Below are positions 1 to 62,488 of a stretch of DNA of 62,488 nt, in pieces (position 1 is the first letter of the stretch; each line of letters starts with the position of its first letter). The position numbers were made by a program, and so were the translations under genes. The notes beneath the pieces were generated by a model that was not told the origin of the DNA, made no database searches, and saw only the letters and a list, made by a program, of their open reading frames with translations. Source of the DNA: Clostridia bacterium (GTDB lineage: Bacteria; Bacillota; Peptococcia; DRI-13; SM3-B62); the NCBI GenBank assembly GCA_018432615.1, contig JAHDSQ010000055.1:1-62488 (forward strand), written 5' to 3'.

Positions 1-130
1 ACATTTTTACCACCCCTGACGATGTTGTTATGTGCAAGCTTTTTTAGCCATATCGTACATTTCCTTTGCACTTAATTATATCATTTTTCAGGGGAAAAGT
101 CTTATTTCATGCGGTTTTGCGGGTTATTCA

Positions 131-289
131 TCAGCCCCTAGATAGGTCTACTTCTGAGGATAGTAGTTTTTCAAAAAACTTCTCAACATTACTTTTCTTA
201 AACGATGTATACGATTGCAGGAAAATACTAAGTGTCTGTATTCCCACGCCTAAACCAGTCGCAATAAGTGAAAGTTGTGTACTATCCAT
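131..289 (-). CDS. Small hypothetical membrane peptide (52 aa)
   Basis: A 52-residue reading frame on the minus strand starts at ATG 289 with a good ribosome site (AAGGAAGTG) just upstream. It opens with about 20 hydrophobic residues (roughly 6-27), likely one membrane helix, followed by a lysine-rich segment (FKKSNVEKFFEKLL). I recognise no family. It lies just outside the GC-rich element at 333-582, so it could be an intact small cassette-like gene or the surviving start of a longer one. Coding is supported by the ribosome site and by the sensible hydrophobic-then-charged layout; function is unknown. Confidence 0.5.
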   Translation of the reverse strand: MDSTQLSLIATGLGVGIQTLSIFLQSYTSFKKSNVEKFFEKLLSSEVDLSRG

Positions 290-332
290 TTTTATCACTT
301 CCTTGACATCAGAATCCTACTGATAAGCGGTG

Positions 333-550
333 TGTCATATAACGGCCACGCATCTCCGACGTCCTCCGGCCCTAAGGCGAAGTCCGGGCCTTACCATAGC
401 TCTTATGTTAGGCCCGGGCGAGCCGGGTCATGCCTGACTTGGGCCGGGGGATGTGGCGCGCCCGCTCCAGCCCCGCCCGAAATTCTCGCCCCCGCTGAGC
501 AAGCTATCCGCGCCCGCCGCGGAGATGCAATGTTATGTGGAGTCGCGCGC
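333..550. repeat. GC-rich element with inverted ends resembling integron attC
   Basis: A strongly GC-rich block sits in AT-rich surroundings. Its two ends are inverted copies: the left reads TATAAC-n6-GCATCTCCG, and the right reads CGGAGATGC-n3-GTTATGTGG (521-540). A third core-like GTTAGGC lies at about 407-413, and several short GC-rich stems lie between. The TATAAC...GTTATG layout resembles the ends of integron attC/VCR sites. The 19-base sequence at 532-550 recurs inverted at 2128-2146 with three mismatches. The repeats are seen directly; the attC identity is inference, and no integrase gene is present. Confidence 0.5.
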
Positions 551-559
551 CCCTATATT

Positions 560-2059
560 CTAAGGCCGACAGGACGTCGGCCACCTATTGCAAAACGCAC
601 CTACAAATTCAGGATTAAGCTTTATGGCAATATTATGAGTCATAACTGATATCCCAAATTCTTTAACATTATTCAACTCTTGATATATTTTGTCCATATC
701 AATCTTCATAGCACTAATCGGGTCTTCTATCGTATAAATCGAACCAACTTCATTCACTTTATCAGTTAAATGAACAATATATAAAAAGTACTGTTCTCCT
801 TCCCTATACGCGACATCAAGTTCATTGATTGACATAAATATTGTACCGCTAAGGGAGGTAGTAGTTTTAACTTCAATTTGATTGGATTCGTCATCCCTTT
901 CAGCTAAAAAATCATAACCAGTGACATGACTTTTTTTCTTTACTTTAAACCCTTCCTTTTCCAACTCCCTCCTGACAATTCTCTCTCCTGCTTCTCCATA
1001 TTCCTCTTGAACTCTCCAGAATTTATGAAAATTGCGTTCTGTCTTGTCCGGTTTTTCATTGTTTGATGAAAAACCGCTCCCATGTTTTTCTAAGAAATTT
1101 GGATATGTGGCCTCCACATTTTCAAGTTTACATAAATTTAATACCCATATAGATGTAGATGTCCCAAACTCATGGGCTACTTTATCACAATCCTCCATAC
1201 GTAAATGTTCTCGTATTGCAGGATAAGACTCAAAAAACTGTTTTGCTTTGTAAATTACTCCTGCATGCCGTATGCCATTTTTCGTAAACTTCTCCTTGAT
1301 TGTAAAATAATTTTTAATTCTCCCCAGTCGATTAGATATGTAGCCATATGGATACTTCTCATCTTCTTTTGTATTCCCATCGACTTTCTTAATAATTCTG
1401 CCCTCTGACGGAAGAAAAGGCTGAGAGTTTCTTCTTGGATTTGGAGATGGATCATATGTAATATATTCGGTTGATTTATAAGCTTCATCCATCAGTTTTA
1501 AACAATCATCATCTATCATGATATTTCTTCCGTTTATATTTATCATATTTCCTTTTATGTTATCTATCTCAAGTTGCCCTATTTCATCTAGGTCCAACCC
1601 TTCAAACAACAGTTTAATTATCAATGCATCTTGAGGATTAATCTCTCTGCACATAGCTACAATATTGTTTATGTCATCAAATGATAAATACTTGTCATTA
1701 AGCCTAAACTGTTCCTCCCAATCATTCAGAGTCTTCAACTCATACTTCTTTTTTATAAATTCTTTGTTTGCCGGATTCTCATAGCTGCTTTCGCCATTTT
1801 GTCCTTTAACAAAGTCTATATAATGTTTTATAACATTACGCCTTTGAGGAACGCCTTTCACTCTATTAAGGCTTAATAGAATTTCTATTTGTTCAAGAGT
1901 GAATTCCGATAAATCTTTACCCAAATATCTTTCTAAATCTGCTGCTTGCTCAAAGAAGAACGCATACCCTTTTTTGGATTCATTCTGTTCAAAAAAGCTT
2001 ATCTTAGAATGAGGATTCTCAAAATCATAGCTTTCAATGGGCCTTTCTTCTCTTGCCAT
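560..2059 (-). CDS. Degenerate tyrosine-recombinase-fold / DUF3883 nuclease fusion
   Basis: A 499-aa protein starts at ATG 2059 behind GAGGAGG. Residues about 60-310 look like a tyrosine recombinase without its active site: box I reads LLFEGLDLDEI with no arginine, the HxxR box reads KNGIRHAG with the first histidine lost, and the nucleophile tyrosine of the final box is a tryptophan (about 305, in VAHEFGTSTSIW). This resembles MrpR-type phage regulators. Residues about 350-480 match DUF3883, a PD-(D/E)xK-like nuclease domain: E360, D383 in GYDF, then IEVK at 395-398. DUF3883 is common in restriction and defence proteins. The last eight codons and the stop come from a hairpin repeat, so the C-terminus is probably altered. 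A defence or mobile-element regulatory role is inference. Confidence 0.72.
   Translation of the reverse strand: MAREERPIESYDFENPHSKISFFEQNESKKGYAFFFEQAADLERYLGKDLSEFTLEQIEILLSLNRVKGVPQRRNVIKHYIDFVKGQNGESSYENPANKEFIKKKYELKTLNDWEEQFRLNDKYLSFDDINNIVAMCREINPQDALIIKLLFEGLDLDEIGQLEIDNIKGNMININGRNIMIDDDCLKLMDEAYKSTEYITYDPSPNPRRNSQPFLPSEGRIIKKVDGNTKEDEKYPYGYISNRLGRIKNYFTIKEKFTKNGIRHAGVIYKAKQFFESYPAIREHLRMEDCDKVAHEFGTSTSIWVLNLCKLENVEATYPNFLEKHGSGFSSNNEKPDKTERNFHKFWRVQEEYGEAGERIVRRELEKEGFKVKKKSHVTGYDFLAERDDESNQIEVKTTTSLSGTIFMSINELDVAYREGEQYFLYIVHLTDKVNEVGSIYTIEDPISAMKIDMDKIYQELNNVKEFGISVMTHNIAIKLNPEFVGAFCNRWPTSCRP
564..582. repeat. 7-bp hairpin with AGGAC loop (left copy)
   Basis: A perfect GGCCGAC / GTCGGCC stem encloses the loop AGGAC. 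It lies within the last codons of the DUF3883 gene and supplies its final residues just before the stop. A matching hairpin with a different stem but the same loop lies at 2104-2122, on the other side of that gene. Confidence 0.6.
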
Positions 2060-2103
2060 TTTCTTGCCTCCTCATATATGGATTGGTAAAAGTCTTATAT
2101 TAT

Positions 2104-2122
2104 CCGCCGCAGGACGCGGCGG
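2104..2122. repeat. 7-bp hairpin with AGGAC loop (right copy)
   Basis: CCGCCGC / GCGGCGG enclose the loop AGGAC, the same five loop bases in the same plus-strand orientation as the hairpin at 564-582. It lies about 45 bases upstream of the DUF3883 gene start. It is not followed by a T-run, so it is not a standard terminator. Confidence 0.6.
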
Positions 2123-2127
2123 TTTTT

Positions 2128-2240
2128 GCGCGCGATTTCATATAACTCCTTTTATCCGCACTGTTTCGCATTAACTCCTATTGGGTGTGTTTACCCGCAT
2201 TGCGTATAAACTTCTCCTATAGCAGTTAATGCGTACCTAT
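2128..2240 (-). repeat. Degenerate tandem repeats ending in an inverted cassette-end copy
   Basis: On the minus strand this stretch holds about three imperfect units of roughly 30 bases. Each begins AGGAG, followed by a TTAATGCG, TTTATACG or TTATATG core and a GCGGGTAAA or GCGGATAAA-like tail. The last unit carries GTTATATGAAATCGCGCGC (2146-2128), which matches the plus-strand sequence at 532-550 at 16 of 19 bases. I see no gene here. Confidence 0.5.
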
Positions 2241-2326
2241 TACGTATATATTGTATTTAGCTCACATTAGCTCAATACAATATAAAAGTTTAAATAATAT
2301 GGTAATTATACTACATTTCTCATCAA

Positions 2327-2358
2327 AAATCGAACCATGTGGAAACATGGTTCGATTT
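2327..2358. terminator. Hairpin terminator, probably of the adenine deaminase gene
   Basis: A perfect 14-bp stem (AAATCGAACCATGT and its complement) has the tetraloop GGAA and is flanked by A/T-rich sequence on both sides. It lies between two minus-strand genes and downstream of the adenine deaminase stop. The rest of 2241-2493 holds only A/T-rich spacer and a dispersed repeat. Confidence 0.6.
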
Positions 2359-2446
2359 GCTTGCAAATTCTGTCCTTTTCTACATCTTGGGACTGTATAA
2401 CATCTTCACCGATCTCTTCTCTGACGTTACCTTGGTAAGCCCAATC

Positions 2447-2490
2447 GCTGAGAAGTTAATCTCTGCTCTTATACAGCAGTAGCAATCAAA
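2447..2490. repeat. Dispersed 44-bp repeat, copy 1
   Basis: This starts GCTGAGAAGTT and runs through ATCTCTGCTC, and is about 85% identical to 8436-8479. Neither copy is coding in any obvious frame. Confidence 0.5.
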
Positions 2491-2493
2491 TAA

Positions 2494-4299
2494 TTACTCA
2501 ACAACCGCATCCAGCATTTTAAAGTTGAGGCAATCTACCAGCCCTCTGTTTGTCAGGCGCAGTTCGGGAAGGACCGGCAGAGAAATCAAGGCCATCGTCA
2601 TGAAGGGTGAAACCAAATTACACCCCAGCTCTTTCCAGGCTTGATCTAATTGTGCCACGTTAGCGGATACCTCTTCCAAGGTTCTGTCGGACATCAGTCC
2701 GGCAATCGGCAACGGCAACAAAGCCAGGATTTTCCCGTCTTTAACGGCAATCATACCTCCCCCTGCTTCGGCTAATGCATTGCCGGCCAGCACCATGTCC
2801 TCATCGTTCATCCCCACAATCAAAAGATTATGGCTGTCGTGGGCTACCGTAGATGCAACAGCCCCGCTTTTTAATCCGAAACCCTTGACATAACCTAAGC
2901 CAAAAGTCCCCGGACCTCCATGCCTCTCCATAACCATCACCTTGGCAACATCGTCCGATTCTTTAGGTAGGGGTTGTCCGTCAACTACCTCCATCTCAAT
3001 GACACGATGGTGAGTTCCCACATGGGCCTCAATAATTTCTATCACATGGGCTTTAACACTTGTCACCTTTTCCGGCGCTTTGATTACAAAGTGTTCCGGC
3101 TTTAGTTTTTCTTTCAAATGCACCGAATGCCGTGCTTCTTCAGGATAAGTATATAAAGGCAGTTCTATACTCATCTTGCCCTGCTCCGCCGCTATTTTCC
3201 CGTCAACCATCACCTTGTCGACAGCAACCTCAACCAAGTCGCTGATAAAGACGATATCAGCACAACGTCCCGGAGAAATACTCCCCAGGTGGCGATCAAC
3301 TTGGAAACACTGTGCCGTGTTAATGGTAACCATCTGGATGGCGGTAATGGGATTGACTCCCTGCCTGATGGCCCGCCGCAAAACATGATCAATATGTCCA
3401 AGCTCCTTTAAGGTATGGGGATGGACATCATCGGTTACTAAAACAGCGTACCTGGTATCAATGTTGTTTTCCGTGATTGAACGAACGGTTTCCTTCACAT
3501 CGTGCCAAGCCGAACCTTCCCGCATCTTGGCATACATGCCCAGCCTCATCCGGGCCAGCGCATCCTCCTTGGTTGTACTCTCATGACAGGAGGCTATTCC
3601 GGCAGCGGCATAAGCCTGCAAACCAATCTCCAAATCTGGGATAGAATAATGCCCGGTAATCGGTTTACCCGCGTCCAACGTGGCTTGCAGTTCACCGTGA
3701 GCACTTTTATCCCCGTAAATGATTCCTGGAAAATTCATCATCTCACCTAAGCCGATGATCCGATCATCCTCCATCCCTTCTTTTATCTCCGCCGGGCCAA
3801 ACACCGCCCCGGCATCCTCAAAACCCGGCGCCGCGGGGACACAGGAAGGCATGGTGGCATAGACCTTCATGGGCATTTTCCGGCCTTCTTCGGTCATTAA
3901 TTTTACACCCTCGACACCTAAAACATTTGCAATTTCATGAGGGTCCATGAAAATCGTAGTAGTGCCGTGGGGTAAGGCTGCCCGGGTAAATTCCCGCACG
4001 GTCATCATACTGCTTTCAACATGCATGTGTCCGTCCAAAAAGCCGGGTGCCAAGGTATATCCTGTCGCATCGATTATTGTAGTGTCATCCCCTATCGTAT
4101 GCTCTACTTTCCCTACCAAAACAATCCGACCGTGCTTGATAGCAATGTCCTTTTTATCCTCGATTTCCCCGGTATTGACGTTAACGATTCTTCCCCCACG
4201 AATCACAACATCGGCCTTGATAAGCCCCATGGCTGTTTGGGACAGTTCAGCGGTAATCTCATTGAAATTCTTTTCGGTAAGACTGTAAGATATATTCAT
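2494..4299 (-). CDS. ade: Adenine deaminase
   Basis: This cytoplasmic metal-dependent amidohydrolase converts adenine to hypoxanthine and ammonia in purine salvage or degradation. The N-terminal composite beta domain (VVIRGGRIVNVNTGEI) is followed by the TIM-barrel metal motif DGHMHVESS, then DPHEIANVLG, GHYS and VTDDVHPH, and by the family C-terminal domain with HDSHNLLIVGMND. At about 601 aa it has the usual length. I chose ATG 4299 because GGGGG lies eight bases upstream; ATGs at 4305, 4320 and 4356 are in frame but worse placed. It stands alone on the minus strand, with a hairpin terminator about 140 bases downstream. Confidence 0.95.
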   Translation of the reverse strand: MNISYSLTEKNFNEITAELSQTAMGLIKADVVIRGGRIVNVNTGEIEDKKDIAIKHGRIVLVGKVEHTIGDDTTIIDATGYTLAPGFLDGHMHVESSMMTVREFTRAALPHGTTTIFMDPHEIANVLGVEGVKLMTEEGRKMPMKVYATMPSCVPAAPGFEDAGAVFGPAEIKEGMEDDRIIGLGEMMNFPGIIYGDKSAHGELQATLDAGKPITGHYSIPDLEIGLQAYAAAGIASCHESTTKEDALARMRLGMYAKMREGSAWHDVKETVRSITENNIDTRYAVLVTDDVHPHTLKELGHIDHVLRRAIRQGVNPITAIQMVTINTAQCFQVDRHLGSISPGRCADIVFISDLVEVAVDKVMVDGKIAAEQGKMSIELPLYTYPEEARHSVHLKEKLKPEHFVIKAPEKVTSVKAHVIEIIEAHVGTHHRVIEMEVVDGQPLPKESDDVAKVMVMERHGGPGTFGLGYVKGFGLKSGAVASTVAHDSHNLLIVGMNDEDMVLAGNALAEAGGGMIAVKDGKILALLPLPIAGLMSDRTLEEVSANVAQLDQAWKELGCNLVSPFMTMALISLPVLPELRLTNRGLVDCLNFKMLDAVVE

Positions 4300-4542
4300 G
4301 TTCATAACCCCCATTTTCATTAGCTTTCCCTGCAGTATTCTAGACCATTCCGGCAAAATCCTCTCCCGGCCTGTTCTGATACAACTTTAATACCTTAATA
4401 CGGTAATCACCATGGCGAATCGCCAATGTAATCTTTATATGATTATTTGTAATATTTATTTGACTTTTTGTCAGTTATGTATTACTATGTTATTAAGGTG
4501 CAATTAAGGGTTAATAAGAAAGTTAAGAATTGAGGTGGTAGC

Positions 4543-4752
4543 TTGAGTAAAAACTTGAAAATGAAATCCGCAAGGGCGGCAAAGGATATGTCGCAAAAGG
4601 ACATAGCCGATGCCACAGGTGTCACCAGACAAACTATTAACGCCATAGAAAATGGAGATTACAACCCATCTATCAACCTATGCATTGCCATCTGCAAGGT
4701 GCTGGGAAAAACGCTCAATGATCTTTTTTGGGAGGATGATGTCAATGAATAA
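4543..4752 (+). CDS. XRE/Cro-family HTH regulator (69 aa)
   Basis: This is a minimal helix-turn-helix DNA-binding protein. MSQKDIADATGVTRQTINAIENG is a textbook HTH_3 domain, ending in KVLGKTLNDLFWED as in YozG/YvaO-type single-domain regulators. It starts at TTG 4543, with GAGGTGG six bases upstream. Its end overlaps the following membrane-protein gene, so the two are translated together. This arrangement (tiny XRE regulator plus small multi-pass membrane protein) is common in Firmicutes. It probably controls its own operon; the target is not visible. Confidence 0.93.
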   Translation: MSKNLKMKSARAAKDMSQKDIADATGVTRQTINAIENGDYNPSINLCIAICKVLGKTLNDLFWEDDVNE

Positions 4753-5191
4753 AAAGGGACTGGATGAAAGACAGCTTCATAAAAAGAATATGATTGGAAA
4801 CCAAATGTTTCTACTCCTTTTATATGCACTTATGCTTGATGCAGGGCTTTATGGATTTGGCTTCAGATGGATCAGTTACCCGGCAAACGTAATGCTTATC
4901 CTTACGATTTGTTCTGGAATTTATGTCTTCCGTTTAATAAGAAGCAATGCATATGTAGGTCCTTCAACCGAAAAAGAAAGGCCCTTCTTAAAAACCTTTC
5001 TCATGATACTGGTTTCTGTTGCTGTTGCAGGGGCTATTATAATATTAGTAAATATTTCCGGCTTCAGCAGTAATAATCAAACCGGTGATATGGCGGCACC
5101 CATTCTCTTTATCGCTGCTTTTGTCGCTTTGGCTGTTGCTGTTACAACGATTATTATAAAAAGAGTCCAAGATAAAGATGATGCAGAGTAA
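4745..5191 (+). CDS. Small four-helix membrane protein, partner of XRE regulator
   Basis: A 148-aa protein starts at ATG 4745, overlapping the stop of the XRE gene, with GGAGG at 4731-4735. The N-terminus is charged (KKGLDERQLHKKN). It is followed by hydrophobic segments at about 19-38, 45-62, 84-106 and 118-138 and a charged C-terminus (KRVQDKDDAE). It looks like the uncharacterised membrane proteins (DUF3796/DUF6773-like) usually found behind such regulators. Function is unknown; the exact family name is uncertain. Confidence 0.75.
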   Translation: MNKKGLDERQLHKKNMIGNQMFLLLLYALMLDAGLYGFGFRWISYPANVMLILTICSGIYVFRLIRSNAYVGPSTEKERPFLKTFLMILVSVAVAGAIIILVNISGFSSNNQTGDMAAPILFIAAFVALAVAVTTIIIKRVQDKDDAE

Positions 5192-5248
5192 CATCAAGCA
5201 CTTACCTAAAAACTAAAGAGACTGCGCCCACGCGGGGCGCACTAAAGA

Positions 5249-5290
5249 GGCGGAGGCAACCACTTATCCAAGTGATTGCCTCCGCCTTTT
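5249..5290. terminator. Strong hairpin terminator (duplicated copy)
   Basis: An 11-bp stem GGCGGAGGCAA / TTGCCTCCGCC, with an inner CACTT/AAGTG stem, is followed by TTTT. It is nearly identical to the terminator at 8692-8733 and lies next to a fragment of the same neighbouring gene, so the two were copied together. It would end transcription of the XRE-membrane protein pair. Confidence 0.8.
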
Positions 5291-5351
5291 GATACCTTTT
5301 TTTACTCTCAATTTATTAATTGTTTACCGAATTTATCCGCTAACCTGCTTG

Positions 5352-5413
5352 TTAAGCCCGGCCGTGGCCTACTCCACCTTGACCCTGGCCTAGCCCTTGA
5401 CTATTGCCGTTCC
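5352..5413 (-). pseudogene. Remnant of the 3' end of a DUF2680-type secreted protein gene
   Basis: Read on the minus strand this fragment encodes GNSQGLGQGQGGVGHGRA and a stop. That is almost identical to the C-terminus of the intact gene at 8803-9291 (GNSQGLGQGQGGVSRGRA). Similarity ends abruptly at about 5413, and no start or upstream part remains. With the copied terminator, this marks a duplication of about 160 bases followed by loss of the rest. Confidence 0.75.
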
Positions 5414-5432
5414 TATATGGATAGATTCACTA

Positions 5433-5585
5433 TTATCCGTTCTGTGGAGCCATATTTCTCTCCTTAATGGTAACGTCGCAGCCTATTATCTTTCCAGCTT
5501 GTATGATTAATGTAAAACTTCCGTAGCGCTTATCCGCAATCAACATTTTCAATATCTCATAGTATTCTAGAGGAATCTTATCCAT
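5433..5585 (-). CDS. DUF2292 (YezD-like) small protein, 50 aa
   Basis: This frame is too short for routine ORF calling. It starts at ATG 5585 with AAGGGG just upstream and ends at TAA 5433. The core LKMLIADKRYGSFTLIIQAGKIIGCDVTIKER fits the DUF2292/YezD family, small proteins of about 40-60 residues with a conserved (R)YGSxTLxIQxGKI pattern. These are often found near sulfur or amino-acid genes, but their function is not established. The last residues (MAPQNG) border the pseudogene fragment and may be non-native. Confidence 0.7.
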   Translation of the reverse strand: MDKIPLEYYEILKMLIADKRYGSFTLIIQAGKIIGCDVTIKERNMAPQNG

Positions 5586-5675
5586 TTCGAACCCCTTTCT
5601 AATCTACTATTTCCTTATTTCTACTTAGATTCTTAATCTAAGCAACCCTTTTTAAGTGATCTTACTTTAATAATT

Positions 5676-5697
5676 TAGCCTTAATCATTTAAGGCTT
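5676..5697 (-). terminator. Possible terminator of the sigma/anti-sigma operon
   Basis: An 8-bp stem AGCCTTAA / TTAAGGCT with loop TCAT lies just after the anti-sigma stop codon. On the minus strand it is followed by an A/T-rich tract. The stem is modest, so the call is tentative. Confidence 0.4.
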
Positions 5698-5708
5698 ATA
5701 TTCATAAT

Positions 5709-7085
5709 TTACTTCTTAAGATTTATTTCCCAAGGCCCTTTGCGGATAAATACCGGTCTCTCAAATGTTATCTTTAAGGATTCTGTCTCTAAAGGAACAT
5801 TTTGCAGATATATCACTTTATAGCTGCTCTCATCATATTCCTGGTTACTTGCTTTACCAGCATCATTGTAATACACCTTTTTTCCATTGACTTCAACTAA
5901 GGATGGTCCGTATTTGCTATCATAGCTACATGAAAAATCATATATCCCCTCAGAATTTAAATCCTGATATTTTTTATCAACAATAATTCTTAATCCATTT
6001 TTATCTGGGTTAGAAACTACTTCACTTTTTCCATCCGGAGTTCTAATGATGACACTTTCCTGATTTTTTACCCGTTCTATTCTGACAATACTGAGACTGT
6101 ATTCTCCTAGCTTAAAAGTTTGATCTAAATTCAAATAATCATCCGGAACGTTTATAGTCTGTTCCGAGCTTTGGCTGTTCGTTGTGCTGTTATCCTTTTC
6201 AATTAAGGTTACATAGGGAATTATAATCTTTAATCCATCTCTTAAACGGGCTTGAAAATAGTAGGTATTATCGGGTACTATCCTGTTTTGAGGAGAATTA
6301 AGAGGAAAATAGCGATTACCTTGTTGATCATTAAGATATATCTCATTGTTTGCGAAAAGCTGAATCTCTCTTGCGTCATCGCTTAAACCAATAAGTTTTA
6401 CCTCTAGCAAATCATCTACATATTCTGTAAAAGCTGCTATCCAAAGCCTATTGCGATAGGATACATTGCCATAGTCCTCAAAATCTTGAACGCTATCTAT
6501 CTTAGTCATAATAACCGGAATTTCGTATTCACCTATTTTTAGGTCAAACGTATCAACAACATTGTTGAACTGAAAACTAATCGCGCCTATCCATGAATAA
6601 GTTTTTGACTCAGTTTCACCTTCTCCAATTATATCTTTTGAAATCAGGTCCCCTTTTCTTTCTTTTTTATCAATAGCTGTTATATATTCTTCTTTTTCAA
6701 AAACTATATTACTATGAACAACTGCCTTGACAACATTTCCCTCTGTAAAACAAGACATAATTTCAATATATTTATCAGCATATTCTGCTCTAATCGTTCC
6801 ATCTAATGCATATGTATTATTATTGTTAAGATCATATATAATTGTATTTATACCGGGAATATACTTTGCAATTGGCCCTATAGCTGAAACAACTTTATTG
6901 CCATTGCTTAACACTAGTATCAAAGTTAGAACAATACCTATACCTAAAACCGCAATTTTTCTATTGTAATTCCTACGGGCTTTGGAATACCGCAGCAAAA
7001 CTTTTTCCTTTAGCTCATTAGTGACAATAATGCTGCTTAATTCTATGTCTAAGCCTTCTTTGATATCTTTATCTATCTTATCCAA
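5709..7085 (-). CDS. Anti-sigma factor-like membrane protein (DUF4179-like)
   Basis: A 458-aa protein has a cytosolic N-terminus of about 43 residues, one membrane helix at about 44-63 (IAVLGIGIVLTLILVLS), and a long extracytoplasmic region rich in beta-strand patterns. It follows an ECF sigma gene and overlaps it by eight bases, starting at TTG 7085. That is the standard layout for an anti-sigma factor that holds its sigma at the membrane until a signal releases it. The extracellular part resembles DUF4179 and has no recognisable enzyme motif. The signal is unknown. Confidence 0.8.
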   Translation of the reverse strand: MDKIDKDIKEGLDIELSSIIVTNELKEKVLLRYSKARRNYNRKIAVLGIGIVLTLILVLSNGNKVVSAIGPIAKYIPGINTIIYDLNNNNTYALDGTIRAEYADKYIEIMSCFTEGNVVKAVVHSNIVFEKEEYITAIDKKERKGDLISKDIIGEGETESKTYSWIGAISFQFNNVVDTFDLKIGEYEIPVIMTKIDSVQDFEDYGNVSYRNRLWIAAFTEYVDDLLEVKLIGLSDDAREIQLFANNEIYLNDQQGNRYFPLNSPQNRIVPDNTYYFQARLRDGLKIIIPYVTLIEKDNSTTNSQSSEQTINVPDDYLNLDQTFKLGEYSLSIVRIERVKNQESVIIRTPDGKSEVVSNPDKNGLRIIVDKKYQDLNSEGIYDFSCSYDSKYGPSLVEVNGKKVYYNDAGKASNQEYDESSYKVIYLQNVPLETESLKITFERPVFIRKGPWEINLKK

Positions 7086-7590
7086 TATTTTCTCTCCTTT
7101 CCAAACTGGTTTTTAATTGATCCCTGGCTCTGCTTAATCTAACAGTAACAGTTGATTCCTTGATCCTTAATACAGTTGCTATTTCGGCAACGTTTAGTTG
7201 AAAATAATAAAACAAATATATTACTTCTTTGTAAATTGGTTTTAATTCCATAATCTCTTCCACCATTTCCAACCTTTTGTATTCGTTTGTTTCATACCTT
7301 CCGGTCAAATTACTATTATTCTCAATAGTACTATGGTCCATTAACACTATTTTTTTGAACCACGAGGTCCGGAGATAGTTTTTGCAAGTATTAATAGCAA
7401 TTCTCATTATCCATGTATTCTCACTGGACTTCCCTTTAAAGGTTCGGAATTTTTGATAAACCCTTATGAAAGTTTCCTGAAAGGCATCTTCGGCCAGGTG
7501 TGTATCTTTCAGATATGTATAACAAATTCTTAATACTTTGTCACCGTGCTTATTTATCATATCTTCTAAATCCGGTATGCTATCATGCAA
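7078..7590 (-). CDS. ECF-type RNA polymerase sigma factor
   Basis: Sigma-70 family, extracytoplasmic-function group. Region 2 reads VLRICYTYLKDTHLAEDAFQETFIRVYQKF, with the conserved AEDAFQETF. Region 4 reads ELKPIYKEVIYLFYYFQLNVAEIATVLRIKESTVTVRLSRARDQLK, a clear HTH. I chose TTG 7590 (about 170 aa) because AAGGGGTGG lies at the right distance; an upstream GTG at 7620 would add ten residues. It is followed directly by its likely membrane anti-sigma factor, so the pair probably controls a cell-envelope stress response. Confidence 0.92.
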   Translation of the reverse strand: MHDSIPDLEDMINKHGDKVLRICYTYLKDTHLAEDAFQETFIRVYQKFRTFKGKSSENTWIMRIAINTCKNYLRTSWFKKIVLMDHSTIENNSNLTGRYETNEYKRLEMVEEIMELKPIYKEVIYLFYYFQLNVAEIATVLRIKESTVTVRLSRARDQLKTSLERRENIG

Positions 7591-7662
7591 TTCTAACCAC
7601 CCCTTCAATACATTAGACACAGCTTTTTATTAAAACCCTACAATAACATTTTATAATTTAAT

Positions 7663-7701
7663 TAGGGATATAACCAAAAAATCAATTTGGTTATATCCCT
7701 A
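7663..7701. terminator. 16-bp perfect hairpin between secreted-protein and sigma genes
   Basis: TAGGGATATAACCAAA pairs perfectly with its complement at 7686-7701 across a seven-base loop. It lies 25 bases beyond the stop of the minus-strand secreted protein gene. The long perfect stem suggests a terminator, or an element separating that gene from the sigma operon. Confidence 0.65.
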
Positions 7702-7725
7702 GTATTTACATTTCATAATTTCGTA

Positions 7726-8316
7726 TTAGTAAATAGTTCCTGAACCTGATATTGAAGTTCCGTTTGGACTTGAATACTTAAAATAGTACGTTTTTGCAAT
7801 ATCTAAATTGCCCAACCCAATCGCTATGTCATCATCAATATAATCATTAAAAAGCGTTCCTAAATGACTATTATTCGTTCCTAAGTAGTAATCTATTTTA
7901 AGTTTTTGAATAGTATTGGGGGTTATGTCTTGATAGATCGAGCAATCTGCTGCATATGGATAATACTTGTAATTAGTATACACGTAATTACTCATACTAT
8001 AGCTGAAATTGTAACTGCTATTATTTAGATCCCAAGTACTTGTTGGGGGGTTTGTTCCTTTCGAACCAGTTTGACCAGTAATATTTTCATCTAACTTGTC
8101 AATTTTTGAAGAAACTATTCCGTTCCTGGTTGGTATTAAACCTGCTTTTTTATAGGCTTCAATATTGTTTTTACCTTTGATAATCACTATGAACGGTTTG
8201 TTTTGTTTTTGTACATCTTCATTTACAGAAGCAAATGATTCTATTGAAAACACACCAAACGCAAAAATCGCAATACTAATGATCGCAATAAACTTCCTTA
8301 TTTTACTGTTTATCAT
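7726..8316 (-). CDS. Secreted hypothetical protein (196 aa)
   Basis: A clear Sec signal peptide (KIRKFIAIISIAIFAFGVFSIESFASV, cleavage near ESFA-S) is followed by a mature part of about 166 residues rich in Asn, Ser, Tyr and Thr. It includes the segment IYQDITPNTIQKLKIDYYLGTN. It starts at ATG 8316 with GGGAGG upstream. It sits directly upstream of the ECF sigma gene, separated by a hairpin, so it may be a target of that sigma factor. No family is recognised; the aromatic, polar mature part suggests a small beta-rich surface or secreted protein. Confidence 0.75.
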   Translation of the reverse strand: MINSKIRKFIAIISIAIFAFGVFSIESFASVNEDVQKQNKPFIVIIKGKNNIEAYKKAGLIPTRNGIVSSKIDKLDENITGQTGSKGTNPPTSTWDLNNSSYNFSYSMSNYVYTNYKYYPYAADCSIYQDITPNTIQKLKIDYYLGTNNSHLGTLFNDYIDDDIAIGLGNLDIAKTYYFKYSSPNGTSISGSGTIY

Positions 8317-8691
8317 TTTAATCCTCCCTTACATATCACTTTTGAGTTACACATACATAATAAATAACCCTATTTCCCTCCCGATATCGATATTACTTCA
8401 TTCCTAACAACCTCCTTTTTCCTTATATTTATATAGCTGAGAAGTTTATCTCTGCTCCTATATAGCAATAGAAATTAAAATAGACGGAACCAAGACATTT
8501 GTCCTGGCCTCCGTCTCCCGGTCGGCTAGAATTATATATTTTCCATACTGCTTATCCAAATTTTATCATTGTTAAATAATCCTTTCAAGGTTATATTTTG
8601 TATTATTTTGTCGATTTATGTCTTTGTTTGGAATTTATCGCTCCGATAAAATCCTCTCTGCTGATAAATCAATACATAACTTACTGAAAGA
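8317..8691. other. A/T-rich intergenic stretch with repeat copies, no gene seen
   Basis: It holds the ribosome site and leader of the secreted-protein gene, copy 2 of a dispersed repeat (8436-8479), and a hairpin of about 7 bp, AGACGGA / TCCGTCT, at 8482-8516. The remainder (8521-8690) is A/T-rich with no frame that has a usable start and ribosome site. Confidence 0.6.
8436..8479. repeat. Dispersed 44-bp repeat, copy 2
   Basis: This matches 2447-2490 at about 85% identity, sharing GCTGAGAAGTT and ATCTCTGCTC in the same order and orientation. The flanking bases differ, so the repeat ends are close to these limits. Confidence 0.5.
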
Positions 8692-8733
8692 GGCGGGGGC
8701 AACCACTTATCCAAGTGATTGCCTCCGCCTTTT
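8692..8733. terminator. Strong hairpin terminator of the DUF2680-type gene
   Basis: The stem GGCGGGGGCAA / TTGCCTCCGCC (one G-T pair) has an inner CACTT/AAGTG stem and is followed by TTTT. It is the parental or sister copy of the terminator at 5249-5290. Confidence 0.8.
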
Positions 8734-8802
8734 GATACCTTTTTTTACTCTCTGCTCATTATTTGTTGCTCATTATTTATTGTTTATCCGGCAACCTGCC
8801 TG

Positions 8803-9291
8803 TTAGGCACGTCCGCGACTTACTCCACCTTGACCCTGGCCCAGTCCTTGACTATTGCCGTTCCCTTGTCCTTGACCTTGGCCCTTGCCGTTACCGTTCA
8901 TACCTCCGAAACCGGCGCCCATTTCCCGGCCTATCTTTGCCGATCCCGTGCCGTCACAAGCGGCTTGGTGCTGCTCCAGAAGAGCCATGATTTCATCGGC
9001 TCTTTCCTGGGTCATTGTACCTTCGGCGACCTTCTGGGCCAAGACTTCCTTTTTAGCCTGAAGGATTTGTGCTTTGAATTGTTCCAGGTTTCCGGCTTCT
9101 TTGGCGATTGTACCGAAGGTTTTACCCGTTTCTACTCTTTCTTGTCTGACACTGTCGACGGTTCTTCCCGTCACATCAGCCGCTACATCCGCAGGTGCTG
9201 CCCCAGCTACAGCGGCAAAAGTAGCGGTTGAAAACACACTGATGGCCAACACCATTATTCCAAGAAACGCGATTTTTTTCATCTTTGTCAT
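8803..9291 (-). CDS. Secreted DUF2680-type protein with Gly/Gln/Asn tail
   Basis: A 162-aa protein has a signal peptide (MKKIAFLGIMVLAISVFSTATFA) and a charged helical central region with the DUF2680 pattern (FGTIAKEAGNLEQFKAQILQAKKEVLAQKVAEGTMTQERADEIMALLE). A low-complexity tail follows, built from GQGQGNGN-like repeats. It starts at ATG 9291 with AGGAGG upstream. It diverges from the two-component system at 9457, and similar proteins often sit beside envelope-sensing kinases, so that system may regulate it. The 3' end and terminator were duplicated to 5249-5413. Function is unknown; such proteins bear some resemblance to small periplasmic metal- or stress-related proteins. Confidence 0.78.
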   Translation of the reverse strand: MTKMKKIAFLGIMVLAISVFSTATFAAVAGAAPADVAADVTGRTVDSVRQERVETGKTFGTIAKEAGNLEQFKAQILQAKKEVLAQKVAEGTMTQERADEIMALLEQHQAACDGTGSAKIGREMGAGFGGMNGNGKGQGQGQGNGNSQGLGQGQGGVSRGRA

Positions 9292-9456
9292 TTGTGATTC
9301 CTCCTGTTGGTTTTTGATTTACAGCTCCTCGGCTGTTACGACAAGCATATAAAATAAATGTGGCAAATCTGTGTTTTTCTTTTTCTATCTTTATGTCTTA
9401 ACCCTCTTGTCCCAATCTGTATGATATAATTCTGGATAGGATAAGGAGGTCTTGGT

Positions 9457-10146
9457 ATGCCAACTGTTCTGATCGCCGACGACAACAAACAAATCACTTC
9501 TATTCTGGAGGAATACGCCAAAAAAGAAGGCTTCACTACCCACATTGCCCTAGACGGGCCTGAAGCCCTCCGCTTGTTCGATTCTTTCCGTCCGGATATT
9601 ATACTGCTTGATGTCATGATGCCGAAAATGGACGGTTTTGAGGTATGCCGTGAAATTCGCAAGACCTCAAATGTACCGATTATCATGATCACAGCCAGGG
9701 GCGAAGATTTTGAAAAAATCATGGGTCTGGATATCGGCGCAGACGATTATATCGTCAAGCCCTTTTCACCCGGAGAAGTGATGGCCCGGGTACGGGCTGT
9801 CTTACGCAGAATGGCACGCAAAGACGAAGAAGGAAAGCAATTCTATGCTTATGATAATCTGCAAATAGATTTAGACAGCTACCTTGTGACAATTAACGGT
9901 CAAAATGTTTCCCTGACAAAAAAAGAGCTAGAGCTTTTATGGACCCTTGCTACCAACGAAAACAAGGTCTTTTCCCGGGAAAACCTGCTCAATACCCTCT
10001 GGGGCTACGACTACTTCGGTGACAGCCGCACCGTGGATTCACATATCAAACGCCTCCGCGCCAAGCTGGATGAGTTCGAACATGACGGTTGGGAAATTAA
10101 AACGATCTGGGGCGTAGGCTATAAATTTGAGGGGAAGGTATCATGA
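9457..10146 (+). CDS. OmpR/PhoB-family response regulator
   Basis: The receiver domain (about 3-115) carries the acid pocket D8/D9, phospho-acceptor D52 in LLDVMMP, and K101 in DDYIVKPF. The C-terminal winged helix (about 135-228) ends in the usual DSRTVDSHIKRLRAKLD...GVGYKF. It starts at ATG 9457 behind AAGGAGG. Its stop overlaps the kinase start (ATGA), so the two are co-translated. It probably acts on the divergent DUF2680-type gene and/or the Fe-S membrane protein downstream, but no operator was identified. Confidence 0.96.
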   Translation: MPTVLIADDNKQITSILEEYAKKEGFTTHIALDGPEALRLFDSFRPDIILLDVMMPKMDGFEVCREIRKTSNVPIIMITARGEDFEKIMGLDIGADDYIVKPFSPGEVMARVRAVLRRMARKDEEGKQFYAYDNLQIDLDSYLVTINGQNVSLTKKELELLWTLATNENKVFSRENLLNTLWGYDYFGDSRTVDSHIKRLRAKLDEFEHDGWEIKTIWGVGYKFEGKVS

Positions 10147-11576
10147 GGAATAAGATTGCGTTTAAGCTTACTTTATACTTTTCAGTGGCGCTGCTTTTGT
10201 TTTCCCTTATCATCGGTAGCGTTTTTATCTCCCTTTTTAAAAGTCATACCATCCAGCTACACAAGGACGATTTGGAGAAACGTGCCGTCACCATAGCCGC
10301 TACACTCTCGGAATACACAGGCGGCGGACCCGGTGTCGGCTTGACTGGCGGAAGGCAAGGCGGTTACGGCATATATCTCCGGCTTTTGGATGAGATCGCC
10401 ATGACTGACGTTTGGATCGTAGATGAGAACCTTGAGCTTATCACCGGTGGGCAAATGGTAGATCAACAATATATCTATGCCGACCTTCCTCAGGACGCCG
10501 AAGAGGTCGTAAAAGAAGTTTTTCAGGGCAAGACCACTTTTAGCGAAGGCTTCAGTGAGCTTATGAGTACTCCAACCTTGACGGTGGGAACACCAATTAT
10601 GTCGGAAAGAGGGATAGTAGGCGCACTTTTACTCCATTCTCCGGTGGAGGGTATGAACGAGGCTGTTGCACAAGGATTTGAGACACTAATCATCAGTGTT
10701 CTCATCGCCCTTGTGGTATCTATTCTCTTATCTGTGGTACTGGCTCTGGCTTTCACCAAGCCCTTGAAGAAAATGAAAAATACGGCCCTCTGCCTGGCAG
10801 AAGGCAAATATAACGCCAAAACCGGGGTCAGGCAAAACGATGAAATCGGCGAGCTGGCCGCAGTGCTTGATGTCTTGAGTGAACGGCTTGAAAAGGCTAG
10901 TCGTGAAAGCGAAAAGCTTTTGCAACTACGCCGGGATTTTGTGGCAAACATCTCCCATGAACTCAGAACACCCGTTACGGTTATCCGCGGTTCCCTCGAG
11001 GCCCTTTGTGATGACATCGTGACCGACCCCCAACTGGTAAAAAGCTACCTTCAACAAATGCTGAACGAGAGCATCTTTTTACAGAGACTGGTGGATGATC
11101 TCCTCGATTTGTCACGCCTGCAGAACACGGACTTTCAAATGGATATGCAACAGATTAACCTCTGTGATGTTTTAAACGACGCGATCCGCAGTGCACAACA
11201 TTTAGCACAACCAAAACAGGTGACGATACAACAAGAACAGGATGCCCAAGTTTGTCAAGTGTATGGGGATTACGGGCGTCTGCGCCAAATGCTGCTCGTC
11301 ATCCTTGACAACGCGGTCAAGTTTTCACCCCAAGGAGGAACCGTCACCGTGACATTGAAGGATAAGAAGCTTTCAATCAGTGACAGGGGAATAGGTATTC
11401 CTGCTCAAGATTTGCCATATATTTTCGACCGCTTCTACAAGGTAAAATCCGGCCATAACAAGAGCGGAACGGGCTTGGGTCTTGCCATCGCAAAGCAAAT
11501 CGCCGACAGACACCACATTAATGTTTCTATCGACAGCAAAGAAAACGAGGGCACCGAGTTTCGTTTTGAGCTTTGA
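10143..11576 (+). CDS. Membrane sensor histidine kinase
   Basis: A 477-aa kinase has TM1 at about 8-31, an extracytoplasmic sensor region of about 140 residues with a Gly-rich stretch (EYTGGGPGVGLTGGRQGG), TM2 at about 180-204, and HAMP to about 255. The HisKA H-box is VANISHELRTP (His at about 272), and the HATPase motifs are LDNAVKFSP (N), DRGIGIP (G1) and GTGLGLAI (G2). All catalytic motifs are present. It pairs with the overlapping response regulator. The ligand is unknown. Confidence 0.96.
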   Translation: MRNKIAFKLTLYFSVALLLFSLIIGSVFISLFKSHTIQLHKDDLEKRAVTIAATLSEYTGGGPGVGLTGGRQGGYGIYLRLLDEIAMTDVWIVDENLELITGGQMVDQQYIYADLPQDAEEVVKEVFQGKTTFSEGFSELMSTPTLTVGTPIMSERGIVGALLLHSPVEGMNEAVAQGFETLIISVLIALVVSILLSVVLALAFTKPLKKMKNTALCLAEGKYNAKTGVRQNDEIGELAAVLDVLSERLEKASRESEKLLQLRRDFVANISHELRTPVTVIRGSLEALCDDIVTDPQLVKSYLQQMLNESIFLQRLVDDLLDLSRLQNTDFQMDMQQINLCDVLNDAIRSAQHLAQPKQVTIQQEQDAQVCQVYGDYGRLRQMLLVILDNAVKFSPQGGTVTVTLKDKKLSISDRGIGIPAQDLPYIFDRFYKVKSGHNKSGTGLGLAIAKQIADRHHINVSIDSKENEGTEFRFEL

Positions 11577-11731
11577 AGCAGGTTCTTGCCAATTCAGTTA
11601 GGTTCAAACTTTTTTCACCGCGCCATACTTTTGCCACATTTTATGTATATATTGTTTTATGCAAGCATTTAGCAAGCATATTTAAACTAAACATTTAGTA
11701 TTGAATATCAAAAATGTGGAGGCGCATGAAA

Positions 11732-12760
11732 ATGTTACGCAATAAAAAAAGAACTATTCGGAGAACAGTCCAGGTCTTCTTTTTCCTGCTGATTGGCTTG
11801 ATTGCTATCAACGAGACTCTGAGCAAGGCCGGGGGAGGAATCCCTTTCTTATCGGAGGCTTCGCTGCACGCGCTGTGTCCTTTCGGTGGTGTCGTTACGC
11901 TGTATAGTCTGGCCACCGCAGGCACGCTGATTCACAAAATTCACATGTCGTCCATCGTCATCATGAGTTTGATCTTTTTACTGGCCCTTCTCTTTGGCCC
12001 GGTCTTTTGCGGTTGGATCTGTCCCCTCGGCTCCCTTCAAGAATGGACCGGTAAAATCGGCCGCCTAATTTTCAAGAAAAGGTATAACCGCTTTATCCCC
12101 AAAAAACCGGACCGTATCCTGCGCTATTTCAGATATGTCTTGCTTTTCTGGGTCTTATACGTGACTGCCCGCTCCGGGCAACTCCTATTTGCCAATATAG
12201 ACCCTTACCATGCGCTTTTCCAGTTTTGGACGGGAGAAGTTGCCCCAACGGCTTTACTCGTTCTCGCCTTGACCCTGCTTGGTTCTTTGTTTATTGAGAG
12301 GCCTTGGTGTAAATATGCTTGTCCTTACGGGGCCTTGTTGGGTCTTTTTAATAAATTCCGCATCTTCAAAATTAGAAGAAATGCCGCAACCTGTATCTCT
12401 TGTCACAAATGTGATAAGGCCTGTCCGATGAATATAGATATTTGTAATGCGGATAAGATAACCTCCCTGCAGTGTATCAGTTGTTATGAGTGTACCTCAG
12501 AGGTACAATGTCCCGTATCAAACAGTCTCAACCTGCAAACAAGCGGCAGAATCGGTAAACCCTTTACCGTAAAGATGCTGGCCATGGCCTTGATAATCTT
12601 TACCGTTATCTTTGGCGGAATCTATACCTCAAAAGCCCTGGGGATTTGGTCCACAATTCAGGATAGAAACCCGAATATTTTCAGAGACGATGGGCATACC
12701 GGTCAAGGCAGAGGGTTAGAACAGCAGAGAAATATTGATCTTCACGAAGAACACCAGTAA
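11732..12760 (+). CDS. NapH-like 4Fe-4S membrane electron-transfer protein
   Basis: A multi-pass membrane protein of about 342 aa. It has the paired membrane-proximal motifs CGWICPLGSLQEW and CKYACPYGALLGLF, typical of NapH/CcoG/NosR-type polyferredoxins. Two ferredoxin clusters follow (CISCHKCDKACP and CISCYECTSEVQCP), then a last helix near 275-300. An LCPFGG motif sits in the N-terminal region. I chose ATG 11732 because GGAGG lies nine bases upstream; ATG 11714 is upstream of that site. It probably moves electrons between quinol or thiol pools and extracytoplasmic acceptors. It follows the two-component system, which may control it. The partner reductase is not in the window. Confidence 0.85.
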   Translation: MLRNKKRTIRRTVQVFFFLLIGLIAINETLSKAGGGIPFLSEASLHALCPFGGVVTLYSLATAGTLIHKIHMSSIVIMSLIFLLALLFGPVFCGWICPLGSLQEWTGKIGRLIFKKRYNRFIPKKPDRILRYFRYVLLFWVLYVTARSGQLLFANIDPYHALFQFWTGEVAPTALLVLALTLLGSLFIERPWCKYACPYGALLGLFNKFRIFKIRRNAATCISCHKCDKACPMNIDICNADKITSLQCISCYECTSEVQCPVSNSLNLQTSGRIGKPFTVKMLAMALIIFTVIFGGIYTSKALGIWSTIQDRNPNIFRDDGHTGQGRGLEQQRNIDLHEEHQ

Positions 12761-12797
12761 GACTAAGATCAAGATATATATAGAAATGTCATCTCGG

Positions 12798-13502
12798 TCA
12801 GAACAGAGGGTTAGGTAAGCCGTTCACTTCCGCTTGCCGGACATTCTGCATAAACGCCTTGATTTTACCCTCATCCTTTTGGCCCGGCTTTGCTTCAACG
12901 CCGGTCAGGACATCTACACCGTAGGGACGAACCTGTTGAAGCAAAAAAGAAATGTTTGTGGGATTGAGACCTCCTGCCAGGATTACCGGCAGGGGGCTAT
13001 TCTTTTGTATGGCACGAAAAGCTGCCAAATCGACCGTCATCCCTGTGCCACCGGGCCTAACCTCAGTATAGGAATCAACCAATATGGCTGTTACCCCTGT
13101 TTGAGCCAGTTCTTTGGCAGCCCTGACAGGATCGGCTATTTCAAAATCGCACCTTCCTTCTTTATCAACACGCAAGGCCTTTATTATCGTTATTCCCTGC
13201 GCCTGCAAGGCAGAGACCAATTCCGCCGTTTCCTGCAGTGTTTCCTTGTAATGAAGCTGCACGACATCCGGATTTACGCTCTTAGCCAGTTCAATGATCG
13301 ATTCGGGCTGACCCCCCACGACCACGCAGGTACTTACCGAGGACGGCACCCGGCTAATAAGTCTTTTTGCTTCCTTTTCCGTCAAATTCCAGGGTACATC
13401 AACGGGATAATCGACTACAAAGCCTACCATATCGACCCCGGCCTGCACACACAAATTCACATCACTCTGATTCATCAGTCCACAAATCTTGACTCGTGTC
13501 AT
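12798..13502 (-). CDS. trpF: Phosphoribosylanthranilate isomerase
   Basis: This TIM-barrel enzyme converts N-(5-phosphoribosyl)anthranilate to the CdRP intermediate in tryptophan synthesis. The catalytic cysteine lies in VKICG near the N-terminus and the aspartate in ILVDSYTEVRPGGTG; LAGGLNPTN forms the phosphate-binding end. At 234 aa it is slightly longer than usual. I chose ATG 13502 (MTRVKICG) because GGGGGTG lies just upstream and this leaves a four-base gap from trpC, as expected in the operon. It is the last gene of trpBADCF. Confidence 0.95.
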   Translation of the reverse strand: MTRVKICGLMNQSDVNLCVQAGVDMVGFVVDYPVDVPWNLTEKEAKRLISRVPSSVSTCVVVGGQPESIIELAKSVNPDVVQLHYKETLQETAELVSALQAQGITIIKALRVDKEGRCDFEIADPVRAAKELAQTGVTAILVDSYTEVRPGGTGMTVDLAAFRAIQKNSPLPVILAGGLNPTNISFLLQQVRPYGVDVLTGVEAKPGQKDEGKIKAFMQNVRQAEVNGLPNPLF

Positions 13503-13506
13503 AAGT

Positions 13507-14244
13507 TCACCCCCGCAGACCAGAAAGCTCATGATACATTTTTATCGGCTCCTCGGCTTGCAAAATAGCAGTTCCAACAAGTACCCCGTGAGCCCCGGCC
13601 GCTTTGGCCCGTAAGATTTCTTCAGGCGAAGAAAACGAACTCTCGCTCAGTACAAAAGCCCCCGGTCTTACCAACCCGGCTAATTTCTCTGTGGTATTTA
13701 CGTTACCCCTATCCATTTCTAATTCGCCTATATTTCGATTATTAATACCGATAAACGTCGCCTTGATCTCCTCGGCGGCTTTGATCTCAGCTTTTTTATG
13801 GGTTTCCACCAAAGGCTCCAGATCCAACGCCAAGGCTTCTTCCACAAGGTGAAAGAGTTGCTTTTTCCCCAGCATCGAAGCGATCAACAGTACTCCACCG
13901 GCTCCACAATCCGCACTTTCAAGAAGCTGTTTTCGAGTGGTAATGAAATCCTTGCGCAGGATTGGAACCGCCACCGCCTGAGCGATCTGTCGCAATAATT
14001 GTAAAGAACCGCCAAAATGTTCTTTCTCGGTCACAACAGAAATAAGTGGCGCACCGGCCGCGCTTAAATCCTTTGCCAACGCAACAGGGTCTCTTCCTTT
14101 TAACAAATCCCCTTCTTTGGGAGATTTGCATTTGATATCGGGAATAAGAGGTATCACACCTTGATAATAGTGCTCCCACAGTACTGCCGTACATCTGGTA
14201 CACACTGCGGGATCTGCTTTCATTTTTCCTCGGCCCATTTCCAT
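13507..14244 (-). CDS. trpC: Divergent indole-3-glycerol phosphate synthase
   Basis: A TIM-barrel enzyme between trpD and trpF, making indole-3-glycerol phosphate. Conserved elements are DIKCKSPKEG (catalytic Lys), ILRKDFITT (second Lys), LEPLVETH (Glu), IGINNRNI (Asn) and LSESS. It is unusual in two ways. The N-terminal extension is short: only about 38 residues precede the KSP loop, versus about 50-60 in the family, and they carry a CTRC pair. The usual Glu before Lys (xAEIKxxSP) is Asp (PDIK). Context and the remaining catalytic residues make the role nearly certain. Translation may begin at MEMGRG (14244) or at an internal Met. Confidence 0.88.
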   Translation of the reverse strand: MEMGRGKMKADPAVCTRCTAVLWEHYYQGVIPLIPDIKCKSPKEGDLLKGRDPVALAKDLSAAGAPLISVVTEKEHFGGSLQLLRQIAQAVAVPILRKDFITTRKQLLESADCGAGGVLLIASMLGKKQLFHLVEEALALDLEPLVETHKKAEIKAAEEIKATFIGINNRNIGELEMDRGNVNTTEKLAGLVRPGAFVLSESSFSSPEEILRAKAAGAHGVLVGTAILQAEEPIKMYHELSGLRG

Positions 14245-14245
14245 A

Positions 14246-15280
14246 CTAACTCACCTGTTTAAAATCATGTGAAGCTTCAATGAGCTGATTTAACTTGTTT
14301 TCTGCCGCTTTACTGTCGATGATTTCTTTGGCGTACTCTATGCCTTCTGAGAAAGAACCGGCTTTATCGCCTATCATTAAAGCACCGGCAGAATTCAAAA
14401 TGACGGCCTGACGCCGTGGTCCTTGGTCTTTTCCGGAAAAGACATCCCTAATCATCATGGCATTCTCCTCCGGCGTTCCGGTGGCGATCTCTGCAAGGCT
14501 GCAACGGGAAAGGCCGAAATCCTCAGGGGCAATCTCATAGCTGGTAATGCTCCCCTTGTTCAACTCATTGATCCTGGTCTTGCCTATCAAAGAGATCTCA
14601 TCCAAACCGTCCTGTCCATGAACAAACAGTGCCCTTTCATAACCCAAGGACAGAGCAACTTGGGAAACCGTATCCACCAGTTCCGGCTTATAAACACCCA
14701 AAACATGTCTGGTAGCCCGGGAAGGGTTAATCAAAGGCCCAATCACCGTGTAAAAGATGGTCTTGATGCCGAGATCTTTTTCCGGCGGCAACACCTTGCC
14801 CATCACCGGATGAAACAGGGGCGCATAAAGAAAGGCTATCCCTATTTCCTCGATCAATTTTTCCACACTCCGTGGACTCTGATTGATTTCCACATTAAGG
14901 GACTCCAGGACATCGGCACTGCCGGAAAGGCTGGATATGGACCGACTGCCATGTTTTGCCACCGGGATACCGGCCGCTGCCGCTACAAAAGCTACCGAAG
15001 TAGAGATATTAAAGGTGCTCAGCCCTCCACCGGTACCACAGGTATCCATGATTTCCTCGTCAACATTTGGGGAAATCTTGATGCAATTATCACGCATGGC
15101 CTGAGCAATAGCTGCAATTTCCGTGAGTGTCGGGCCTTTCATCAAAAGGGCTACCTGGAAACCGGCAATTTGCACCTCACTCAACTCGTCATTTTTTATT
15201 GCGCCAATTAAGCTGTGTATCTCTTCTGCAGTTAAATCTATTTTGGCGGTTAATTTCTGTAAGACATTTTTAATCATCAT
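14246..15280 (-). CDS. trpD: Anthranilate phosphoribosyltransferase
   Basis: This enzyme transfers phosphoribose from PRPP to anthranilate. The PRPP loop is DTCGTGGGLSTFNIST, followed by KHGSRSISSLSGSADVLE and the C-terminal NSAGALMIGDKA. ATG 15280 (MMIKNVLQKL) follows GAGGAGAG and lies just after the trpA stop. A longer in-frame start at 15370 would run through trpA and is rejected. At 344 aa it has the normal length. It sits between trpA and trpC. Confidence 0.96.
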   Translation of the reverse strand: MMIKNVLQKLTAKIDLTAEEIHSLIGAIKNDELSEVQIAGFQVALLMKGPTLTEIAAIAQAMRDNCIKISPNVDEEIMDTCGTGGGLSTFNISTSVAFVAAAAGIPVAKHGSRSISSLSGSADVLESLNVEINQSPRSVEKLIEEIGIAFLYAPLFHPVMGKVLPPEKDLGIKTIFYTVIGPLINPSRATRHVLGVYKPELVDTVSQVALSLGYERALFVHGQDGLDEISLIGKTRINELNKGSITSYEIAPEDFGLSRCSLAEIATGTPEENAMMIRDVFSGKDQGPRRQAVILNSAGALMIGDKAGSFSEGIEYAKEIIDSKAAENKLNQLIEASHDFKQVS

Positions 15281-15297
15281 CTTCTCTCCTCTACTCG

Positions 15298-16086
15298 TCA
15301 TATATCGGTCTTTTCTTGTTTGACCGCTTCGCTCATTCTCCGCACATACTCCACCACATGGGGGACACAATCTGCCCCGTACTGCCCTATGATTCTCACA
15401 ATAGCGCTTCCCACGATCACGCCGTCGGAAAGCTCTGCCATCTTGGCCGCCTGCTCAGGACTAGAAATACCAAAGCCAACCGCACAGGGAATGTCTTTAA
15501 CCTCTTTTACAAGACTAATCATTCCCTTTACATCATCGTTGATCTCCTGCCGCACTCCGGTCACACCCAAGGAGGATACGCAATAGATAAACCCCCGCGC
15601 CCTTGCAGCAATCATCTTAATGCGCTTTTCTGACGTGGGTGTGATCATAGAGATCAACTCGATACCATATTTCGAACAATATGGCAGGAGTTCTTCGCCT
15701 TCCTCATACGGCACATCGGGAACAATAACCGCATCAATCCCGGCTTCCCGGGAATTCGCCATAAACTTCTCAATCCCATAAGTAAAAATCGGGTTCATAT
15801 AAGTCATAAGGGCAATCGGAACTTGGCTTGCGCTACGAATGCTTTTGACCATGGCAAATATCTTATCTGTCGTTGCTCCGGCCGCCAGCGCTCTTGCATC
15901 AGCCTCCTGTATCACCGGCCCCTCGGCCACCGGGTCGGAAAACGGAATGCCCAGCTCGATCAAGTCCGCTCCGGCAGCCGCCATCTGTAGCACCAGCTGT
16001 TCGGTTGTTTCCAAAGAAGGATCTCCTGCCGTAATAAAGGGGATAAAGGCTTTCCCCTTGGCAAATACTTTTTCCATCCTATTCAT
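15298..16086 (-). CDS. trpA: Tryptophan synthase alpha chain
   Basis: This subunit cleaves indole-3-glycerol phosphate to indole and glyceraldehyde-3-phosphate and channels indole to Trp[16 protein letters not shown] and [17 protein letters not shown] hold the catalytic Glu (E44) and the second acidic residue, here Glu instead of Asp, as in many clostridial TrpA proteins. GFGISSPEQ and [10 protein letters not shown] bind phosphate. It overlaps the end of trpB by eight bases, consistent with translational coupling of the two subunits. Confidence 0.97.
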
Positions 16087-17272
16087 AGATCTGCACCCCC
16101 TTGTAACGTGCTATGGCGGCAACATCCTTATCTCCCCTGCCGGAAAGGTTAATGACCATGATTTGTTCCCGGCTCATCGTAGGCGCAAGCTTTTGCACGT
16201 AGGCAACCGCATGGGCGCTCTCGATAGCCGGAATGATACCCTCTACCCGCGAAAGATATCCAAAGGCCTCCACCGCCTCATCATCGGTAACAGCTACATA
16301 CTCAGCCCTGCCTAAATCACTCAGGTTGGCATGCTCCGGGCCGATCCCGGGATAATCAAGTCCGGCGGAAATGGAATAGACCGGAGCAATCTGCCCGTAT
16401 CGATCCTGACAAAAATATGATTTCATGCCGTGGAAAATCCCTACTGTCCCGGTAGCCATCGTTGCAGCGTTCTTGTCGGTATCAATACCGTGACCGCCCG
16501 CTTCACAGCCGATAAGACGGACACTTTTATCCTCGATAAACTCGTAAAAGAGCCCCATGGCGTTGCTCCCTCCTCCCACACAGGCCACCAAAGCATCAGG
16601 AAGCCTGCCTTCCTTCTCTAAAATCTGTTTTTTGACCTCACGGCCGATTACGCTCTGAAAATCACGGACTATAGTGGGAAAGGGATGGGGACCCATGACG
16701 GAACCGAGGACATAGTGGGTATCTTTGACACGCCTCGTCCATTCCCGCATGGTTTCATTCACCGCATCCTTTAAGGTCTGGGTACCGCTTGTGACCGTAT
16801 GCACCTTCGCCCCTAAAAGCTCCATCCGGTAAACATTAAGGGCTTGACGATCGGTATCTTCCTTCCCCATGTATATTTCGCATTCCATTTCCATCAGTGC
16901 GGCGGCAGTGGCTGTCGCCACACCATGTTGGCCAGCACCCGTCTCTGCGATAACACGGGTCTTGCCCATTCTTTTGGCAAGCAGCACCTGTCCCAGCACA
17001 TTGTTGATCTTGTGGGAGCCCGTATGGTTCAGATCCTCACGTTTAAGGTAGATCTTAGCTCCCCCCAGGTCCTTTGTCATCTTCTCAGCATAATACAAAA
17101 GCGACGGACGCCCGGCATAGTTTCTCTGGAGTTCACTCAATTCTTCCTTAAACTCCTGATCGTCCTTAAATTTACTGTACGCTTCTTCAAGCTCGAGCGC
17201 TGCATTCATCAATGTTTCGGGGATATATTGTCCCCCGTAGTTACCAAATCTTCCTTTTAACATATCCCTCAT
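16079..17272 (-). CDS. trpB: Tryptophan synthase beta chain
   Basis: A PLP enzyme of 397 aa joining indole and serine. The PLP lysine is K88 in [21 protein letters not shown] and [10 protein letters not shown] (phosphate clamp) are intact. It is a TrpB1-type protein starting [13 protein letters not shown], the form that works with TrpA. It is the first gene of the operon, directly downstream of the tryptophan T-box leader. No trpE or trpG (anthranilate synthase) is found in the operon or window. Confidence 0.97.
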
Positions 17273-17297
17273 TCTCCCTTACATATTTTCAGGCATT

Positions 17298-17594
17298 AAA
17301 AAAAGCCTCATCCCTCCTGAAGGGACAAAGGCTTTGTGACCTCTGCGGTACCACCCAAATTGACGACGAATCGTCCGCTCGTTTTGTATACCATCATATA
17401 CACCCACTTGATAACGGACAGGGTCCCCGTAAGCGCCTACTTTTTCTTGTCAACATTCCTGTCAACAAAATTTCGGGCTTCCCTCACAAGTCCATTCAAA
17501 ACGAACTCCGTAGCCGCATTCTCACCAACCGGCGGCTCTCTGCATACGAATAACCGTTTCTACTACTCTTGCTCATAGGTTTGCTATATCGTTA
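17298..17594 (-). promoter_or_regulatory. Tryptophan T-box leader (tRNA-Trp-sensing riboswitch)
   Basis: On the minus strand the leader carries the hallmark GGGTGGTACCGCAG (17356-17343) of the antiterminator. The Stem I features are AGAGTAGTA and GAGAGCCG...GGTTGGTGAGAA, and the specifier loop is GAATGGAC with a TGG (Trp) codon at 17494-17492. The leader ends in a hairpin with an AAAGCC / GGCTTT base and a T-run at 17335-17298. Uncharged tRNA-Trp pairing here should prevent termination and switch on trpBADCF. Confidence 0.95.
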
Positions 17595-17599
17595 CGGAT

Positions 17600-17628
17600 A
17601 TAATAGCATCGGTATACCCTTTTGTCAA
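17600..17628 (-). promoter_or_regulatory. Promoter of the trp operon
   Basis: TTGACA (17628-17623) and TATTAT (17605-17600) are separated by 17 bases, just upstream of the T-box leader on the minus strand. This is a near-consensus sigma-A promoter. Confidence 0.8.
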
Positions 17629-17726
17629 TAAGACTACATCCTTTATATATAAATAACTTGCAAAAGTAATCAGAAAATTATACTATGATATAAACATACG
17701 CTTGTCAATGAAAGGGGAGAAATGAA

Positions 17727-19103
17727 ATGTTAACCACAGACTTGCTGATTATCGGAGGAAGTGCAGGGGGAATACTTAGCGCTTTGGCCGCCAGGAACTC
17801 GTACGGGGATATTAAAATCGCCGTAATACGCGCCACCGAAAAAGTCATGGTACCTTGCGGAATACCCTACATCTTCGGCACATTGAAAGAAACAGGAAAA
17901 AACATCATCCCCGATAAAATGCTTAAGAACTCCAATATCGACCTTTATATCGATGAGGTTGTAGAAATCGATAGAGAAAAAAGAATGGTAAAAACCAAGA
18001 TGGATCAAGAAATATCGTATAAGAAGCTCATCATCAGCACTGGCTCAACCCCACTCCTCCCCACCTTTATACCGGGCTACAACCTGGAAAATGTCCATGC
18101 AATCTACAAGGATGAAGATTACTTGCAGGCTCTCTTACAAAAGGTCAATCGCGCCAATGATGTAGTGGTCATCGGTGGTGGATTTATCGGTGTTGAGATG
18201 GCTGAACAAATCCGCATCCTTGGGAAAAACGTCACAATAGTTGAACTGGCAGAAACATGCCTCTGGCAGGCCTTCGACCGAGAATTCTCATCCCTGGCCG
18301 AAAAAGAACTGCAAGAACAGGGTATCAACGTCAAAACAAACCTGAAGGTAACCGAACTGAATGGTGAAAAAAAGGTCAACAGTGTTGAATTAAGCAACGG
18401 AGAAACACTGCGGGCAGACCTAGTTATCCTGGCCCTGGGAGTAAGACCCAACAGTACTCTTGCCCAAGCGGCCGGAATCAGTGTCAATGCCAAAGGAGCC
18501 ATCCTCGTCGACGAATACATGCGGACAAATGACCCCGACATCTTAGCTGTTGGAGACTGTGCAGAAAAGAAATGCTTTTTCACAGGCAAGGACGTCCCTG
18601 TTCTGCTCGCTTCCACTGCGGCAAATGAGGCCAAAATCGGTGGCACCAATTCGTTTCAATTAAGGCTGTTGAAGGCTAACAAGGGTACAATCAGCGCCTT
18701 TTCAACAAAGGTCTTCGCAACCGCGTTTGCCGCCGCCGGTCTCACAGAAACTCAAGCCAGCAAAGAAGGCTTTAATATCATCACAGGGGAATTTACGACA
18801 ATGGACCGGCATCCCGGCTCCCTGCCAGATGCCAAGGAAACAAGGATTAAACTGATTTTTTCCAGGTGTTCGGGAGTAATTTTAGGGGCTCAAATAGCCG
18901 GAGGCTGCGGTGTGGGGGAAATGATCAATATCCTTTCTCTGGCCATTCAAAAGGGCTTGACCGCCACCGAATTGAATACCTTCCAAGTGGCAACCCATCC
19001 TCTGTTAACTTCCTCCCCTGTGTCCTACCCAATCAATGCGGCAGCTATGAATGCTCTCTCTAAAAACTGCCGACATTTAAACGAAACTCTACAAATCAGG
19101 TAA
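17727..19103 (+). CDS. FAD-dependent pyridine nucleotide-disulfide oxidoreductase (NADH oxidase/CoA-disulfide reductase type)
   Basis: A 458-aa flavoprotein has the FAD-binding N-terminus LLIIGGSAGG (7-16). A single redox cysteine, C44, lies in VPCGIPYIFG, as in NADH oxidase, NADH peroxidase and CoA-disulfide reductase. The NAD(P) motif VVVIGGGFIGVEMAE is near 147-161, the second FAD motif ILAVGDCAE near 270, and a dimerisation domain follows. It starts at ATG 17727 behind GGGGAG. The likely role is oxygen/peroxide or low-molecular-weight disulfide/polysulfide reduction in an anaerobe; sequence alone does not settle the substrate. It converges on and overlaps by eight bases the NRDE gene. Confidence 0.88.
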   Translation: MLTTDLLIIGGSAGGILSALAARNSYGDIKIAVIRATEKVMVPCGIPYIFGTLKETGKNIIPDKMLKNSNIDLYIDEVVEIDREKRMVKTKMDQEISYKKLIISTGSTPLLPTFIPGYNLENVHAIYKDEDYLQALLQKVNRANDVVVIGGGFIGVEMAEQIRILGKNVTIVELAETCLWQAFDREFSSLAEKELQEQGINVKTNLKVTELNGEKKVNSVELSNGETLRADLVILALGVRPNSTLAQAAGISVNAKGAILVDEYMRTNDPDILAVGDCAEKKCFFTGKDVPVLLASTAANEAKIGGTNSFQLRLLKANKGTISAFSTKVFATAFAAAGLTETQASKEGFNIITGEFTTMDRHPGSLPDAKETRIKLIFSRCSGVILGAQIAGGCGVGEMINILSLAIQKGLTATELNTFQVATHPLLTSSPVSYPINAAAMNALSKNCRHLNETLQIR

Positions 19104-19863
19104 TATCAAATTCGTAAGTAACTTCTTGCCATTTGTCCAAACCCCTGTAAAAGCTTCTTTCAATAAACTGTACGTGATTATGGTCATCCACAATTATTAC
19201 AGTGGTTGAACGCGTACCATAGGATTCGCCCCTGATAAATATTGAAGAAAGCCGACGTTCCCATTCTAAGCTCACTCCGGTACGAGGCAGTAAATATTCC
19301 TCCGCCTCCGTGTCATCCAGCATTATCGCCAACAGTTCAAAGGGGTCCCCGGCCTTAGCGCTTGCCAAATGCCTCTTTAAGGCCTGCCTGCCTTTTTCTA
19401 CTTTCGGCCAGGGCGTATTCAAGAAATGGTTGCTCAAACCATGCACACCGGGACTTACCTTTTTTAAATCATCTTCAACATTAGAGTAATAGTAGAGGGA
19501 TTTGTTGTCACCTGCCAGAAGGTTGTACCCATTGTATTCGTACCTTGCCTTACTGACATCCACCAGGTAATCATACGGCTCTTTCTTTTTGCATAAATAG
19601 TCGGCGACCAACCTTCCTCTGGAGTTCACTCCCTCTTTCTTTAAGCTTGGATCGCGATAATTAGTCACGGTAGCATAACGTCCTTTTCTGTCAATGCCAA
19701 GCCAGGTACCCATCTGCTCAAGATCACGCCCAGCCAAAACGTCCGGATAATCCTCCCAATACTCTGCCGGTGTGGTCGGACGCTCATAAAATTCATCCCT
19801 GTTGGCCACAATGACCAACGGATAGCGAGGATGATACTCATAGGCACAGAGAATAAGACACAT
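19096..19863 (-). CDS. NRDE (TANGO2-like) family protein
   Basis: A 255-aa protein begins MCLILCAYEYHPRYPLVIVANRDEFYERPT. The N-terminal Cys and the NRDE motif define the NRDE/TANGO2 family, which has an Ntn-hydrolase-like fold. Further conserved parts are GRDLEQMGTWLGI, TNYRDP and VHGLSN. The start at ATG 19863 follows GAGGTAAAG. The cellular role is poorly known; family members are linked to lipid or heme handling in eukaryotes. Its 3' end overlaps the convergent flavoprotein gene. Confidence 0.9.
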   Translation of the reverse strand: MCLILCAYEYHPRYPLVIVANRDEFYERPTTPAEYWEDYPDVLAGRDLEQMGTWLGIDRKGRYATVTNYRDPSLKKEGVNSRGRLVADYLCKKKEPYDYLVDVSKARYEYNGYNLLAGDNKSLYYYSNVEDDLKKVSPGVHGLSNHFLNTPWPKVEKGRQALKRHLASAKAGDPFELLAIMLDDTEAEEYLLPRTGVSLEWERRLSSIFIRGESYGTRSTTVIIVDDHNHVQFIERSFYRGLDKWQEVTYEFDIT

Positions 19864-19976
19864 AAGCCTTTACCTCCTTGAAGTTAGCAGTTAATTGCAG
19901 TTAATAACATTTCTTGTATTTACAACACCTGTCTCTTTGTGTTAACCTAGGAAAAACAATTCCGGGAGTGATACCG

Positions 19977-20981
19977 TTGAATGAAGAAGTAGCACAAAAC
20001 ATCTTTAGGGTGGAAATCCCTCTCCCTAATAATCCCCTACGGTCTCTTAATTCCTATTTCATCAAGGGCCATAAAAGGACACTGATTGTGGATACCGGCT
20101 TCAATATCCCGGAATGCAAAGAAGCCATGACGACGGCTCTTGATGAGTTGGACATAAACCTTGATGAAACCGACTTTTTTCTCACTCATAATCACGCCGA
20201 CCACTCGGGGCTGGTAGCCGACCTGACCCAAGAAAACACGTCTTCGCAGATTTATTGCAGCAAAATAGATGCAGATCTTATTAACCAGGTTATTACTGAA
20301 GAATTCTGGCAGGAAACAAACGCGAATTATAGTATGTACGGTTTCCCACAAGAGTATCTGGAAGAAGCTCTGGCCATGAACCCGGCGAAAAACTACTGCG
20401 TCCCGCATGCACTTGACTTTACCTTTGTCGACGACGGAACAGTCATCGAAGTTGAACCCTATAGATTCGTGTGTGTTTTCACACCGGGCCATACGCCCGG
20501 ACACATGTGCTTATATGAACCTGATAAAAAACTGTTTTTCTCCGGCGACCACATCTTAGCCAGAATAACACCCAACATTACTCCCTGGCCCAGGTTTCCA
20601 AACCCCCTAGCTCAATACCACGAAAGCCTTGCCAAGATACATAAGCTGGACATCGATCTCATTTTGCCCGGTCATCGGAATACAATTAAAAACCACAAGG
20701 GACGAATAAAAGAGTTAATAGAACACCATAAAAAGCGTTTAGAAGAAATAATGGCAGTCCTGCATGATAATCCCCAAAGTGCCTACCAAGTAGCAACAAA
20801 AATGACCTGGTCTCTTTCTTATAAAAATTGGGACGACTTTCCCTTGCCGCAAAAATGGTTCGCCAGCGGCGAGGCCGCTTCCCACTTAGAATATCTTGTC
20901 CAAAACGGAAAACTCAAAAAACAAATGAAAGATGGAATCAACCTTTTCCAATATAACACGAGGCAAGCAATCACACCATAG
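19977..20981 (+). CDS. MBL-fold metallo-hydrolase
   Basis: A metallo-beta-lactamase-fold hydrolase of about 334 aa. The metal motif is THNHADHSGL, followed by TPGHTPGH, FSGDHIL and the late LPGH. The C-terminal part (HHKKRLEEIMAVLHDNPQSAYQVATKM...) is the BLACT/winged-helix-like tail of RNase Z-like and glyoxalase II-like members. I chose TTG 19977 with GGGAGTG upstream; an in-frame TTG at 19914 lacks a ribosome site. It is followed by a strong terminator. The substrate is not predictable. Confidence 0.88.
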   Translation: MNEEVAQNIFRVEIPLPNNPLRSLNSYFIKGHKRTLIVDTGFNIPECKEAMTTALDELDINLDETDFFLTHNHADHSGLVADLTQENTSSQIYCSKIDADLINQVITEEFWQETNANYSMYGFPQEYLEEALAMNPAKNYCVPHALDFTFVDDGTVIEVEPYRFVCVFTPGHTPGHMCLYEPDKKLFFSGDHILARITPNITPWPRFPNPLAQYHESLAKIHKLDIDLILPGHRNTIKNHKGRIKELIEHHKKRLEEIMAVLHDNPQSAYQVATKMTWSLSYKNWDDFPLPQKWFASGEAASHLEYLVQNGKLKKQMKDGINLFQYNTRQAITP

Positions 20982-20992
20982 CCGGAAACCTA

Positions 20993-21034
20993 ACAGTCCC
21001 CACCTTAAATATTTTGGTGGGGCTGTTTTTTTTT
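20993..21034 (+). terminator. Terminator after the MBL hydrolase gene
   Basis: ACAGTCCCCACC pairs with GGTGGGGCTGT across an A/T loop, followed by nine Ts. This is a classic intrinsic terminator that isolates the pst operon. Confidence 0.92.
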
Positions 21035-21037
21035 GCC

Positions 21038-21113
21038 TTAACACAAACAACCACAGCAATTAACACATGCTTTACATCTCCTTAATCGGCTCATAATCAT
21101 AACCAACTATACT
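21038..21113 (+). promoter_or_regulatory. Pho-box-like repeats and -10 of the pst promoter
   Basis: TTAACA (21038), TTAACA (21060), TTTACA (21071) and TTAATC (21082) lie on an 11-base period, matching the direct TTAACA-like hexamers bound by PhoP/PhoB in Gram-positives. A TATACT -10 follows at 21108-21113. Together they suggest induction at low phosphate. Confidence 0.7.
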
Positions 21114-21151
21114 GGGTTTGAAAAGAATTAAAAAAATGGGAGATGAAAAAA

Positions 21152-22060
21152 GTGAAAAATATTTCAAAGAGCAATTCAAAGTTCAAATTATTGGCAGCAC
21201 TTTTGGTAGTGGTATTACTGGGAGTTTTTCTTCTTGCAGCCTGCGAAAACACCGACGCAAATGAAGAAACTGCTCAAGGGGATACAACCGGAGAAACAAC
21301 ATCATTAAGCGGAAAAATCATGATAGTAGGTTCAACGTCTGTACAACCTTTGGCCGAAAAGTTGGCCGACGAGTTTAATAAGGAACATCCTGATTTAAGG
21401 ATCGATATCCAAGGGGTAGGCTCCACAGCCGGGGTCAAGGCTGCTAACGACGGGACATGCGATATCGGAACAGCTTCAAGGGCCCTTAAGTCGGAAGAAG
21501 AATCCTGGGGCCTGACAGAAAACATCATCGCTTTGGATGGTATCGCCGTAGTTGTCAACCCGGCTAACAAAGTTCAGGATTTGCAAAATGAAGACGTGCT
21601 TAAAATATTTACGGGTGAAATCAACAATTGGAAGGACCTTGGCGGCGAAGACAAAGAGATAATCGTCGTGAGCAGAGAAGCCGGTTCCGGAACCCGAGGA
21701 GCATTTGAAGAATTGATGAAGCTTGAGAAGAAGGTCGAAGGTAAAACTGTCTCTCTGGTAGTGGACAACGCTCTAATCGCAGAAGGAAACGGAGCCGTAT
21801 TGGCTAATGTAGCAGGAAAAGAAAGCTCTATCGGCTACATGTCTTTAGGCATGGTAGACGAAAGCAAGGTCAAAAAAGTAAAAATCAACGGAGTGGAAGC
21901 AACGGTCCAAAATATCAAGAGTCAAAGTTATCCTATCGCCAGACCATTCCTGATGCTGACCAAAGACGAACCGACCCAAGAAACACAAGCCTTTCTTGAA
22001 TTTATCCTCAGTAACGGAGGACAAAAAGTCGTGGCCGAAGATTATATACCGGTTAACTGA
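21152..22060 (+). CDS. pstS: Phosphate ABC transporter substrate-binding lipoprotein
   Basis: About 302 aa. A lipoprotein signal ends in the lipobox LLAAC, so the protein is anchored to the outer face of the membrane. The phosphate-binding pattern appears in IMIVGSTSVQPLAEKLADEF, GVGSTAGVKAANDGTCDIGTASR and SREAGSGTRGAFEEL. I chose GTG 21152 because GGGAG lies nine bases upstream; ATG 21143 abuts that site. It is the first gene of pstSCAB-phoU, behind Pho-box-like repeats. Confidence 0.95.
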   Translation: MKNISKSNSKFKLLAALLVVVLLGVFLLAACENTDANEETAQGDTTGETTSLSGKIMIVGSTSVQPLAEKLADEFNKEHPDLRIDIQGVGSTAGVKAANDGTCDIGTASRALKSEEESWGLTENIIALDGIAVVVNPANKVQDLQNEDVLKIFTGEINNWKDLGGEDKEIIVVSREAGSGTRGAFEELMKLEKKVEGKTVSLVVDNALIAEGNGAVLANVAGKESSIGYMSLGMVDESKVKKVKINGVEATVQNIKSQSYPIARPFLMLTKDEPTQETQAFLEFILSNGGQKVVAEDYIPVN

Positions 22061-22071
22061 GCGGAGGAATT

Positions 22072-22998
22072 ATGATGAACAAGGCCTGTAACTCAATCAG
22101 CGCTAACATTAGCTACGGTACACAACAAAAAAAATATAGGCTGAGAAATCTTAAGGAACACATAGCAGAAGGACTTCTTCTGCTGTGTGCCTTCCTTGCG
22201 GTTATCTCCCTGTTGATCATAGCGACATATATCTTTTATAGTGGAGTTCCCATCTTTGGTAAGGTTGGCTTCAAAGAAATAGTTTTTGGCATGGTTTGGA
22301 AACCACTGGAGGGAAGTTTTGGAATTTTTCCTATGATAGCCGCCTCACTGCTCGCCACCTTAGGATCAGTGGCTTTTGGGGCAACTGTAGGGTTGATGAC
22401 CGCCGTTTTTCTGGCTGAACTGTCACCCCTGTGGTTATCCAAGATAGTACGCCCGGCAATCGAACTGCTGGCCGGAATACCTTCTGTAGTCTACGGTTTC
22501 TTTGGACTGATCGTAATCGTACCCTTGATAGATAAGTATTGCGGCGGGGGCGGCAACAGCCTGCTGGCCGCCATTATGATACTGGGGATCATGATTCTGC
22601 CTACTATCGTGAGTATTTCCGAAACCTCCTTGCGTGCCGTTCCCGTTGAATACAAAGAAGGTTCTCTGGCTTTGGGAGCTTCACAACTGCAAACGATCTT
22701 CAAAGTTACGATACCCGCGGCCAAATCAGGAATAGCGGCAGGAATCATCCTAGGAATGGGACGAGCCATCGGTGAAACCATGGCTGTGATCTTAGTTATC
22801 GGTAACACACCTCAACTGCCCGGTTCTTTACTTGATCGTGCCAGGACTCTCACCTCTAATATTGCTATTGAAATGAGCTATGCCCAGGGTCTCCACCAAG
22901 AAGCCTTGTTTGCTACCGGAGTCGTCCTCTTCGTCTTTATCATGATCTTAAACATCGTCCTCACCACTATCTTCAGGAAGGCAGGGGAGGAAAAATGA
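22072..22998 (+). CDS. pstC: Phosphate ABC transporter permease PstC
   Basis: A 308-aa membrane protein with six predicted helices. The ABC-permease EAA loop reads [29 protein letters not shown] and is followed by GRAIGETMAV, the motif shared by PstC and PstA. The N-terminus is longer than in PstA, as usual for PstC. It starts at ATG 22072 after GGAGG, and its end overlaps pstA by four bases. Confidence 0.96.
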   Translation: MMNKACNSISANISYGTQQKKYRLRNLKEHIAEGLLLLCAFLAVISLLIIATYIFYSGVPIFGKVGFKEIVFGMVWKPLEGSFGIFPMIAASLLATLGSVAFGATVGLMTAVFLAELSPLWLSKIVRPAIELLAGIPSVVYGFFGLIVIVPLIDKYCGGGGNSLLAAIMILGIMILPTIVSISETSLRAVPVEYKEGSLALGASQLQTIFKVTIPAAKSGIAAGIILGMGRAIGETMAVILVIGNTPQLPGSLLDRARTLTSNIAIEMSYAQGLHQEALFATGVVLFVFIMILNIVLTTIFRKAGEEK

Positions 22999-23834
22999 AA
23001 AAAAGAAAAATAAAAGAGACCATACAAAAAGCGGTTATCTGGCTTTGCGCTTTTATTACTGTCGCTGCTCTGGCTTGGATAGTTATCTATATCATCGCCA
23101 ACGGTCTTGCGCATTTAAACCCTGATTTCATCTTTTCCGAATACAAGGGTGGAAAAAACGGTATCCTGCCAATGATTCTCTCCACGGTTTACGTCGTCCT
23201 GCTTTCCGTAATCATTGCAGCACCAATTGGGGTTGGCGCCGCGCTCTACCTTGTTGAATATGCCAAACCGGGAAAACTTTTATATCTGGTTAGGTTCGCT
23301 ACGGAAACCTTGGCTGGAATCCCTTCAATTATCTACGGATTGTTTGGCTTTATCTTTTTTGTGACAATTTTAAAATTCAGCTTTTCCCTATTATCCGGGG
23401 CTTTGACCCTCAGCATCATGGTCCTTCCCACCGTTATCAGAACAACCGAGGAAGCGCTGAAGTGTGTTCCTGTTTCCTACCGGGAAGGAAGCCTGGCTTT
23501 AGGTGCAACAAAGTTTCAAACTATCCGCGGGGTCGTTTTACCCAGTGCTATCCCCGGGGTACTGACCGCCGTTATCTTAAGCATCGGCCGGATTGTGGGA
23601 GAAACAGCGGCAGTGTACCTGACTGCCGGGATGGTCACCCGCTTCCCCGGCAGCATGATGGATTCGGGGAGAACCTTATCCGTTCATTTATATGTACTGG
23701 CCAAGGAAGGTATTTCTTTTGAAGAGGCTTTTGCTACGGCAGCTATTCTGATCATCACCGTGGCCTTAATAAATCTTGCCACTAATAAGGCCGCCGGAAG
23801 ATTAAAGCGGTCTTTCACCTCCCAAGATAATTAG
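22995..23834 (+). CDS. pstA: Phosphate ABC transporter permease PstA
   Basis: A 279-aa membrane protein with six predicted helices. The EAA loop is [29 protein letters not shown], followed by [15 protein letters not shown], which is PstA-specific. It starts at ATG 22995, overlapping the pstC stop (ATGA), and forms the channel with PstC. Confidence 0.96.
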
Positions 23835-23857
23835 ACAAGGAGGCACAAACTATAATT

Positions 23858-24619
23858 ATGAATAATACACAAATAAAAATATCCACAAAGAATTTAAACC
23901 TTTATTATGGAGATAATCACGCGGTTAAAAACATCAATATCCGAATAGAAGAGAAGAAGGTTACCGCTTTGATCGGACCTTCAGGCTGCGGTAAATCCAC
24001 CTTTTTGAAAACCTTAAACAGAATGAATGATTTGATACCGTATGTAAGAATAACCGGGGATGTTTACTTTGAAGATCTGGATGTTTACAAAGATTACGAC
24101 ATAGTTGAACTGCGAAAAAGAATAGGAATGGTGTTTCAAAAACCGAATCCCTTTCCGATGTCCATTTACGATAACGTTGCCTATGGGCCCAGAACCCATG
24201 GTATCAAAGCCAAAGAAATCCTGGACGAGATCGTCAAAAGCAGTCTGGAAAAGGCCGCGCTTTGGGAAGAAGTCAAGGATAGATTGAAACAAAACGCACT
24301 GGGGCTTTCGGGAGGACAACAGCAAAGACTATGCATAGCCAGGGTCCTAGCCGTAGAACCGGAAGTAATCTTGATGGATGAACCTACTTCCGCGCTAGAC
24401 CCTTTGGCCACACTGAAGATAGAGGATTTGGTCCATGAACTGAGAAATAACTATACAATTATTATCGTGACTCACAACATGCAGCAAGCTGCCCGGATTT
24501 CCGATCAAACAGCCTTTTTCCTGCATGGTGAAGTAGTAGAATATGGACCCACCAAAAAGATTTTCCGTGTTCCGGAGGATAAAAGAACGGAGGACTATAT
24601 CACGGGAAGATTCGGTTAG
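23858..24619 (+). CDS. pstB: Phosphate ABC transporter ATPase PstB
   Basis: A 253-aa ATPase. Walker A is GPSGCGKST, with the PstB-typical [13 protein letters not shown] behind it. The Q-loop is in [20 protein letters not shown], the signature is LSGGQQQR, Walker B is [13 protein letters not shown] and the switch His is in THNMQQAAR. All catalytic parts are intact. It starts at ATG 23858 behind AAGGAGG and energises PstCA. Confidence 0.97.
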
Positions 24620-24663
24620 TATTTTATTAGGTTAATATTTTATTTAGATAGGAGGACAATATA

Positions 24664-25329
24664 ATGACCAGAAACCTCTTTGACCAGCAGTTGGATGACT
24701 TGCATCAAAACATGCTCAGGATGGCCGGTCTCGTTGAAGAATCCATTGAAAAAACCATCATCGCATTAAAAAACCATGATGTGAAACTTGCCGAAAAAAT
24801 CTACCGAGGGGACGACCTGATTGACGATTTGGAAAAAATTATTGAGGAACAATGCCTCAACCTCATCGTACAACAACAGCCGCTGGCAAAAGATTTACGC
24901 ACCATCAGCGCAGCCTTAAAGATAATTACCGATATGGAGCGCATTGCCGATCATTCCTCGGATATCGCAGAATTCACCATCAAAATGGCCCCTGAAAAAT
25001 ACATCAAACCCCTTGTGGATATCCCTAAAATGGCAGAATGCGCCAAAGCCATGGTCAATCGAGCCATCGATGCCTATATCAAGCAGGATGTAGAATTAGC
25101 TGCGACAGTGTGTACCGCCGATGACGAGGTCGACGAACTGTTCTCTTTGATTGTCCTGGAATTGACCGAGATAATGAAAAAATGCCCGGACACAGTTGGG
25201 CAAGCAATTAACCTGATTATGATCGCAAAATATCTGGAACGAATGGCCGATCACGCTACAAACATAGGTGAATGGGTCATCTACGGCGTCACGGGGAAGC
25301 ACCGCAAGTATAACAATAAGCTTACTTAA
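24664..25329 (+). CDS. phoU: PhoU phosphate-signalling protein
   Basis: A 221-aa all-helical protein of two similar three-helix repeats. Each carries the metal-binding PhoU pattern: DMERIADHSSDIAE near 99 and YLERMADHATNIGEW near 197. It links the Pst transporter to the PhoR kinase and restrains phosphate uptake. It ends the pst operon, starting at ATG 24664 behind AGGAGG. No phoP/phoR pair is adjacent. Confidence 0.96.
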   Translation: MTRNLFDQQLDDLHQNMLRMAGLVEESIEKTIIALKNHDVKLAEKIYRGDDLIDDLEKIIEEQCLNLIVQQQPLAKDLRTISAALKIITDMERIADHSSDIAEFTIKMAPEKYIKPLVDIPKMAECAKAMVNRAIDAYIKQDVELAATVCTADDEVDELFSLIVLELTEIMKKCPDTVGQAINLIMIAKYLERMADHATNIGEWVIYGVTGKHRKYNNKLT

Positions 25330-25343
25330 AACTATAAGCTTAC

Positions 25344-26237
25344 TTAGTCAAAGGCCAGGCCTAAATACCCCAAGTCATCGGCTTTACGCGGCAGACTCTT
25401 TTTCTGTAAGGGCTTGAGCATCCCAAATGGCCGAATGACACCCCCCAGTTCCTGCCCTAAATATAAAGGTGTACGGATAAGGTACTGCGCTGCCGCTAGT
25501 TCCTGTAGCAAACACCGCAATGCTGCCGGGAGAATTTCGTCTTTAATTAATATCTCCTTGACCATTATTTTATCGGACCCTATCCTCTCAATAGCGGCAC
25601 ATCCCTCATTACCGCCGATTTTTAAACCATAGATATCAGCGCCGGAGCGTCTTGAGAGTTCTTGCTGATAAGCTATTTCCTCAACTAAATATGAAATATG
25701 CAAGCTTCCCCCCAAGAACAGATTTCTCCGTCTGTTGTATTCTTGAGGGTTGATTTCTGTAAGCTTTTCTTGGTGATCTCTATCCCGAGGAAAGCTTTCG
25801 ATATTTTTTGAGGAAATGACGGTTTCCCTAATGCCGAAGCCTTCCCGGTATCCCTGTTTCCGATAAAAATCAAAAAGCCCCTTTTCGGCGGGAACGAGGA
25901 CAGAAAAGGCGTACTCCTTTAGTCTCAGATATTCATGGGTATAATCCAATAAACGGGTAGCCAACCCTCTCTGCCGGTAATCAGGATGGGTTGCGATGGC
26001 ATAAAGCATCACAGCAGCAAAACTTTGTCCGTCGGTATCATTTACCGTAATCGGCAGCATTGTCAGCATAGAGGCAATTTCTCCGTCCTGGAGCAAGACC
26101 ATGGTTTTCTCTTGATCATATCGCGTGGTATAAAACCGCTCAATAAACTCATCGCTATCTTGAAAGCACTTTTCCCAGATTTCCTTTTGTCTTTTTTCCT
26201 CACCTGCTTGAGCCGTTCTTATCTCATACCCATACAA
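25344..26237 (-). CDS. GNAT-family N-acetyltransferase (Eis-like)
   Basis: A 297-aa protein with the acetyl-CoA motif IATHPDYRQRGLATRLLDYTHEYL in an N-terminal GNAT domain (about 1-150). A second domain of about 140 residues follows, as in Eis-type acetyltransferases. It starts at TTG 26237 behind a GAGGGGG tract. It sits 21 bases after a DUF2156 gene and the activase gene, probably in one operon. The substrate is unknown. Confidence 0.85.
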   Translation of the reverse strand: MYGYEIRTAQAGEEKRQKEIWEKCFQDSDEFIERFYTTRYDQEKTMVLLQDGEIASMLTMLPITVNDTDGQSFAAVMLYAIATHPDYRQRGLATRLLDYTHEYLRLKEYAFSVLVPAEKGLFDFYRKQGYREGFGIRETVISSKNIESFPRDRDHQEKLTEINPQEYNRRRNLFLGGSLHISYLVEEIAYQQELSRRSGADIYGLKIGGNEGCAAIERIGSDKIMVKEILIKDEILPAALRCLLQELAAAQYLIRTPLYLGQELGGVIRPFGMLKPLQKKSLPRKADDLGYLGLAFD

Positions 26238-26257
26238 ATTTCGTTCCCCCTCGTACT

Positions 26258-27172
26258 CTATACACCAACGTATTTTGCCAGATACTTCTCCTCAAGTCTG
26301 ATGGGACGATAAGACAGTTTAGCTTGGCGTAAACCTGACATACCCATATCCTCTTCCCTATTGACATAAACTATATCTGGATACTTTTCCTGGATATAGG
26401 CGGCAAATTCCCGATTAATCATCTGATAAGCTCCTTGATTCTCGGCAAAAGCCTTTTCAACATGCACATCATAGGTATCGGAGTTTAACCTTTCGCCCAT
26501 GGTAAAGGCAATCACCCGTCCGTCGACGCGCAGGAGTCCTCCTTCTAACCCGAGCTCTGTATAATATTTAAAGCAGCGGCGCACCGCACAGTTCTCATCG
26601 TCCAATTGCTGGTCTTCCTCACAGCCATGCAGCTTACACCATTCTTTATTCATTTCCCAGCACTCACCCAAGTTTTCAGAGTTTATGAGTTCAAAGCTCC
26701 AGTCGTTGTTAGCCTGAAAACGGTTGATATGGTTCCTTTTGGCTTGAAGCTTTTTCCCGGATAGGCTTACCAGCTTTTCTAACAGGTAGACATAATCGAA
26801 GCTATTTCTCATCTCTTGAAACTCAAAGCCTGTGGGAAATAGCTTTTTAAGTTCGTCAACATTTTGCATGGACAGTCCATACAGGAGCAGCTCATGCCCC
26901 TGTTTTGCCGCATCTTTTTTCATTTCCTCCAGCACGGCAAGAGTCCTTTGGCTTTTGACCCCTGCGACAGGGTAAAAGTAATAGCAGGTGCCGTCACTAA
27001 GTTCACCTTTGACAACAAGGTGTCCCTCCAGCTCTGCTATACGATAATCATACACTCCCGCCCAGGCAAAAAGATTAGTGAAATTGTAGTGGCAGCCGCG
27101 CAAGTCTGCTTCCTTTAAAATTGGCTCTATCCATTGCTTGTCTTTTATTTCTATCTTATTGAAAACTATCAT
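26258..27172 (-). CDS. DUF2156 / phosphatidylglycerol lysyltransferase C-terminal-like protein
   Basis: A 304-aa soluble protein beginning MIVFNKIEIKDKQWIEPILKEADLRGCHYNFTNLFAWAGVYDYRI, the usual start of the DUF2156 family, which adopts a tandem GNAT-like fold. The later part (VIAFTMGERLNSDTYDVHVEKAFAENQGAYQMINREFA) is the acyl/aminoacyl-transfer half seen in MprF. There is no membrane domain, so this is the stand-alone form. It is separated from the activase gene by only four bases and from the GNAT gene by 21. Substrate unknown. Confidence 0.87.
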   Translation of the reverse strand: MIVFNKIEIKDKQWIEPILKEADLRGCHYNFTNLFAWAGVYDYRIAELEGHLVVKGELSDGTCYYFYPVAGVKSQRTLAVLEEMKKDAAKQGHELLLYGLSMQNVDELKKLFPTGFEFQEMRNSFDYVYLLEKLVSLSGKKLQAKRNHINRFQANNDWSFELINSENLGECWEMNKEWCKLHGCEEDQQLDDENCAVRRCFKYYTELGLEGGLLRVDGRVIAFTMGERLNSDTYDVHVEKAFAENQGAYQMINREFAAYIQEKYPDIVYVNREEDMGMSGLRQAKLSYRPIRLEEKYLAKYVGV

Positions 27173-27175
27173 CCC

Positions 27176-30100
27176 CTATTCGATTGACTCCTTCACTTTT
27201 TTGAAAAACCTTTTGCCTTTAATTATATTCGTGCCTCCCTCACTTTTCGCGATATTATCGAAGGCTGTGGAAATCATCAGCTTGATCCTGTTCAACTGAT
27301 TTACTTCACTGGCTCCTGGGTCAAAATCTATGGCTACGATGTTTGCTCCCGGATAGACCCTTCTGATCTCCTTTATCATACCTTTCCCGGTCACATGGTT
27401 AGGCAGGCAGGCAAAGGGTTGCATGCAAATGATGTTTTTAACTCCACTTTGAATCAGCTCGATCATCTCTCCTGTCAAGAACCAGCCCTCCCCGGTCTGG
27501 TGTCCTAAAGACAAGACCTTTGAGGCCTCTTGGCCTAGATGTTGTATACTTTGAGGCGCTAAAAACCTATTACTGTTCTCCAAAGCCCTTTTTAGCGCAC
27601 TCCTATACCCCTCTATCAGTTTAATGGTTGAAAGCGCTATCAGCCGAGCTTTTTGGGTTCCTGCCAGATATTTGTACCTAAAGTCTTGATAATACAGGGA
27701 GTACAGTAAAAAATCGACCAAACCCGGCATTACCGCTTCCGCTCCCTCGGCTTCTACCAGCTTAACAACTTCATTGTTGGCCGTGGGATGAAACTTAACC
27801 AGGATCTCTCCAACTAATCCTACTTTTGGTTTTACCTCATTGGTGATTTCCAACTCATCAAATTCCTTAACTATAGCCTTGATATTTCTCTTGAACTGCT
27901 TCTTACTGAATCCCTTAAGAGAGTTTTTGCAGATGATGACCCATTTATCATAGAGTCTGTCGGCGGAACCTTTGAATTTCTCGTAAGGCCTGACCCGGTA
28001 CAACACGTTCATCAGCAAATCACCATAAACCAAGGCCATCATAGCCCTATCCAGTAATTTAAAGGTAAATTTAAAGCCTGGGTTCTTCTCCATCCCGCTT
28101 GCATTAATAGAAATAACGGGTATCTTCTCCAACCCGGCATCCCTCAAGGCCTTTCTCAGCAAGGAAATATAATTGGTAGCCCTACAGCCGCCGCCGGTCT
28201 GGGAAATCATCACCGAGGTATTGTCTAAATCATACCTCCCGGATTTTAGGGCGGACATGAGTTGTCCAATCACAATGATAGAAGGATAACAAGAATCATT
28301 GTTGACATGCTTCAACCCTTCATCTATGGCCTTACGGTCTATAGGCGGCAGAACCTCCAGGTTGTACCCGGCCAATCTGAAAGCCTCTTCTAAAAATTGA
28401 AAATGTATGGGAGACATTTCAGGAGCGAGAATGGTATGTTTTTTCTTCATCTCCTCCGTAAACTTTCTAACTTTCTGACGTTCCCTTATTTTCCGAGGAT
28501 AAAGCCCTTTTTCCTCCCTTTCCCTCATAGCAGCCTGCAAAGAACGCAGCCTTATTCTGGCAGCTCCTAAATTGTTGACCTCGTCTATTTTTAGGGTTGT
28601 GTAGATTTTCGAATTATCATGCATAATCTCCTGTACCTGGTCGGTAGTAATGGCATCCAACCCGCAACCAAAGGAATTCAACTGCACTAATTCTAAATCT
28701 TTTTGCTTTGCTACAAAGCTGGCTGCGGCATATAGTCTTGAATGATAGGCCCATTGATCCACCACACGCAGGGGCCTGTCAACATTTCCAAGATGCGCCA
28801 CAGAATCTTCGGTCAGTACGGCCATCCCCAAGGTATTGATCATCTCCGGAATACCGTGATTGATTTCCGGATCAATATGGTAAGGCCTGCCGGCAAGGAC
28901 TATGCCGCGAATCCCCTTTTCTCTGATAAGCTTGAGGGTTTCCTCACCGGCTTTCTGAATATCTCTTTTAAAGGCTTCTTGTTCCCGATAAGCCTTCTCG
29001 ACACTTGCTTTAACCTCGTCTAGGCTGATATTGAATATTCCTAACTCTTCATGTATCCTTTGAGCTAATCGTTTCTGATTGTCATAGGGCAAAAAGGGCT
29101 TCAGATACAAAATGTCTTTTTCTCGCAGGATATCAAGGTTATTTTTAATGACCTCGGGATATGAAATTACTATCGGACAGTTAAAGTGATTGTCTGCTTC
29201 CTGCTGTTCTTTCTGCTCATAGGTGATGCAAGGATAAAAGATAAAATTGATACCCTTTTCCACCAGGTTGGTGACATGACCGTGAACGAGTTTCGCCGGA
29301 TAGCATACCGACTCGGAAGGAATGGTTTCCATTCCTTTCTCATAAATGGCATGTGAGGTCCTATCCGAAAGCAAGACTCTAAAGCCTAATTCCGTAAAAA
29401 ATGTGAACCAGAAGGGATAATTCTCATATAGGTTTAGTACCCTGGGTATCCCTACAGTGCCTCTTTTTGCCGCAGAGGATGGCAAGGGTTTGTAGCCAAA
29501 AAGCCTGCGATATTTGTACTGAAAAAGGTTGGGTAAATCGTTTTCTTTCTTCCATCTCCCCGCCCCTTTTTCGCACCTATTGCCGGAAATATATCTTTCA
29601 CCGTCTTTGAACTCATTTATCGTTAGCAAGCAATTATTCGAACACAAACCACACCTTGAAATGGTCGTTTTAATCTCGAACTCCTCCAGCTCGCCTCTGT
29701 CTAACAGGCTTGTCTGATAACCCTTAGTATATCTTTCCTGGGCGATTAAAGCAGAACCAAAAGCACCCATAATTCCCGCAATATCCGGTCTAATGGTTTC
29801 TCTCTCCGCTAAGTTTTCAAAGCTTCTGAGAACCGCATCATTATAGAAGGTACCGCCCTGCAGAACAATCTTGCCTCCAAGTTCTTGAGGGTCCTTCAAT
29901 TTTATTACCTTGAACAAGGCATTTTTTATTACCGAATATGAAAGACCGGCGGAAATCTCCCCGACCGTTGCCCCCTCTTTTTGGGCCTGTTTGACCCGGG
30001 AGTTCATGAACACAGTACACCTTGAACCAAGATCAACCGGTCTTTTTGCCTTCAGAGCTTCTGCGGCAAAATCTTCTATACCTATTCCCAGCGAACTGGC

Positions 30101-31468
30101 AAAGGTATCAAGGAACGAACCACAACCGGAAGAACAAGCCTCATTTAAGAGTATGCTGTCGATAACCCCTTCCTTGATTTGCAGGCACTTCATATCCTGA
30201 CCGCCGATATCAAGGATGAAATCCACTTCCGGGCAAAAGAATTTTGCAGCCTTGTAATGGGCTATGGTTTCTATCTCACCGATATCAACTTTTAAAGCTG
30301 CTTTTATTAAGCCTTCACCGTACCCGGTAACAGCTGAATTCGCTATTTTCGCCCCCGGAGGCAATTGCCGGTACAGTTCCTTTAAAGCTTCGATCGTAGA
30401 ATTTAAGGGACTGCCTTCATTACTGCCATAATGGGTATGCAAAAGCGTCCCTTCCTTATCGATAAGGGCTACTTTTGTGGTGGTAGACCCGGCATCTATT
30501 CCCAGAAAGCATTCCCCTGCAAAGGAAGATAATTCTCCTCTTTTTACTGAGTTTTGACTATGCCTTGCTTTGAATTCTTGATATTCATAATCATTGGCAA
30601 ACAGCGGGGGCAATCTGTATGATTCATCCAGACTAATCCTGCCGACCCGCTCCATCCTGTTCAGCAAAGAACTGAGATTTAATGTTTTTTTCCCTTCCGA
30701 AGCCAGGGCAGCACCAATTGCCACGTAGAGCTGAGAGTTCTCGGGAAAGATTATTTGATGCGGCTGTAATTTCAAGGTTTCTATAAAACGTTTTCTCAAT
30801 TCGGACATGAAAAACAGCGGTCCTCCCAAGAAGGCCACGTTACCCCTAATAGGTCGCCCGCAGGCCAGCCCGCTGATCGTCTGGATGACAACAGCTTGCA
30901 GTATTGAAGCGGCAATATTTTCTTTGGCCGCTCCTTCATTTAACAAGGGCTGAACATCGGTTTTGGCAAACACCCCGCACCTAGCCGCTATAGGATACAT
31001 CATCTTATAGTCTTTGGCGAGTTCGTTAAGACCGCTGGCATCGACCTTAAGCAGAGAGGCCATTTGATCGATAAATGAACCGGTTCCCCCGGCACAAACA
31101 CCGTTCATCCGCTGCTCGACCCCATTTTTAAAATAGGTTATTTTAGCGTCTTCTCCCCCCAACTCAATCGCCACATCTGTTTCGGGATAATGGGTTTTAA
31201 TCGCCTTGGTGGAGGCAATGACTTCCTGCGTGAAGGGAACGCCAATACTTTTGGCAATACCCATCCCGCCGGAACCGGTAATCATCACCGTCATCTCGAC
31301 ATTTTTCAAAATGCTGTAAGCATCAAAAAGTATATGCTGAAGCTTTTGCTTGATGTCTGCATAATGCCTTTCATATTTGCTGTAAACCAATTCTTTATTA
31401 CCTTTTATGATAACTACTTTGATTGTTGTAGAGCCAATATCAATACCGGCATGATAGGTGTTTTCCAT
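27176..31468 (-). CDS. Giant acyl-CoA dehydratase activase-like protein (two ASKHA domains + DUF2229)
   Basis: A 1430-aa protein. Two ASKHA/BadF-HgdC ATPase domains start [16 protein letters not shown] (about 6) and [20 protein letters not shown] (about 322), each with a later cysteine motif ([25 protein letters not shown]) for the bridging 4Fe-4S cluster. A CGLCSNNC motif is near 610. The C-terminal half contains DUF2229 and HgdB-like regions. Such fusions are widespread in anaerobic Firmicutes. By family, the activase part does ATP-driven electron transfer to a 2-hydroxyacyl-CoA dehydratase or similar reductase; the substrate is unproven. The best ribosome site (AAGGAGGTG) lies about 25 bases before ATG, unusually far. 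Confidence 0.9.
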
Positions 31469-31578
31469 AGCACTGCAGCTATTACGCTGTATTCACCTCC
31501 TTGGCCAACAAATACAGCATCTTGACTCATCTCTAGTACTTCTATTGTATGTATTTTTTCCTCGGACTGCAATACAAA

Positions 31579-31604
31579 ACTGCAGTTTATAAAAAAACTG
31601 CAGT
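31579..31604 (-). terminator. Terminator of the aminomutase-glutamine synthetase operon
   Basis: ACTGCAGTTT and AAACTGCAGT form a 10-bp stem about 25 bases after the glutamine synthetase stop. On the minus strand it is followed by TTTTGT. Confidence 0.6.
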
Positions 31605-31627
31605 AAATGGTTACTAAACATGTAAGG

Positions 31628-32950
31628 TTACAGTTGTTTTAAGTACTTGCGTATTTCCCAATCATGCACGGATTCCGCATATTTATCCCATTCTTTTTGT
31701 TTGGCTTTCAAAAAACTCCTATATACGTGTTCACCTAAAGTTTCAGCTACCAAGGAGTCTTTTTGCATTTCCTCCAATGCCTCCTGCAGATCGCGAGGAT
31801 AGCAACCTACCCCCCTTTTTCTTAAAGAAGGCTCGTCCGTGCAAAAGGCATTGCTTTGCAAGGGTTCGGGCGGCATAATCTTATTCTTAATACCTTCCAA
31901 CCCGGCCTTAAGCATAAGCGCGTAAAGGAAATAGGGGTTGGCAGCAGGATCAGGACTGCGGTATTCGACACGAGTCCCGTCACCGCGAGAGGCAGGAACA
32001 CGTATCAAGGTACTGCGGTTACAGGTAGACCAGGCAACATGAATCGGTGCCTCGTAACCGGGTTTTAAACGCTTGTAACTGTTGATGACCGGATTAGCAA
32101 TAGCCGCAATACCGCGGGCATGCTTCAAAAGGCCTCCGATAAAAAACCTCGCTGTTTCACTTAATTCCTCCGGATCCCGCGGATCATAAAAAACATTGAC
32201 CCCGTCTTTGAACAAGGATTGATTGCAGTGCATGGCACTACCATTTTCACCACTTAAGGGTTTGGGCATAAACGTTGCGTATAGTCCTGACTGATACGCA
32301 ATATTTTTGACCACGTCACGAAACGTCATCCAGTTGTCAGCGGTTTGGAGAGCCTCTCCATATTTAAAATCAATCTCGTGCTGCCCCGGAGCCACCTCAT
32401 GGTGTGAAGCTTCTATACTGAAATCCATCTTTTTGAGGGTAAGAATAATGTTACGGCGTGCATCCTCCCCCAAATCCACCGGCGCTAAATCAAAATACCC
32501 GGCTTGATCGTGGATATCAAAAATGGGATACCCTTTGTCATCTGCTTGAAAGAGGAAGAATTCCCCCTCCGGCCCAATGTTATAGACCAATCCCATTTCC
32601 TCCGCTTCACGAAGGGCCTTTTTCAAAACATAACGAGGACATCCCTGGAAAGGATGCCCTTCAGTTGTGTAAACGTCACATATCATCCGTGCCACGCCTT
32701 CTTCCTGTGGTCTCCAAGGCATAACAGCGTAAGTATCGGGGTCCGGTACAATACATTGGTCGGATTCCTCAACAGACGCAAAACCGTCCACAGAGGAACC
32801 ATCAAACATCAATTCACCCGCAAAAGCACGTTCCAACTCATTGACCATCACCGAAGTGCTTTTCATAATACCAAAAATATCAATAAACTGTAATCGAATA
32901 AACTCGATACCTTTTTCTTCAACATCCTTAAGAACATCTTCTTTTGTCAC
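31628..32950 (-). CDS. glnA: Type I glutamine synthetase (possible beta-glutamate amidation role)
   Basis: About 440 aa, the usual GSI length. Conserved parts are FMDGSSVDGF-like FDGSSVDGF, GPEGEFFLF, PGQHEIDF (metal ligands), NGSAMHCNQSLF, and NRSTLIRVPAS with EYRSPDPAANPY at the ATP/glutamate site. There is no adenylylation loop of the proteobacterial type. I chose GTG 32950 (MTKEDVLKDVEEKG) because GGAGG lies five bases before it; ATG 32995 would overlap the upstream gene. It is co-transcribed with an aminomutase carrying glutamate-specific residues behind a c-di-AMP riboswitch. Beyond ordinary glutamine synthesis it could therefore amidate beta-glutamate, which some glutamine synthetases are known to accept. 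That role is inference. Confidence 0.92.
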   Translation of the reverse strand: MTKEDVLKDVEEKGIEFIRLQFIDIFGIMKSTSVMVNELERAFAGELMFDGSSVDGFASVEESDQCIVPDPDTYAVMPWRPQEEGVARMICDVYTTEGHPFQGCPRYVLKKALREAEEMGLVYNIGPEGEFFLFQADDKGYPIFDIHDQAGYFDLAPVDLGEDARRNIILTLKKMDFSIEASHHEVAPGQHEIDFKYGEALQTADNWMTFRDVVKNIAYQSGLYATFMPKPLSGENGSAMHCNQSLFKDGVNVFYDPRDPEELSETARFFIGGLLKHARGIAAIANPVINSYKRLKPGYEAPIHVAWSTCNRSTLIRVPASRGDGTRVEYRSPDPAANPYFLYALMLKAGLEGIKNKIMPPEPLQSNAFCTDEPSLRKRGVGCYPRDLQEALEEMQKDSLVAETLGEHVYRSFLKAKQKEWDKYAESVHDWEIRKYLKQL

Positions 32951-32978
32951 AACTTCCTCCTCGTCATCCGTTAAACCA

Positions 32979-34250
32979 CTACTTCTCAAAAACATGGTTA
33001 GGGTAGTTGAAAGTCTTACCCTGCCAGGTACGGATTACAACCTCTTTTTCATCGAGAGACAACACGTATTCCGGATTGACCGGCGTCTTACCATAGCCCC
33101 CCGGCGCATTGATAATATAGGTGGGTATGGCCAAGCCTGACGTGTAACCGCGCAAGTGCTTCATGATCTCCAGACCCTTCTGCACCGGAGCAATGAAATG
33201 AGTCGTGCCCTTGACCTCTTTGGCATGGAATATATAGTAAGGACGCACCCTTATCTTTAAGAGCTCTTGATTAAGCTTCTTCATCACATTGCGGTCATCA
33301 TTTATTCCTTTAAGCAAGACAGCCTGGTTACCCAAAATAACTCCCGCTTCAACTAACATATCACAAGCCTTCTTAGCTTCCGGAGTAACCTCCATAGGTG
33401 AATTAAACTGTGTATTGATATAGAGAGGCGGGTACTTTTTCAGGATCCGACAAAGCTCAGGTGTGACCCTCTGTGGAATAGTCACCGGCGCTCTCGTCCC
33501 CAGACGCTTAATCTCCACATGCTCAATGGCATCCAATTCTCCTAAGAGCCAATCGATCGTCTCATCACTCAGCATGAAGGCATCCCCGCCGGTTACCAGC
33601 ACATCCCGTATTTCCGGGTTTTCCCTAATGTACTGCAAAGCAGCTTCCAAATCTTCATGAGCCGCGTGACTGTCGGTCTCGCCGAAATTCCTGCGGCGCT
33701 GACAATGTCGGCAGTACATCCCACATTGGTTGGTTACATTGATAATCAACCTGTCAGGATAACGGCGTGTAATACGAGGAGCCGGATTGGTAGTTTCTTC
33801 CCCCATCGGATCATCGTCACTTTGATTATCATTCAGTTCAAGCAAACTGGGAACAGACTGCATGTATATAGGCGATTCCTCATAATTCTCAAAATCAATC
33901 AGACTGAGATAATACGGTGAAATAGCCCAACGAAGCTGTTTCGAAGCCCTCCTGATCGCATGTATCTCCAGCTCGTTCAAATCTAATATTGAAGCCAGCG
34001 TCTCCACGTCACTGACGCGTTTTTCCATTTGCCACTTCCAATTATTCCAGTTGTGTTCATCTGCTCCAAAATATTCCAAAATACGTTCCCTATTGCGCAT
34101 GCTGCGCTCATGAAATCTCATTCCCGTTTCAATATTTTGCTCTATCTGGAGATAATCAGCAATTTCCCTCTTGAGCTCTTCGGCTCTGCGTAAAGATATC
34201 TCGCGTTTTTCTTCCAGCGATTCGCTCTTGATATAACCTTCTTTAGACAA
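32979..34250 (-). CDS. eam: Glutamate 2,3-aminomutase (radical SAM, PLP)
   Basis: A 423-aa protein of the lysine 2,3-aminomutase family. The radical-SAM cluster is Cys176, Cys180 and Cys183 (CGMYCRHC), GGDAFML lies at about 221, and the PLP lysine is K388 in APGGYGKTP. The two aspartates that hold the lysine side chain in lysine 2,3-aminomutase are replaced here by K344 (FHAKEVKG) and N381 (IINAPGG). As I recall them, these are the Lys/Asn changes of the characterised Clostridioides difficile glutamate 2,3-aminomutase (K332 and N369 there, both offset by 12). It should therefore make beta-glutamate, a known compatible solute. It starts at TTG 34250 behind AAGGAGGG, is followed by glutamine synthetase, and is preceded by a c-di-AMP riboswitch. 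Confidence 0.88.
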   Translation of the reverse strand: MSKEGYIKSESLEEKREISLRRAEELKREIADYLQIEQNIETGMRFHERSMRNRERILEYFGADEHNWNNWKWQMEKRVSDVETLASILDLNELEIHAIRRASKQLRWAISPYYLSLIDFENYEESPIYMQSVPSLLELNDNQSDDDPMGEETTNPAPRITRRYPDRLIINVTNQCGMYCRHCQRRRNFGETDSHAAHEDLEAALQYIRENPEIRDVLVTGGDAFMLSDETIDWLLGELDAIEHVEIKRLGTRAPVTIPQRVTPELCRILKKYPPLYINTQFNSPMEVTPEAKKACDMLVEAGVILGNQAVLLKGINDDRNVMKKLNQELLKIRVRPYYIFHAKEVKGTTHFIAPVQKGLEIMKHLRGYTSGLAIPTYIINAPGGYGKTPVNPEYVLSLDEKEVVIRTWQGKTFNYPNHVFEK

Positions 34251-34289
34251 AAAAATCCCTCCTTGTTTTCTTTTTTAACCACAAACGAA

Positions 34290-34450
34290 GAGGGTCATCC
34301 TATTTTTTGATGTTGTACCCTCCCCAACATGCCTGCGAGGTTAGCTGACGGGTTCGGGCAAGGGGACTGCCCTACCGGCAAAGCCGGATTCACCCCAAAT
34401 TTTGGGTCCCCCACTCCGGTCGCGGGACCGGACTCGGCATTAAATCCACG
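34290..34450 (-). promoter_or_regulatory. c-di-AMP (ydaO-yuaA) riboswitch with terminator
   Basis: On the minus strand the aptamer (about 34450-34323) carries ydaO hallmarks: TAATGCCGAGTCCGG, GGGGTGAATCCGG, TAGGGCAG, GAACCCGTCAGCTAACC and CTCGCAGGC. It is followed by a hairpin, GAGGGT...ACCCTC with an inner CATC/GATG stem (34322-34290), and a partly T-rich tail, which looks like the expression platform. High c-di-AMP should terminate transcription, turning off the aminomutase-glutamine synthetase operon. Confidence 0.9.
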
Positions 34451-34464
34451 GTGATTTGCTTATA

Positions 34465-34493
34465 ATTATAGCATACAACGCTGTATTTTGCAA
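34465..34493 (-). promoter_or_regulatory. Promoter of the riboswitch-controlled operon
   Basis: TTGCAA (34493-34488) and TATAAT (34470-34465) are spaced by 17 bases immediately upstream of the c-di-AMP aptamer on the minus strand. Confidence 0.75.
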
Positions 34494-34538
34494 TGATACC
34501 CGCATACCTCGATGTATGCATCCCTGTATACAGGGGTG

Positions 34539-35159
34539 CTAAAACTCCTTATTCCGATAGATTCTTAAAGAGGACATTATTGAAACGGCTACAGCAATTA
34601 ATAGAACAAAAGGCAAGATATATACCAGACTGTTTAGGACATCCGGATCAGGCAACGTTAACCCCATTTTAGGTATCATCTTGGCTCCCACCATAATAAT
34701 TCCTGTTGGTATGAACAAAACCATCATCATTATCAAACGACCCTTTTCCATTCCGTACTTGAAAAGAAAGGGCAGGACCAAAGAAATAAACAGAATGCTG
34801 ACACCGGCTAACGAAAAAGCAATACCGAGAACTTCTTTGTAAGGCAACTCCATTGATGCCTGATACAGCAGATTTATTATAAAAGCAGCCCCGGATAAAA
34901 GCAAACCCAACAGGTACTTGCTGAGCACCAGATCACGTCTGGAGACAGGCATGGTTAGGGCATATTTATCCCATTTTGCATACTCATCATAAGACATGGA
35001 GGTTACAGTAAGCATCACCATCATGATCGAAACAACCCCGCCAAAAAAGGCATTATCCCCACTGGTAAGGGAAACAACAATGTAAAACACGAACATTACC
35101 AGCAAAACTCTGTATTGCTTTTTCAAATTAATAAGGTCCTTAATCAGGAGTCCTCTCAT
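34539..35159 (-). CDS. ABC-2 transporter permease
   Basis: A 206-aa protein with six predicted helices (starts at about 19, 38, 77, 106, 134 and 176). It carries the ABC-2 pattern SMSYDEYAKWDKYALTMPVSRRDLVLSKYL, typical of YtrC/YtrD-like permeases (ABC2_membrane_5). Its start overlaps the ATPase gene by four bases. It is the last gene of a GntR-ATPase-permease operon, the usual YtrA-type envelope-stress cassette. Substrate unknown. Confidence 0.88.
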   Translation of the reverse strand: MRGLLIKDLINLKKQYRVLLVMFVFYIVVSLTSGDNAFFGGVVSIMMVMLTVTSMSYDEYAKWDKYALTMPVSRRDLVLSKYLLGLLLSGAAFIINLLYQASMELPYKEVLGIAFSLAGVSILFISLVLPFLFKYGMEKGRLIMMMVLFIPTGIIMVGAKMIPKMGLTLPDPDVLNSLVYILPFVLLIAVAVSIMSSLRIYRNKEF

Positions 35160-36007
35160 TGTCTTTTCGCCCCCTTAATATGGTAAAGCATGATATCCTC
35201 GATACTTGCCCGGTCAATGGTTACTCTGCCTCTTATTTTATCTTTAAGAACAAGGGCCTCTACACCAAAACTGTTTTTTCGATATCCCTTGACGGCAGAG
35301 TCATCAATCCCGGCAAACTCTTCTTCCGAGCACTTTAAAACCCCATAATCCGTCAGCAATTCATCCTTGCTCCGAGAAAAAAGGATTTTCCCTTGGTGAA
35401 TGAAGGTAATATAATCACAGGCTTTTTCCAAATCGCTGATGATATGTGACGACATCAAGACTGAATTCTTTTCGTCTTGAATGAATTCCAAAAACACATC
35501 CAGTATTTCCTCACGCACGATAGGATCCAGGCCACTGGTAGCCTCATCCAGAATGAGAAGTTTTGTCCCGTGGGACAGTGCCGCCGCAATAGACAATTTC
35601 ATTTTCATACCTTTTGAGTATTCCTTGATTATTTTCCCTCCCGGAAGAGAAAACTGTTTCCTCAGGGCTTCATACTTGGCCTCATCCCAGGTTTTGTAGA
35701 TATTCTTGCAAATGCTGTTTACGTTCACCGCCGTCAAGTTGTCCGGGAAATAACTGTCCTCCATCACTACCCCCAGGTGTTCCTTGACCTGATTTAATTC
35801 CGTGAGGTTGTCTTTACCCAATACACTTATTCTGCCCGCATCCCTTTTAATCAAATCCAGGATAAGCTTGATAGTCGTGGTCTTACCGGCTCCATTTTCC
35901 CCGATAAACCCCATTATATAGCCCCGGGGCAGCTTAATATTCACTTGCTCCAGTGCAAAACCCTCGTACTTTTTAGATACATCCACCACTTCTAAAGCAT
36001 ACTCCAT
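35156..36007 (-). CDS. ABC transporter ATP-binding protein
   Basis: A 283-aa ATPase. Walker A is GENGAGKTTTIK, the signature is YSKGMKMKLS, Walker B is LLILDEATSGLDP and the switch His is in SSHIISD. A C-terminal extension of about 70 residues is typical of BcrA/YtrB-type exporters. It lies between the GntR regulator and the permease and starts at ATG 36007 behind GGGAG. Confidence 0.95.
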   Translation of the reverse strand: MEYALEVVDVSKKYEGFALEQVNIKLPRGYIMGFIGENGAGKTTTIKLILDLIKRDAGRISVLGKDNLTELNQVKEHLGVVMEDSYFPDNLTAVNVNSICKNIYKTWDEAKYEALRKQFSLPGGKIIKEYSKGMKMKLSIAAALSHGTKLLILDEATSGLDPIVREEILDVFLEFIQDEKNSVLMSSHIISDLEKACDYITFIHQGKILFSRSKDELLTDYGVLKCSEEEFAGIDDSAVKGYRKNSFGVEALVLKDKIRGRVTIDRASIEDIMLYHIKGAKRQ

Positions 36008-36018
36008 CTTCTACTCCC

Positions 36019-36390
36019 CTATCTCGTATAAATTAGGTTTAGCATTGCCACCAGTTCTTCCAGTCGCAGCCCGCAGACCTCTGCTTTTTCCACGATAGAC
36101 TGCATATGATCCTCAATCTCCCGCAGCCGCTGCTCTCTGATTAAGTCAATATTTTTGCTTGCGACAAAACTACCTTTTCCGGTGAAGGAGAAAATAAAAC
36201 CTTCTTTTTCCAGTTCCTCATAAGCCCTTTTTGTGGTAATCACGCTAATACGCAATTCCTTGGCCAGCAAACGCATGGAAGGAAGGGCGTCACCCTCCTG
36301 GAGTTTGCCTGCGATGATCAGGTTCTTTATCTGCGTGGCTATCTGCTCATATATCGGCTGTCCGCTGGAATTGCTGATAATAATATTCAT
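36019..36390 (-). CDS. GntR-family regulator, YtrA subfamily
   Basis: A 123-aa protein: winged helix at 8-75 (PIYEQIATQIKNLIIAGKLQEGDALPSMRLLAKELRISVITTKRAYEELEKEGFI) plus a short helical dimerisation tail. This is the YtrA form, with no ligand-binding domain. It is the first gene of the ABC cassette, and a palindrome overlapping the promoter at 36406-36430 is the likely operator for autorepression. Confidence 0.94.
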   Translation of the reverse strand: MNIIISNSSGQPIYEQIATQIKNLIIAGKLQEGDALPSMRLLAKELRISVITTKRAYEELEKEGFIFSFTGKGSFVASKNIDLIREQRLREIEDHMQSIVEKAEVCGLRLEELVAMLNLIYTR

Positions 36391-36405
36391 CTTTCACCCG
36401 CCCTT

Positions 36406-36447
36406 ATTGTATATATATAATATATACAATGTTAACTTTTTTGTCAA
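36406..36447 (-). promoter_or_regulatory. Promoter with overlapping YtrA-type operator
   Basis: TTGACA (36447-36442) and TATATT (36424-36419) are spaced by 17 bases on the minus strand. A 25-base near-palindrome built on ATTGTATATA / TATATACAAT (36406-36430) covers the -10. The placement suits repression by the GntR protein encoded downstream. Confidence 0.75.
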
Positions 36448-36526
36448 CATAATTTTTGTCTGTTAAACTTCACCGTTAGATAATGAGTGCTTGGCCGGCA
36501 CACCACACCATTAAAGGGGCAGGAAA

Positions 36527-36570
36527 AGGACCGGAAAAATCATTCAGCTGATTTTGCCGGTCCTCTTGTT
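36527..36570 (-). terminator. Terminator of the serpin gene
   Basis: AGGACCGG pairs with CCGGTCCT (36557-36564), and the inner AAAATCA/TGATTTT pairing extends the stem. On the minus strand it is followed by TTTTCC. Confidence 0.7.
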
Positions 36571-36619
36571 GAAAGTCTCTTATTGAAATGCTGTTTTCAC
36601 TTTTTTTATGGATACTTAC

Positions 36620-38365
36620 TCATTCTGCATAAGCGTATTCACCCATAAACAGTATCTCACCGTTGACGTCATCACGGATAAAGTAAACAAAGGGTCTGTC
36701 CGCTGTAAAAACAACCGGCTCTTCAATAGGCATACTGGTAAGTCCCATCTCAACACCGGTGGCAGCGGCCGCTTCCGTCCCGTTCTCATCAACATCAATA
36801 AATGTTTTATGGATTACATCGGTTATAAACACATTCTCGGAAATAGCCGTAAACATCTTTTTGAAATCCGCCTTATTCTTATCAAATGCTGTTTTGATGC
36901 CCATTTCGGACAATAGTCCTTTTAATTGGAGCTCAGATTCGATTTTAAATTTCGGCAGACTGATCTTTACTCTCTTACGCTCCATTTCCTCGACAATCTT
37001 ATCCAAATCAATGTCCCGACCTTCATAAAGCACTAGATACATACCGGTCTTGCCATCTTGATAGGGCAGTCTGACCATCTGCAGGTCTTTGTTTTCATAG
37101 TAATCAAAAGTATCGGTCAGGTTCATAAAGTCGATTTGCTTTTTCTGATTATCCCTTCCGGTAAATTCCCTTTCTGCCGTGGCGTATGACGGGAACTGAA
37201 CATCCCATTCCCCCTTGAAGTAAATGGCATTGACGATATAAGCCAGAAAATCGCTATCATCGATCAGCTCTGTTATTTTACCTTCTGTCTTATCAAAAAC
37301 CCATTCGTTGATTCTTTCTACCGCGTCTGAAGCATCAACTTCCTCACTGGCGGCGTCATAGTATTTGGCAATCACAGCCGCAAAGTCATCTGCAAATTGT
37401 ACGTCACCGTGATAGTAGTCCGTATTGAGCCATAGGGAGTTGGCGATCTCAAGCTTTATCGCTTCCTTTTTTCCATATTCTCCGATGATCTGTTCCGCAA
37501 ATTCATTGAACTCATCCAAATCGTCAATTCCCAAGGTTTCCAACATCTCTGCTTTAGTTTCACCGTCTGCTCCCACCGCTGTCATAGCCAAGGCTAATTT
37601 TATACTCAATGGAGAAAACATGTAGTTCTCGTCCTTTGGCATCAGCTCATTCAGTGCCCAGGCAAACCCTCTGACTTGAGGGTTTTTGTCAACCTCTCTT
37701 GCGTCAATTAAAAGACTGTTGAAATCTTCCTCGCTGATTACACCCTTGGCAATCAAAACATCCTTCAGAATCTTCCCCTGTGCATCCTTGTCCAGCAGCG
37801 CCGAGTAGCAAATATTCACCACATCGTTTCTTTGCAATTGATAACCGTTGGTAGCTACGACATGCTTCGTATAATTGTTGACTAATAGTGCGCTTGCCAC
37901 GCCCCTGTCATAGGCATTTTCAACTGTTACTCCTTTGTGTCCCATGGCCGCAAGCAACACTTTCACGAATTCCTGTCCCGTGATTTTCTCTGCCGCCCCA
38001 AAGGTTGTTTTGCTCGTTCCCTCAATATATCCCTTAGCAACCGCGTATCCAATGTTGGCACGTGCCCAGTGAGACTCGGCAATGTCGGCAAAGTCCACGG
38101 GAGTATTTAATGATGAAGCTGCTTCATCTTCACCAACCATGCGCAGCACCATCGTGACCGCCTCCGCTCTGGTCGCATGTCTCGTTAATTCATAGCCTTT
38201 TTCAGTACCCTGAAACAACCCTAATTTGTTTAAAGTTTCAGCAGATCTTAAGGCCAGGGGTATTGTGATGGCTTTCTCAGTGCCGGCCGCAGAGGATACG
38301 GATGCGGCAAAGATAAAAAGAACCATGAGGCTAGACAACAAAATAACAGCAACACTTTTTTTCAT
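36620..38365 (-). CDS. Secreted serpin with N-terminal SLH domains
   Basis: About 581 aa with a signal peptide (MKKSVAVILLSSLMVLFIFAASVSSAAG). Two to three S-layer homology repeats at about 30-220 (TRAEAVTMVLRMVG, FADIAESHWARANIGYAVAKGYIEG) should hold the protein at the cell surface. A serpin domain covers about 225-580. The reactive-loop hinge ENGTEAAAATGVEMG has the Gly, Thr and run of small residues of inhibitory serpins, followed by the strand PFVYFIRDDVNGEILFMGEY. I chose ATG 38365 over 38392 because AAGGA precedes it. It is a probable surface-displayed protease inhibitor; the target protease is unknown. Confidence 0.92.
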   Translation of the reverse strand: MKKSVAVILLSSLMVLFIFAASVSSAAGTEKAITIPLALRSAETLNKLGLFQGTEKGYELTRHATRAEAVTMVLRMVGEDEAASSLNTPVDFADIAESHWARANIGYAVAKGYIEGTSKTTFGAAEKITGQEFVKVLLAAMGHKGVTVENAYDRGVASALLVNNYTKHVVATNGYQLQRNDVVNICYSALLDKDAQGKILKDVLIAKGVISEEDFNSLLIDAREVDKNPQVRGFAWALNELMPKDENYMFSPLSIKLALAMTAVGADGETKAEMLETLGIDDLDEFNEFAEQIIGEYGKKEAIKLEIANSLWLNTDYYHGDVQFADDFAAVIAKYYDAASEEVDASDAVERINEWVFDKTEGKITELIDDSDFLAYIVNAIYFKGEWDVQFPSYATAEREFTGRDNQKKQIDFMNLTDTFDYYENKDLQMVRLPYQDGKTGMYLVLYEGRDIDLDKIVEEMERKRVKISLPKFKIESELQLKGLLSEMGIKTAFDKNKADFKKMFTAISENVFITDVIHKTFIDVDENGTEAAAATGVEMGLTSMPIEEPVVFTADRPFVYFIRDDVNGEILFMGEYAYAE

Positions 38366-38523
38366 AAAGCATCCTTCACCTTTCCCTTTCACTAATATTT
38401 ACTATCTACCTAACTGACCCTTTCTCAACAAAAAAAGTTCCGCCAGAAAAATTTTCCGTCTCTATGAATATGTTACAGATGGTAGTATACTTTATATTAA
38501 CAGGAACAATTTGGGAGGAAACC

Positions 38524-40575
38524 TTGATTAATTTTTTACTTCTTACTCTAATACCTTTCTTGACTCTATTCGTCTCAGAATTAATACACCGGGGGAGCTT
38601 TGTACACCCGTTACTTTGGATGATTAGTTTCCCTGTCCAGTTCTTGGTAAGCTATTGCCTCATTTTCGGTCTGATCAATACGTTTTTTATACTGCCTCGC
38701 AGAATGTACAGCGTTTTCGGGGCTTTGTTTGCAACTCTCTTTTCTCTGCTGGGAATTGTCAGCCGTCAAAAGCTTTTACTAAGGGGCGAACCCCTTCTGC
38801 CGTGGGATTTCAGTCTTGGCAAAGAAGCCTTGAACATTTCTCAAACCTTTGAACAATTCCCACTCCTGCCATTTCTCCTTATCCTTACAGCAGTTATTCT
38901 GTCCGCCACCATTTATTACATCTTTCTTACAATCCCCCGGGAAAAATATCAGCTACCGCAAAAAGTAATAATCTCTTTGCTCTCTTTTACCCTTTTCTTT
39001 TCCTTGTTAAACTCCTACGATTTAGAAAGCACTTTTTCCCTGCGTTTAATAAATTGGAACCAAAAAATGAATTATGAAGAAAACGGTGCAATGCTTGGTT
39101 TCATCTTGAACTCCAAATACCTTGCCGTCGAAAGACCTTGCGATTATGAGAAAGATGCGGTTCAAGAAGTATTAGGGAAGCTGGCCCCAGCCTATCAGAC
39201 CGATGCCGGCTTCTCCCCAAATATTATTATTGTCATGAGCGAGGCCTTCTGGGATCCCACTGTACTGGAAGGAATCTCTTTCAGCACAGACCCTATTCCC
39301 TTTTTCCATTCTCTCCGGCAAGAGCAAACCGACGGTTTGATGCTCGCCCCTGTCTATGGCGGAGGGACAGCTAATACGGAATTTGAAGTCTTGACCGGAC
39401 TTTCTACACAATTCCTTCCCCCAGGCATGGTCCCTTATGTGCAGGCGCTCCACCAACCCCTGGAAGCCCTGCCAACTATGCTGCGCAAGCAAGGGTACGA
39501 AAGCACCGCCATTCACACCTACGATAATTGGTTTTACCGCCGGAACATCGTTTATCAGCATATGGGTTTTGACAGGTTTATCAGTAAGGAGTTCTTTGCC
39601 GACCCCGAATACTATGGGGATTATATCCGCGACACCGAGCTTTCGCAAAAGATCCTTGAAGTCCTGGAACAAACGGACGAGCCGGATTTTATTTTCGCCT
39701 TATCCATGCAGGGACACGGCCCTTATTCGAGCGAAGAAAACCCGGAAAGCCCTATTAAAATCGGCGGCAACCTCAAGCAGGAAACCAAGGCTATCTTAGA
39801 AAATTATACTAATACCATTGCCGATGTAGACTATTCCTTACGGCTTCTCATAGAAGGTCTGGAAAGTATCGAGGAGCCCTCAATCGTTGTTTTCTTCGGC
39901 GATCATTTACCGCTGCTCGGTAACGACTTTGATGTCTACAGGGAAACCGGCTATTTCAGCAACGATTCCACTTATGAAGACTATTTAAAAAAATATACCG
40001 TACCCTTCGTTGTTTGGGATAACTTCTCCAATACCAGGGACAGCATCCGGCTCTCCTCCAGCTTTTTGTGCCCCTATCTGCTGGAACGTGCTATGAAAGA
40101 AGGGAACCCCCTGACAGACTTTCTCTCTACTCTTAATAAGAAGGGCACTAACGTGATAGCCGTTTCGCACTTTCTTCAAAATGAGGAAATTACGGAAGAA
40201 GAACTGTCACAATACAGACTGCTTCAATACGACCTGCTGATCGGTAATAGATACACCTATATCTTCGATCCCCTTCACACTCCCACCGCAAACCCCTTCT
40301 ATGTTATCGGATTTGGCCCTGCCCATATTGAAAGTGTTGCAATCAGTGAACAGAGTACATTTGAGGTTTGCGGCAGAAACTTTTCACCTCATCACCAAAT
40401 CTATGTCAACGACAGGCCTGTTACAACAGATTATGTCAGTGACACCTTGCTGAAAGGCATCCTGCCTCTGGGTTACAGCAAAAAACAAGAAGCCATAGAG
40501 ATTCAGGTTAAACTGACCGACAGCCTAAAAAACATCATCTCTGAGTCTAATACCTATTCGAAACAAGGCCAATAA
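38524..40575 (+). CDS. LTA-synthase-family membrane sulfatase-fold protein
   Basis: About 683 aa with several N-terminal helices (about 1-190), then an extracellular alkaline-phosphatase/sulfatase domain: PNIIIVMSEAFWDPT (metal Glu), GGGTANTEFEVLTG (nucleophile Thr), MQGHGPY and FFGDHLPLLG. This matches LtaS/YqgS-type phosphoglycerol transferases. A further C-terminal domain of about 100 residues (FEVCGRNFSPHHQIYVNDRPV) looks Ig/IPT-like and is not in classic LtaS. I chose TTG 38524 because GGGAGG lies just before it; ATG 38464 sits in the promoter region. It probably transfers phosphoglycerol to a cell-envelope polymer. Confidence 0.86.
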   Translation: MINFLLLTLIPFLTLFVSELIHRGSFVHPLLWMISFPVQFLVSYCLIFGLINTFFILPRRMYSVFGALFATLFSLLGIVSRQKLLLRGEPLLPWDFSLGKEALNISQTFEQFPLLPFLLILTAVILSATIYYIFLTIPREKYQLPQKVIISLLSFTLFFSLLNSYDLESTFSLRLINWNQKMNYEENGAMLGFILNSKYLAVERPCDYEKDAVQEVLGKLAPAYQTDAGFSPNIIIVMSEAFWDPTVLEGISFSTDPIPFFHSLRQEQTDGLMLAPVYGGGTANTEFEVLTGLSTQFLPPGMVPYVQALHQPLEALPTMLRKQGYESTAIHTYDNWFYRRNIVYQHMGFDRFISKEFFADPEYYGDYIRDTELSQKILEVLEQTDEPDFIFALSMQGHGPYSSEENPESPIKIGGNLKQETKAILENYTNTIADVDYSLRLLIEGLESIEEPSIVVFFGDHLPLLGNDFDVYRETGYFSNDSTYEDYLKKYTVPFVVWDNFSNTRDSIRLSSSFLCPYLLERAMKEGNPLTDFLSTLNKKGTNVIAVSHFLQNEEITEEELSQYRLLQYDLLIGNRYTYIFDPLHTPTANPFYVIGFGPAHIESVAISEQSTFEVCGRNFSPHHQIYVNDRPVTTDYVSDTLLKGILPLGYSKKQEAIEIQVKLTDSLKNIISESNTYSKQGQ

Positions 40576-40704
40576 ATAAAAGGTTCCCTATACGTCTTAC
40601 TTATTTGGGTCATTTTCGCTGTTTCTTACCTTTGAACTACGGTGGCATCTCTGCTTTCCGTATCAATTCTTTATTTTTTGTCAATGACTGCTTCTTTGCA
40701 GTTA

Positions 40705-40754
40705 TTGACATTTTTATTTCATCATATTATTATTTAATTAAGTATATGCTTAAT
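40705..40754 (+). promoter_or_regulatory. Promoter and ArsR-type operator
   Basis: TTGACA (40705-40710) and TATTAT (40728-40733) are spaced by 17 bases and followed directly by the inverted repeat ATTAAG-TATATG-CTTAAT (40737-40754). The repeat would cover the transcription start, as expected for autorepression by the ArsR protein encoded just downstream. Confidence 0.7.
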
Positions 40755-40782
40755 CTCATTCCGCATAGGGGGTATAATTACA

Positions 40783-41136
40783 GTGACAGAATTGACCACG
40801 GCTTTAAAAGCCTTGTCTGATGAAACCCGCTATACCCTTGTCACGTTACTTTTAAAACATGATTATTGCGTAAGGGCGTTAGCAAGGCAGCTTGATATAA
40901 GCGAACCTGCAGTATCACAGCATCTAAAGCTACTCAGGAGTGCGGGGCTTGTCAAGGGCGAAAAGAGGGGCTATTTTACACACTACAGCGTTAATAGGGA
41001 GATTCTAAAAGACCTCGGCAACAAAATCATTGTACTTGCAGATACGGTTCCAACCGGTAATGGTTGTCAAAAAAACAAGCCAAAAGCTAATCTTTTTCCA
41101 GAAAGGATGGTAAGCTTTGAAGATCATCGAAACTAA
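40783..41136 (+). CDS. ArsR-family HTH regulator
   Basis: A 117-aa winged-helix protein: ALKALSDETRYTLVTLLL, then the recognition region VRALARQLDISEPAVSQHLKLLRSAGLVKGEKRGYFTHYSV. There is no classic metal CxC in the recognition helix; the cysteines seen (HDYCVRA, NGCQ) do not make a known site, so the signal is unknown. It starts at GTG 40783 and overlaps the next ABC gene by about 20 bases. It probably represses its own ABC-transporter operon. Confidence 0.9.
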   Translation: MTELTTALKALSDETRYTLVTLLLKHDYCVRALARQLDISEPAVSQHLKLLRSAGLVKGEKRGYFTHYSVNREILKDLGNKIIVLADTVPTGNGCQKNKPKANLFPERMVSFEDHRN

Positions 41137-42082
41137 GCAACTGACAAAGAGGTTTGGTGACTTTACGGCCGTGAAAGGAATTGATTTTTCGGTCGAAAAA
41201 GGAGAGATTTTTGGGTTCCTGGGTCCTAACGGGGCTGGGAAAACAACGACCATTAATATGCTGACCGGCCTTGCTAAACCAACCTCAGGCTCAATTACAA
41301 TTGCCAATGAGGATGGCATAAAGAACATAAAAAAAGTCCAGCAACTAATAGGGATCGTACCGGATGAAAGTAACCTTTACGACGATATGAGCGGATTTGA
41401 TAATTTGACTTTTTGTGCCGCACTTTACGGAATGGAGAAAAGTAAAAGAGAGGCCAGAGCAAAACATTTATTGGAGTTATTTAATCTGGCCGATACGGGG
41501 AAAAGACCTTTTAAGGCCTACTCAAAAGGCATGAAAAGAAAGCTTACGATCGCCGCGGGAATTATCCATGAACCTGAAATACTGTTTTTAGACGAGCCTA
41601 CAACGGGAATTGATGTTGAGAGCGCCAGGCAAATCAGAAAGCTTATTCATTCCCTTAACAAAAAAGGTACTACTATTTTTTTGACAACCCACTACATAGA
41701 AGAAGCCGAAAGGTTATGTCACAGGATCGGATTTATCGTAGAAGGTCGAATCGTTAAAATAGGAGAAACAAACGAATTGCTGCAGGAAGCCCAAAGGGAA
41801 AACACCGTAGAGTTTTCATTGGACGAAAGCGCTGCATTTCTAGCCCCTTCCCTCATCAAGGACTTCCCAAAAGTCAGCGTTAAAACGGTCGGTGAGCACA
41901 CGCTAAGGATTATATCAGAAGAAAAAGTCGATTTAATGCCCTTTATGAATTTTTTTGATGAAAGGGGAATCTCAGTAAGAGAGGCTAGAATCATCCATCC
42001 GTCTTTAGAAGAAATCTTTGTCAGAATAACCGGTATTGAAGCCGGCAAAATGAAAAAAGAAAAGGAGGGCAAAAGAAAATGA
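41117..42082 (+). CDS. ABC transporter ATP-binding protein
   Basis: A 321-aa ATPase. Walker A is GPNGAGKTTTIN, the signature is YSKGMKRKLT, Walker B is ILFLDEPTTGIDV and the switch His is in TTHYIEE. The C-terminal domain of about 90 residues is of DrrA/CcmA type. It starts at TTG 41117 behind AAAGGATGG and overlaps both neighbours, between the ArsR regulator and the permease. Confidence 0.95.
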   Translation: MKIIETKQLTKRFGDFTAVKGIDFSVEKGEIFGFLGPNGAGKTTTINMLTGLAKPTSGSITIANEDGIKNIKKVQQLIGIVPDESNLYDDMSGFDNLTFCAALYGMEKSKREARAKHLLELFNLADTGKRPFKAYSKGMKRKLTIAAGIIHEPEILFLDEPTTGIDVESARQIRKLIHSLNKKGTTIFLTTHYIEEAERLCHRIGFIVEGRIVKIGETNELLQEAQRENTVEFSLDESAAFLAPSLIKDFPKVSVKTVGEHTLRIISEEKVDLMPFMNFFDERGISVREARIIHPSLEEIFVRITGIEAGKMKKEKEGKRK

Positions 42083-42813
42083 AAAAGCGACTTGCCTTCT
42101 ATAGCATACTGATGAAAGATATGAAAAACTATTATTTGAAGCCGCCTAATATCAGTTGGGGAATTATTTTCCCAGTGGCTTGGACGCTTATGTTTTTTTT
42201 AAGAACAGGAAGTCCGGTAGATATCAGAGAAATCCTGCCAGGAGTGATGTCTATGTCAGTCTTGTTTGGAACAACATCAATGCTGGCAGTTACCATCACC
42301 TTTGAACGAAAAAGCCGCTCCTTTGAAAGACTGCTGCTGGCCCCCATCAGTCTGAATCTCTTAATGCTGGCCAAGACAACCGGAGCAATCATCTTTGGCG
42401 TAATAAACGCTTTCGTACCGGTGCTTTTTGCTTCCTTTTGGATTGATTTTTCAGGTGTGGCTTGGGGTACCATGGTTTTGAGTATTATGCTTATCGCTGT
42501 GACTTCGACTTTTCTGGGTTTGTTTATTTCAGTCTCGGTCAGCGAGGTTTTTGAGGCCCAGACCTTTTCAAATTTCATCCGCTTTCCGATGATTTTTCTG
42601 TGCGGTCTATTTATTCCGATTCAAGCCCTACCAATAGTACTAAGACCCCTTTCATACCTTTTGCCTTTGACTTACGGAGCTGATATTTTAAAGAATTCCA
42701 TCAATGGCAACGGATTGATTTCACCTTGGCTCAGCCTTCTTGTCTTATTAGGTTTTAGCTTCGGTCTGTTTTTAACGAGCACACATAACATTAAGAAAAA
42801 GTGGATCTATTGA
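42079..42813 (+). CDS. ABC-2 type transporter permease
   Basis: A 244-aa six-helix protein with the DrrB/ABC-2 pattern: TFERKSRSFERLLLAPISLNLLMLAKTTGAI, SVSVSEVFEAQTFSNFIRFPMIFLCGLFIPIQALP and PLSYLLPLTYGADILK. It overlaps the ATPase gene by four bases (ATGA). Together they form an export system for an unknown substrate. Confidence 0.92.
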   Translation: MKKRLAFYSILMKDMKNYYLKPPNISWGIIFPVAWTLMFFLRTGSPVDIREILPGVMSMSVLFGTTSMLAVTITFERKSRSFERLLLAPISLNLLMLAKTTGAIIFGVINAFVPVLFASFWIDFSGVAWGTMVLSIMLIAVTSTFLGLFISVSVSEVFEAQTFSNFIRFPMIFLCGLFIPIQALPIVLRPLSYLLPLTYGADILKNSINGNGLISPWLSLLVLLGFSFGLFLTSTHNIKKKWIY

Positions 42814-42843
42814 TTTTATCCCGGTGATTTTATCCCGGTGTTA

Positions 42844-42872
42844 TTGACAACCGCAAGTCTTTTGCTTATAAT
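42844..42872 (+). promoter_or_regulatory. Promoter of the Mn riboswitch operon
   Basis: A consensus TTGACA (42844-42849) and TATAAT (42867-42872) with a 17-base spacer, placed directly upstream of the aptamer. A 14-base tandem duplication (TGATTTTATCCCGG) lies just before it. Confidence 0.85.
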
Positions 42873-42879
42873 TTCTGTA

Positions 42880-43012
42880 TTAGAGGGAGTAGCTGCCCTA
42901 AGGGGATTAAAGTCGTCAAGACGGAAGATTTGCAGATTCCCGGCTTTAATGACAGAACGTTTGGCAAGACTCTAAAATGAACACCATTGTAAAAAGCGGT
43001 GTTTGTTTTGGG
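42880..43012 (+). promoter_or_regulatory. yybP-ykoY manganese riboswitch with terminator
   Basis: The aptamer (about 42880-42973) contains the conserved GGGAGTAGC, AAAGTCGTCAAGACGG, CCCGGCTTTAATGACA and GTTTGGCAAGACTCT of the Mn2+-sensing yybP-ykoY class. It is followed by a terminator-like hairpin, AACACC...GGTGTT with a GTTTT tail (about 42980-43009). Mn2+ binding normally favours read-through and turns on export or transport genes. Confidence 0.88.
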
Positions 43013-43060
43013 GTCTTTTGTTTTTACATCATAAAAATACAAGCCAGGAGGTCCTTTTTG

Positions 43061-44119
43061 ATGGAGGAATTACTATCCACCTATCTCGGTTCTTTTCCTA
43101 CACTGCTATTGCTCATGGTTATTGCTTTGACGCTGTTCACGCTCTGCAAAGGTGCCGACATTCTAATCGATGAAGCCGTGTTGCTTTCTCTCCATTGGGG
43201 AGTCCCCCAAATGATCGTCGGCGCAACAATTGTATCCCTTGGTACAACACTTCCTGAGGCTAGTGTTTCCGTACTGGCAGCCTTTAATGGAAATGCCGAC
43301 TTGGCATTAGGTAATGCCATCGGCTCTATAATTGCCAACACCGGCCTGATCATAGGTGTAGCGTCAATGTTCGGACGTTTGCCGGTAGATAAACTTGTTG
43401 TGGAACGGCAGGGTAAAATACAACTAGGTACCGTCTTTTTGTTAGCCTTAGTAAGCCTTCCTTTCTTATCACCAGGACCGGGCGGCAATATCAGCCGGCC
43501 TGTCGGAATATTGTTTGTCATACTGCTGGCGGCTTATATCATCCTTTCCATTCGCTGGACAAGGTCCCCCGAATCTACTCAGACCAGCCAGCAGGAATTT
43601 CTTACGGCTATTGATGTTGAAACACCGGAAAAAAGCATAGGACATGATCTAAAAAAAGATAAAATCTCTCTCCTTCCTCGGATTCTAAAAATGACGTTTG
43701 GCGTAGCATTGGTCATAATATCCTCCAAGATTCTAATACAATCCGTTGAAATCACGGCACTGCGTGTAGGTGTTCCCCAAAGCATAATCGCTGCCACGCT
43801 AGTCGCCTTTGGTACCAGTTTGCCCGAACTGTTCGTAGCCGTAAATTCAGCCAGGAAAGGTCATGGCGAACTCGCAATCGGAAATATTGTCGGCGCCAAC
43901 ACTCTCAATGTCCTTTTTGTCGTAGGTAGTGCAGCTGCAGTAACAAGTAACGGGCTCCTTGTCCCCACGAACTACTACCGACTGCAAATCCCCACAATGC
44001 TTATTATATCTTTGTTGTTTTTCTTTTTCGCCAAAAAAGGATATAATGAAATAACCAAGAATGAGGGGCTCGGCCTTCTGACAGTCTATCTGGTCTATCT
44101 CGCACTGAATTATGTATAG
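43061..44119 (+). CDS. CaCA-family Na+/Ca2+-type cation antiporter (Mn2+-regulated)
   Basis: A 352-aa membrane protein with about ten helices in two inverted halves. Each half carries the CaCA alpha repeat: VGATIVSLGTTLPEASVSVLAA...LALGNAIGSIIANTGLI, and AATLVAFGTSLPELFVAVNSA...LAIGNIVGANTLNVLFV. The glutamates in LPE that bind the cation are both present. I chose ATG 43061 behind CAGGAGG; the upstream ATG 42977 lies inside the riboswitch terminator. As the first gene after a Mn2+ riboswitch it may export Mn2+ (or Ca2+) under metal excess. The ion is inference. Confidence 0.9.
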   Translation: MEELLSTYLGSFPTLLLLMVIALTLFTLCKGADILIDEAVLLSLHWGVPQMIVGATIVSLGTTLPEASVSVLAAFNGNADLALGNAIGSIIANTGLIIGVASMFGRLPVDKLVVERQGKIQLGTVFLLALVSLPFLSPGPGGNISRPVGILFVILLAAYIILSIRWTRSPESTQTSQQEFLTAIDVETPEKSIGHDLKKDKISLLPRILKMTFGVALVIISSKILIQSVEITALRVGVPQSIIAATLVAFGTSLPELFVAVNSARKGHGELAIGNIVGANTLNVLFVVGSAAAVTSNGLLVPTNYYRLQIPTMLIISLLFFFFAKKGYNEITKNEGLGLLTVYLVYLALNYV

Positions 44120-44172
44120 ATTTAAATAGATATGCTTAAATACGACCCAAGAGAGAAAGGACACGACTGCAT

Positions 44173-45681
44173 ATGAATATACTCCTTGAAAAAGTCAAAG
44201 AAGTTCTATATGCGGTGCTTCCCATCACGGTGATTGTTTTGGCTTTGAGTTTTACGGTCACGCCTCTCGAGAACGCCATGTTGTTCAGGTTTATCCTAGG
44301 CGCATTATGTGTTATCTTAGGCCTGTCAATTTTTTTGTCAGGTGTGGATATTGGGATCAGCCCGCTTGGCAATCTTATGGGCTCAGCTTTAGCCAAATCC
44401 AACAAGCTTAGGATAATAACCATTGGAGGGCTGCTACTCGGTTTTTTTATTTCCATCGCCGAACCTGATCTTCAGATCCTGGCAGACCAAGTAGCCTCTG
44501 TCACCCTTGGGCTAGTGCCAAAAATGTGGCTCATCGTCATAGTATCCCTGGGCATTGCCGTAATGATGACCTTGGGTTTTATTAGAATCGTCTATAACTT
44601 CTCCTTACGTAAAATTCTGACTATCCTTTATCTCATCATTTTTATCTTAGCCCTTTTCATATCACCGGGATTTATGGCGATATCCTTTGATGCATCTGGT
44701 GCAACCACCGGAGCTATGACCGTCCCCTTTATCCTGGCTCTTTCCACCGGGGTTTCCGCTTTGAAAAAAGATAGTAAGGATTCCGAAAGAGACAGCTTCG
44801 GTCTGGTGGCCGTGACATCGACAGGAGCGATAATAGCTGTCATGCTCATGAGCATCTTTTTTGGCTCCTCCGGAATCCTGAGCGGGGAATTGGTACAAGG
44901 ATCCAGCGCTGGTACTGCTTATTCCGCCTCAGTTTGGGCTCCTTTCTTCGAAAAAGCCCCCCAGGTTTTCAGGGAGGTTTTTATGGCTATGCTGCCCTTA
45001 TTATTTATCTTTTTGCTTATGCAAAGGATTTCTTTCAAGCTGAAAAAAAGAACTTTTACAAAAATATTAAAGGGGCTTGTCTATACCCTGCTTGGCTTAG
45101 TCTTATTCCTGGTGGGTGTAAATGCAGGCTTTATGGAAGCCGGTAAAGCCATAGGATACGGCGCGGCATCTATGGAAAACAAATCGTTGGTTGTTATTCT
45201 GGGGTTCGTCCTAGGTTTGGTTACAATATTAGCCGAACCGGCGGTTTACGTGCTGACCCATCAAATAGAAGAAGTCACCAGTGGTTATGTAAAAAGAAAA
45301 TTCGTTCTGCTCGCCCTCTCCATTGGAGTCGGCTTCGCCATAGCCTTATCCATCTTGAGGATACTGATCCCTCAAATCCAATTATGGCACTACCTGTTAC
45401 CGGGCTATTTGATTGCAGTAACTATGTCTTACTTCGTGCCGGAACTGTTTGTTGGTATAGCTTACGATTCGGGAGGTGTCGCTTCGGGACCGGTAACCGC
45501 AACCTTTATCTTGGCCTTTACCCATGGTGTCGCCGAAGCCATAGCAGGAGCAAGTGTTTTGATTGACGGCTTCGGAATGATTGCTATGGTAGCTTTAACA
45601 CCCTTGATTGCGCTGCAAACATTAGGTTTAATTTTTAAAATGAAATCCGGAAAAGGGGAGGGGAAAAAGCATGGAGGCTAA
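44173..45681 (+). CDS. DUF1538 membrane protein with two repeated halves
   Basis: A 502-aa, roughly 12-helix protein made of two DUF1538 copies. The halves share FRFILGALCVILGLSIFLSGVDIG...FISIAEPDLQILADQV and LGLVLFLVGVNAGFMEAGKAIG...LVTILAEPAVYVLTHQI, and FDASGATTGAMTVPFILAL recurs as YDSGGVASGPVTATFILAF. The acidic AEP and G-rich loops repeated across the halves look like a transporter core. It lies 53 bases after the antiporter with no terminator between, so it probably shares the Mn2+ riboswitch. Its end overlaps a tandem PII-like gene. By family it is an uncharacterised transporter. Confidence 0.86.
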   Translation: MNILLEKVKEVLYAVLPITVIVLALSFTVTPLENAMLFRFILGALCVILGLSIFLSGVDIGISPLGNLMGSALAKSNKLRIITIGGLLLGFFISIAEPDLQILADQVASVTLGLVPKMWLIVIVSLGIAVMMTLGFIRIVYNFSLRKILTILYLIIFILALFISPGFMAISFDASGATTGAMTVPFILALSTGVSALKKDSKDSERDSFGLVAVTSTGAIIAVMLMSIFFGSSGILSGELVQGSSAGTAYSASVWAPFFEKAPQVFREVFMAMLPLLFIFLLMQRISFKLKKRTFTKILKGLVYTLLGLVLFLVGVNAGFMEAGKAIGYGAASMENKSLVVILGFVLGLVTILAEPAVYVLTHQIEEVTSGYVKRKFVLLALSIGVGFAIALSILRILIPQIQLWHYLLPGYLIAVTMSYFVPELFVGIAYDSGGVASGPVTATFILAFTHGVAEAIAGASVLIDGFGMIAMVALTPLIALQTLGLIFKMKSGKGEGKKHGG

Positions 45682-46360
45682 CCTTAGCCATGACAAAATA
45701 GAGTTTGAGTTGATTTGTGTAATTGTCAACTATGGATTGGGAAGTAAGGTGCTGAAGATCGCCAAGCAAAACGGGGTCCTGGGAGGCACGATATTTTTAG
45801 GCAAAGGGACCGTCAAAAACCGCCTGTTGGAGCTTTTAGACTTATGCGATGTAAGAAAAGAAATTGTTTTGATGGTCGCAGAAAAAACAGTCGCCGACAA
45901 GGCCTTGGCAGAACTTAGCAGAACAATGAAATTTGACAAACCTAACCATGGTGTCGCCTTTGCTACCGCTGTCCTCGGCTTCATCGGTGCCGTCGGCAAA
46001 GAATACAGTGACAATGAGGAAGGTAATATAGAAAGAAAAAATGGAGGTGCAGCATCCACAATGTATAACGCTATTTATGTAATTGTTGACAGGGGTAAAG
46101 CCGAATCCGTTATAGATGCCGCCACCGAGGCAGGTTCAAGGGGAGGAACTATAATCAATGCCAGGGGTTCGGGGATTCATGAGACCGGCAAATTATTCGC
46201 CATGGAAATAGAACCGGAAAAAGAAATCGTTCTGATACTGTCGGAGGAACATTTAACAGAAGCAATAACTTCTTCAATCAGAAAAAACCTCGCCATTGAC
46301 GAGCCCGGTAACGGAGTAATCTTCATTCAAAACGTGAACCAGGCTTACGGCTTGTATTAG
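45671..46360 (+). CDS. Tandem PII-like regulatory protein
   Basis: A 229-aa protein containing two PII/GlnB-like ferredoxin-fold domains: about 12-115 (ELICVIVNYGLGSKVLKIAKQNGVLGGTIFLGKGT) and 130-229 (NAIYVIVDRGKAESVIDAATEAGSRGGTIINARGSG). The loop after each second strand (GGTIF.GKGT, GGTIINARGSG) resembles the nucleotide-binding region of PII proteins. There is no uridylylation tyrosine loop of GlnB type. It overlaps the DUF1538 gene by 11 bases, recalling AmtB-GlnK and SbtA-SbtB pairs in which a PII protein gates a transporter. A gating role is inference. Confidence 0.85.
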   Translation: MEANLSHDKIEFELICVIVNYGLGSKVLKIAKQNGVLGGTIFLGKGTVKNRLLELLDLCDVRKEIVLMVAEKTVADKALAELSRTMKFDKPNHGVAFATAVLGFIGAVGKEYSDNEEGNIERKNGGAASTMYNAIYVIVDRGKAESVIDAATEAGSRGGTIINARGSGIHETGKLFAMEIEPEKEIVLILSEEHLTEAITSSIRKNLAIDEPGNGVIFIQNVNQAYGLY

Positions 46361-46377
46361 TCAAACATATCAAACAT

Positions 46378-46407
46378 GGGGTCAGGCTTGAATTATTCCC
46401 TTATTCC
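46378..46407 (+). repeat. REP-like element, copy 1
   Basis: GGGGTCAGGCTTGAATTATT followed by CCCTTATTCC. It covers the 3' end and stop codon of the thpR gene on the other strand. This is the RAYT-type REP motif, identical over 26 bases to copy 2 at 46955-46980. Confidence 0.8.
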
Positions 46408-46947
46408 TTGCGTAGTCCCGGGCCTCGTGTAAAGATTATGATAAAACAGCCTCCCACCCTCTCGAACACTCTCCATCAAGGAAATACCCTCAACACAAAA
46501 CGCTTTTTGCTCTTTTACAACACTTGGTACTTTCCGGGAGAGCACCACCTGTCTCCCTAATGTGATGTGGGGAGAAAAGCTTCTTCTTTCTCGGGGATAC
46601 CCCTCCCTTTCCAATTCCTCCTGCAAACGCTCATAAAGAAAATCCAGCCCGTAATTAGGCTTCAAACCTAGCCAAATGACTTGTTTATCACTTTGGACGA
46701 AACTACCCAATTTGCCGAGCTGCAGCCGCAAAGGAAAAGAATCGCAGGCCACAACTGTCCTGTCAATGGCCTGCCGCAATCCTTCAATATCCTTATACGC
46801 AACTTCACCGATGAAACGCAGGGTAAGGTGAAAATTTTCGGATCTGGTAAAGCTCCCTGCTTGGCTAATTTTCTTTACTTCATGCTGAACCTGTGCCAAA
46901 TACTCCTTTATCTGCCAGGGAAAACAAACAGCAAGAAACACACGCAT
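46393..46947 (-). CDS. thpR: RNA 2',3'-cyclic phosphodiesterase
   Basis: A 184-aa LigT/2H phosphoesterase. The two catalytic motifs are HLTLRFIG (His-x-Thr-x, about 40) and HITLGRQV (about 128), at the normal spacing. It opens cyclic phosphate ends of RNA. It begins at ATG 46947, only eight bases after REP copy 2, without an evident ribosome site, and its stop codon lies inside REP copy 1, giving the tail GIRE. The gene is thus framed by two directly repeated REPs, beside a RAYT transposase. Confidence 0.92.
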   Translation of the reverse strand: MRVFLAVCFPWQIKEYLAQVQHEVKKISQAGSFTRSENFHLTLRFIGEVAYKDIEGLRQAIDRTVVACDSFPLRLQLGKLGSFVQSDKQVIWLGLKPNYGLDFLYERLQEELEREGYPRERRSFSPHITLGRQVVLSRKVPSVVKEQKAFCVEGISLMESVREGGRLFYHNLYTRPGTTQGIRE

Positions 46948-46954
46948 AAAACAT

Positions 46955-46980
46955 GGGGTCAGGCTTGAATTATTCCCTTA
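46955..46980 (+). repeat. REP-like element, copy 2
   Basis: Identical over 26 bases to copy 1 (GGGGTCAGGCTTGAATTATT then CCCTTA). It lies between the RAYT stop codon and the thpR start and supplies the RAYT tail GIRE and its stop. Confidence 0.8.
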
Positions 46981-47953
46981 TTCCCTTCCCCTTTTCCCAC
47001 CTTTCTATCACTTCTTCAACATATACCGTTTTTTTGCTCTCGCCGGATTTTATCTTTGATATCATCGACGGGGGCAAATTAAGTTTGTGGGCTAACTCCT
47101 TTGTTTTTGGAGCTGGCTCACAATATTTTTCGCTAAGAATAACTATCGCCTTACGAATATCTGATAACCTTTGGATTTTTGTCCTTTTAGAAATCTCACC
47201 GCTTGTAGTATTCTCATTACGGCATACTTCCTCAATTACCTCCCAAATATTCGCTTTCTTCCCTGTTGCTACTTCTGAATCTTTTCTGCTACCGTCTTTT
47301 ATAACACTGTCAATACTACTATTACTGCTATCACAGCTGTTTATCCCATTATTCCCTGCAGATCCCCATTGTTTCGTATCTTCATACATCTCTTCAACGT
47401 CCGTTATCTTATCCTGTGCCTCATTCATAAAGTGAAGGTAATTTCTTACCGCTTTGCCTCTAATGTTTCCAAATAAATTCAGCGCCTCGTCAGCATCGAC
47501 CAATCTGTCCTTTTCTCTTCCCATATAATATGGGTGGCTACTCCATTTATATTCCAAGCCTCTCTGGAGGCCAGCTTCCAAAGGGTTCCTATGAATATAC
47601 TTGACAAGTTGCAGAAAATAGCTTTCCTTATTGCACAACAGCGCCTTATATCTTTGCTGAAATACATGACCGGTCCTCTTGTGGATGCGGTTAAACCATT
47701 GTGTATATACCTGCTGGACTCGCTGCATGATACAGGATAACGGAATATCCTGTACTCCTATTAACAGGTGCGCATGGTTATCCATAATACAGAACGCGTA
47801 CAGGTTAAAACCTAATTCTTGTTTGTACCGATAAAGTATGTTTAAATACTTTTCTTTATGCAGTTCCCCCAAAAATACTTTTTCTCTGTTATTACCTCTG
47901 ACTATAACGTGATATAGGGCCCCTGCATAATGAAACCTGGATTTTCTTGCCAT
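46970..47953 (-). CDS. REP-associated tyrosine transposase (RAYT, IS200-like)
   Basis: About 327 aa. The Y1/HUH transposase domain starts MARKSRFHYAGALYHVIVRGNN, has the HUH motif in MDNHAHLLIG, and the catalytic-helix region YFLQLVKYIHRNPLEAGL containing the tyrosine. The C-terminal third includes a DnaA-like/HTH stretch (LPPSMISKIKSGESKKTV). I chose ATG 47953 because family members start MARKxRxxY; ATG 47998 adds 15 atypical residues. REP copies flank it in inverted orientation (46955 and 48007). It looks intact. Confidence 0.92.
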   Translation of the reverse strand: MARKSRFHYAGALYHVIVRGNNREKVFLGELHKEKYLNILYRYKQELGFNLYAFCIMDNHAHLLIGVQDIPLSCIMQRVQQVYTQWFNRIHKRTGHVFQQRYKALLCNKESYFLQLVKYIHRNPLEAGLQRGLEYKWSSHPYYMGREKDRLVDADEALNLFGNIRGKAVRNYLHFMNEAQDKITDVEEMYEDTKQWGSAGNNGINSCDSSNSSIDSVIKDGSRKDSEVATGKKANIWEVIEEVCRNENTTSGEISKRTKIQRLSDIRKAIVILSEKYCEPAPKTKELAHKLNLPPSMISKIKSGESKKTVYVEEVIERWEKGKGIRE

Positions 47954-48006
47954 TTTCATCACCAAACCAATCGTATCATTAGTGAATGAATATTTCAAGA
48001 ATAAGT

Positions 48007-48027
48007 GAATAATTCAAGCCTGACCCC
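48007..48027 (-). repeat. REP-like element, copy 3 (inverted)
   Basis: On the minus strand this reads GGGGTCAGGCTTGAATTATT, inverted relative to copies 1 and 2. It lies just upstream of the RAYT gene and five bases beyond the BlaR1-like stop. Confidence 0.8.
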
Positions 48028-48031
48028 ATGT

Positions 48032-50170
48032 TTATTTGATTATCCGAATCATCCAGTCCTCGTCCTGTTCTTCCACCAATTCAACACGTTCACCCCTTAC
48101 TTCATATTGCCAATAGCTAACCGGCTGGGTGCCATTCACCTTGATATCCCAGGTTTTTGTCAAGGTAACAAGATACCGTCCTTCCCCCTCCGGGATACAT
48201 TCCGTCTCCAGCAGACACCTGACCTTCAGTCCCGGATGTATACCCCCTGTTCTCACTAAAAATTCTTTTGACCCGTTCCATTCCGGAAAATCCGGTTTCA
48301 TGGCAGTGACCAGATAAATCGCCCTTTTGGACTCATCGCTTCCCCTATCCTTATCTACGCGAGATGCTACCTGTGCATCCTTTCTGCCTATTTCCTCCAA
48401 ATATTTTTCAGCCTCAACTACCTGCATATTCCACAATTCCTCATTGCCCTTTTTATCTCCTTTGATTACAAGCTCTGCTAAATCCTCGGGGAACATTTCC
48501 CTGATGGATTCTCCCCACATCCCTCCGTCCATAGCCTCTTTATATTCCAGCACCTCATATTCACCGTTTTCCTGCTGTTTCAACTGTATTCTTACCGGGC
48601 CGCCTCCGCCGCCCGACACAGTCGTGAAAACGCCGTTTTCAAAGCCAAACCACCGAAAACCTACCAATAAATAAGCATTGATGAGCCCATTATCTTCTTC
48701 TATCCGATAAATCTTATGGGCCTCTATTGCTTTTTCCCCCATCCGGTAAGACCTTCTGTTCATCGAGAGAATGCAAGCAGAAATAACCTCTTTTGTATTT
48801 CGCATATCTGTCTCCTGGGGAAGAAAACGCTTAGGTTTGCCGGATGAATTTTCAAACATCTCGTAATCGGCATCGACCATATCAAAAGAAGAAGATCTCA
48901 CAACTGCTCCGTACTTATAGAACCACTCTCTGCCGCTGCTGATCCCTATGCCTCTTTCTTCATCAAAGGCTCCCATAATTTTGGCACAAGCCAACGCCAT
49001 AATGTATTCTTTCAACCCGTCCTCATTGCTCTTCATAAAGCTTTCAAACATATATTCCATAGCAGGCTCACCTAAATCTGCAAGTTCGCTAAAGACTTCG
49101 CTGTCTTTGATATAGTCAAAAGCATTGGAAGAAGTGGCAGGACCTTCAGCCATTATTTGTTCCAGCAGCAATTCAACTTTAACTCCTACCTCATCGTCCG
49201 CATACTCATTAGCCAATGTGTTCGGCTGAGCATCCTGCCGTGGGTCCGCCAGTAATCCCGCCGTCACCGTCACAACTACCAGAACCGCGGCTGCAACAAC
49301 CCAAAACGCCGGTTTCTTGTAGTTTAAAATGTTTTTGATACGTGTTTTCACATCGCCCTCACCGAATGCCAAGGGGCTTAAGAGACCGCTTTGCTTCACG
49401 GCCAGAGCAAGCAAGGAATTGGAGTAGCTTACCCGGATATCTTCACCCGACTGCCTCATTACGCTTTCATCGCAGGACATTTCCATATCCCTGATCATTA
49501 GAAAATAAGAAAGCCAGATTAGGGGATTAAACCAATGCAGCACAAGGACCAGAAATGCCAATGGTTTAATAAGATGATCCCGGCGCCTGATATGGGTTTT
49601 TTCATGTTTAATAATATAGTCCGCTTCAGCCCCCGCCAAACCTGAGGGCAAGTAAATCCGCGGCCTGGTCAACCCAAGGACGAAAGGCGTCTGAATACGG
49701 TCCGTTTCATATATATTGTCCCTAACAAGGATAGCCGTTGTAAGCTTTCCTTTTAACCTAATATACGACACTAAAGCATAAAGAAGAAGCCCGGCAATCC
49801 CCAAGAGCCATATTCTTGAAGCCAGTTTGATTACACCTCTCCGGTTCTCAACATTTTCAGGAACCGCAGAAACGATATCAGTCGGAGATCCAAACAACGG
49901 TACAGGAGCCTTATGATCATAATCAACCGTGTTTTCCACTCTTTCGCTTTCATAATTATAGGCTGAAACCTCCACCTTATCTACCGGCAACAGGCTCCAG
50001 GAACTTTCGAAGGAAAAAGGACAAACAAGCCGGAACAGCACGACCAGCCAAAGGAGATAAGAAAAAACCTTCGGAGCCCTTTTTAATAACAGCCTAACCA
50101 CTATAACAGCCAAAACAACGTAGCTGGCCGTTAAGCTCATCTCAAGCACCTTTAAGAAAATACCGCTCAT
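48032..50170 (-). CDS. BlaR1/MecR1-like M56 membrane peptidase (712 aa)
   Basis: The N-terminal membrane M56 domain (about 1-310) has helices near 8, 34, 118 and 203, the zinc motif HEKTHIRRRDH near 189, and the conserved IRDMEMSCDESVM. A helix at about 300-322 follows. The long extracellular C-terminus lacks the penicillin-binding SxxK...YGN motifs of true BlaR1, so the sensed signal is probably not a beta-lactam. It starts at ATG 50170. Its promoter shares an operator with the blaI-like gene 3 kb away, so the two most likely form one sensor-repressor system. Confidence 0.87.
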   Translation of the reverse strand: MSGIFLKVLEMSLTASYVVLAVIVVRLLLKRAPKVFSYLLWLVVLFRLVCPFSFESSWSLLPVDKVEVSAYNYESERVENTVDYDHKAPVPLFGSPTDIVSAVPENVENRRGVIKLASRIWLLGIAGLLLYALVSYIRLKGKLTTAILVRDNIYETDRIQTPFVLGLTRPRIYLPSGLAGAEADYIIKHEKTHIRRRDHLIKPLAFLVLVLHWFNPLIWLSYFLMIRDMEMSCDESVMRQSGEDIRVSYSNSLLALAVKQSGLLSPLAFGEGDVKTRIKNILNYKKPAFWVVAAAVLVVVTVTAGLLADPRQDAQPNTLANEYADDEVGVKVELLLEQIMAEGPATSSNAFDYIKDSEVFSELADLGEPAMEYMFESFMKSNEDGLKEYIMALACAKIMGAFDEERGIGISSGREWFYKYGAVVRSSSFDMVDADYEMFENSSGKPKRFLPQETDMRNTKEVISACILSMNRRSYRMGEKAIEAHKIYRIEEDNGLINAYLLVGFRWFGFENGVFTTVSGGGGGPVRIQLKQQENGEYEVLEYKEAMDGGMWGESIREMFPEDLAELVIKGDKKGNEELWNMQVVEAEKYLEEIGRKDAQVASRVDKDRGSDESKRAIYLVTAMKPDFPEWNGSKEFLVRTGGIHPGLKVRCLLETECIPEGEGRYLVTLTKTWDIKVNGTQPVSYWQYEVRGERVELVEEQDEDWMIRIIK

Positions 50171-50217
50171 TCTTCCGCCCCCTCGAACATTTCCACTACT
50201 GCCTCATGTTCATACAT
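50167..50217 (-). CDS. Possible 16-aa leader peptide before the BlaR1-like gene
   Basis: A short frame (MYEHEAVVEMFEGAEE) runs from ATG 50217 and its stop overlaps the next start (ATGA). It lies between the promoter and the BlaR1-like gene. No strong ribosome site is seen before it. It may couple translation of the following gene or be chance. Confidence 0.25.
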   Translation of the reverse strand: MYEHEAVVEMFEGAEE

Positions 50218-50245
50218 AGATTTACCGGAATAGACCTCTGCGGTA

Positions 50246-50274
50246 AGTTTATCAGAGTAAACCTCATCTGTCAA
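50246..50274 (-). promoter_or_regulatory. BlaI-type promoter/operator of the BlaR1-like gene
   Basis: TTGACA (50274-50269) and TAAACT (50251-50246) are spaced by 17 bases. The plus strand reads AGTTTATCAGAGTAAACC across the -10, an inverted GTTTA...TAAAC. The site is almost the same as that upstream of the blaI-like gene. Confidence 0.7.
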
Positions 50275-50322
50275 TAAGGACCTCGTGCTTATGTGGAACT
50301 TATTTCAGCACCTTCAGCACCC

Positions 50323-51546
50323 TTACTTCAATAACTGAGCAACCAGCTCGCCGTAGCCATCCCGCCTGGTAATCAAAGCATAATTCAAGAATAGAATATC
50401 TGTAATTTCGTGCTCTTCAATCAGAACCTCTACACTACCCTTGAATTGCCTGGGATCAACAACCACGACATTATCCGCTACCCCCATCAAAAAGGGGACA
50501 AAGGCATTAGCATATGAATCCTTGATAACCAAAATATTACGACCGATATCCTGTTCCGTTTCAATTTTCACAAGGGCTCTGTCGCCACCCATGTACACAG
50601 CATACTTCTCGTCCTTCTCCAACCAGGCCTTGACCAATACATTACCCTCATTGTAGCGAATCCCTCCTTCCAAGGAACGATAAACATGAGGGATATGGGA
50701 ATCAAGCAGTTCCACATAATCAGGATTTATTTTTAAATCCTCACTATTGGTTACTAAATAAAGACTGCCGAGATAACCCTCATGCCTGGTGATTTCAAAG
50801 TCATCCAAGACCGGTTTTTTCTCTGCCAAAACCTCTGCCAAGACCTGATAGGCATAAAACGCACCTCGTTGCGTCCAATGGTGATCCGTTCTAAAAAACA
50901 GGTATTCATCCCTGTGCTCAAAAAGCCTCTCCCAGACATCAACCCGCACGATTTCATCATGCAAAAAGGATTGTACGGTACTTATTGTCTTCCTTTGGGA
51001 AACGCTCAGAGATTGATAGCGTTGATCGTCAATAAACTCTATCTGGGTCGGTGCCAATAAGGAGTACACTGTAAGTTCGGGGAATCTTGCGGCAAAGGCA
51101 TTGATTGTATTGGCATAATTCCTGGCCGCTGCTTCATCGAAAGAATTGATCTCCATGGCCCTGCCATTATAAATCAGTATCTTTCCCCATTTCGTGTCTT
51201 GTAGTGCATCTGTGTCCACTGGTTCAACTGTCTCTTGCCAGACATTTGCACCGGAGTATTCGATCAATTCCGCACGTTCTCCATAGTTCACACCCTTGAA
51301 GGAAGAAAGCTTCTTATTAACGGATATAAATGTATCCCGCCAGATAAAATTATCCGCGAAATAATCATCAAAGCCTTGAAAGAACTCTCCGGAAAACAGG
51401 TCTTCGCCGGAAAACTCAGGAAATGAAACAGTCATCCTGTTTTCACCCTCGACCCTTGCCTCGGTTTTCGGTGTAACCAGGTTAACAAATCCTAAGATTA
51501 TTAAAAGCGAAACAAATACCACAATATTTAAATGTCTTGCTTTCAT
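50323..51546 (-). CDS. DHHW-family exported protein (AlgX/SGNH-like)
   Basis: A 407-aa protein with one N-terminal membrane anchor (about 8-25). The family signature is RTDHHWTQRGAFYAYQVLAE near 218-237, and a late IGRNILVIKDSYANAFVPFL block carries the SGNH-type Ser/Asp region. DHHW proteins work with AlgI-like MBOAT membrane acyltransferases to acetylate polysaccharides. This gene lies 12 bases downstream of such an MBOAT gene and starts at ATG 51546 behind AGGAGAGG. It is a likely polymer O-acetylation partner outside the membrane. Confidence 0.88.
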   Translation of the reverse strand: MKARHLNIVVFVSLLIILGFVNLVTPKTEARVEGENRMTVSFPEFSGEDLFSGEFFQGFDDYFADNFIWRDTFISVNKKLSSFKGVNYGERAELIEYSGANVWQETVEPVDTDALQDTKWGKILIYNGRAMEINSFDEAAARNYANTINAFAARFPELTVYSLLAPTQIEFIDDQRYQSLSVSQRKTISTVQSFLHDEIVRVDVWERLFEHRDEYLFFRTDHHWTQRGAFYAYQVLAEVLAEKKPVLDDFEITRHEGYLGSLYLVTNSEDLKINPDYVELLDSHIPHVYRSLEGGIRYNEGNVLVKAWLEKDEKYAVYMGGDRALVKIETEQDIGRNILVIKDSYANAFVPFLMGVADNVVVVDPRQFKGSVEVLIEEHEITDILFLNYALITRRDGYGELVAQLLK

Positions 51547-51558
51547 ATGTATCCTCTC

Positions 51559-52977
51559 CTAAAACCGGAAATACAAAAAAGGATTATAGGTGGCACCAAC
51601 CAAAAAGGCGGTAGAAACCCACAGCAACACGGCTACAGTTCCTGCTTTAAAAACGCCCTCCACCAAAGGCCCGTATATCCCCTTATCCTCCATGATATCT
51701 CTTGCCCTATTCCACAAATTCTTCAATATGGGGGTTGTCAAAAAGGCCGCCACCATCAAAAAGAGCAAGTTGTTCATAAAATGAATCAAAAACTCCGTAT
51801 CAAGGAAGCTTACGCCCCCAAAGCCAAACATAATCTTGAGAAACCGGAAGCCTTGGGAAAGATCGAGGTAGTAAAAGAAAACCCAACCCGTAAGCATGAC
51901 TAGCAGCAGGTACAGATGAGAAAATACTGCAGGCATTTTCTGCAATAATCCCTGTAAAAACTTCCTTTCCATAAGAATAAAAAAGCCGTAAAACAAGCCC
52001 CAGACAACAAAATTCCAACTGGCTCCATGCCAGAGACCTGTTAAAAACCAAACAACCAATAAATTTCTTACGGCAAATTTACGGTTCCCTCCTAAGGGAA
52101 TATACAAATAGTCTCTGAAAAAAGAGCTTAACGAGATATGCCACCTGCGCCAGAAATCAGTTGCCGATTTTGCAATATAGGGGTAATTGAAATTTTCTTT
52201 ATAGGTGAAACCAAACATCCGCCCCAAACCAATCGCCATATCGGAATACCCGGAAAAATCGAAATAGATTTGCAAGGCAAACATGCTTATTCCCAGCCAG
52301 GCACCCGCCACTGTTAGGCTTTCGAAACCCCGTTCCAAAAATTTCGCAGCGACACTTCCGGCGGTATTAGCAAGCAAAACCTTTTTCCCCAAACCCTGAA
52401 CAAAACGAGTAACACCGTAAGAAAAGCCCGCCGGACTGATATTTCTACATTCTATTTCCCCGGAAATATCCTTATATCTGACAATAGGGCCTGCAACAAG
52501 CTGATGAAATAAGGAAACAAAAAGCAGAAATTTGTGGTATTGGCGCTGAGCCTTGGTTTCTCCCCTGTAAACATCGATTGAATATGACAGGGTTTGAAAG
52601 GTGTAAAACGAAATACCAATAGGCAACATAAACTCTCGATAAGGAATACTCCCCTGCAAAAGATAGTTTATATTCTCCATAAAAAATCCCATGTATTTGA
52701 AGGTTCCCAAAAGTGACAGATTCACTATTACCGAACATATCAAGGCCGCTTTGCTTTTCCATTGTCCGCGGTGCCTTTCGATCAATAACCCCAGGTAAAA
52801 ATCAACGGTGGCACTGAATATCAATAAAATCACCCAGATAGGTTCACCATAGGCATAGAACAATAAAGAAAAAACGATCAGCACCCAGTTCCTGTACGTT
52901 TGGTTTTTGCTTATGTAATATAGAATTAAATTAATTGGTAAAAATATATATAAAAACGTTAAGCTTGAAAAAACCAA
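51559..52977 (-). CDS. AlgI-like MBOAT O-acyltransferase
   Basis: A membrane protein of about 472 aa with 10 or more helices. It carries the MBOAT pattern LPIGISFYTFQTLSYSIDVYRG, YFDFSGYSDMAIGLGRMFGF, FWRRWHISLSSFFRDYLYIPLGGNR, and the catalytic His in LTGLWHGASWNFVVWG. I chose TTG 52977 (VFSSLTFLY start) since GGAG is correctly placed and family members begin here; ATG 52992 is in frame upstream. A -10 (TATAAT) is at 53015-53010. It transfers acyl groups across the membrane to an envelope polymer, with the DHHW protein. Confidence 0.93.
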   Translation of the reverse strand: MVFSSLTFLYIFLPINLILYYISKNQTYRNWVLIVFSLLFYAYGEPIWVILLIFSATVDFYLGLLIERHRGQWKSKAALICSVIVNLSLLGTFKYMGFFMENINYLLQGSIPYREFMLPIGISFYTFQTLSYSIDVYRGETKAQRQYHKFLLFVSLFHQLVAGPIVRYKDISGEIECRNISPAGFSYGVTRFVQGLGKKVLLANTAGSVAAKFLERGFESLTVAGAWLGISMFALQIYFDFSGYSDMAIGLGRMFGFTYKENFNYPYIAKSATDFWRRWHISLSSFFRDYLYIPLGGNRKFAVRNLLVVWFLTGLWHGASWNFVVWGLFYGFFILMERKFLQGLLQKMPAVFSHLYLLLVMLTGWVFFYYLDLSQGFRFLKIMFGFGGVSFLDTEFLIHFMNNLLFLMVAAFLTTPILKNLWNRARDIMEDKGIYGPLVEGVFKAGTVAVLLWVSTAFLVGATYNPFLYFRF

Positions 52978-53050
52978 TGCTCCACTCCCCATAACAGTAG
53001 TTTTTTTGTATTATACCACTAAATTATGACGAAAGATTGGCATATTTAAC

Positions 53051-53098
53051 AGAAAGGACCGTCGGCCTTCTTATTGTAGAATACCGGCGGTCCTTTCT
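53051..53098 (-). terminator. Terminator of the blaI-like gene
   Basis: AGAAAGGACCG pairs with CGGTCCTTTCT (with a G-T pair near the loop), just after the blaI-like stop on the minus strand. Confidence 0.7.
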
Positions 53099-53108
53099 TG
53101 TACTTCCT

Positions 53109-53468
53109 TTATTTCGTCGCTTCCTCTATCATATTTTTCAGTTCCTCCGCTTCCTTTCTTGACAGCTTTTTGTCCCGTAAAAATGTTGCCAAGAAAGTCG
53201 GCAGAGAATTGTCAAAGGACTTTTGTAACAGTACCTCGCTCTCATATTTCTGGACTTGCCCACGTTTTATTAGGGCTGTCACTGTAGCGTCTTCGTTTTT
53301 TAAGATACCGCGCTCCGACAGTTTTCTTATCATGGTGTAAGTGGTAGGTTTTTTCCAGCCAAGTTTTTTCAGACATACCCTTGTCAGTTCCGTGGAGTTG
53401 ACCGGCTCGAGATCCCAGATAATATCTAAGAATTTATACTCCGCATCAAAAAGCTTATATTTTTCCAT
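53109..53468 (-). CDS. blaI: BlaI/MecI-family repressor
   Basis: A 119-aa winged-helix protein: FDAEYKFLDIIWDLEPVNSTELTRVCLKKLGWKKPTTYTMIRKLSERGILKNED matches BlaI (Penicillinase_R), followed by the helical dimerisation tail. I chose ATG 53468 (MEKYKLFD) because GGGGGAAAGGG precedes it; the longer frame to 53597 would run across the promoter. BlaI repressors are cleaved after BlaR1 activation. Its own promoter has the same operator as the BlaR1-like gene, so it should repress both. Confidence 0.92.
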   Translation of the reverse strand: MEKYKLFDAEYKFLDIIWDLEPVNSTELTRVCLKKLGWKKPTTYTMIRKLSERGILKNEDATVTALIKRGQVQKYESEVLLQKSFDNSLPTFLATFLRDKKLSRKEAEELKNMIEEATK

Positions 53469-53502
53469 AACCCTTTCCCCCAAATCGGTTGATTCGGATA
53501 TG

Positions 53503-53531
53503 AGTCTATCAGGATAAACCTTCCTTGTCAA
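53503..53531 (-). promoter_or_regulatory. BlaI-type promoter/operator of the blaI-like gene
   Basis: TTGACA (53531-53526) and TAGACT (53508-53503) are spaced by 17 bases. The plus strand reads AGTCTATCAGGATAAACC across the -10, matching the BlaR1-like promoter at 15 of 18 positions in the same location. Confidence 0.7.
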
Positions 53532-53563
53532 GGGGTATAAAGAGGCTAAGTGTGTTAAAGGAC

Positions 53564-54325
53564 CTACAACTCCATTTCCGGAACACTCCGTTGACAAGCC
53601 TTTTTCCTCTTTACGTAGAGGGTATTAACATCAGGATTGCCATCACCGAACATCTCCATAAGTTCATTCAGAATGGTTTTCTTCTCCCAACCGGCTTTTT
53701 CTCTCGTTTTGATTTGCTGATAAGCACCAAACAATGTTGAAGGACCGATCTCCGATGAGAAATGCCCGATACCTTGGTTCCAAGCAAACAAAGAAAATAT
53801 CTCGTCCAACTCCGCCGTTGTCACTCCCAGCGAATAAGCTTTGATAAGTTCCCTGGTAGCCTGTCTAAACCTGGAGGCCCCTACGGCGTTACTCATTGAT
53901 AAGAGTAACTTTGTCTTCAAATCAAGTGCTGCGTCTTCCTTTTCCCAAATCAGTTCCCAAAAATCCACCACATTTTCGGCAAGAGTATCATCGATCTTCT
54001 TGTAATTCAGAATTGCCGTGGGCTTAAAAGGCATATCCGCCCCGGTTTCATAGGTAATATCCCTTTTTTCGGTTCTGTAAAAGTACACCCGATATTCCCT
54101 GGGGGACACCTTTTGTGTTATATGCTCAAATCCCAGATCCTGCAGGGCGGAATAAAGCGGCTTAGGTTCAAAGGTCTGCACAATACACAACCCGTCACCC
54201 ACTTCCACCTGTTGCGCTCTTTTTAAAACCATCGGCAAAAAATTAGTCGTTAGTTTCCTTACATCGACGATTGCAAACGACTCTTTCTTGTTTTCCCATT
54301 GTTTTTCCATGATTTGTTTTTCCAT
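53564..54325 (-). CDS. DUF2249-domain protein of the hcp operon
   Basis: A 253-aa protein. The N-terminal DUF2249 domain (about 15-80: AIVDVRKLTTNFLPMVLKRAQQVEVGDGLCIVQTFEPKPLYSALQDLGFEH) is a TusA-like small fold. The helical C-terminal region (LLLSMSNAVGASRFRQATRELIKAYSLGVTTAELDEIFSLFAWNQGIGHFSSEIG) resembles the AhpD/carboxymuconolactone-decarboxylase pattern. DUF2249 proteins often accompany nitric-oxide and hydroxylamine-stress genes. It starts at ATG 54325, two bases after hcp, in the cupin-hcp-DUF2249 operon. Molecular function is not established. Confidence 0.82.
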   Translation of the reverse strand: MEKQIMEKQWENKKESFAIVDVRKLTTNFLPMVLKRAQQVEVGDGLCIVQTFEPKPLYSALQDLGFEHITQKVSPREYRVYFYRTEKRDITYETGADMPFKPTAILNYKKIDDTLAENVVDFWELIWEKEDAALDLKTKLLLSMSNAVGASRFRQATRELIKAYSLGVTTAELDEIFSLFAWNQGIGHFSSEIGPSTLFGAYQQIKTREKAGWEKKTILNELMEMFGDGNPDVNTLYVKRKKACQRSVPEMEL

Positions 54326-54327
54326 GA

Positions 54328-55959
54328 TTACTCCCCCAAAAACAGTTCAATATCTTCATCCACCGATTTGATTCCGGCTATGCCAAATTTTTCTACCAAT
54401 ACCTTAGCAACATTCGGTGATAAAAATCCCGGCAAAGTCGGACCAAGGTGAATGTTCTTGACACCCAGATACAACAGAGCCAATAAGACGATGACCGCTT
54501 TCTGCTCATACCAAGATATGTTGTAGGCAATCGGCAGCTCGTTTACATCATCAAACCCAAAGACCTCCTTCAGTTTCAAGGCAATCAGGACCAGAGAATA
54601 CGAATCATTACACTGTCCGGCATCCAAGACCCGTGGAATGCCGCCGATATCTCCTAAGGGCAGTTTGTTATAACGATACTTGGCGCAACCTGCTGTCAAA
54701 ATCACCGTATCTTGAGGTAGTTTTTGCGCAAACTCGGTGTAATACTCTCTTGATTTCATTCTCCCATCACAACCGGCCATAACAAAGAACTTCTTAATGG
54801 CTCCGGACTTGACAGCTTCTACAACCTTGTCCGCTAAAGCGAATACTTGCTCATGAGCAAATCCTCCGACGATCTTTCCGGTTTCAATTTCCTCAGGAGC
54901 TTTGAGGGTTTTAGCCAGCTTGATTATCTCAGAAAAGTCTTTCCTGCCGTTCTGGTCAGCCTCAATATGAGGGCACCCCGGAAATCCCGTAGAACCTGTT
55001 GTGAAAATCCTTTTTCTGACTTCTTCGCTTTTGGGAGGCACGATACAGTTTGTTGTAAATAAAATCGGACCGTTAAAGGATTCAAATTCACTCAACTGTT
55101 TCCACCAGGCATTCCCATAGTTTCCGACGAAATGATCATACTTTTTAAAAGCAGGATAATAATGGGCGGGAAGCATCTCACTATGGGTATAGACATCGAC
55201 TCCCGTTCCTGCTGTCTGTTCCAGTAATTGCTCCAGATCTTTTAGATCATGTCCCGAGATCAGAATAGCCGGGTTTTTGCCAACGCCGATATTCACTTCG
55301 GTTATTTCCGGGTTACCATATTTCGACGTATTGGCTTCATCCAGAAGGGCCATTGCCTTGACACCGTATTCCCCCGTCCTGAGAGTTAGAGCGACAAGAT
55401 CATCCGCTGTCAAACCATCATCAAGAGTTGCTGCCAAAGCTTCGTAAATAAAACTGTAGATTTCCTCGTCCTTCTTGCCCAGGTTAAAAGCATGTTCCAC
55501 ATAAGCCGCCATGCCCTTCAACCCGTACACTATCATTTCTCTTAATGAACGGATATCATCATTCTCTGTGGCCAGAACCCCCACAGTGGCAGCTTTCGCC
55601 AACATTTCCTCCCTACCATTGACTGTAAAACATGCCGCGTCATGCAACCCACTTATACCGGTCTTTTCCCTCAACTCATCTCTGAACTTCAACATTTTAT
55701 TGATTTGTTTTTCAAGAGAATCCTCGTCGAAATTAGCATTAGTGATAGTCATAAACAGACTGTTTAGAACCTCATAGTTTGCTTCCTCTATGTCCTTTAC
55801 GACCAATTTACCTTTGACGACTACCTCCGAAATGCCTTTAACCGTGTAAATCAACAAATCTTGAAGTTTAGCAACCTCCTCATTCTTCCCGCATACCCCT
55901 TTGACCTGGCAACCTGTGTTCTTCGCAGTTTCCTGACATTGATAACAAAACATGCTCAT
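54328..55959 (-). CDS. hcp: Hydroxylamine reductase / hybrid-cluster protein
   Basis: A 543-aa protein. The N-terminal cluster motif [22 protein letters not shown] is the obligate-anaerobe C-x2-C...C type. Later hybrid-cluster ligands lie in [60 protein letters not shown] and [10 protein letters not shown]. It handles nitric oxide and hydroxylamine under nitrosative stress. It starts at ATG 55959 behind GGGGGAG in a three-gene operon with a cupin and a DUF2249 protein. Confidence 0.97.
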
Positions 55960-55991
55960 TCTCTCTCTCCCCCTTAAATATTAAGTATTTT

Positions 55992-56327
55992 CTATCTGTC
56001 CGATACCGGCTTATTTGATCCCGGCGGCGGCGCTTTAACAACAATCAGTTCGAGGGGTTCCTCCCGTGTATTTTTTACATTCATCTTTGTATTAAAAGGG
56101 ATCTGCAAAATAGTTCCTCTGTCATATTCATGGGCTTCCTGCTCATCCAGCCTGATTGAAAGTCTGCCGCGCAAAACAGTCATATAAACAGGTGCATTCG
56201 AATGATGCTCCGGCAGTCCTCTGTCCTTATCAAATACCATATGAAGGTAATGCAGATTGTCATCCTGGATGACCTTTTCAACCACACTTTCATCGCCACT
56301 ATTCATTTTAAACACCTTTTCTACCAC
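55992..56327 (-). CDS. Small cupin-domain protein
   Basis: A 111-aa single cupin: LHYLHMVFDKDRGLPEHHSNAPVYMTVLRGRLSIRLDEQEAHEYDRGTILQIPFN. Motif 1 has PEHHSNAPVYMTVLRG, retaining histidines; motif 2 is IPFNTKMNVKN, lacking the usual His, as in some non-enzymatic cupins. It starts at GTG 56327 behind a GGGGG tract. It is the first gene of the hcp operon behind a CRP/FNR-type palindrome, so it probably belongs to the nitrosative-stress response. Exact function unknown. Confidence 0.85.
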   Translation of the reverse strand: MVEKVFKMNSGDESVVEKVIQDDNLHYLHMVFDKDRGLPEHHSNAPVYMTVLRGRLSIRLDEQEAHEYDRGTILQIPFNTKMNVKNTREEPLELIVVKAPPPGSNKPVSDR

Positions 56328-56373
56328 TTTTCTTGCCCCCCTTCAAATATTTCTACCCTCTTTCTTACTCCAT

Positions 56374-56416
56374 ATTATAGTTTATCTCTCCCTAAAATTA
56401 TGTAACCGCAGTTACA
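56374..56416 (-). promoter_or_regulatory. hcp-operon promoter with CRP/FNR-type palindrome
   Basis: The palindrome TGTAAC-CGCA-GTTACA (56401-56416) lies upstream of a TATAAT -10 (56379-56374) that lacks a good -35. The palindrome centre is about 41.5 bases before the expected start, the class II activator position. This suits a CRP/FNR-family activator such as HcpR, which controls hcp in many anaerobes. Confidence 0.65.
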
Positions 56417-56433
56417 TTTATAATGGAAAACAG

Positions 56434-56454
56434 GGGGTCAGGTTTGAATTATTA
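56434..56454 (+). repeat. REP-like element, copy 4 (solitary)
   Basis: GGGGTCAGGTTTGAATTATT differs from copies 1-3 by one base and lies alone, 8.4 kb from the RAYT gene. Confidence 0.7.
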
Positions 56455-56507
56455 TCTATTTTAATTTTGTTTTTATTCCGTTTTTTTTAAGAACGCTCCC
56501 GAGATAA

Positions 56508-56537
56508 AAATATTTTCATATTATTATGAAAATATTT
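56508..56537. repeat. 13-bp perfect A/T inverted repeat upstream of the GGDEF gene
   Basis: AAATATTTTCATA and its complement are separated by TTAT. It lies about 80 bases upstream of the GGDEF start and could be an operator or a structured end of the upstream repeat region. No T-run follows. Confidence 0.45.
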
Positions 56538-56615
56538 ATTTTAAGATATTTCATACAGACTACGGTTTAATGTAATATAATAATAATTGACCATACTACA
56601 TAGGAGGTATTTCCT

Positions 56616-57695
56616 ATGAAATCAGCAATTAAGGACATCTGGTGTAAATTAAACACAAGTAATTGCCGATCTAAGCAGGAAAGCCCTGATTATTGGCAGT
56701 TTCTTTTTATAAATAATTTGCTAACTACTATGATATTGATTTTAGCCGCTTTTGTACTAATAAACGTAGTTCTTTACGTCAGATATGAAGTAGTGCTTCT
56801 TGATGGATGTATTGCTATCGCTGCGACTTTAGTCCTATTATATCTTAGACGCACGAATAATGTTAAAGCAGTATCCATTATAACTGTGGTTCTGATAATA
56901 GTATCTTTGATAGTGTTATTACATATCACAGAAAATAGACATTTTGCATTTTATTGGCTTGCGGTTTTCCCTCCGATAGCATATTATCTCTTAGGTAGAA
57001 AACTGGGCGTAATGATAACTATCCCCTTTTTCCTATACATACTGATCTTTATCTTAACAAGGTATAGAAGCTGGGAACCCGCCCCTTTTTCTATAGAATC
57101 AATTTTCAATATCTGCGGGGTATCAATAGCACTTATGATTCTCGTAAGTCATTATGAATCAAGTAGAAAAGCGGCTTACATAGCTCTGGAAAAAAAGAGC
57201 GAGGAACTTGGACACCTCGCTGTGACAGACAGTCTGACAGGGCTCTACAATCGCAGTAGGTTAGATGGCATCTTAAAAAAAGAAATCGCCGGAACCCGCA
57301 AAAATCACCAATCCTTCTCAGTTATATTAGGGGACATAGACAATTTTAAGTATTTAAACGACAAATACGGTCACCTTGCAGGGGATATTATTCTGATCGA
57401 GCTTGCAGGCATCCTGCAAAAAAGCTGCAGAGATGTAGACACACTGGGCAGATGGGGTGGAGATGAATTCCTCTTTATCTGTACAGCAACAGACAAAGAG
57501 AAAGTCTATGTGCTGGCAGAAAGAATCAGATCAAACGTCGAACAACACGACTTTAAAAATGCAAACAACATCACAATCAGCCTTGGTACTTATACATACA
57601 AACGCGGTGACGATGCCTATACCGTGATAAAAGCCGCTGATAAAGCATTGTACCGGGCCAAGTTGGAAGGCCGAAACCGCGTTGCAGTATATTGA
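56616..57695 (+). CDS. Membrane diguanylate cyclase (GGDEF)
   Basis: A 359-aa protein with six predicted N-terminal helices (about 30-190) and a C-terminal GGDEF domain (about 198-359). The domain begins LAVTDSLTGLYNR, with DNFKYLNDKYGHLAGD, the intact active site RWGGDEF and a final ADKALYRAKLEGRNRV. No EAL domain. The product is cyclic di-GMP. There is no clear RxxD inhibitory site before GGDEF (TLGRW). It starts at ATG 56616 behind AGGAGG and stands alone. Confidence 0.95.
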   Translation: MKSAIKDIWCKLNTSNCRSKQESPDYWQFLFINNLLTTMILILAAFVLINVVLYVRYEVVLLDGCIAIAATLVLLYLRRTNNVKAVSIITVVLIIVSLIVLLHITENRHFAFYWLAVFPPIAYYLLGRKLGVMITIPFFLYILIFILTRYRSWEPAPFSIESIFNICGVSIALMILVSHYESSRKAAYIALEKKSEELGHLAVTDSLTGLYNRSRLDGILKKEIAGTRKNHQSFSVILGDIDNFKYLNDKYGHLAGDIILIELAGILQKSCRDVDTLGRWGGDEFLFICTATDKEKVYVLAERIRSNVEQHDFKNANNITISLGTYTYKRGDDAYTVIKAADKALYRAKLEGRNRVAVY

Positions 57696-57728
57696 TGCTA
57701 GTAAATAAGTTGACCCTATACCGAGTTT

Positions 57729-58172
57729 TTACCTCCCGGATATAGGCTTGCCGCAGTTTGTGCAAAACCTAGCCTCAGACTCAGAGGAAGACTCTTGCCC
57801 ACAATATGCGCAGAATACTTTAGTAACATCATCTGCTTCCACAGGAGCCTCAACCTCGGACTGAGATGCTTCTTCTATTTCTTCCGCTTGCGCCCCTTCC
57901 TTCCGTAACTTTTCTTCAACAACGCTAATTTGATTCTCTAATTCCTTTATTTCTTCAAATATCCCGTTCAGGGCAAACTCATCAGGCGTCACTTCTTGCT
58001 TATGCGCCTGGTAAACCAGTTCCCCGATTTCGATCTTTTTGTCTTTAACCCCGCCTTCTAGTTGGCTCTTTTTCATTTTTAACTTACCGGTTTCCATTAG
58101 GTCAATTGATTTAGCGCTAACTGAGGATGCAGTATCTTTTACCGTCTCGCCCAACTTTTTTAGAAAACTCAT
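57729..58172 (-). CDS. Coiled-coil zinc-ribbon protein
   Basis: About 147 aa starting MSFLKKLGETVKDTASSVSAKSIDLMETGKLKMKK. A long helical, coiled-coil-like middle (about 35-110) carries a Glu-rich stretch (EEIEEASQSEVEAPVEADD), and a C-terminal zinc ribbon has CAYCGQ...CTNCGKPI. I chose ATG 58172 with GGTGGTAAGG upstream; the longer start at 58259 has no ribosome site. Such proteins are common in Firmicutes and of unknown role, possibly adaptors. Confidence 0.78.
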   Translation of the reverse strand: MSFLKKLGETVKDTASSVSAKSIDLMETGKLKMKKSQLEGGVKDKKIEIGELVYQAHKQEVTPDEFALNGIFEEIKELENQISVVEEKLRKEGAQAEEIEEASQSEVEAPVEADDVTKVFCAYCGQESSSESEARFCTNCGKPISGR

Positions 58173-58340
58173 TACCTTACCACCTTTCTTTTTCTCCGCC
58201 GAGGGGAACTTATTTACTTTGTGTGGGTAATCATCCCATGTCCAAGTACTCTTATTCATCAGTGTTTTTCTGCCCTCAGAATACCATCTCGAATAATACT
58301 TTTCAATACTAAACCCTATCTTGTGATAGTAATACTTTTC

Positions 58341-58691
58341 TCATTTTTTGTAGAGCTTCATCCCTTTTTGTTGCATTTTTTCCTCCCATATAATTTGCAA
58401 CAACTCCAGCTCATCACTGTAATCGGTCTTTGTCTCATCTTCATCATATTCGAGCCTCTCAAGCACTTCAATCTTAAAATTTGACCGATCATTCTCCTGC
58501 CATTCTCTTTGCAATTCCTTATTAAAATGGCTTCCCATCCTAAGCTTGAATTCAGTGCTGTTTATTCTGCTTTTTAGATCCCTTGCTGCCTCAATGAAGC
58601 ACTTATCGTTAAAACCGGAGGTAACTATAAAAACCCCCATATCAGGTTTCATTTCTTTGTATTGTTGTTTCAACTCTTTTTTTCTATCCAT
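58341..58691 (-). CDS. GIY-YIG-like small protein (116 aa)
   Basis: A 116-aa protein: DMGVFIVTSGFNDKCFIEAARDLKSRINSTEFKLRMGSHFNKELQREWQENDRSNFKIEVLERLEYDE. The strand-loop-strand beginning with GVF and the NFKIEVLE block resemble a reduced GIY-YIG family member, but the usual catalytic Tyr pair is not evident (GVF replaces GIY). It lies ten bases after the DUF6530-like gene, in one operon. Function unknown. Confidence 0.65.
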   Translation of the reverse strand: MDRKKELKQQYKEMKPDMGVFIVTSGFNDKCFIEAARDLKSRINSTEFKLRMGSHFNKELQREWQENDRSNFKIEVLERLEYDEDETKTDYSDELELLQIIWEEKMQQKGMKLYKK

Positions 58692-58701
58692 TTGTTATTT
58701 A

Positions 58702-59181
58702 TCAATACCCCATTTCCTTTAGAATCATGGATAAAGAACTCAGTCGTTCCCCGATTATCTCATCGTCATTCTTCAAGGCCTGATCAAACAGTTTAATATC
58801 CTCGTCTATCCTTTCATTTTCAGTACATACGGAAACGGTCATGGCATCCCCTTGCAGTCCGATCCTATCAATAATTGCCTTCTCTTCATCATACAGTTTC
58901 TCATACCTGTATGCCTCTCTGAAATGTAGCTGCGCACGGCAAACAAGAATAGCAAGGTCAAGCACCCTGTGAAGCGGCAGCTCCTCGGATTGTCTGGACC
59001 ACTTTTCTCCCGTATGTCTCCATACCTTAGCCGAAATTTCCACCTTACCCCTGTCATTCCATTGTGCCAATCCTAAAGACAGCCCTTTGGCATCGCTATT
59101 GTACGCGTACCTGCCATCAACATTTTCATAGTTCTCCGATACAATAACCGGCTTATGCTTCAAAGAAGTCGGTATTTTCAT
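58702..59181 (-). CDS. DUF6530-like protein (159 aa)
   Basis: A 159-aa soluble protein: MKIPTSLKHKPVIVSENYENVDGRYAYNSDAKGLSLGLAQWNDRGKVEISAKVWRHTGEKWSRQSEELPLHRVLDLAILVC. This resembles an uncharacterised clostridial family I associate with DUF6530. It has no membrane or enzyme motifs. It starts at ATG 59181, the first gene of a small operon with the GIY-YIG-like gene. The 169 bases before it hold a GTGCGC-rich inverted stretch and A/T spacer. Confidence 0.7.
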   Translation of the reverse strand: MKIPTSLKHKPVIVSENYENVDGRYAYNSDAKGLSLGLAQWNDRGKVEISAKVWRHTGEKWSRQSEELPLHRVLDLAILVCRAQLHFREAYRYEKLYDEEKAIIDRIGLQGDAMTVSVCTENERIDEDIKLFDQALKNDDEIIGERLSSLSMILKEMGY

Positions 59182-59350
59182 TTTGTTTCATCTCCATTCG
59201 TGCGCACGTTGTGCGCTTCATATTAATAATGTAATCCGTCGTCCTGATTTTATCATTTTTGTAGTTTAGTAGTTTAGTAATTTTGTAATTGCAGAATACC
59301 ACCTTTTTTACACCATGTCAACAAATAGGTTTAATATTATGTGTTTGATA

Positions 59351-60718
59351 TTATTCATCAATAAGCTTTGTCTTTGTTTCTAAAATCTTTCTTTGCCTTT
59401 CCTGGGGAAGTTTATTGAAATACGTTTTCAGACTTAATCTCAAGGACGTCTCGCTTTCAGTTAAGTCTACAGCCTGAATCTTTCTCTCAAATGGATGCCG
59501 TTTTAATAGAACCGCCATTTCAGCATCCCCCAGGAAATCAAAAACCGAGAATATTTCTTCCTCATTGAAATAGACATCAAACAGTAAATCCTCAATGTCA
59601 CCAAAGGATCTCACTTTTTCTTTTATCAAAGCTAGCTTATCCCCTGCATAACGACATACCAGTAATTCATCGACCAGTTTTCTATATGCTTCATCTGGCA
59701 TCTTCGCACCGGAAGAAAACCTGATTTTAGGCTTTAAATCCGTATTAACCGAGGGTACGAATACTTTGTCAAGAGTGTTTGTTTGAAGTGCACCGGCAAT
59801 AGTGGCTGTCACTCCTGGCAGGCTTTCTCTAATGTATTTTCTAAGGGAAGGGTTTTTTACTCCAAGTTCTTTTGTCATTTTTTCGGCCCCATTTTGGAGC
59901 GTCGCAGCAAGCAAATTATCATCAACGTCTTTCGATAATCTATCATGCAGATATTTAATCTCATCCCGCGGAATATTAAGTCCGACAAGACAGCGGTTTT
60001 CAAGCATGCACCCCAAGGCCGCCGTCAATACTTGCGAAAAAATATTTATTAACAGATCCTTATATCCCTCGCTATATCCGCAAAGCAAAAAATTAATATC
60101 CTCTGCAGAGAAATATCCGCAAAACTCATTTTCAAGAAATAGCTTAACAAGGTATTGTTGAATGTACTCAACACCCGCTAAATCCTTAACGGGATTGCAC
60201 AACTGATAATCAATGGAAGCGGGGATTTCGTGAGCTCCATAATCCAGATCATATGCTTTGAAAAAAACCCCAAGACCGGCATTGTCAATCGTCGCATTAT
60301 AGGTGTAGCTCGGCGAACTGATTCTGTTTTTCTGTACCAACTTATAGATATGCTTTGCCGTATGAATCCTTAAATCCAGCAGTTTCCTTCCCTTTTGATA
60401 TATTTCGCGAATCGAAGACGTTTTAAGTTCTTCGGCTGCACTGTCTGCATTAGGTAATGACTTGAGATACAATCCCACAGTGTAAAGATTCGACTGCATG
60501 ATTCTTTCGGCAGCCTCTACCCTTATCGAACTGCTATCGCCTCCGTTGTATCTCTCACACCTTGTTGCCAAAAACTCAATAGATTGACTTTGGATGCTTT
60601 CAACATCATGGTCATCTAAAAACCCGCATTTACTCGCCTCTTGCAAGAGCGAAATAAAAAAGAATTCACCGCTCAGTTTTTTTCTGTCAATAATAGAACG
60701 CTTTTCAATATTAGCCAT
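59351..60718 (-). CDS. DUF6179-like protein (about 455 aa)
   Basis: A large soluble, mostly helical protein starting MANIEKRSIIDRKKLSGEFFFISLLQEASKCGFL. It overlaps the DUF6323-like gene upstream. Its make-up (many helical repeats, late motif LRKYIRESLPGVTATIAGAL) fits an uncharacterised clostridial family that I associate with DUF6179 and that commonly travels with DUF6323. I chose ATG 60718 because GAGG lies six bases upstream; ATGs at 60724 and 60730 are also possible. No catalytic motif recognised. Confidence 0.7.
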   Translation of the reverse strand: MANIEKRSIIDRKKLSGEFFFISLLQEASKCGFLDDHDVESIQSQSIEFLATRCERYNGGDSSSIRVEAAERIMQSNLYTVGLYLKSLPNADSAAEELKTSSIREIYQKGRKLLDLRIHTAKHIYKLVQKNRISSPSYTYNATIDNAGLGVFFKAYDLDYGAHEIPASIDYQLCNPVKDLAGVEYIQQYLVKLFLENEFCGYFSAEDINFLLCGYSEGYKDLLINIFSQVLTAALGCMLENRCLVGLNIPRDEIKYLHDRLSKDVDDNLLAATLQNGAEKMTKELGVKNPSLRKYIRESLPGVTATIAGALQTNTLDKVFVPSVNTDLKPKIRFSSGAKMPDEAYRKLVDELLVCRYAGDKLALIKEKVRSFGDIEDLLFDVYFNEEEIFSVFDFLGDAEMAVLLKRHPFERKIQAVDLTESETSLRLSLKTYFNKLPQERQRKILETKTKLIDE

Positions 60719-61208
60719 CCTCATCCTCATCCTGCCCCTCTACATAACATGCTAAATCCTTCGTATAATCAGGAGCGTACCCATACCTTAAATTACGCGC
60801 CATGTTTGCAAGTTCACGCCCCGCAAGCAGTTCAAGTGAACCTTGGCATTTCCCGTCAAAGCTTTTCTTCATAAACTTAATCAAATCCTCGTCGCTTATT
60901 AAATCAAGCGCTTCGTTTTTATAGAAATAGAATAGTTCGGTAAGCTCGTGGAGTGTTTCAACATAATTGTGCATAGAAATATAGGGGGAATCACAAAACT
61001 CTCTGATTATCTTATGGATGACCCCGCTTCCGAATTCTATTCTTCCGTTGTCTTTTAAGGTAAGGTTACGCGTTTCAATCAATTCTACAGCATTCTGACG
61101 AGAGATTTGCAAGCCAAAGCGTGCGGTAAAATCATTGCACTTTTCAATTTCCGCCACCGCTTGTTTTTCGACCAACGATGAAAATACATTTATAATTTCA
61201 AATGACAA
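60711..61208 (-). CDS. DUF6323-like protein (165 aa)
   Basis: A 165-aa helical protein: MSFEIINVFSSLVEKQAVAEIEKCNDFTARFGLQISRQNAVELIETRNLTLKDNGRIEFG, ending in an acidic tail (EGQDEDEDG). It resembles the partner family found beside DUF6179 proteins in Clostridia. It overlaps the next gene by eight bases, so their products are probably made in fixed ratio and may form a complex. Function unknown. Confidence 0.7.
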   Translation of the reverse strand: MSFEIINVFSSLVEKQAVAEIEKCNDFTARFGLQISRQNAVELIETRNLTLKDNGRIEFGSGVIHKIIREFCDSPYISMHNYVETLHELTELFYFYKNEALDLISDEDLIKFMKKSFDGKCQGSLELLAGRELANMARNLRYGYAPDYTKDLACYVEGQDEDEDG

Positions 61209-61290
61209 CGTCTCTCACCCTCGCATAAAAAAGTTATGAACAATAGGAGAAGTTATTAATAAATTTATTTAAAAATATCCCAAAATACTA

Positions 61291-61319
61291 TTGACATAAC
61301 GGTTATTTTGTGGTATGAT
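61291..61319 (+). promoter_or_regulatory. Strong orphan promoter
   Basis: TTGACA (61291-61296), a 17-base spacer and TATGAT (61314-61319) on the plus strand, with no plus-strand gene downstream. Confidence 0.7.
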
Positions 61320-61325
61320 ATTATG

Positions 61326-61451
61326 GGTTTGTGTGTGTATTATTGTTATGCCGTAAATAATATGATAGCATAATATGATCAATACATGCAAGAACAAGAA
61401 AGAACGATTTTGAACAGCTACGACCCCCTTCAGATGAAGGGGGTCGTTTTC
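61326..61451 (+). ncRNA. Candidate small RNA of about 125 nt
   Basis: The unit runs from just after the orphan promoter to an intrinsic terminator (ACGACCCCCTTC / GAAGGGGGTCGT followed by TTTTC). No plus-strand gene lies inside or beyond it; the only longer frame (from ATG 61386) lacks a ribosome site and runs through the terminator stem. An internal direct repeat, ATAATATGAT, is present. Promoter and terminator are seen; a stable RNA is inference. Confidence 0.45.
61420..61451 (+). terminator. 12-bp GC-rich terminator
   Basis: ACGACCCCCTTC, loop AGAT, GAAGGGGGTCGT, then TTTTC on the plus strand. On the minus strand no T-run follows, so it serves the plus-strand unit best. Confidence 0.75.
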
Positions 61452-61497
61452 TGTGAATTACAACACTAAAAGGCGATATTACACTGTATCTTATTTC

Positions 61498-62121
61498 TTA
61501 CTCGGTTTTAGTTTCTGTTGCTGCAGTTTCGTCTGCGGTACCTTCATCTTTAACATCTTCAGTTACCTCGGTCTCTTTTTCAGATTGATGGGTTATAACT
61601 CCGTAGACTGTATCTTCTTTATCGTTCACCTTTATCTGCTTGTCTAGATTAAAATTGCTTAAAGTAATCGCATCCCCTAAGGTCATGTCTGAAGCATCGA
61701 TATGAATGGCGCCCGGCATTAAATCCATCGTTGCCAAAACAGATACTTCAGGTTTATATACCTGCAATTGCAGTTGTCTGGATGCCAACTCCTCCTGGCC
61801 TTTAAAAATGATAGGAACCTGAAGACTGATTTGCTGGTCTTTGGCAACAATTTGAATGTCCACATGTTTAACAACCCTTGAGATGGCATCTTTCTGTACT
61901 TCCTTAATAAACCCGAGTTTTACGGTGTCATTATACTTTACCATTACTCTGGCATTGGCGCCATGACGGGCAAGAATAGCATTTAAAACTGGTGCCGCAA
62001 ACTTTACCGAATTTGCCGTCGCAATACCGTCCCCATAGATTACACCCGGTACAAAACCTTTTTCCTTAAATTTTCCAGGTTGTTTGACTCTTTCAATTGC
62101 ATTTAAAGTATTCTCTTGCAT
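61498..62121 (-). CDS. rplY: 50S ribosomal protein bL25 (general stress protein Ctc type)
   Basis: A 207-aa protein. The N-terminal 5S-rRNA-binding domain (about 1-90; KGFVPGVIYGDG...VKLGFIKEVQKDAISRVVKHVDIQIV) is followed by the CTC C-terminal domain with PEVSVLATMDLMPGAIHIDASDMTLGDAITLSN. An acidic tail ends the protein. The shortened N-terminal start (MQENTLNAIERVKQPGKFKEKGF) is typical of many clostridial forms. It starts at ATG 62121 behind AAAAGGAGA. A long leader with two hairpins separates it from its promoter. Confidence 0.93.
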   Translation of the reverse strand: MQENTLNAIERVKQPGKFKEKGFVPGVIYGDGIATANSVKFAAPVLNAILARHGANARVMVKYNDTVKLGFIKEVQKDAISRVVKHVDIQIVAKDQQISLQVPIIFKGQEELASRQLQLQVYKPEVSVLATMDLMPGAIHIDASDMTLGDAITLSNFNLDKQIKVNDKEDTVYGVITHQSEKETEVTEDVKDEGTADETAATETKTE

Positions 62122-62162
62122 AATTTATTCTCCTTTTGGCCTATTAGGCTATTATTTAATCT

Positions 62163-62246
62163 GACTAACCGATATTTCTCGTTACATCTGGTTAGTAATC
62201 AAATAGGAAGAGCAGGCAACTCACAAACGATTGAGTTCCCGCTCTA
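62163..62246 (-). promoter_or_regulatory. Structured leader of the bL25 gene
   Basis: Two hairpins precede the gene on the minus strand: AGAGC...GCTCT with inner AACTCA/TGAGTT (62246-62209), and CTAACCGAT / ATCTGGTTAG-like pairing (62195-62163). Such leaders suggest autogenous or attenuation control by the ribosomal protein, but no known L25-leader motif could be confirmed by eye. Confidence 0.4.
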
Positions 62247-62300
62247 AACACTCAAAATATTTAAGCCTGTCTTCGCAATAGAAAACAATGTTATCGCCTC

Positions 62301-62329
62301 ATTATACCACGCTTCAGGAAACAATGCAA
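62301..62329 (-). promoter_or_regulatory. Promoter of the bL25 gene
   Basis: TTGCAT (62329-62324), a 17-base spacer and TATAAT (62306-62301) on the minus strand, giving a leader of about 170 bases. I see no gene between here and the window end. Confidence 0.7.
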
Positions 62330-62488
62330 AACTGCCCTGCATACGATCAGAGCTGACGCATGAAAATAATTAAAAATCCTGCGAGCTCAAAATTGACCTT
62401 TCTAAAAGAGGATATACGGTTTTTTTTAAATTTCTGTTCCTCCCCTAAACTTATTTACCCTTATCTACAGTGGATAAAGATTATATCT

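Follow-up and report, generated by a model that had tools for sequence, protein, structure and literature searches.

A yybP-ykoY riboswitch and CaCA antiporter gene adjoining a DUF1538 and PII-like gene pair in a Clostridia bacterium

The window, a stretch of 62,488 nucleotides from the genome of a Clostridia bacterium, contains a locus that is best read, with a probability of roughly 0.7, as two modules lying end to end: a Mn2+-sensing ON switch with a CaCA antiporter, which would together form an efflux unit, and an independent monovalent-cation/H+ antiporter that would be gated by a PII-like protein (Table 1). The manganese half of this arrangement is ordinary, and it is the conserved pairing of DUF1538 with the PII-like protein that deserves attention.

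Table 1. Position of the features of the locus within the window, with the evidence for each
Feature	Position	Strand	Evidence
Sigma-A type promoter, TTGACA-17-TATAAT	42844..42872	+	consensus score 12/12
yybP-ykoY Mn2+ riboswitch aptamer	42880..42975	+	RF00080 27.9 bits and core motifs; P1/P3 pairs
Intrinsic terminator, 20-bp stem and U-rich tail	42966..43025	+	fold; overlap of stem and aptamer
CaCA superfamily antiporter, probable Mn2+ exporter	43061..44119	+	PF01699, TIGR00367
DUF1538-PII block, absent at the same place in L120	44120..46377 (borders approximate)	+	DNA alignment
Fused two-repeat DUF1538 membrane protein, probable monovalent-cation/H+ antiporter	44173..45681	+	PF07556
Tandem PII-like protein, probable regulator of the DUF1538 protein	45671..46360	+	PF00543 on the C-terminal half
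Dispersed 22-bp repeat copy, right border of the block	46378..46399	+	repeat count

The riboswitch leader and the CaCA gene

The promoter proposed in an earlier, sequence-only reading of this DNA matches the consensus throughout, and an equally perfect promoter occupies the equivalent position in L120, a sister species and the sole other genome of the same genus that was found. The same reading placed a yybP-ykoY aptamer downstream of it, and this interval was searched with Rfam. At the default curated threshold no riboswitch was reported in the leader; a permissive search returned RF00080 with E 2e-5 at a score that does not reach the gathering value of 45. Yet the aptamer core is complete, comprising P1 (TTAGAG/CTCTAA, 42880-42885 paired with 42970-42975), GGGAGTAGC, the L1 motif GTCGTCAA, CCGGCTTTAAT and the L3 motif GCAAGAC. 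The core motifs P1, GGGAGTA, L1 and L3 are common to five other aptamers from elsewhere in the class; all six RF00080 matches in the other genomes of the class fall under the gathering score, and five of the six show the core. The entire switch element, including the promoter, is kept in the sister species. Because the core is shared with five aptamers and maintained in L120, the match is judged from its sequence to be a real yybP-ykoY aptamer upstream of the CaCA gene, despite its low score. The support comes from this conserved core and not from folding energy, since minimum free energy folding of the aptamer alone gives a structure no better than those of shuffled sequences (z 0.14).

A model (R1) was built from six such aptamers, the window's among them; the alignment did not include L117, whose locus begins close to the end of its contig. 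The window's aptamer scores 90.2 bits against this model, which was partly built from the window sequence itself, and among 398 phylum genomes 127 contain matches. Many of the genes behind 30 fetched matches are TerC-like and others are P-type ATPase-like or GDT1-like, as read from their sequence rather than by a family scan. By direct comparison a CaCA gene follows four of them: that of the window, that of L164 (362 bits), which is a second genome of the order with the switch-CaCA pairing, and, with weak matches, those of L148 and L149.

Folding of positions 42960-43030 gives a free energy of -26.7 kcal/mol (z -5.57), corresponding to a strong leader terminator that the sequence-only reading had omitted. 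The 5' arm of its stem takes in 42970-42975, the 3' strand of P1, and the aptamer and the terminator are therefore mutually exclusive; the same layout is seen in G404 and four other aptamers. In the yybP-ykoY class Mn2+ stabilises P1, which in combination with this overlap leads us to infer a Mn2+-responsive transcriptional ON switch, both the binding of Mn2+ and the regulation being predicted from the sequence. When Mn2+ is absent, the 20-bp terminator would form in the leader; when it is bound, P1 would sequester the strand needed by the terminator, such that RNA polymerase would continue into the CaCA gene. A match to miR-430 at 42963-43021 is the terminator hairpin, and no miRNA is proposed.

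The product of the first gene has two Na_Ca_ex domains (PF01699 in two stretches, 189.9 bits, 3.3e-56) and matches TIGR00367 at 192 bits, above the cut-off of 179.65. Its start is placed at the ATG at 43061, which is preceded by a good Shine-Dalgarno sequence (AGGAGG), in preference to the first ATG of the open reading frame, at 42977, which sits inside the terminator. The CaCA protein BP3410 of Bordetella pertussis, a Mn exporter under the control of a yybP-ykoY switch, reduces cell Mn approximately five-fold in its functional form (PMC8546581). The two loci are alike in having this class of aptamer directly upstream of a CaCA antiporter, and differ in the DUF1538-PII block behind the window's gene; the window's leader would act by terminator/antiterminator exchange. 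By analogy, the window's antiporter is a probable Mn2+ exporter, and the switch with its CaCA gene belongs to an established type of Mn-efflux unit. The initial identification of a Mn2+ riboswitch ahead of a plausible Mn exporter is accordingly upheld by a pairing that has been shown experimentally in Bordetella and that recurs in L164 and, more weakly, in two further genomes.

The DUF1538 protein and its PII-like partner

The second gene encodes a protein with two copies of PF07556 (448.6 bits, cut-off 22.6), the halves of which align to each other (E 1.7e-29), in agreement with the two-fold architecture originally described. The accompanying statement that DUF1538 has no established function needs correcting, as UmpAB of Halomonas zhaodongensis, consisting of two DUF1538 proteins that are needed together, has been characterised as a Na+(Li+,K+)/H+ antiporter (PMC5484666). 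Family membership and the presence of two homologous halves are shared with UmpAB; the window's halves, by contrast, are fused in a single chain, and its scores against UmpA and UmpB, the nearest NCBIfam families (NF041627/NF041628, 162.4/145.4 bits), are far under the equivalog cut-offs of 490/500. As the protein falls within the Pfam family but outside these equivalogs, its ions are assigned from the family, by analogy with which it is a probable antiporter that would exchange Na+/K+ for H+. Both halves retain an EP motif and a glycine-rich motif that contains D, as do the Alphaproteobacteria proteins, and residues E97, D173, E355 and D432 are invariant in an alignment of 51 sequences. A sequence search to E 10 found no solved structures for DUF1538, and a fold search gave no match at E<=0.001. 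VIA-align returned Z values of at most 6.4 (4.5 for NCX_Mj), values that may reflect a shared arrangement alone when the membrane protein is helical; with no confident relative, no fold is claimed.

The third gene overlaps the second by 11 bp and encodes a tandem PII-like protein, both as previously noted. The P-II family (PF00543, 46.3 bits, cut-off 25) is called on the C-terminal half only, to which the N-terminal half is homologous by profile alignment (E 7.5e-17), and the AF2 monomer model (pLDDT 77.9) contains two b-a-b-b-a-b units, corresponding to ferredoxin-like domains. In a fold search of the tandem protein, the best rows were two-domain ferredoxin-like proteins (TM ~0.25), with single-domain PII chains next (target TM ~0.6-0.76). 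None of 53 aligned family members matches the canonical GlnB/GlnK signatures, namely the uridylylation site and the C-terminal B-loop, and on its sequence the window protein is classed as PII-like, not as GlnB/GlnK. Its T-loop is around six residues shorter than that of GlnK1, and there is strong conservation of the loop sequence RGSGIHET..LF.M.IEPEKE. The absent signatures, the short T-loop and the conserved loop fit a dedicated regulator, which would bind a partner and respond to a non-classic ligand. The translationally coupled protein would bind DUF1538 from the cytoplasm and adjust the activity of the antiporter in response to a small ligand.

The useful result of this analysis is that DUF1538 and the PII-like protein form an obligate-looking pair, in Bacillota and beyond. 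A PII gene lies directly downstream of DUF1538 in every intact locus checked, approximately 125 in number. In the genomes that hold the closest DUF1538 proteins it is next in 80/80 loci (79 called, and L112 identified by eye where the contig ends), and the overlap is most frequently of 11 bp, as in the window's pair; in the phylum and class samples it is adjacent in 43/43 intact loci, outside which stand three more that are truncated where the contig or locus stops. The arrangement of the domains varies between these 43 loci: fourteen have a fused DUF1538 pair (DD) with fused PII domains (PP) and three a fused DD with separate PP, while a split DUF1538 pair is accompanied by two fused PII domains in twelve, by two separate ones in six and by one in five, and the remaining three have a single copy of each. 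On two Alphaproteobacteria plasmids the order is D, D, P-II. This near universality across loci lends weight to the resemblance to AmtB-GlnK and SbtA-SbtB to which the sequence-only reading had drawn attention. As in those systems (PMC8352866 for SbtA-SbtB), a membrane transporter and a PII-fold protein are found in one operon; the window's pair differs in its transporter family, its two-domain tandem PII and its lack of the canonical PII motifs. The cloned UmpAB fragment has no PII gene reported among its ORFs, implying that PII is dispensable for transport in E. coli, and the paper makes no mention of PII (PMC5484666).

Elsewhere, the operon-like neighbours of DUF1538-PII belong to unrelated families, none of which occurs in more than 4 of 36 cases, and an Rfam search of 22 DUF1538 loci detected no recurrent upstream RNA. 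No literature on the pairing was found among the open-access papers searched, five of which contain DUF1538. The odds are about even that DUF1538-PII constitutes a widespread, undescribed and modular (1+1, 2+2, fused+fused) class of PII-gated monovalent-cation/proton antiporters, in which the PII ligand would be neither ATP nor 2-oxoglutarate. If PII does gate the antiporter, another transporter family would stand alongside AmtB-GlnK and SbtA-SbtB, and PII signalling would extend to Na+/K+ and pH homeostasis.

Transcription of the pair and its proposed link to manganese

The CaCA and DUF1538 genes are separated by a gap of 53 nt that holds neither a terminator nor a clear promoter. From the CaCA to the PII gene no terminator-like site was detected on the + strand other than a weak stem at 45198-45215, inside DUF1538, which bears out the earlier observation that the three genes have no terminator between them. 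The pair might nevertheless be expressed, without any response to Mn2+, from a promoter of its own within the 3' end of the CaCA gene. There, the best promoter-like site before DUF1538 scores 9/12 overall, combining a perfect TATAAT -10 box (44042-44047) and a poor -35, and 61/77 other loci lack a close same-strand upstream gene, indicating that the pair mostly begins its own unit. However, a score of 9/12 is the best found in shuffled upstream sequence in 45/79 cases, and the TATAAT box lies on Tyr-Asn codons that the sister species encodes too, making an independent promoter possible but unlikely. With the promoter-like site at chance level, the short gap and the lack of a terminator make read-through under Mn control likely, and transcripts that continue from the Mn switch probably account for at least part of the transcription of DUF1538-PII.

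The position of the pair behind this switch had previously been taken to suggest a gated metal-related transport system, and a survey of DUF1538-PII pairs for neighbouring Mn riboswitches had been proposed as a check. Neither a Mn aptamer nor a CaCA gene is present within 6 kb of any of the 80 related DUF1538 loci. Across the 398 phylum genomes, in which DUF1538 is found in 139 and the Mn switch in 127, both occur together in 30, below expectation (odds ratio 0.46, p 0.0015, uncorrected for phylogeny). In the 29 genomes with both other than the window's, the two are linked in 0/29, lying on different contigs or more than 400 kb apart, although fragmented assemblies could hide a few cases. L120 retains the switch, terminator and CaCA gene at approximately 89% DNA identity to the window, with a convergent LigT gene directly after CaCA, and no DUF1538 was found in its genome; G156, of the same order, likewise has the switch-CaCA unit without DUF1538.

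These distributions bear on two further explanations of the locus. That DUF1538-PII is a PII-gated transporter of Mn2+ or another metal, belonging functionally to the Mn riboswitch regulon, would account for its position behind CaCA, from which it is separated by 53 nt lacking a terminator or a clear promoter; but the linkage occurs in no other genome, the switch and DUF1538 coincide less often than expected, the sister species runs its Mn unit without the pair and the characterised DUF1538 member moves Na+, Li+ and K+, such that this explanation is highly improbable. A coupling confined to this lineage, by which CaCA would extrude Mn2+ against Na+ (or H+), DUF1538 would re-export the Na+, and co-expression under Mn2+ would have been selected, accords with the ion logic of CaCA exchangers and UmpAB and with the operon-like spacing, but it would apply to one genome only, with the sister species and G156 having the switch and CaCA without DUF1538, and is considered improbable. 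Under the preferred reading of an efflux unit followed by an independent antiporter module, the read-through would be a matter of local position and not of a conserved regulon. The three-gene Mn-switch operon of the sequence-only reading is plausible, but the metal-related transport that it drew from the placement is not supported.

Among the genomes examined, the linkage is present in that of the window only, and probably arises from recent gene gain or loss. The flanks of the DUF1538-PII block are 87-89% identical between the window and L120. Within this genus, the pair would either have been placed behind the Mn unit, or have been retained while the sister species lost it; a DUF1538 tree bearing on gain versus loss has weak support around the window. 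On its right the block is bordered by a 22-bp repeat, which has 13 copies in the genome at <=2 mismatches, as against 0 in the reversed control, and is also found around the neighbouring Y1 transposase. Such surroundings are a setting for easy gain or loss.

DUF1538-PII modules and manganese riboswitches

At three comparison loci (L136, L138 and L139) the module is minimal, with one unpaired DUF1538 gene of 233 aa and, behind it, one PII gene of ~100 aa; this suggests that the fused pair had a homo-oligomeric ancestor. Genuine-looking Mn2+ riboswitches in L120, from a same-genus sister species lacking the DUF1538-PII block, in comparison loci L121 and L122 and in other genomes of the class all fall short of the gathering cut-off for RF00080 (Rfam 15; a model of 177 positions), and would therefore be overlooked by routine annotation.

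Other features of the window

Features detected in the window
Feature	Position	Strand	Remark
T-box leader	17318-17585	-	113.7 bits
Region of the c-di-AMP riboswitch and the glutamate 2,3-aminomutase and glutamine synthetase genes	31628-34449	-	riboswitch-led
c-di-AMP riboswitch	34315-34449	-	101 bits, strong
ABC transporter pair, GntR-type regulator	34539-36390	-	
22-bp repeat	46378-46399, 46955-46976, 48006-48027		three copies
Y1 (IS200-like) transposase gene	46970-47998		22-bp repeat on both flanks

The gene behind the c-di-AMP riboswitch is assigned to glutamate 2,3-aminomutase (703.8 bits against a cut-off of 650) and overlaps that for glutamine synthetase; this looks like a c-di-AMP-controlled operon producing the osmolytes beta-glutamate and beta-glutamine. 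The ABC transporter ATPase and the GntR-type regulator resemble PmtA and PmtR respectively, both below the equivalog cut-offs. Allowing up to two mismatches, the 22-bp repeat has 13 copies genome-wide, one of them (46378-46399) sitting at the right-hand edge of the DUF1538-PII block.
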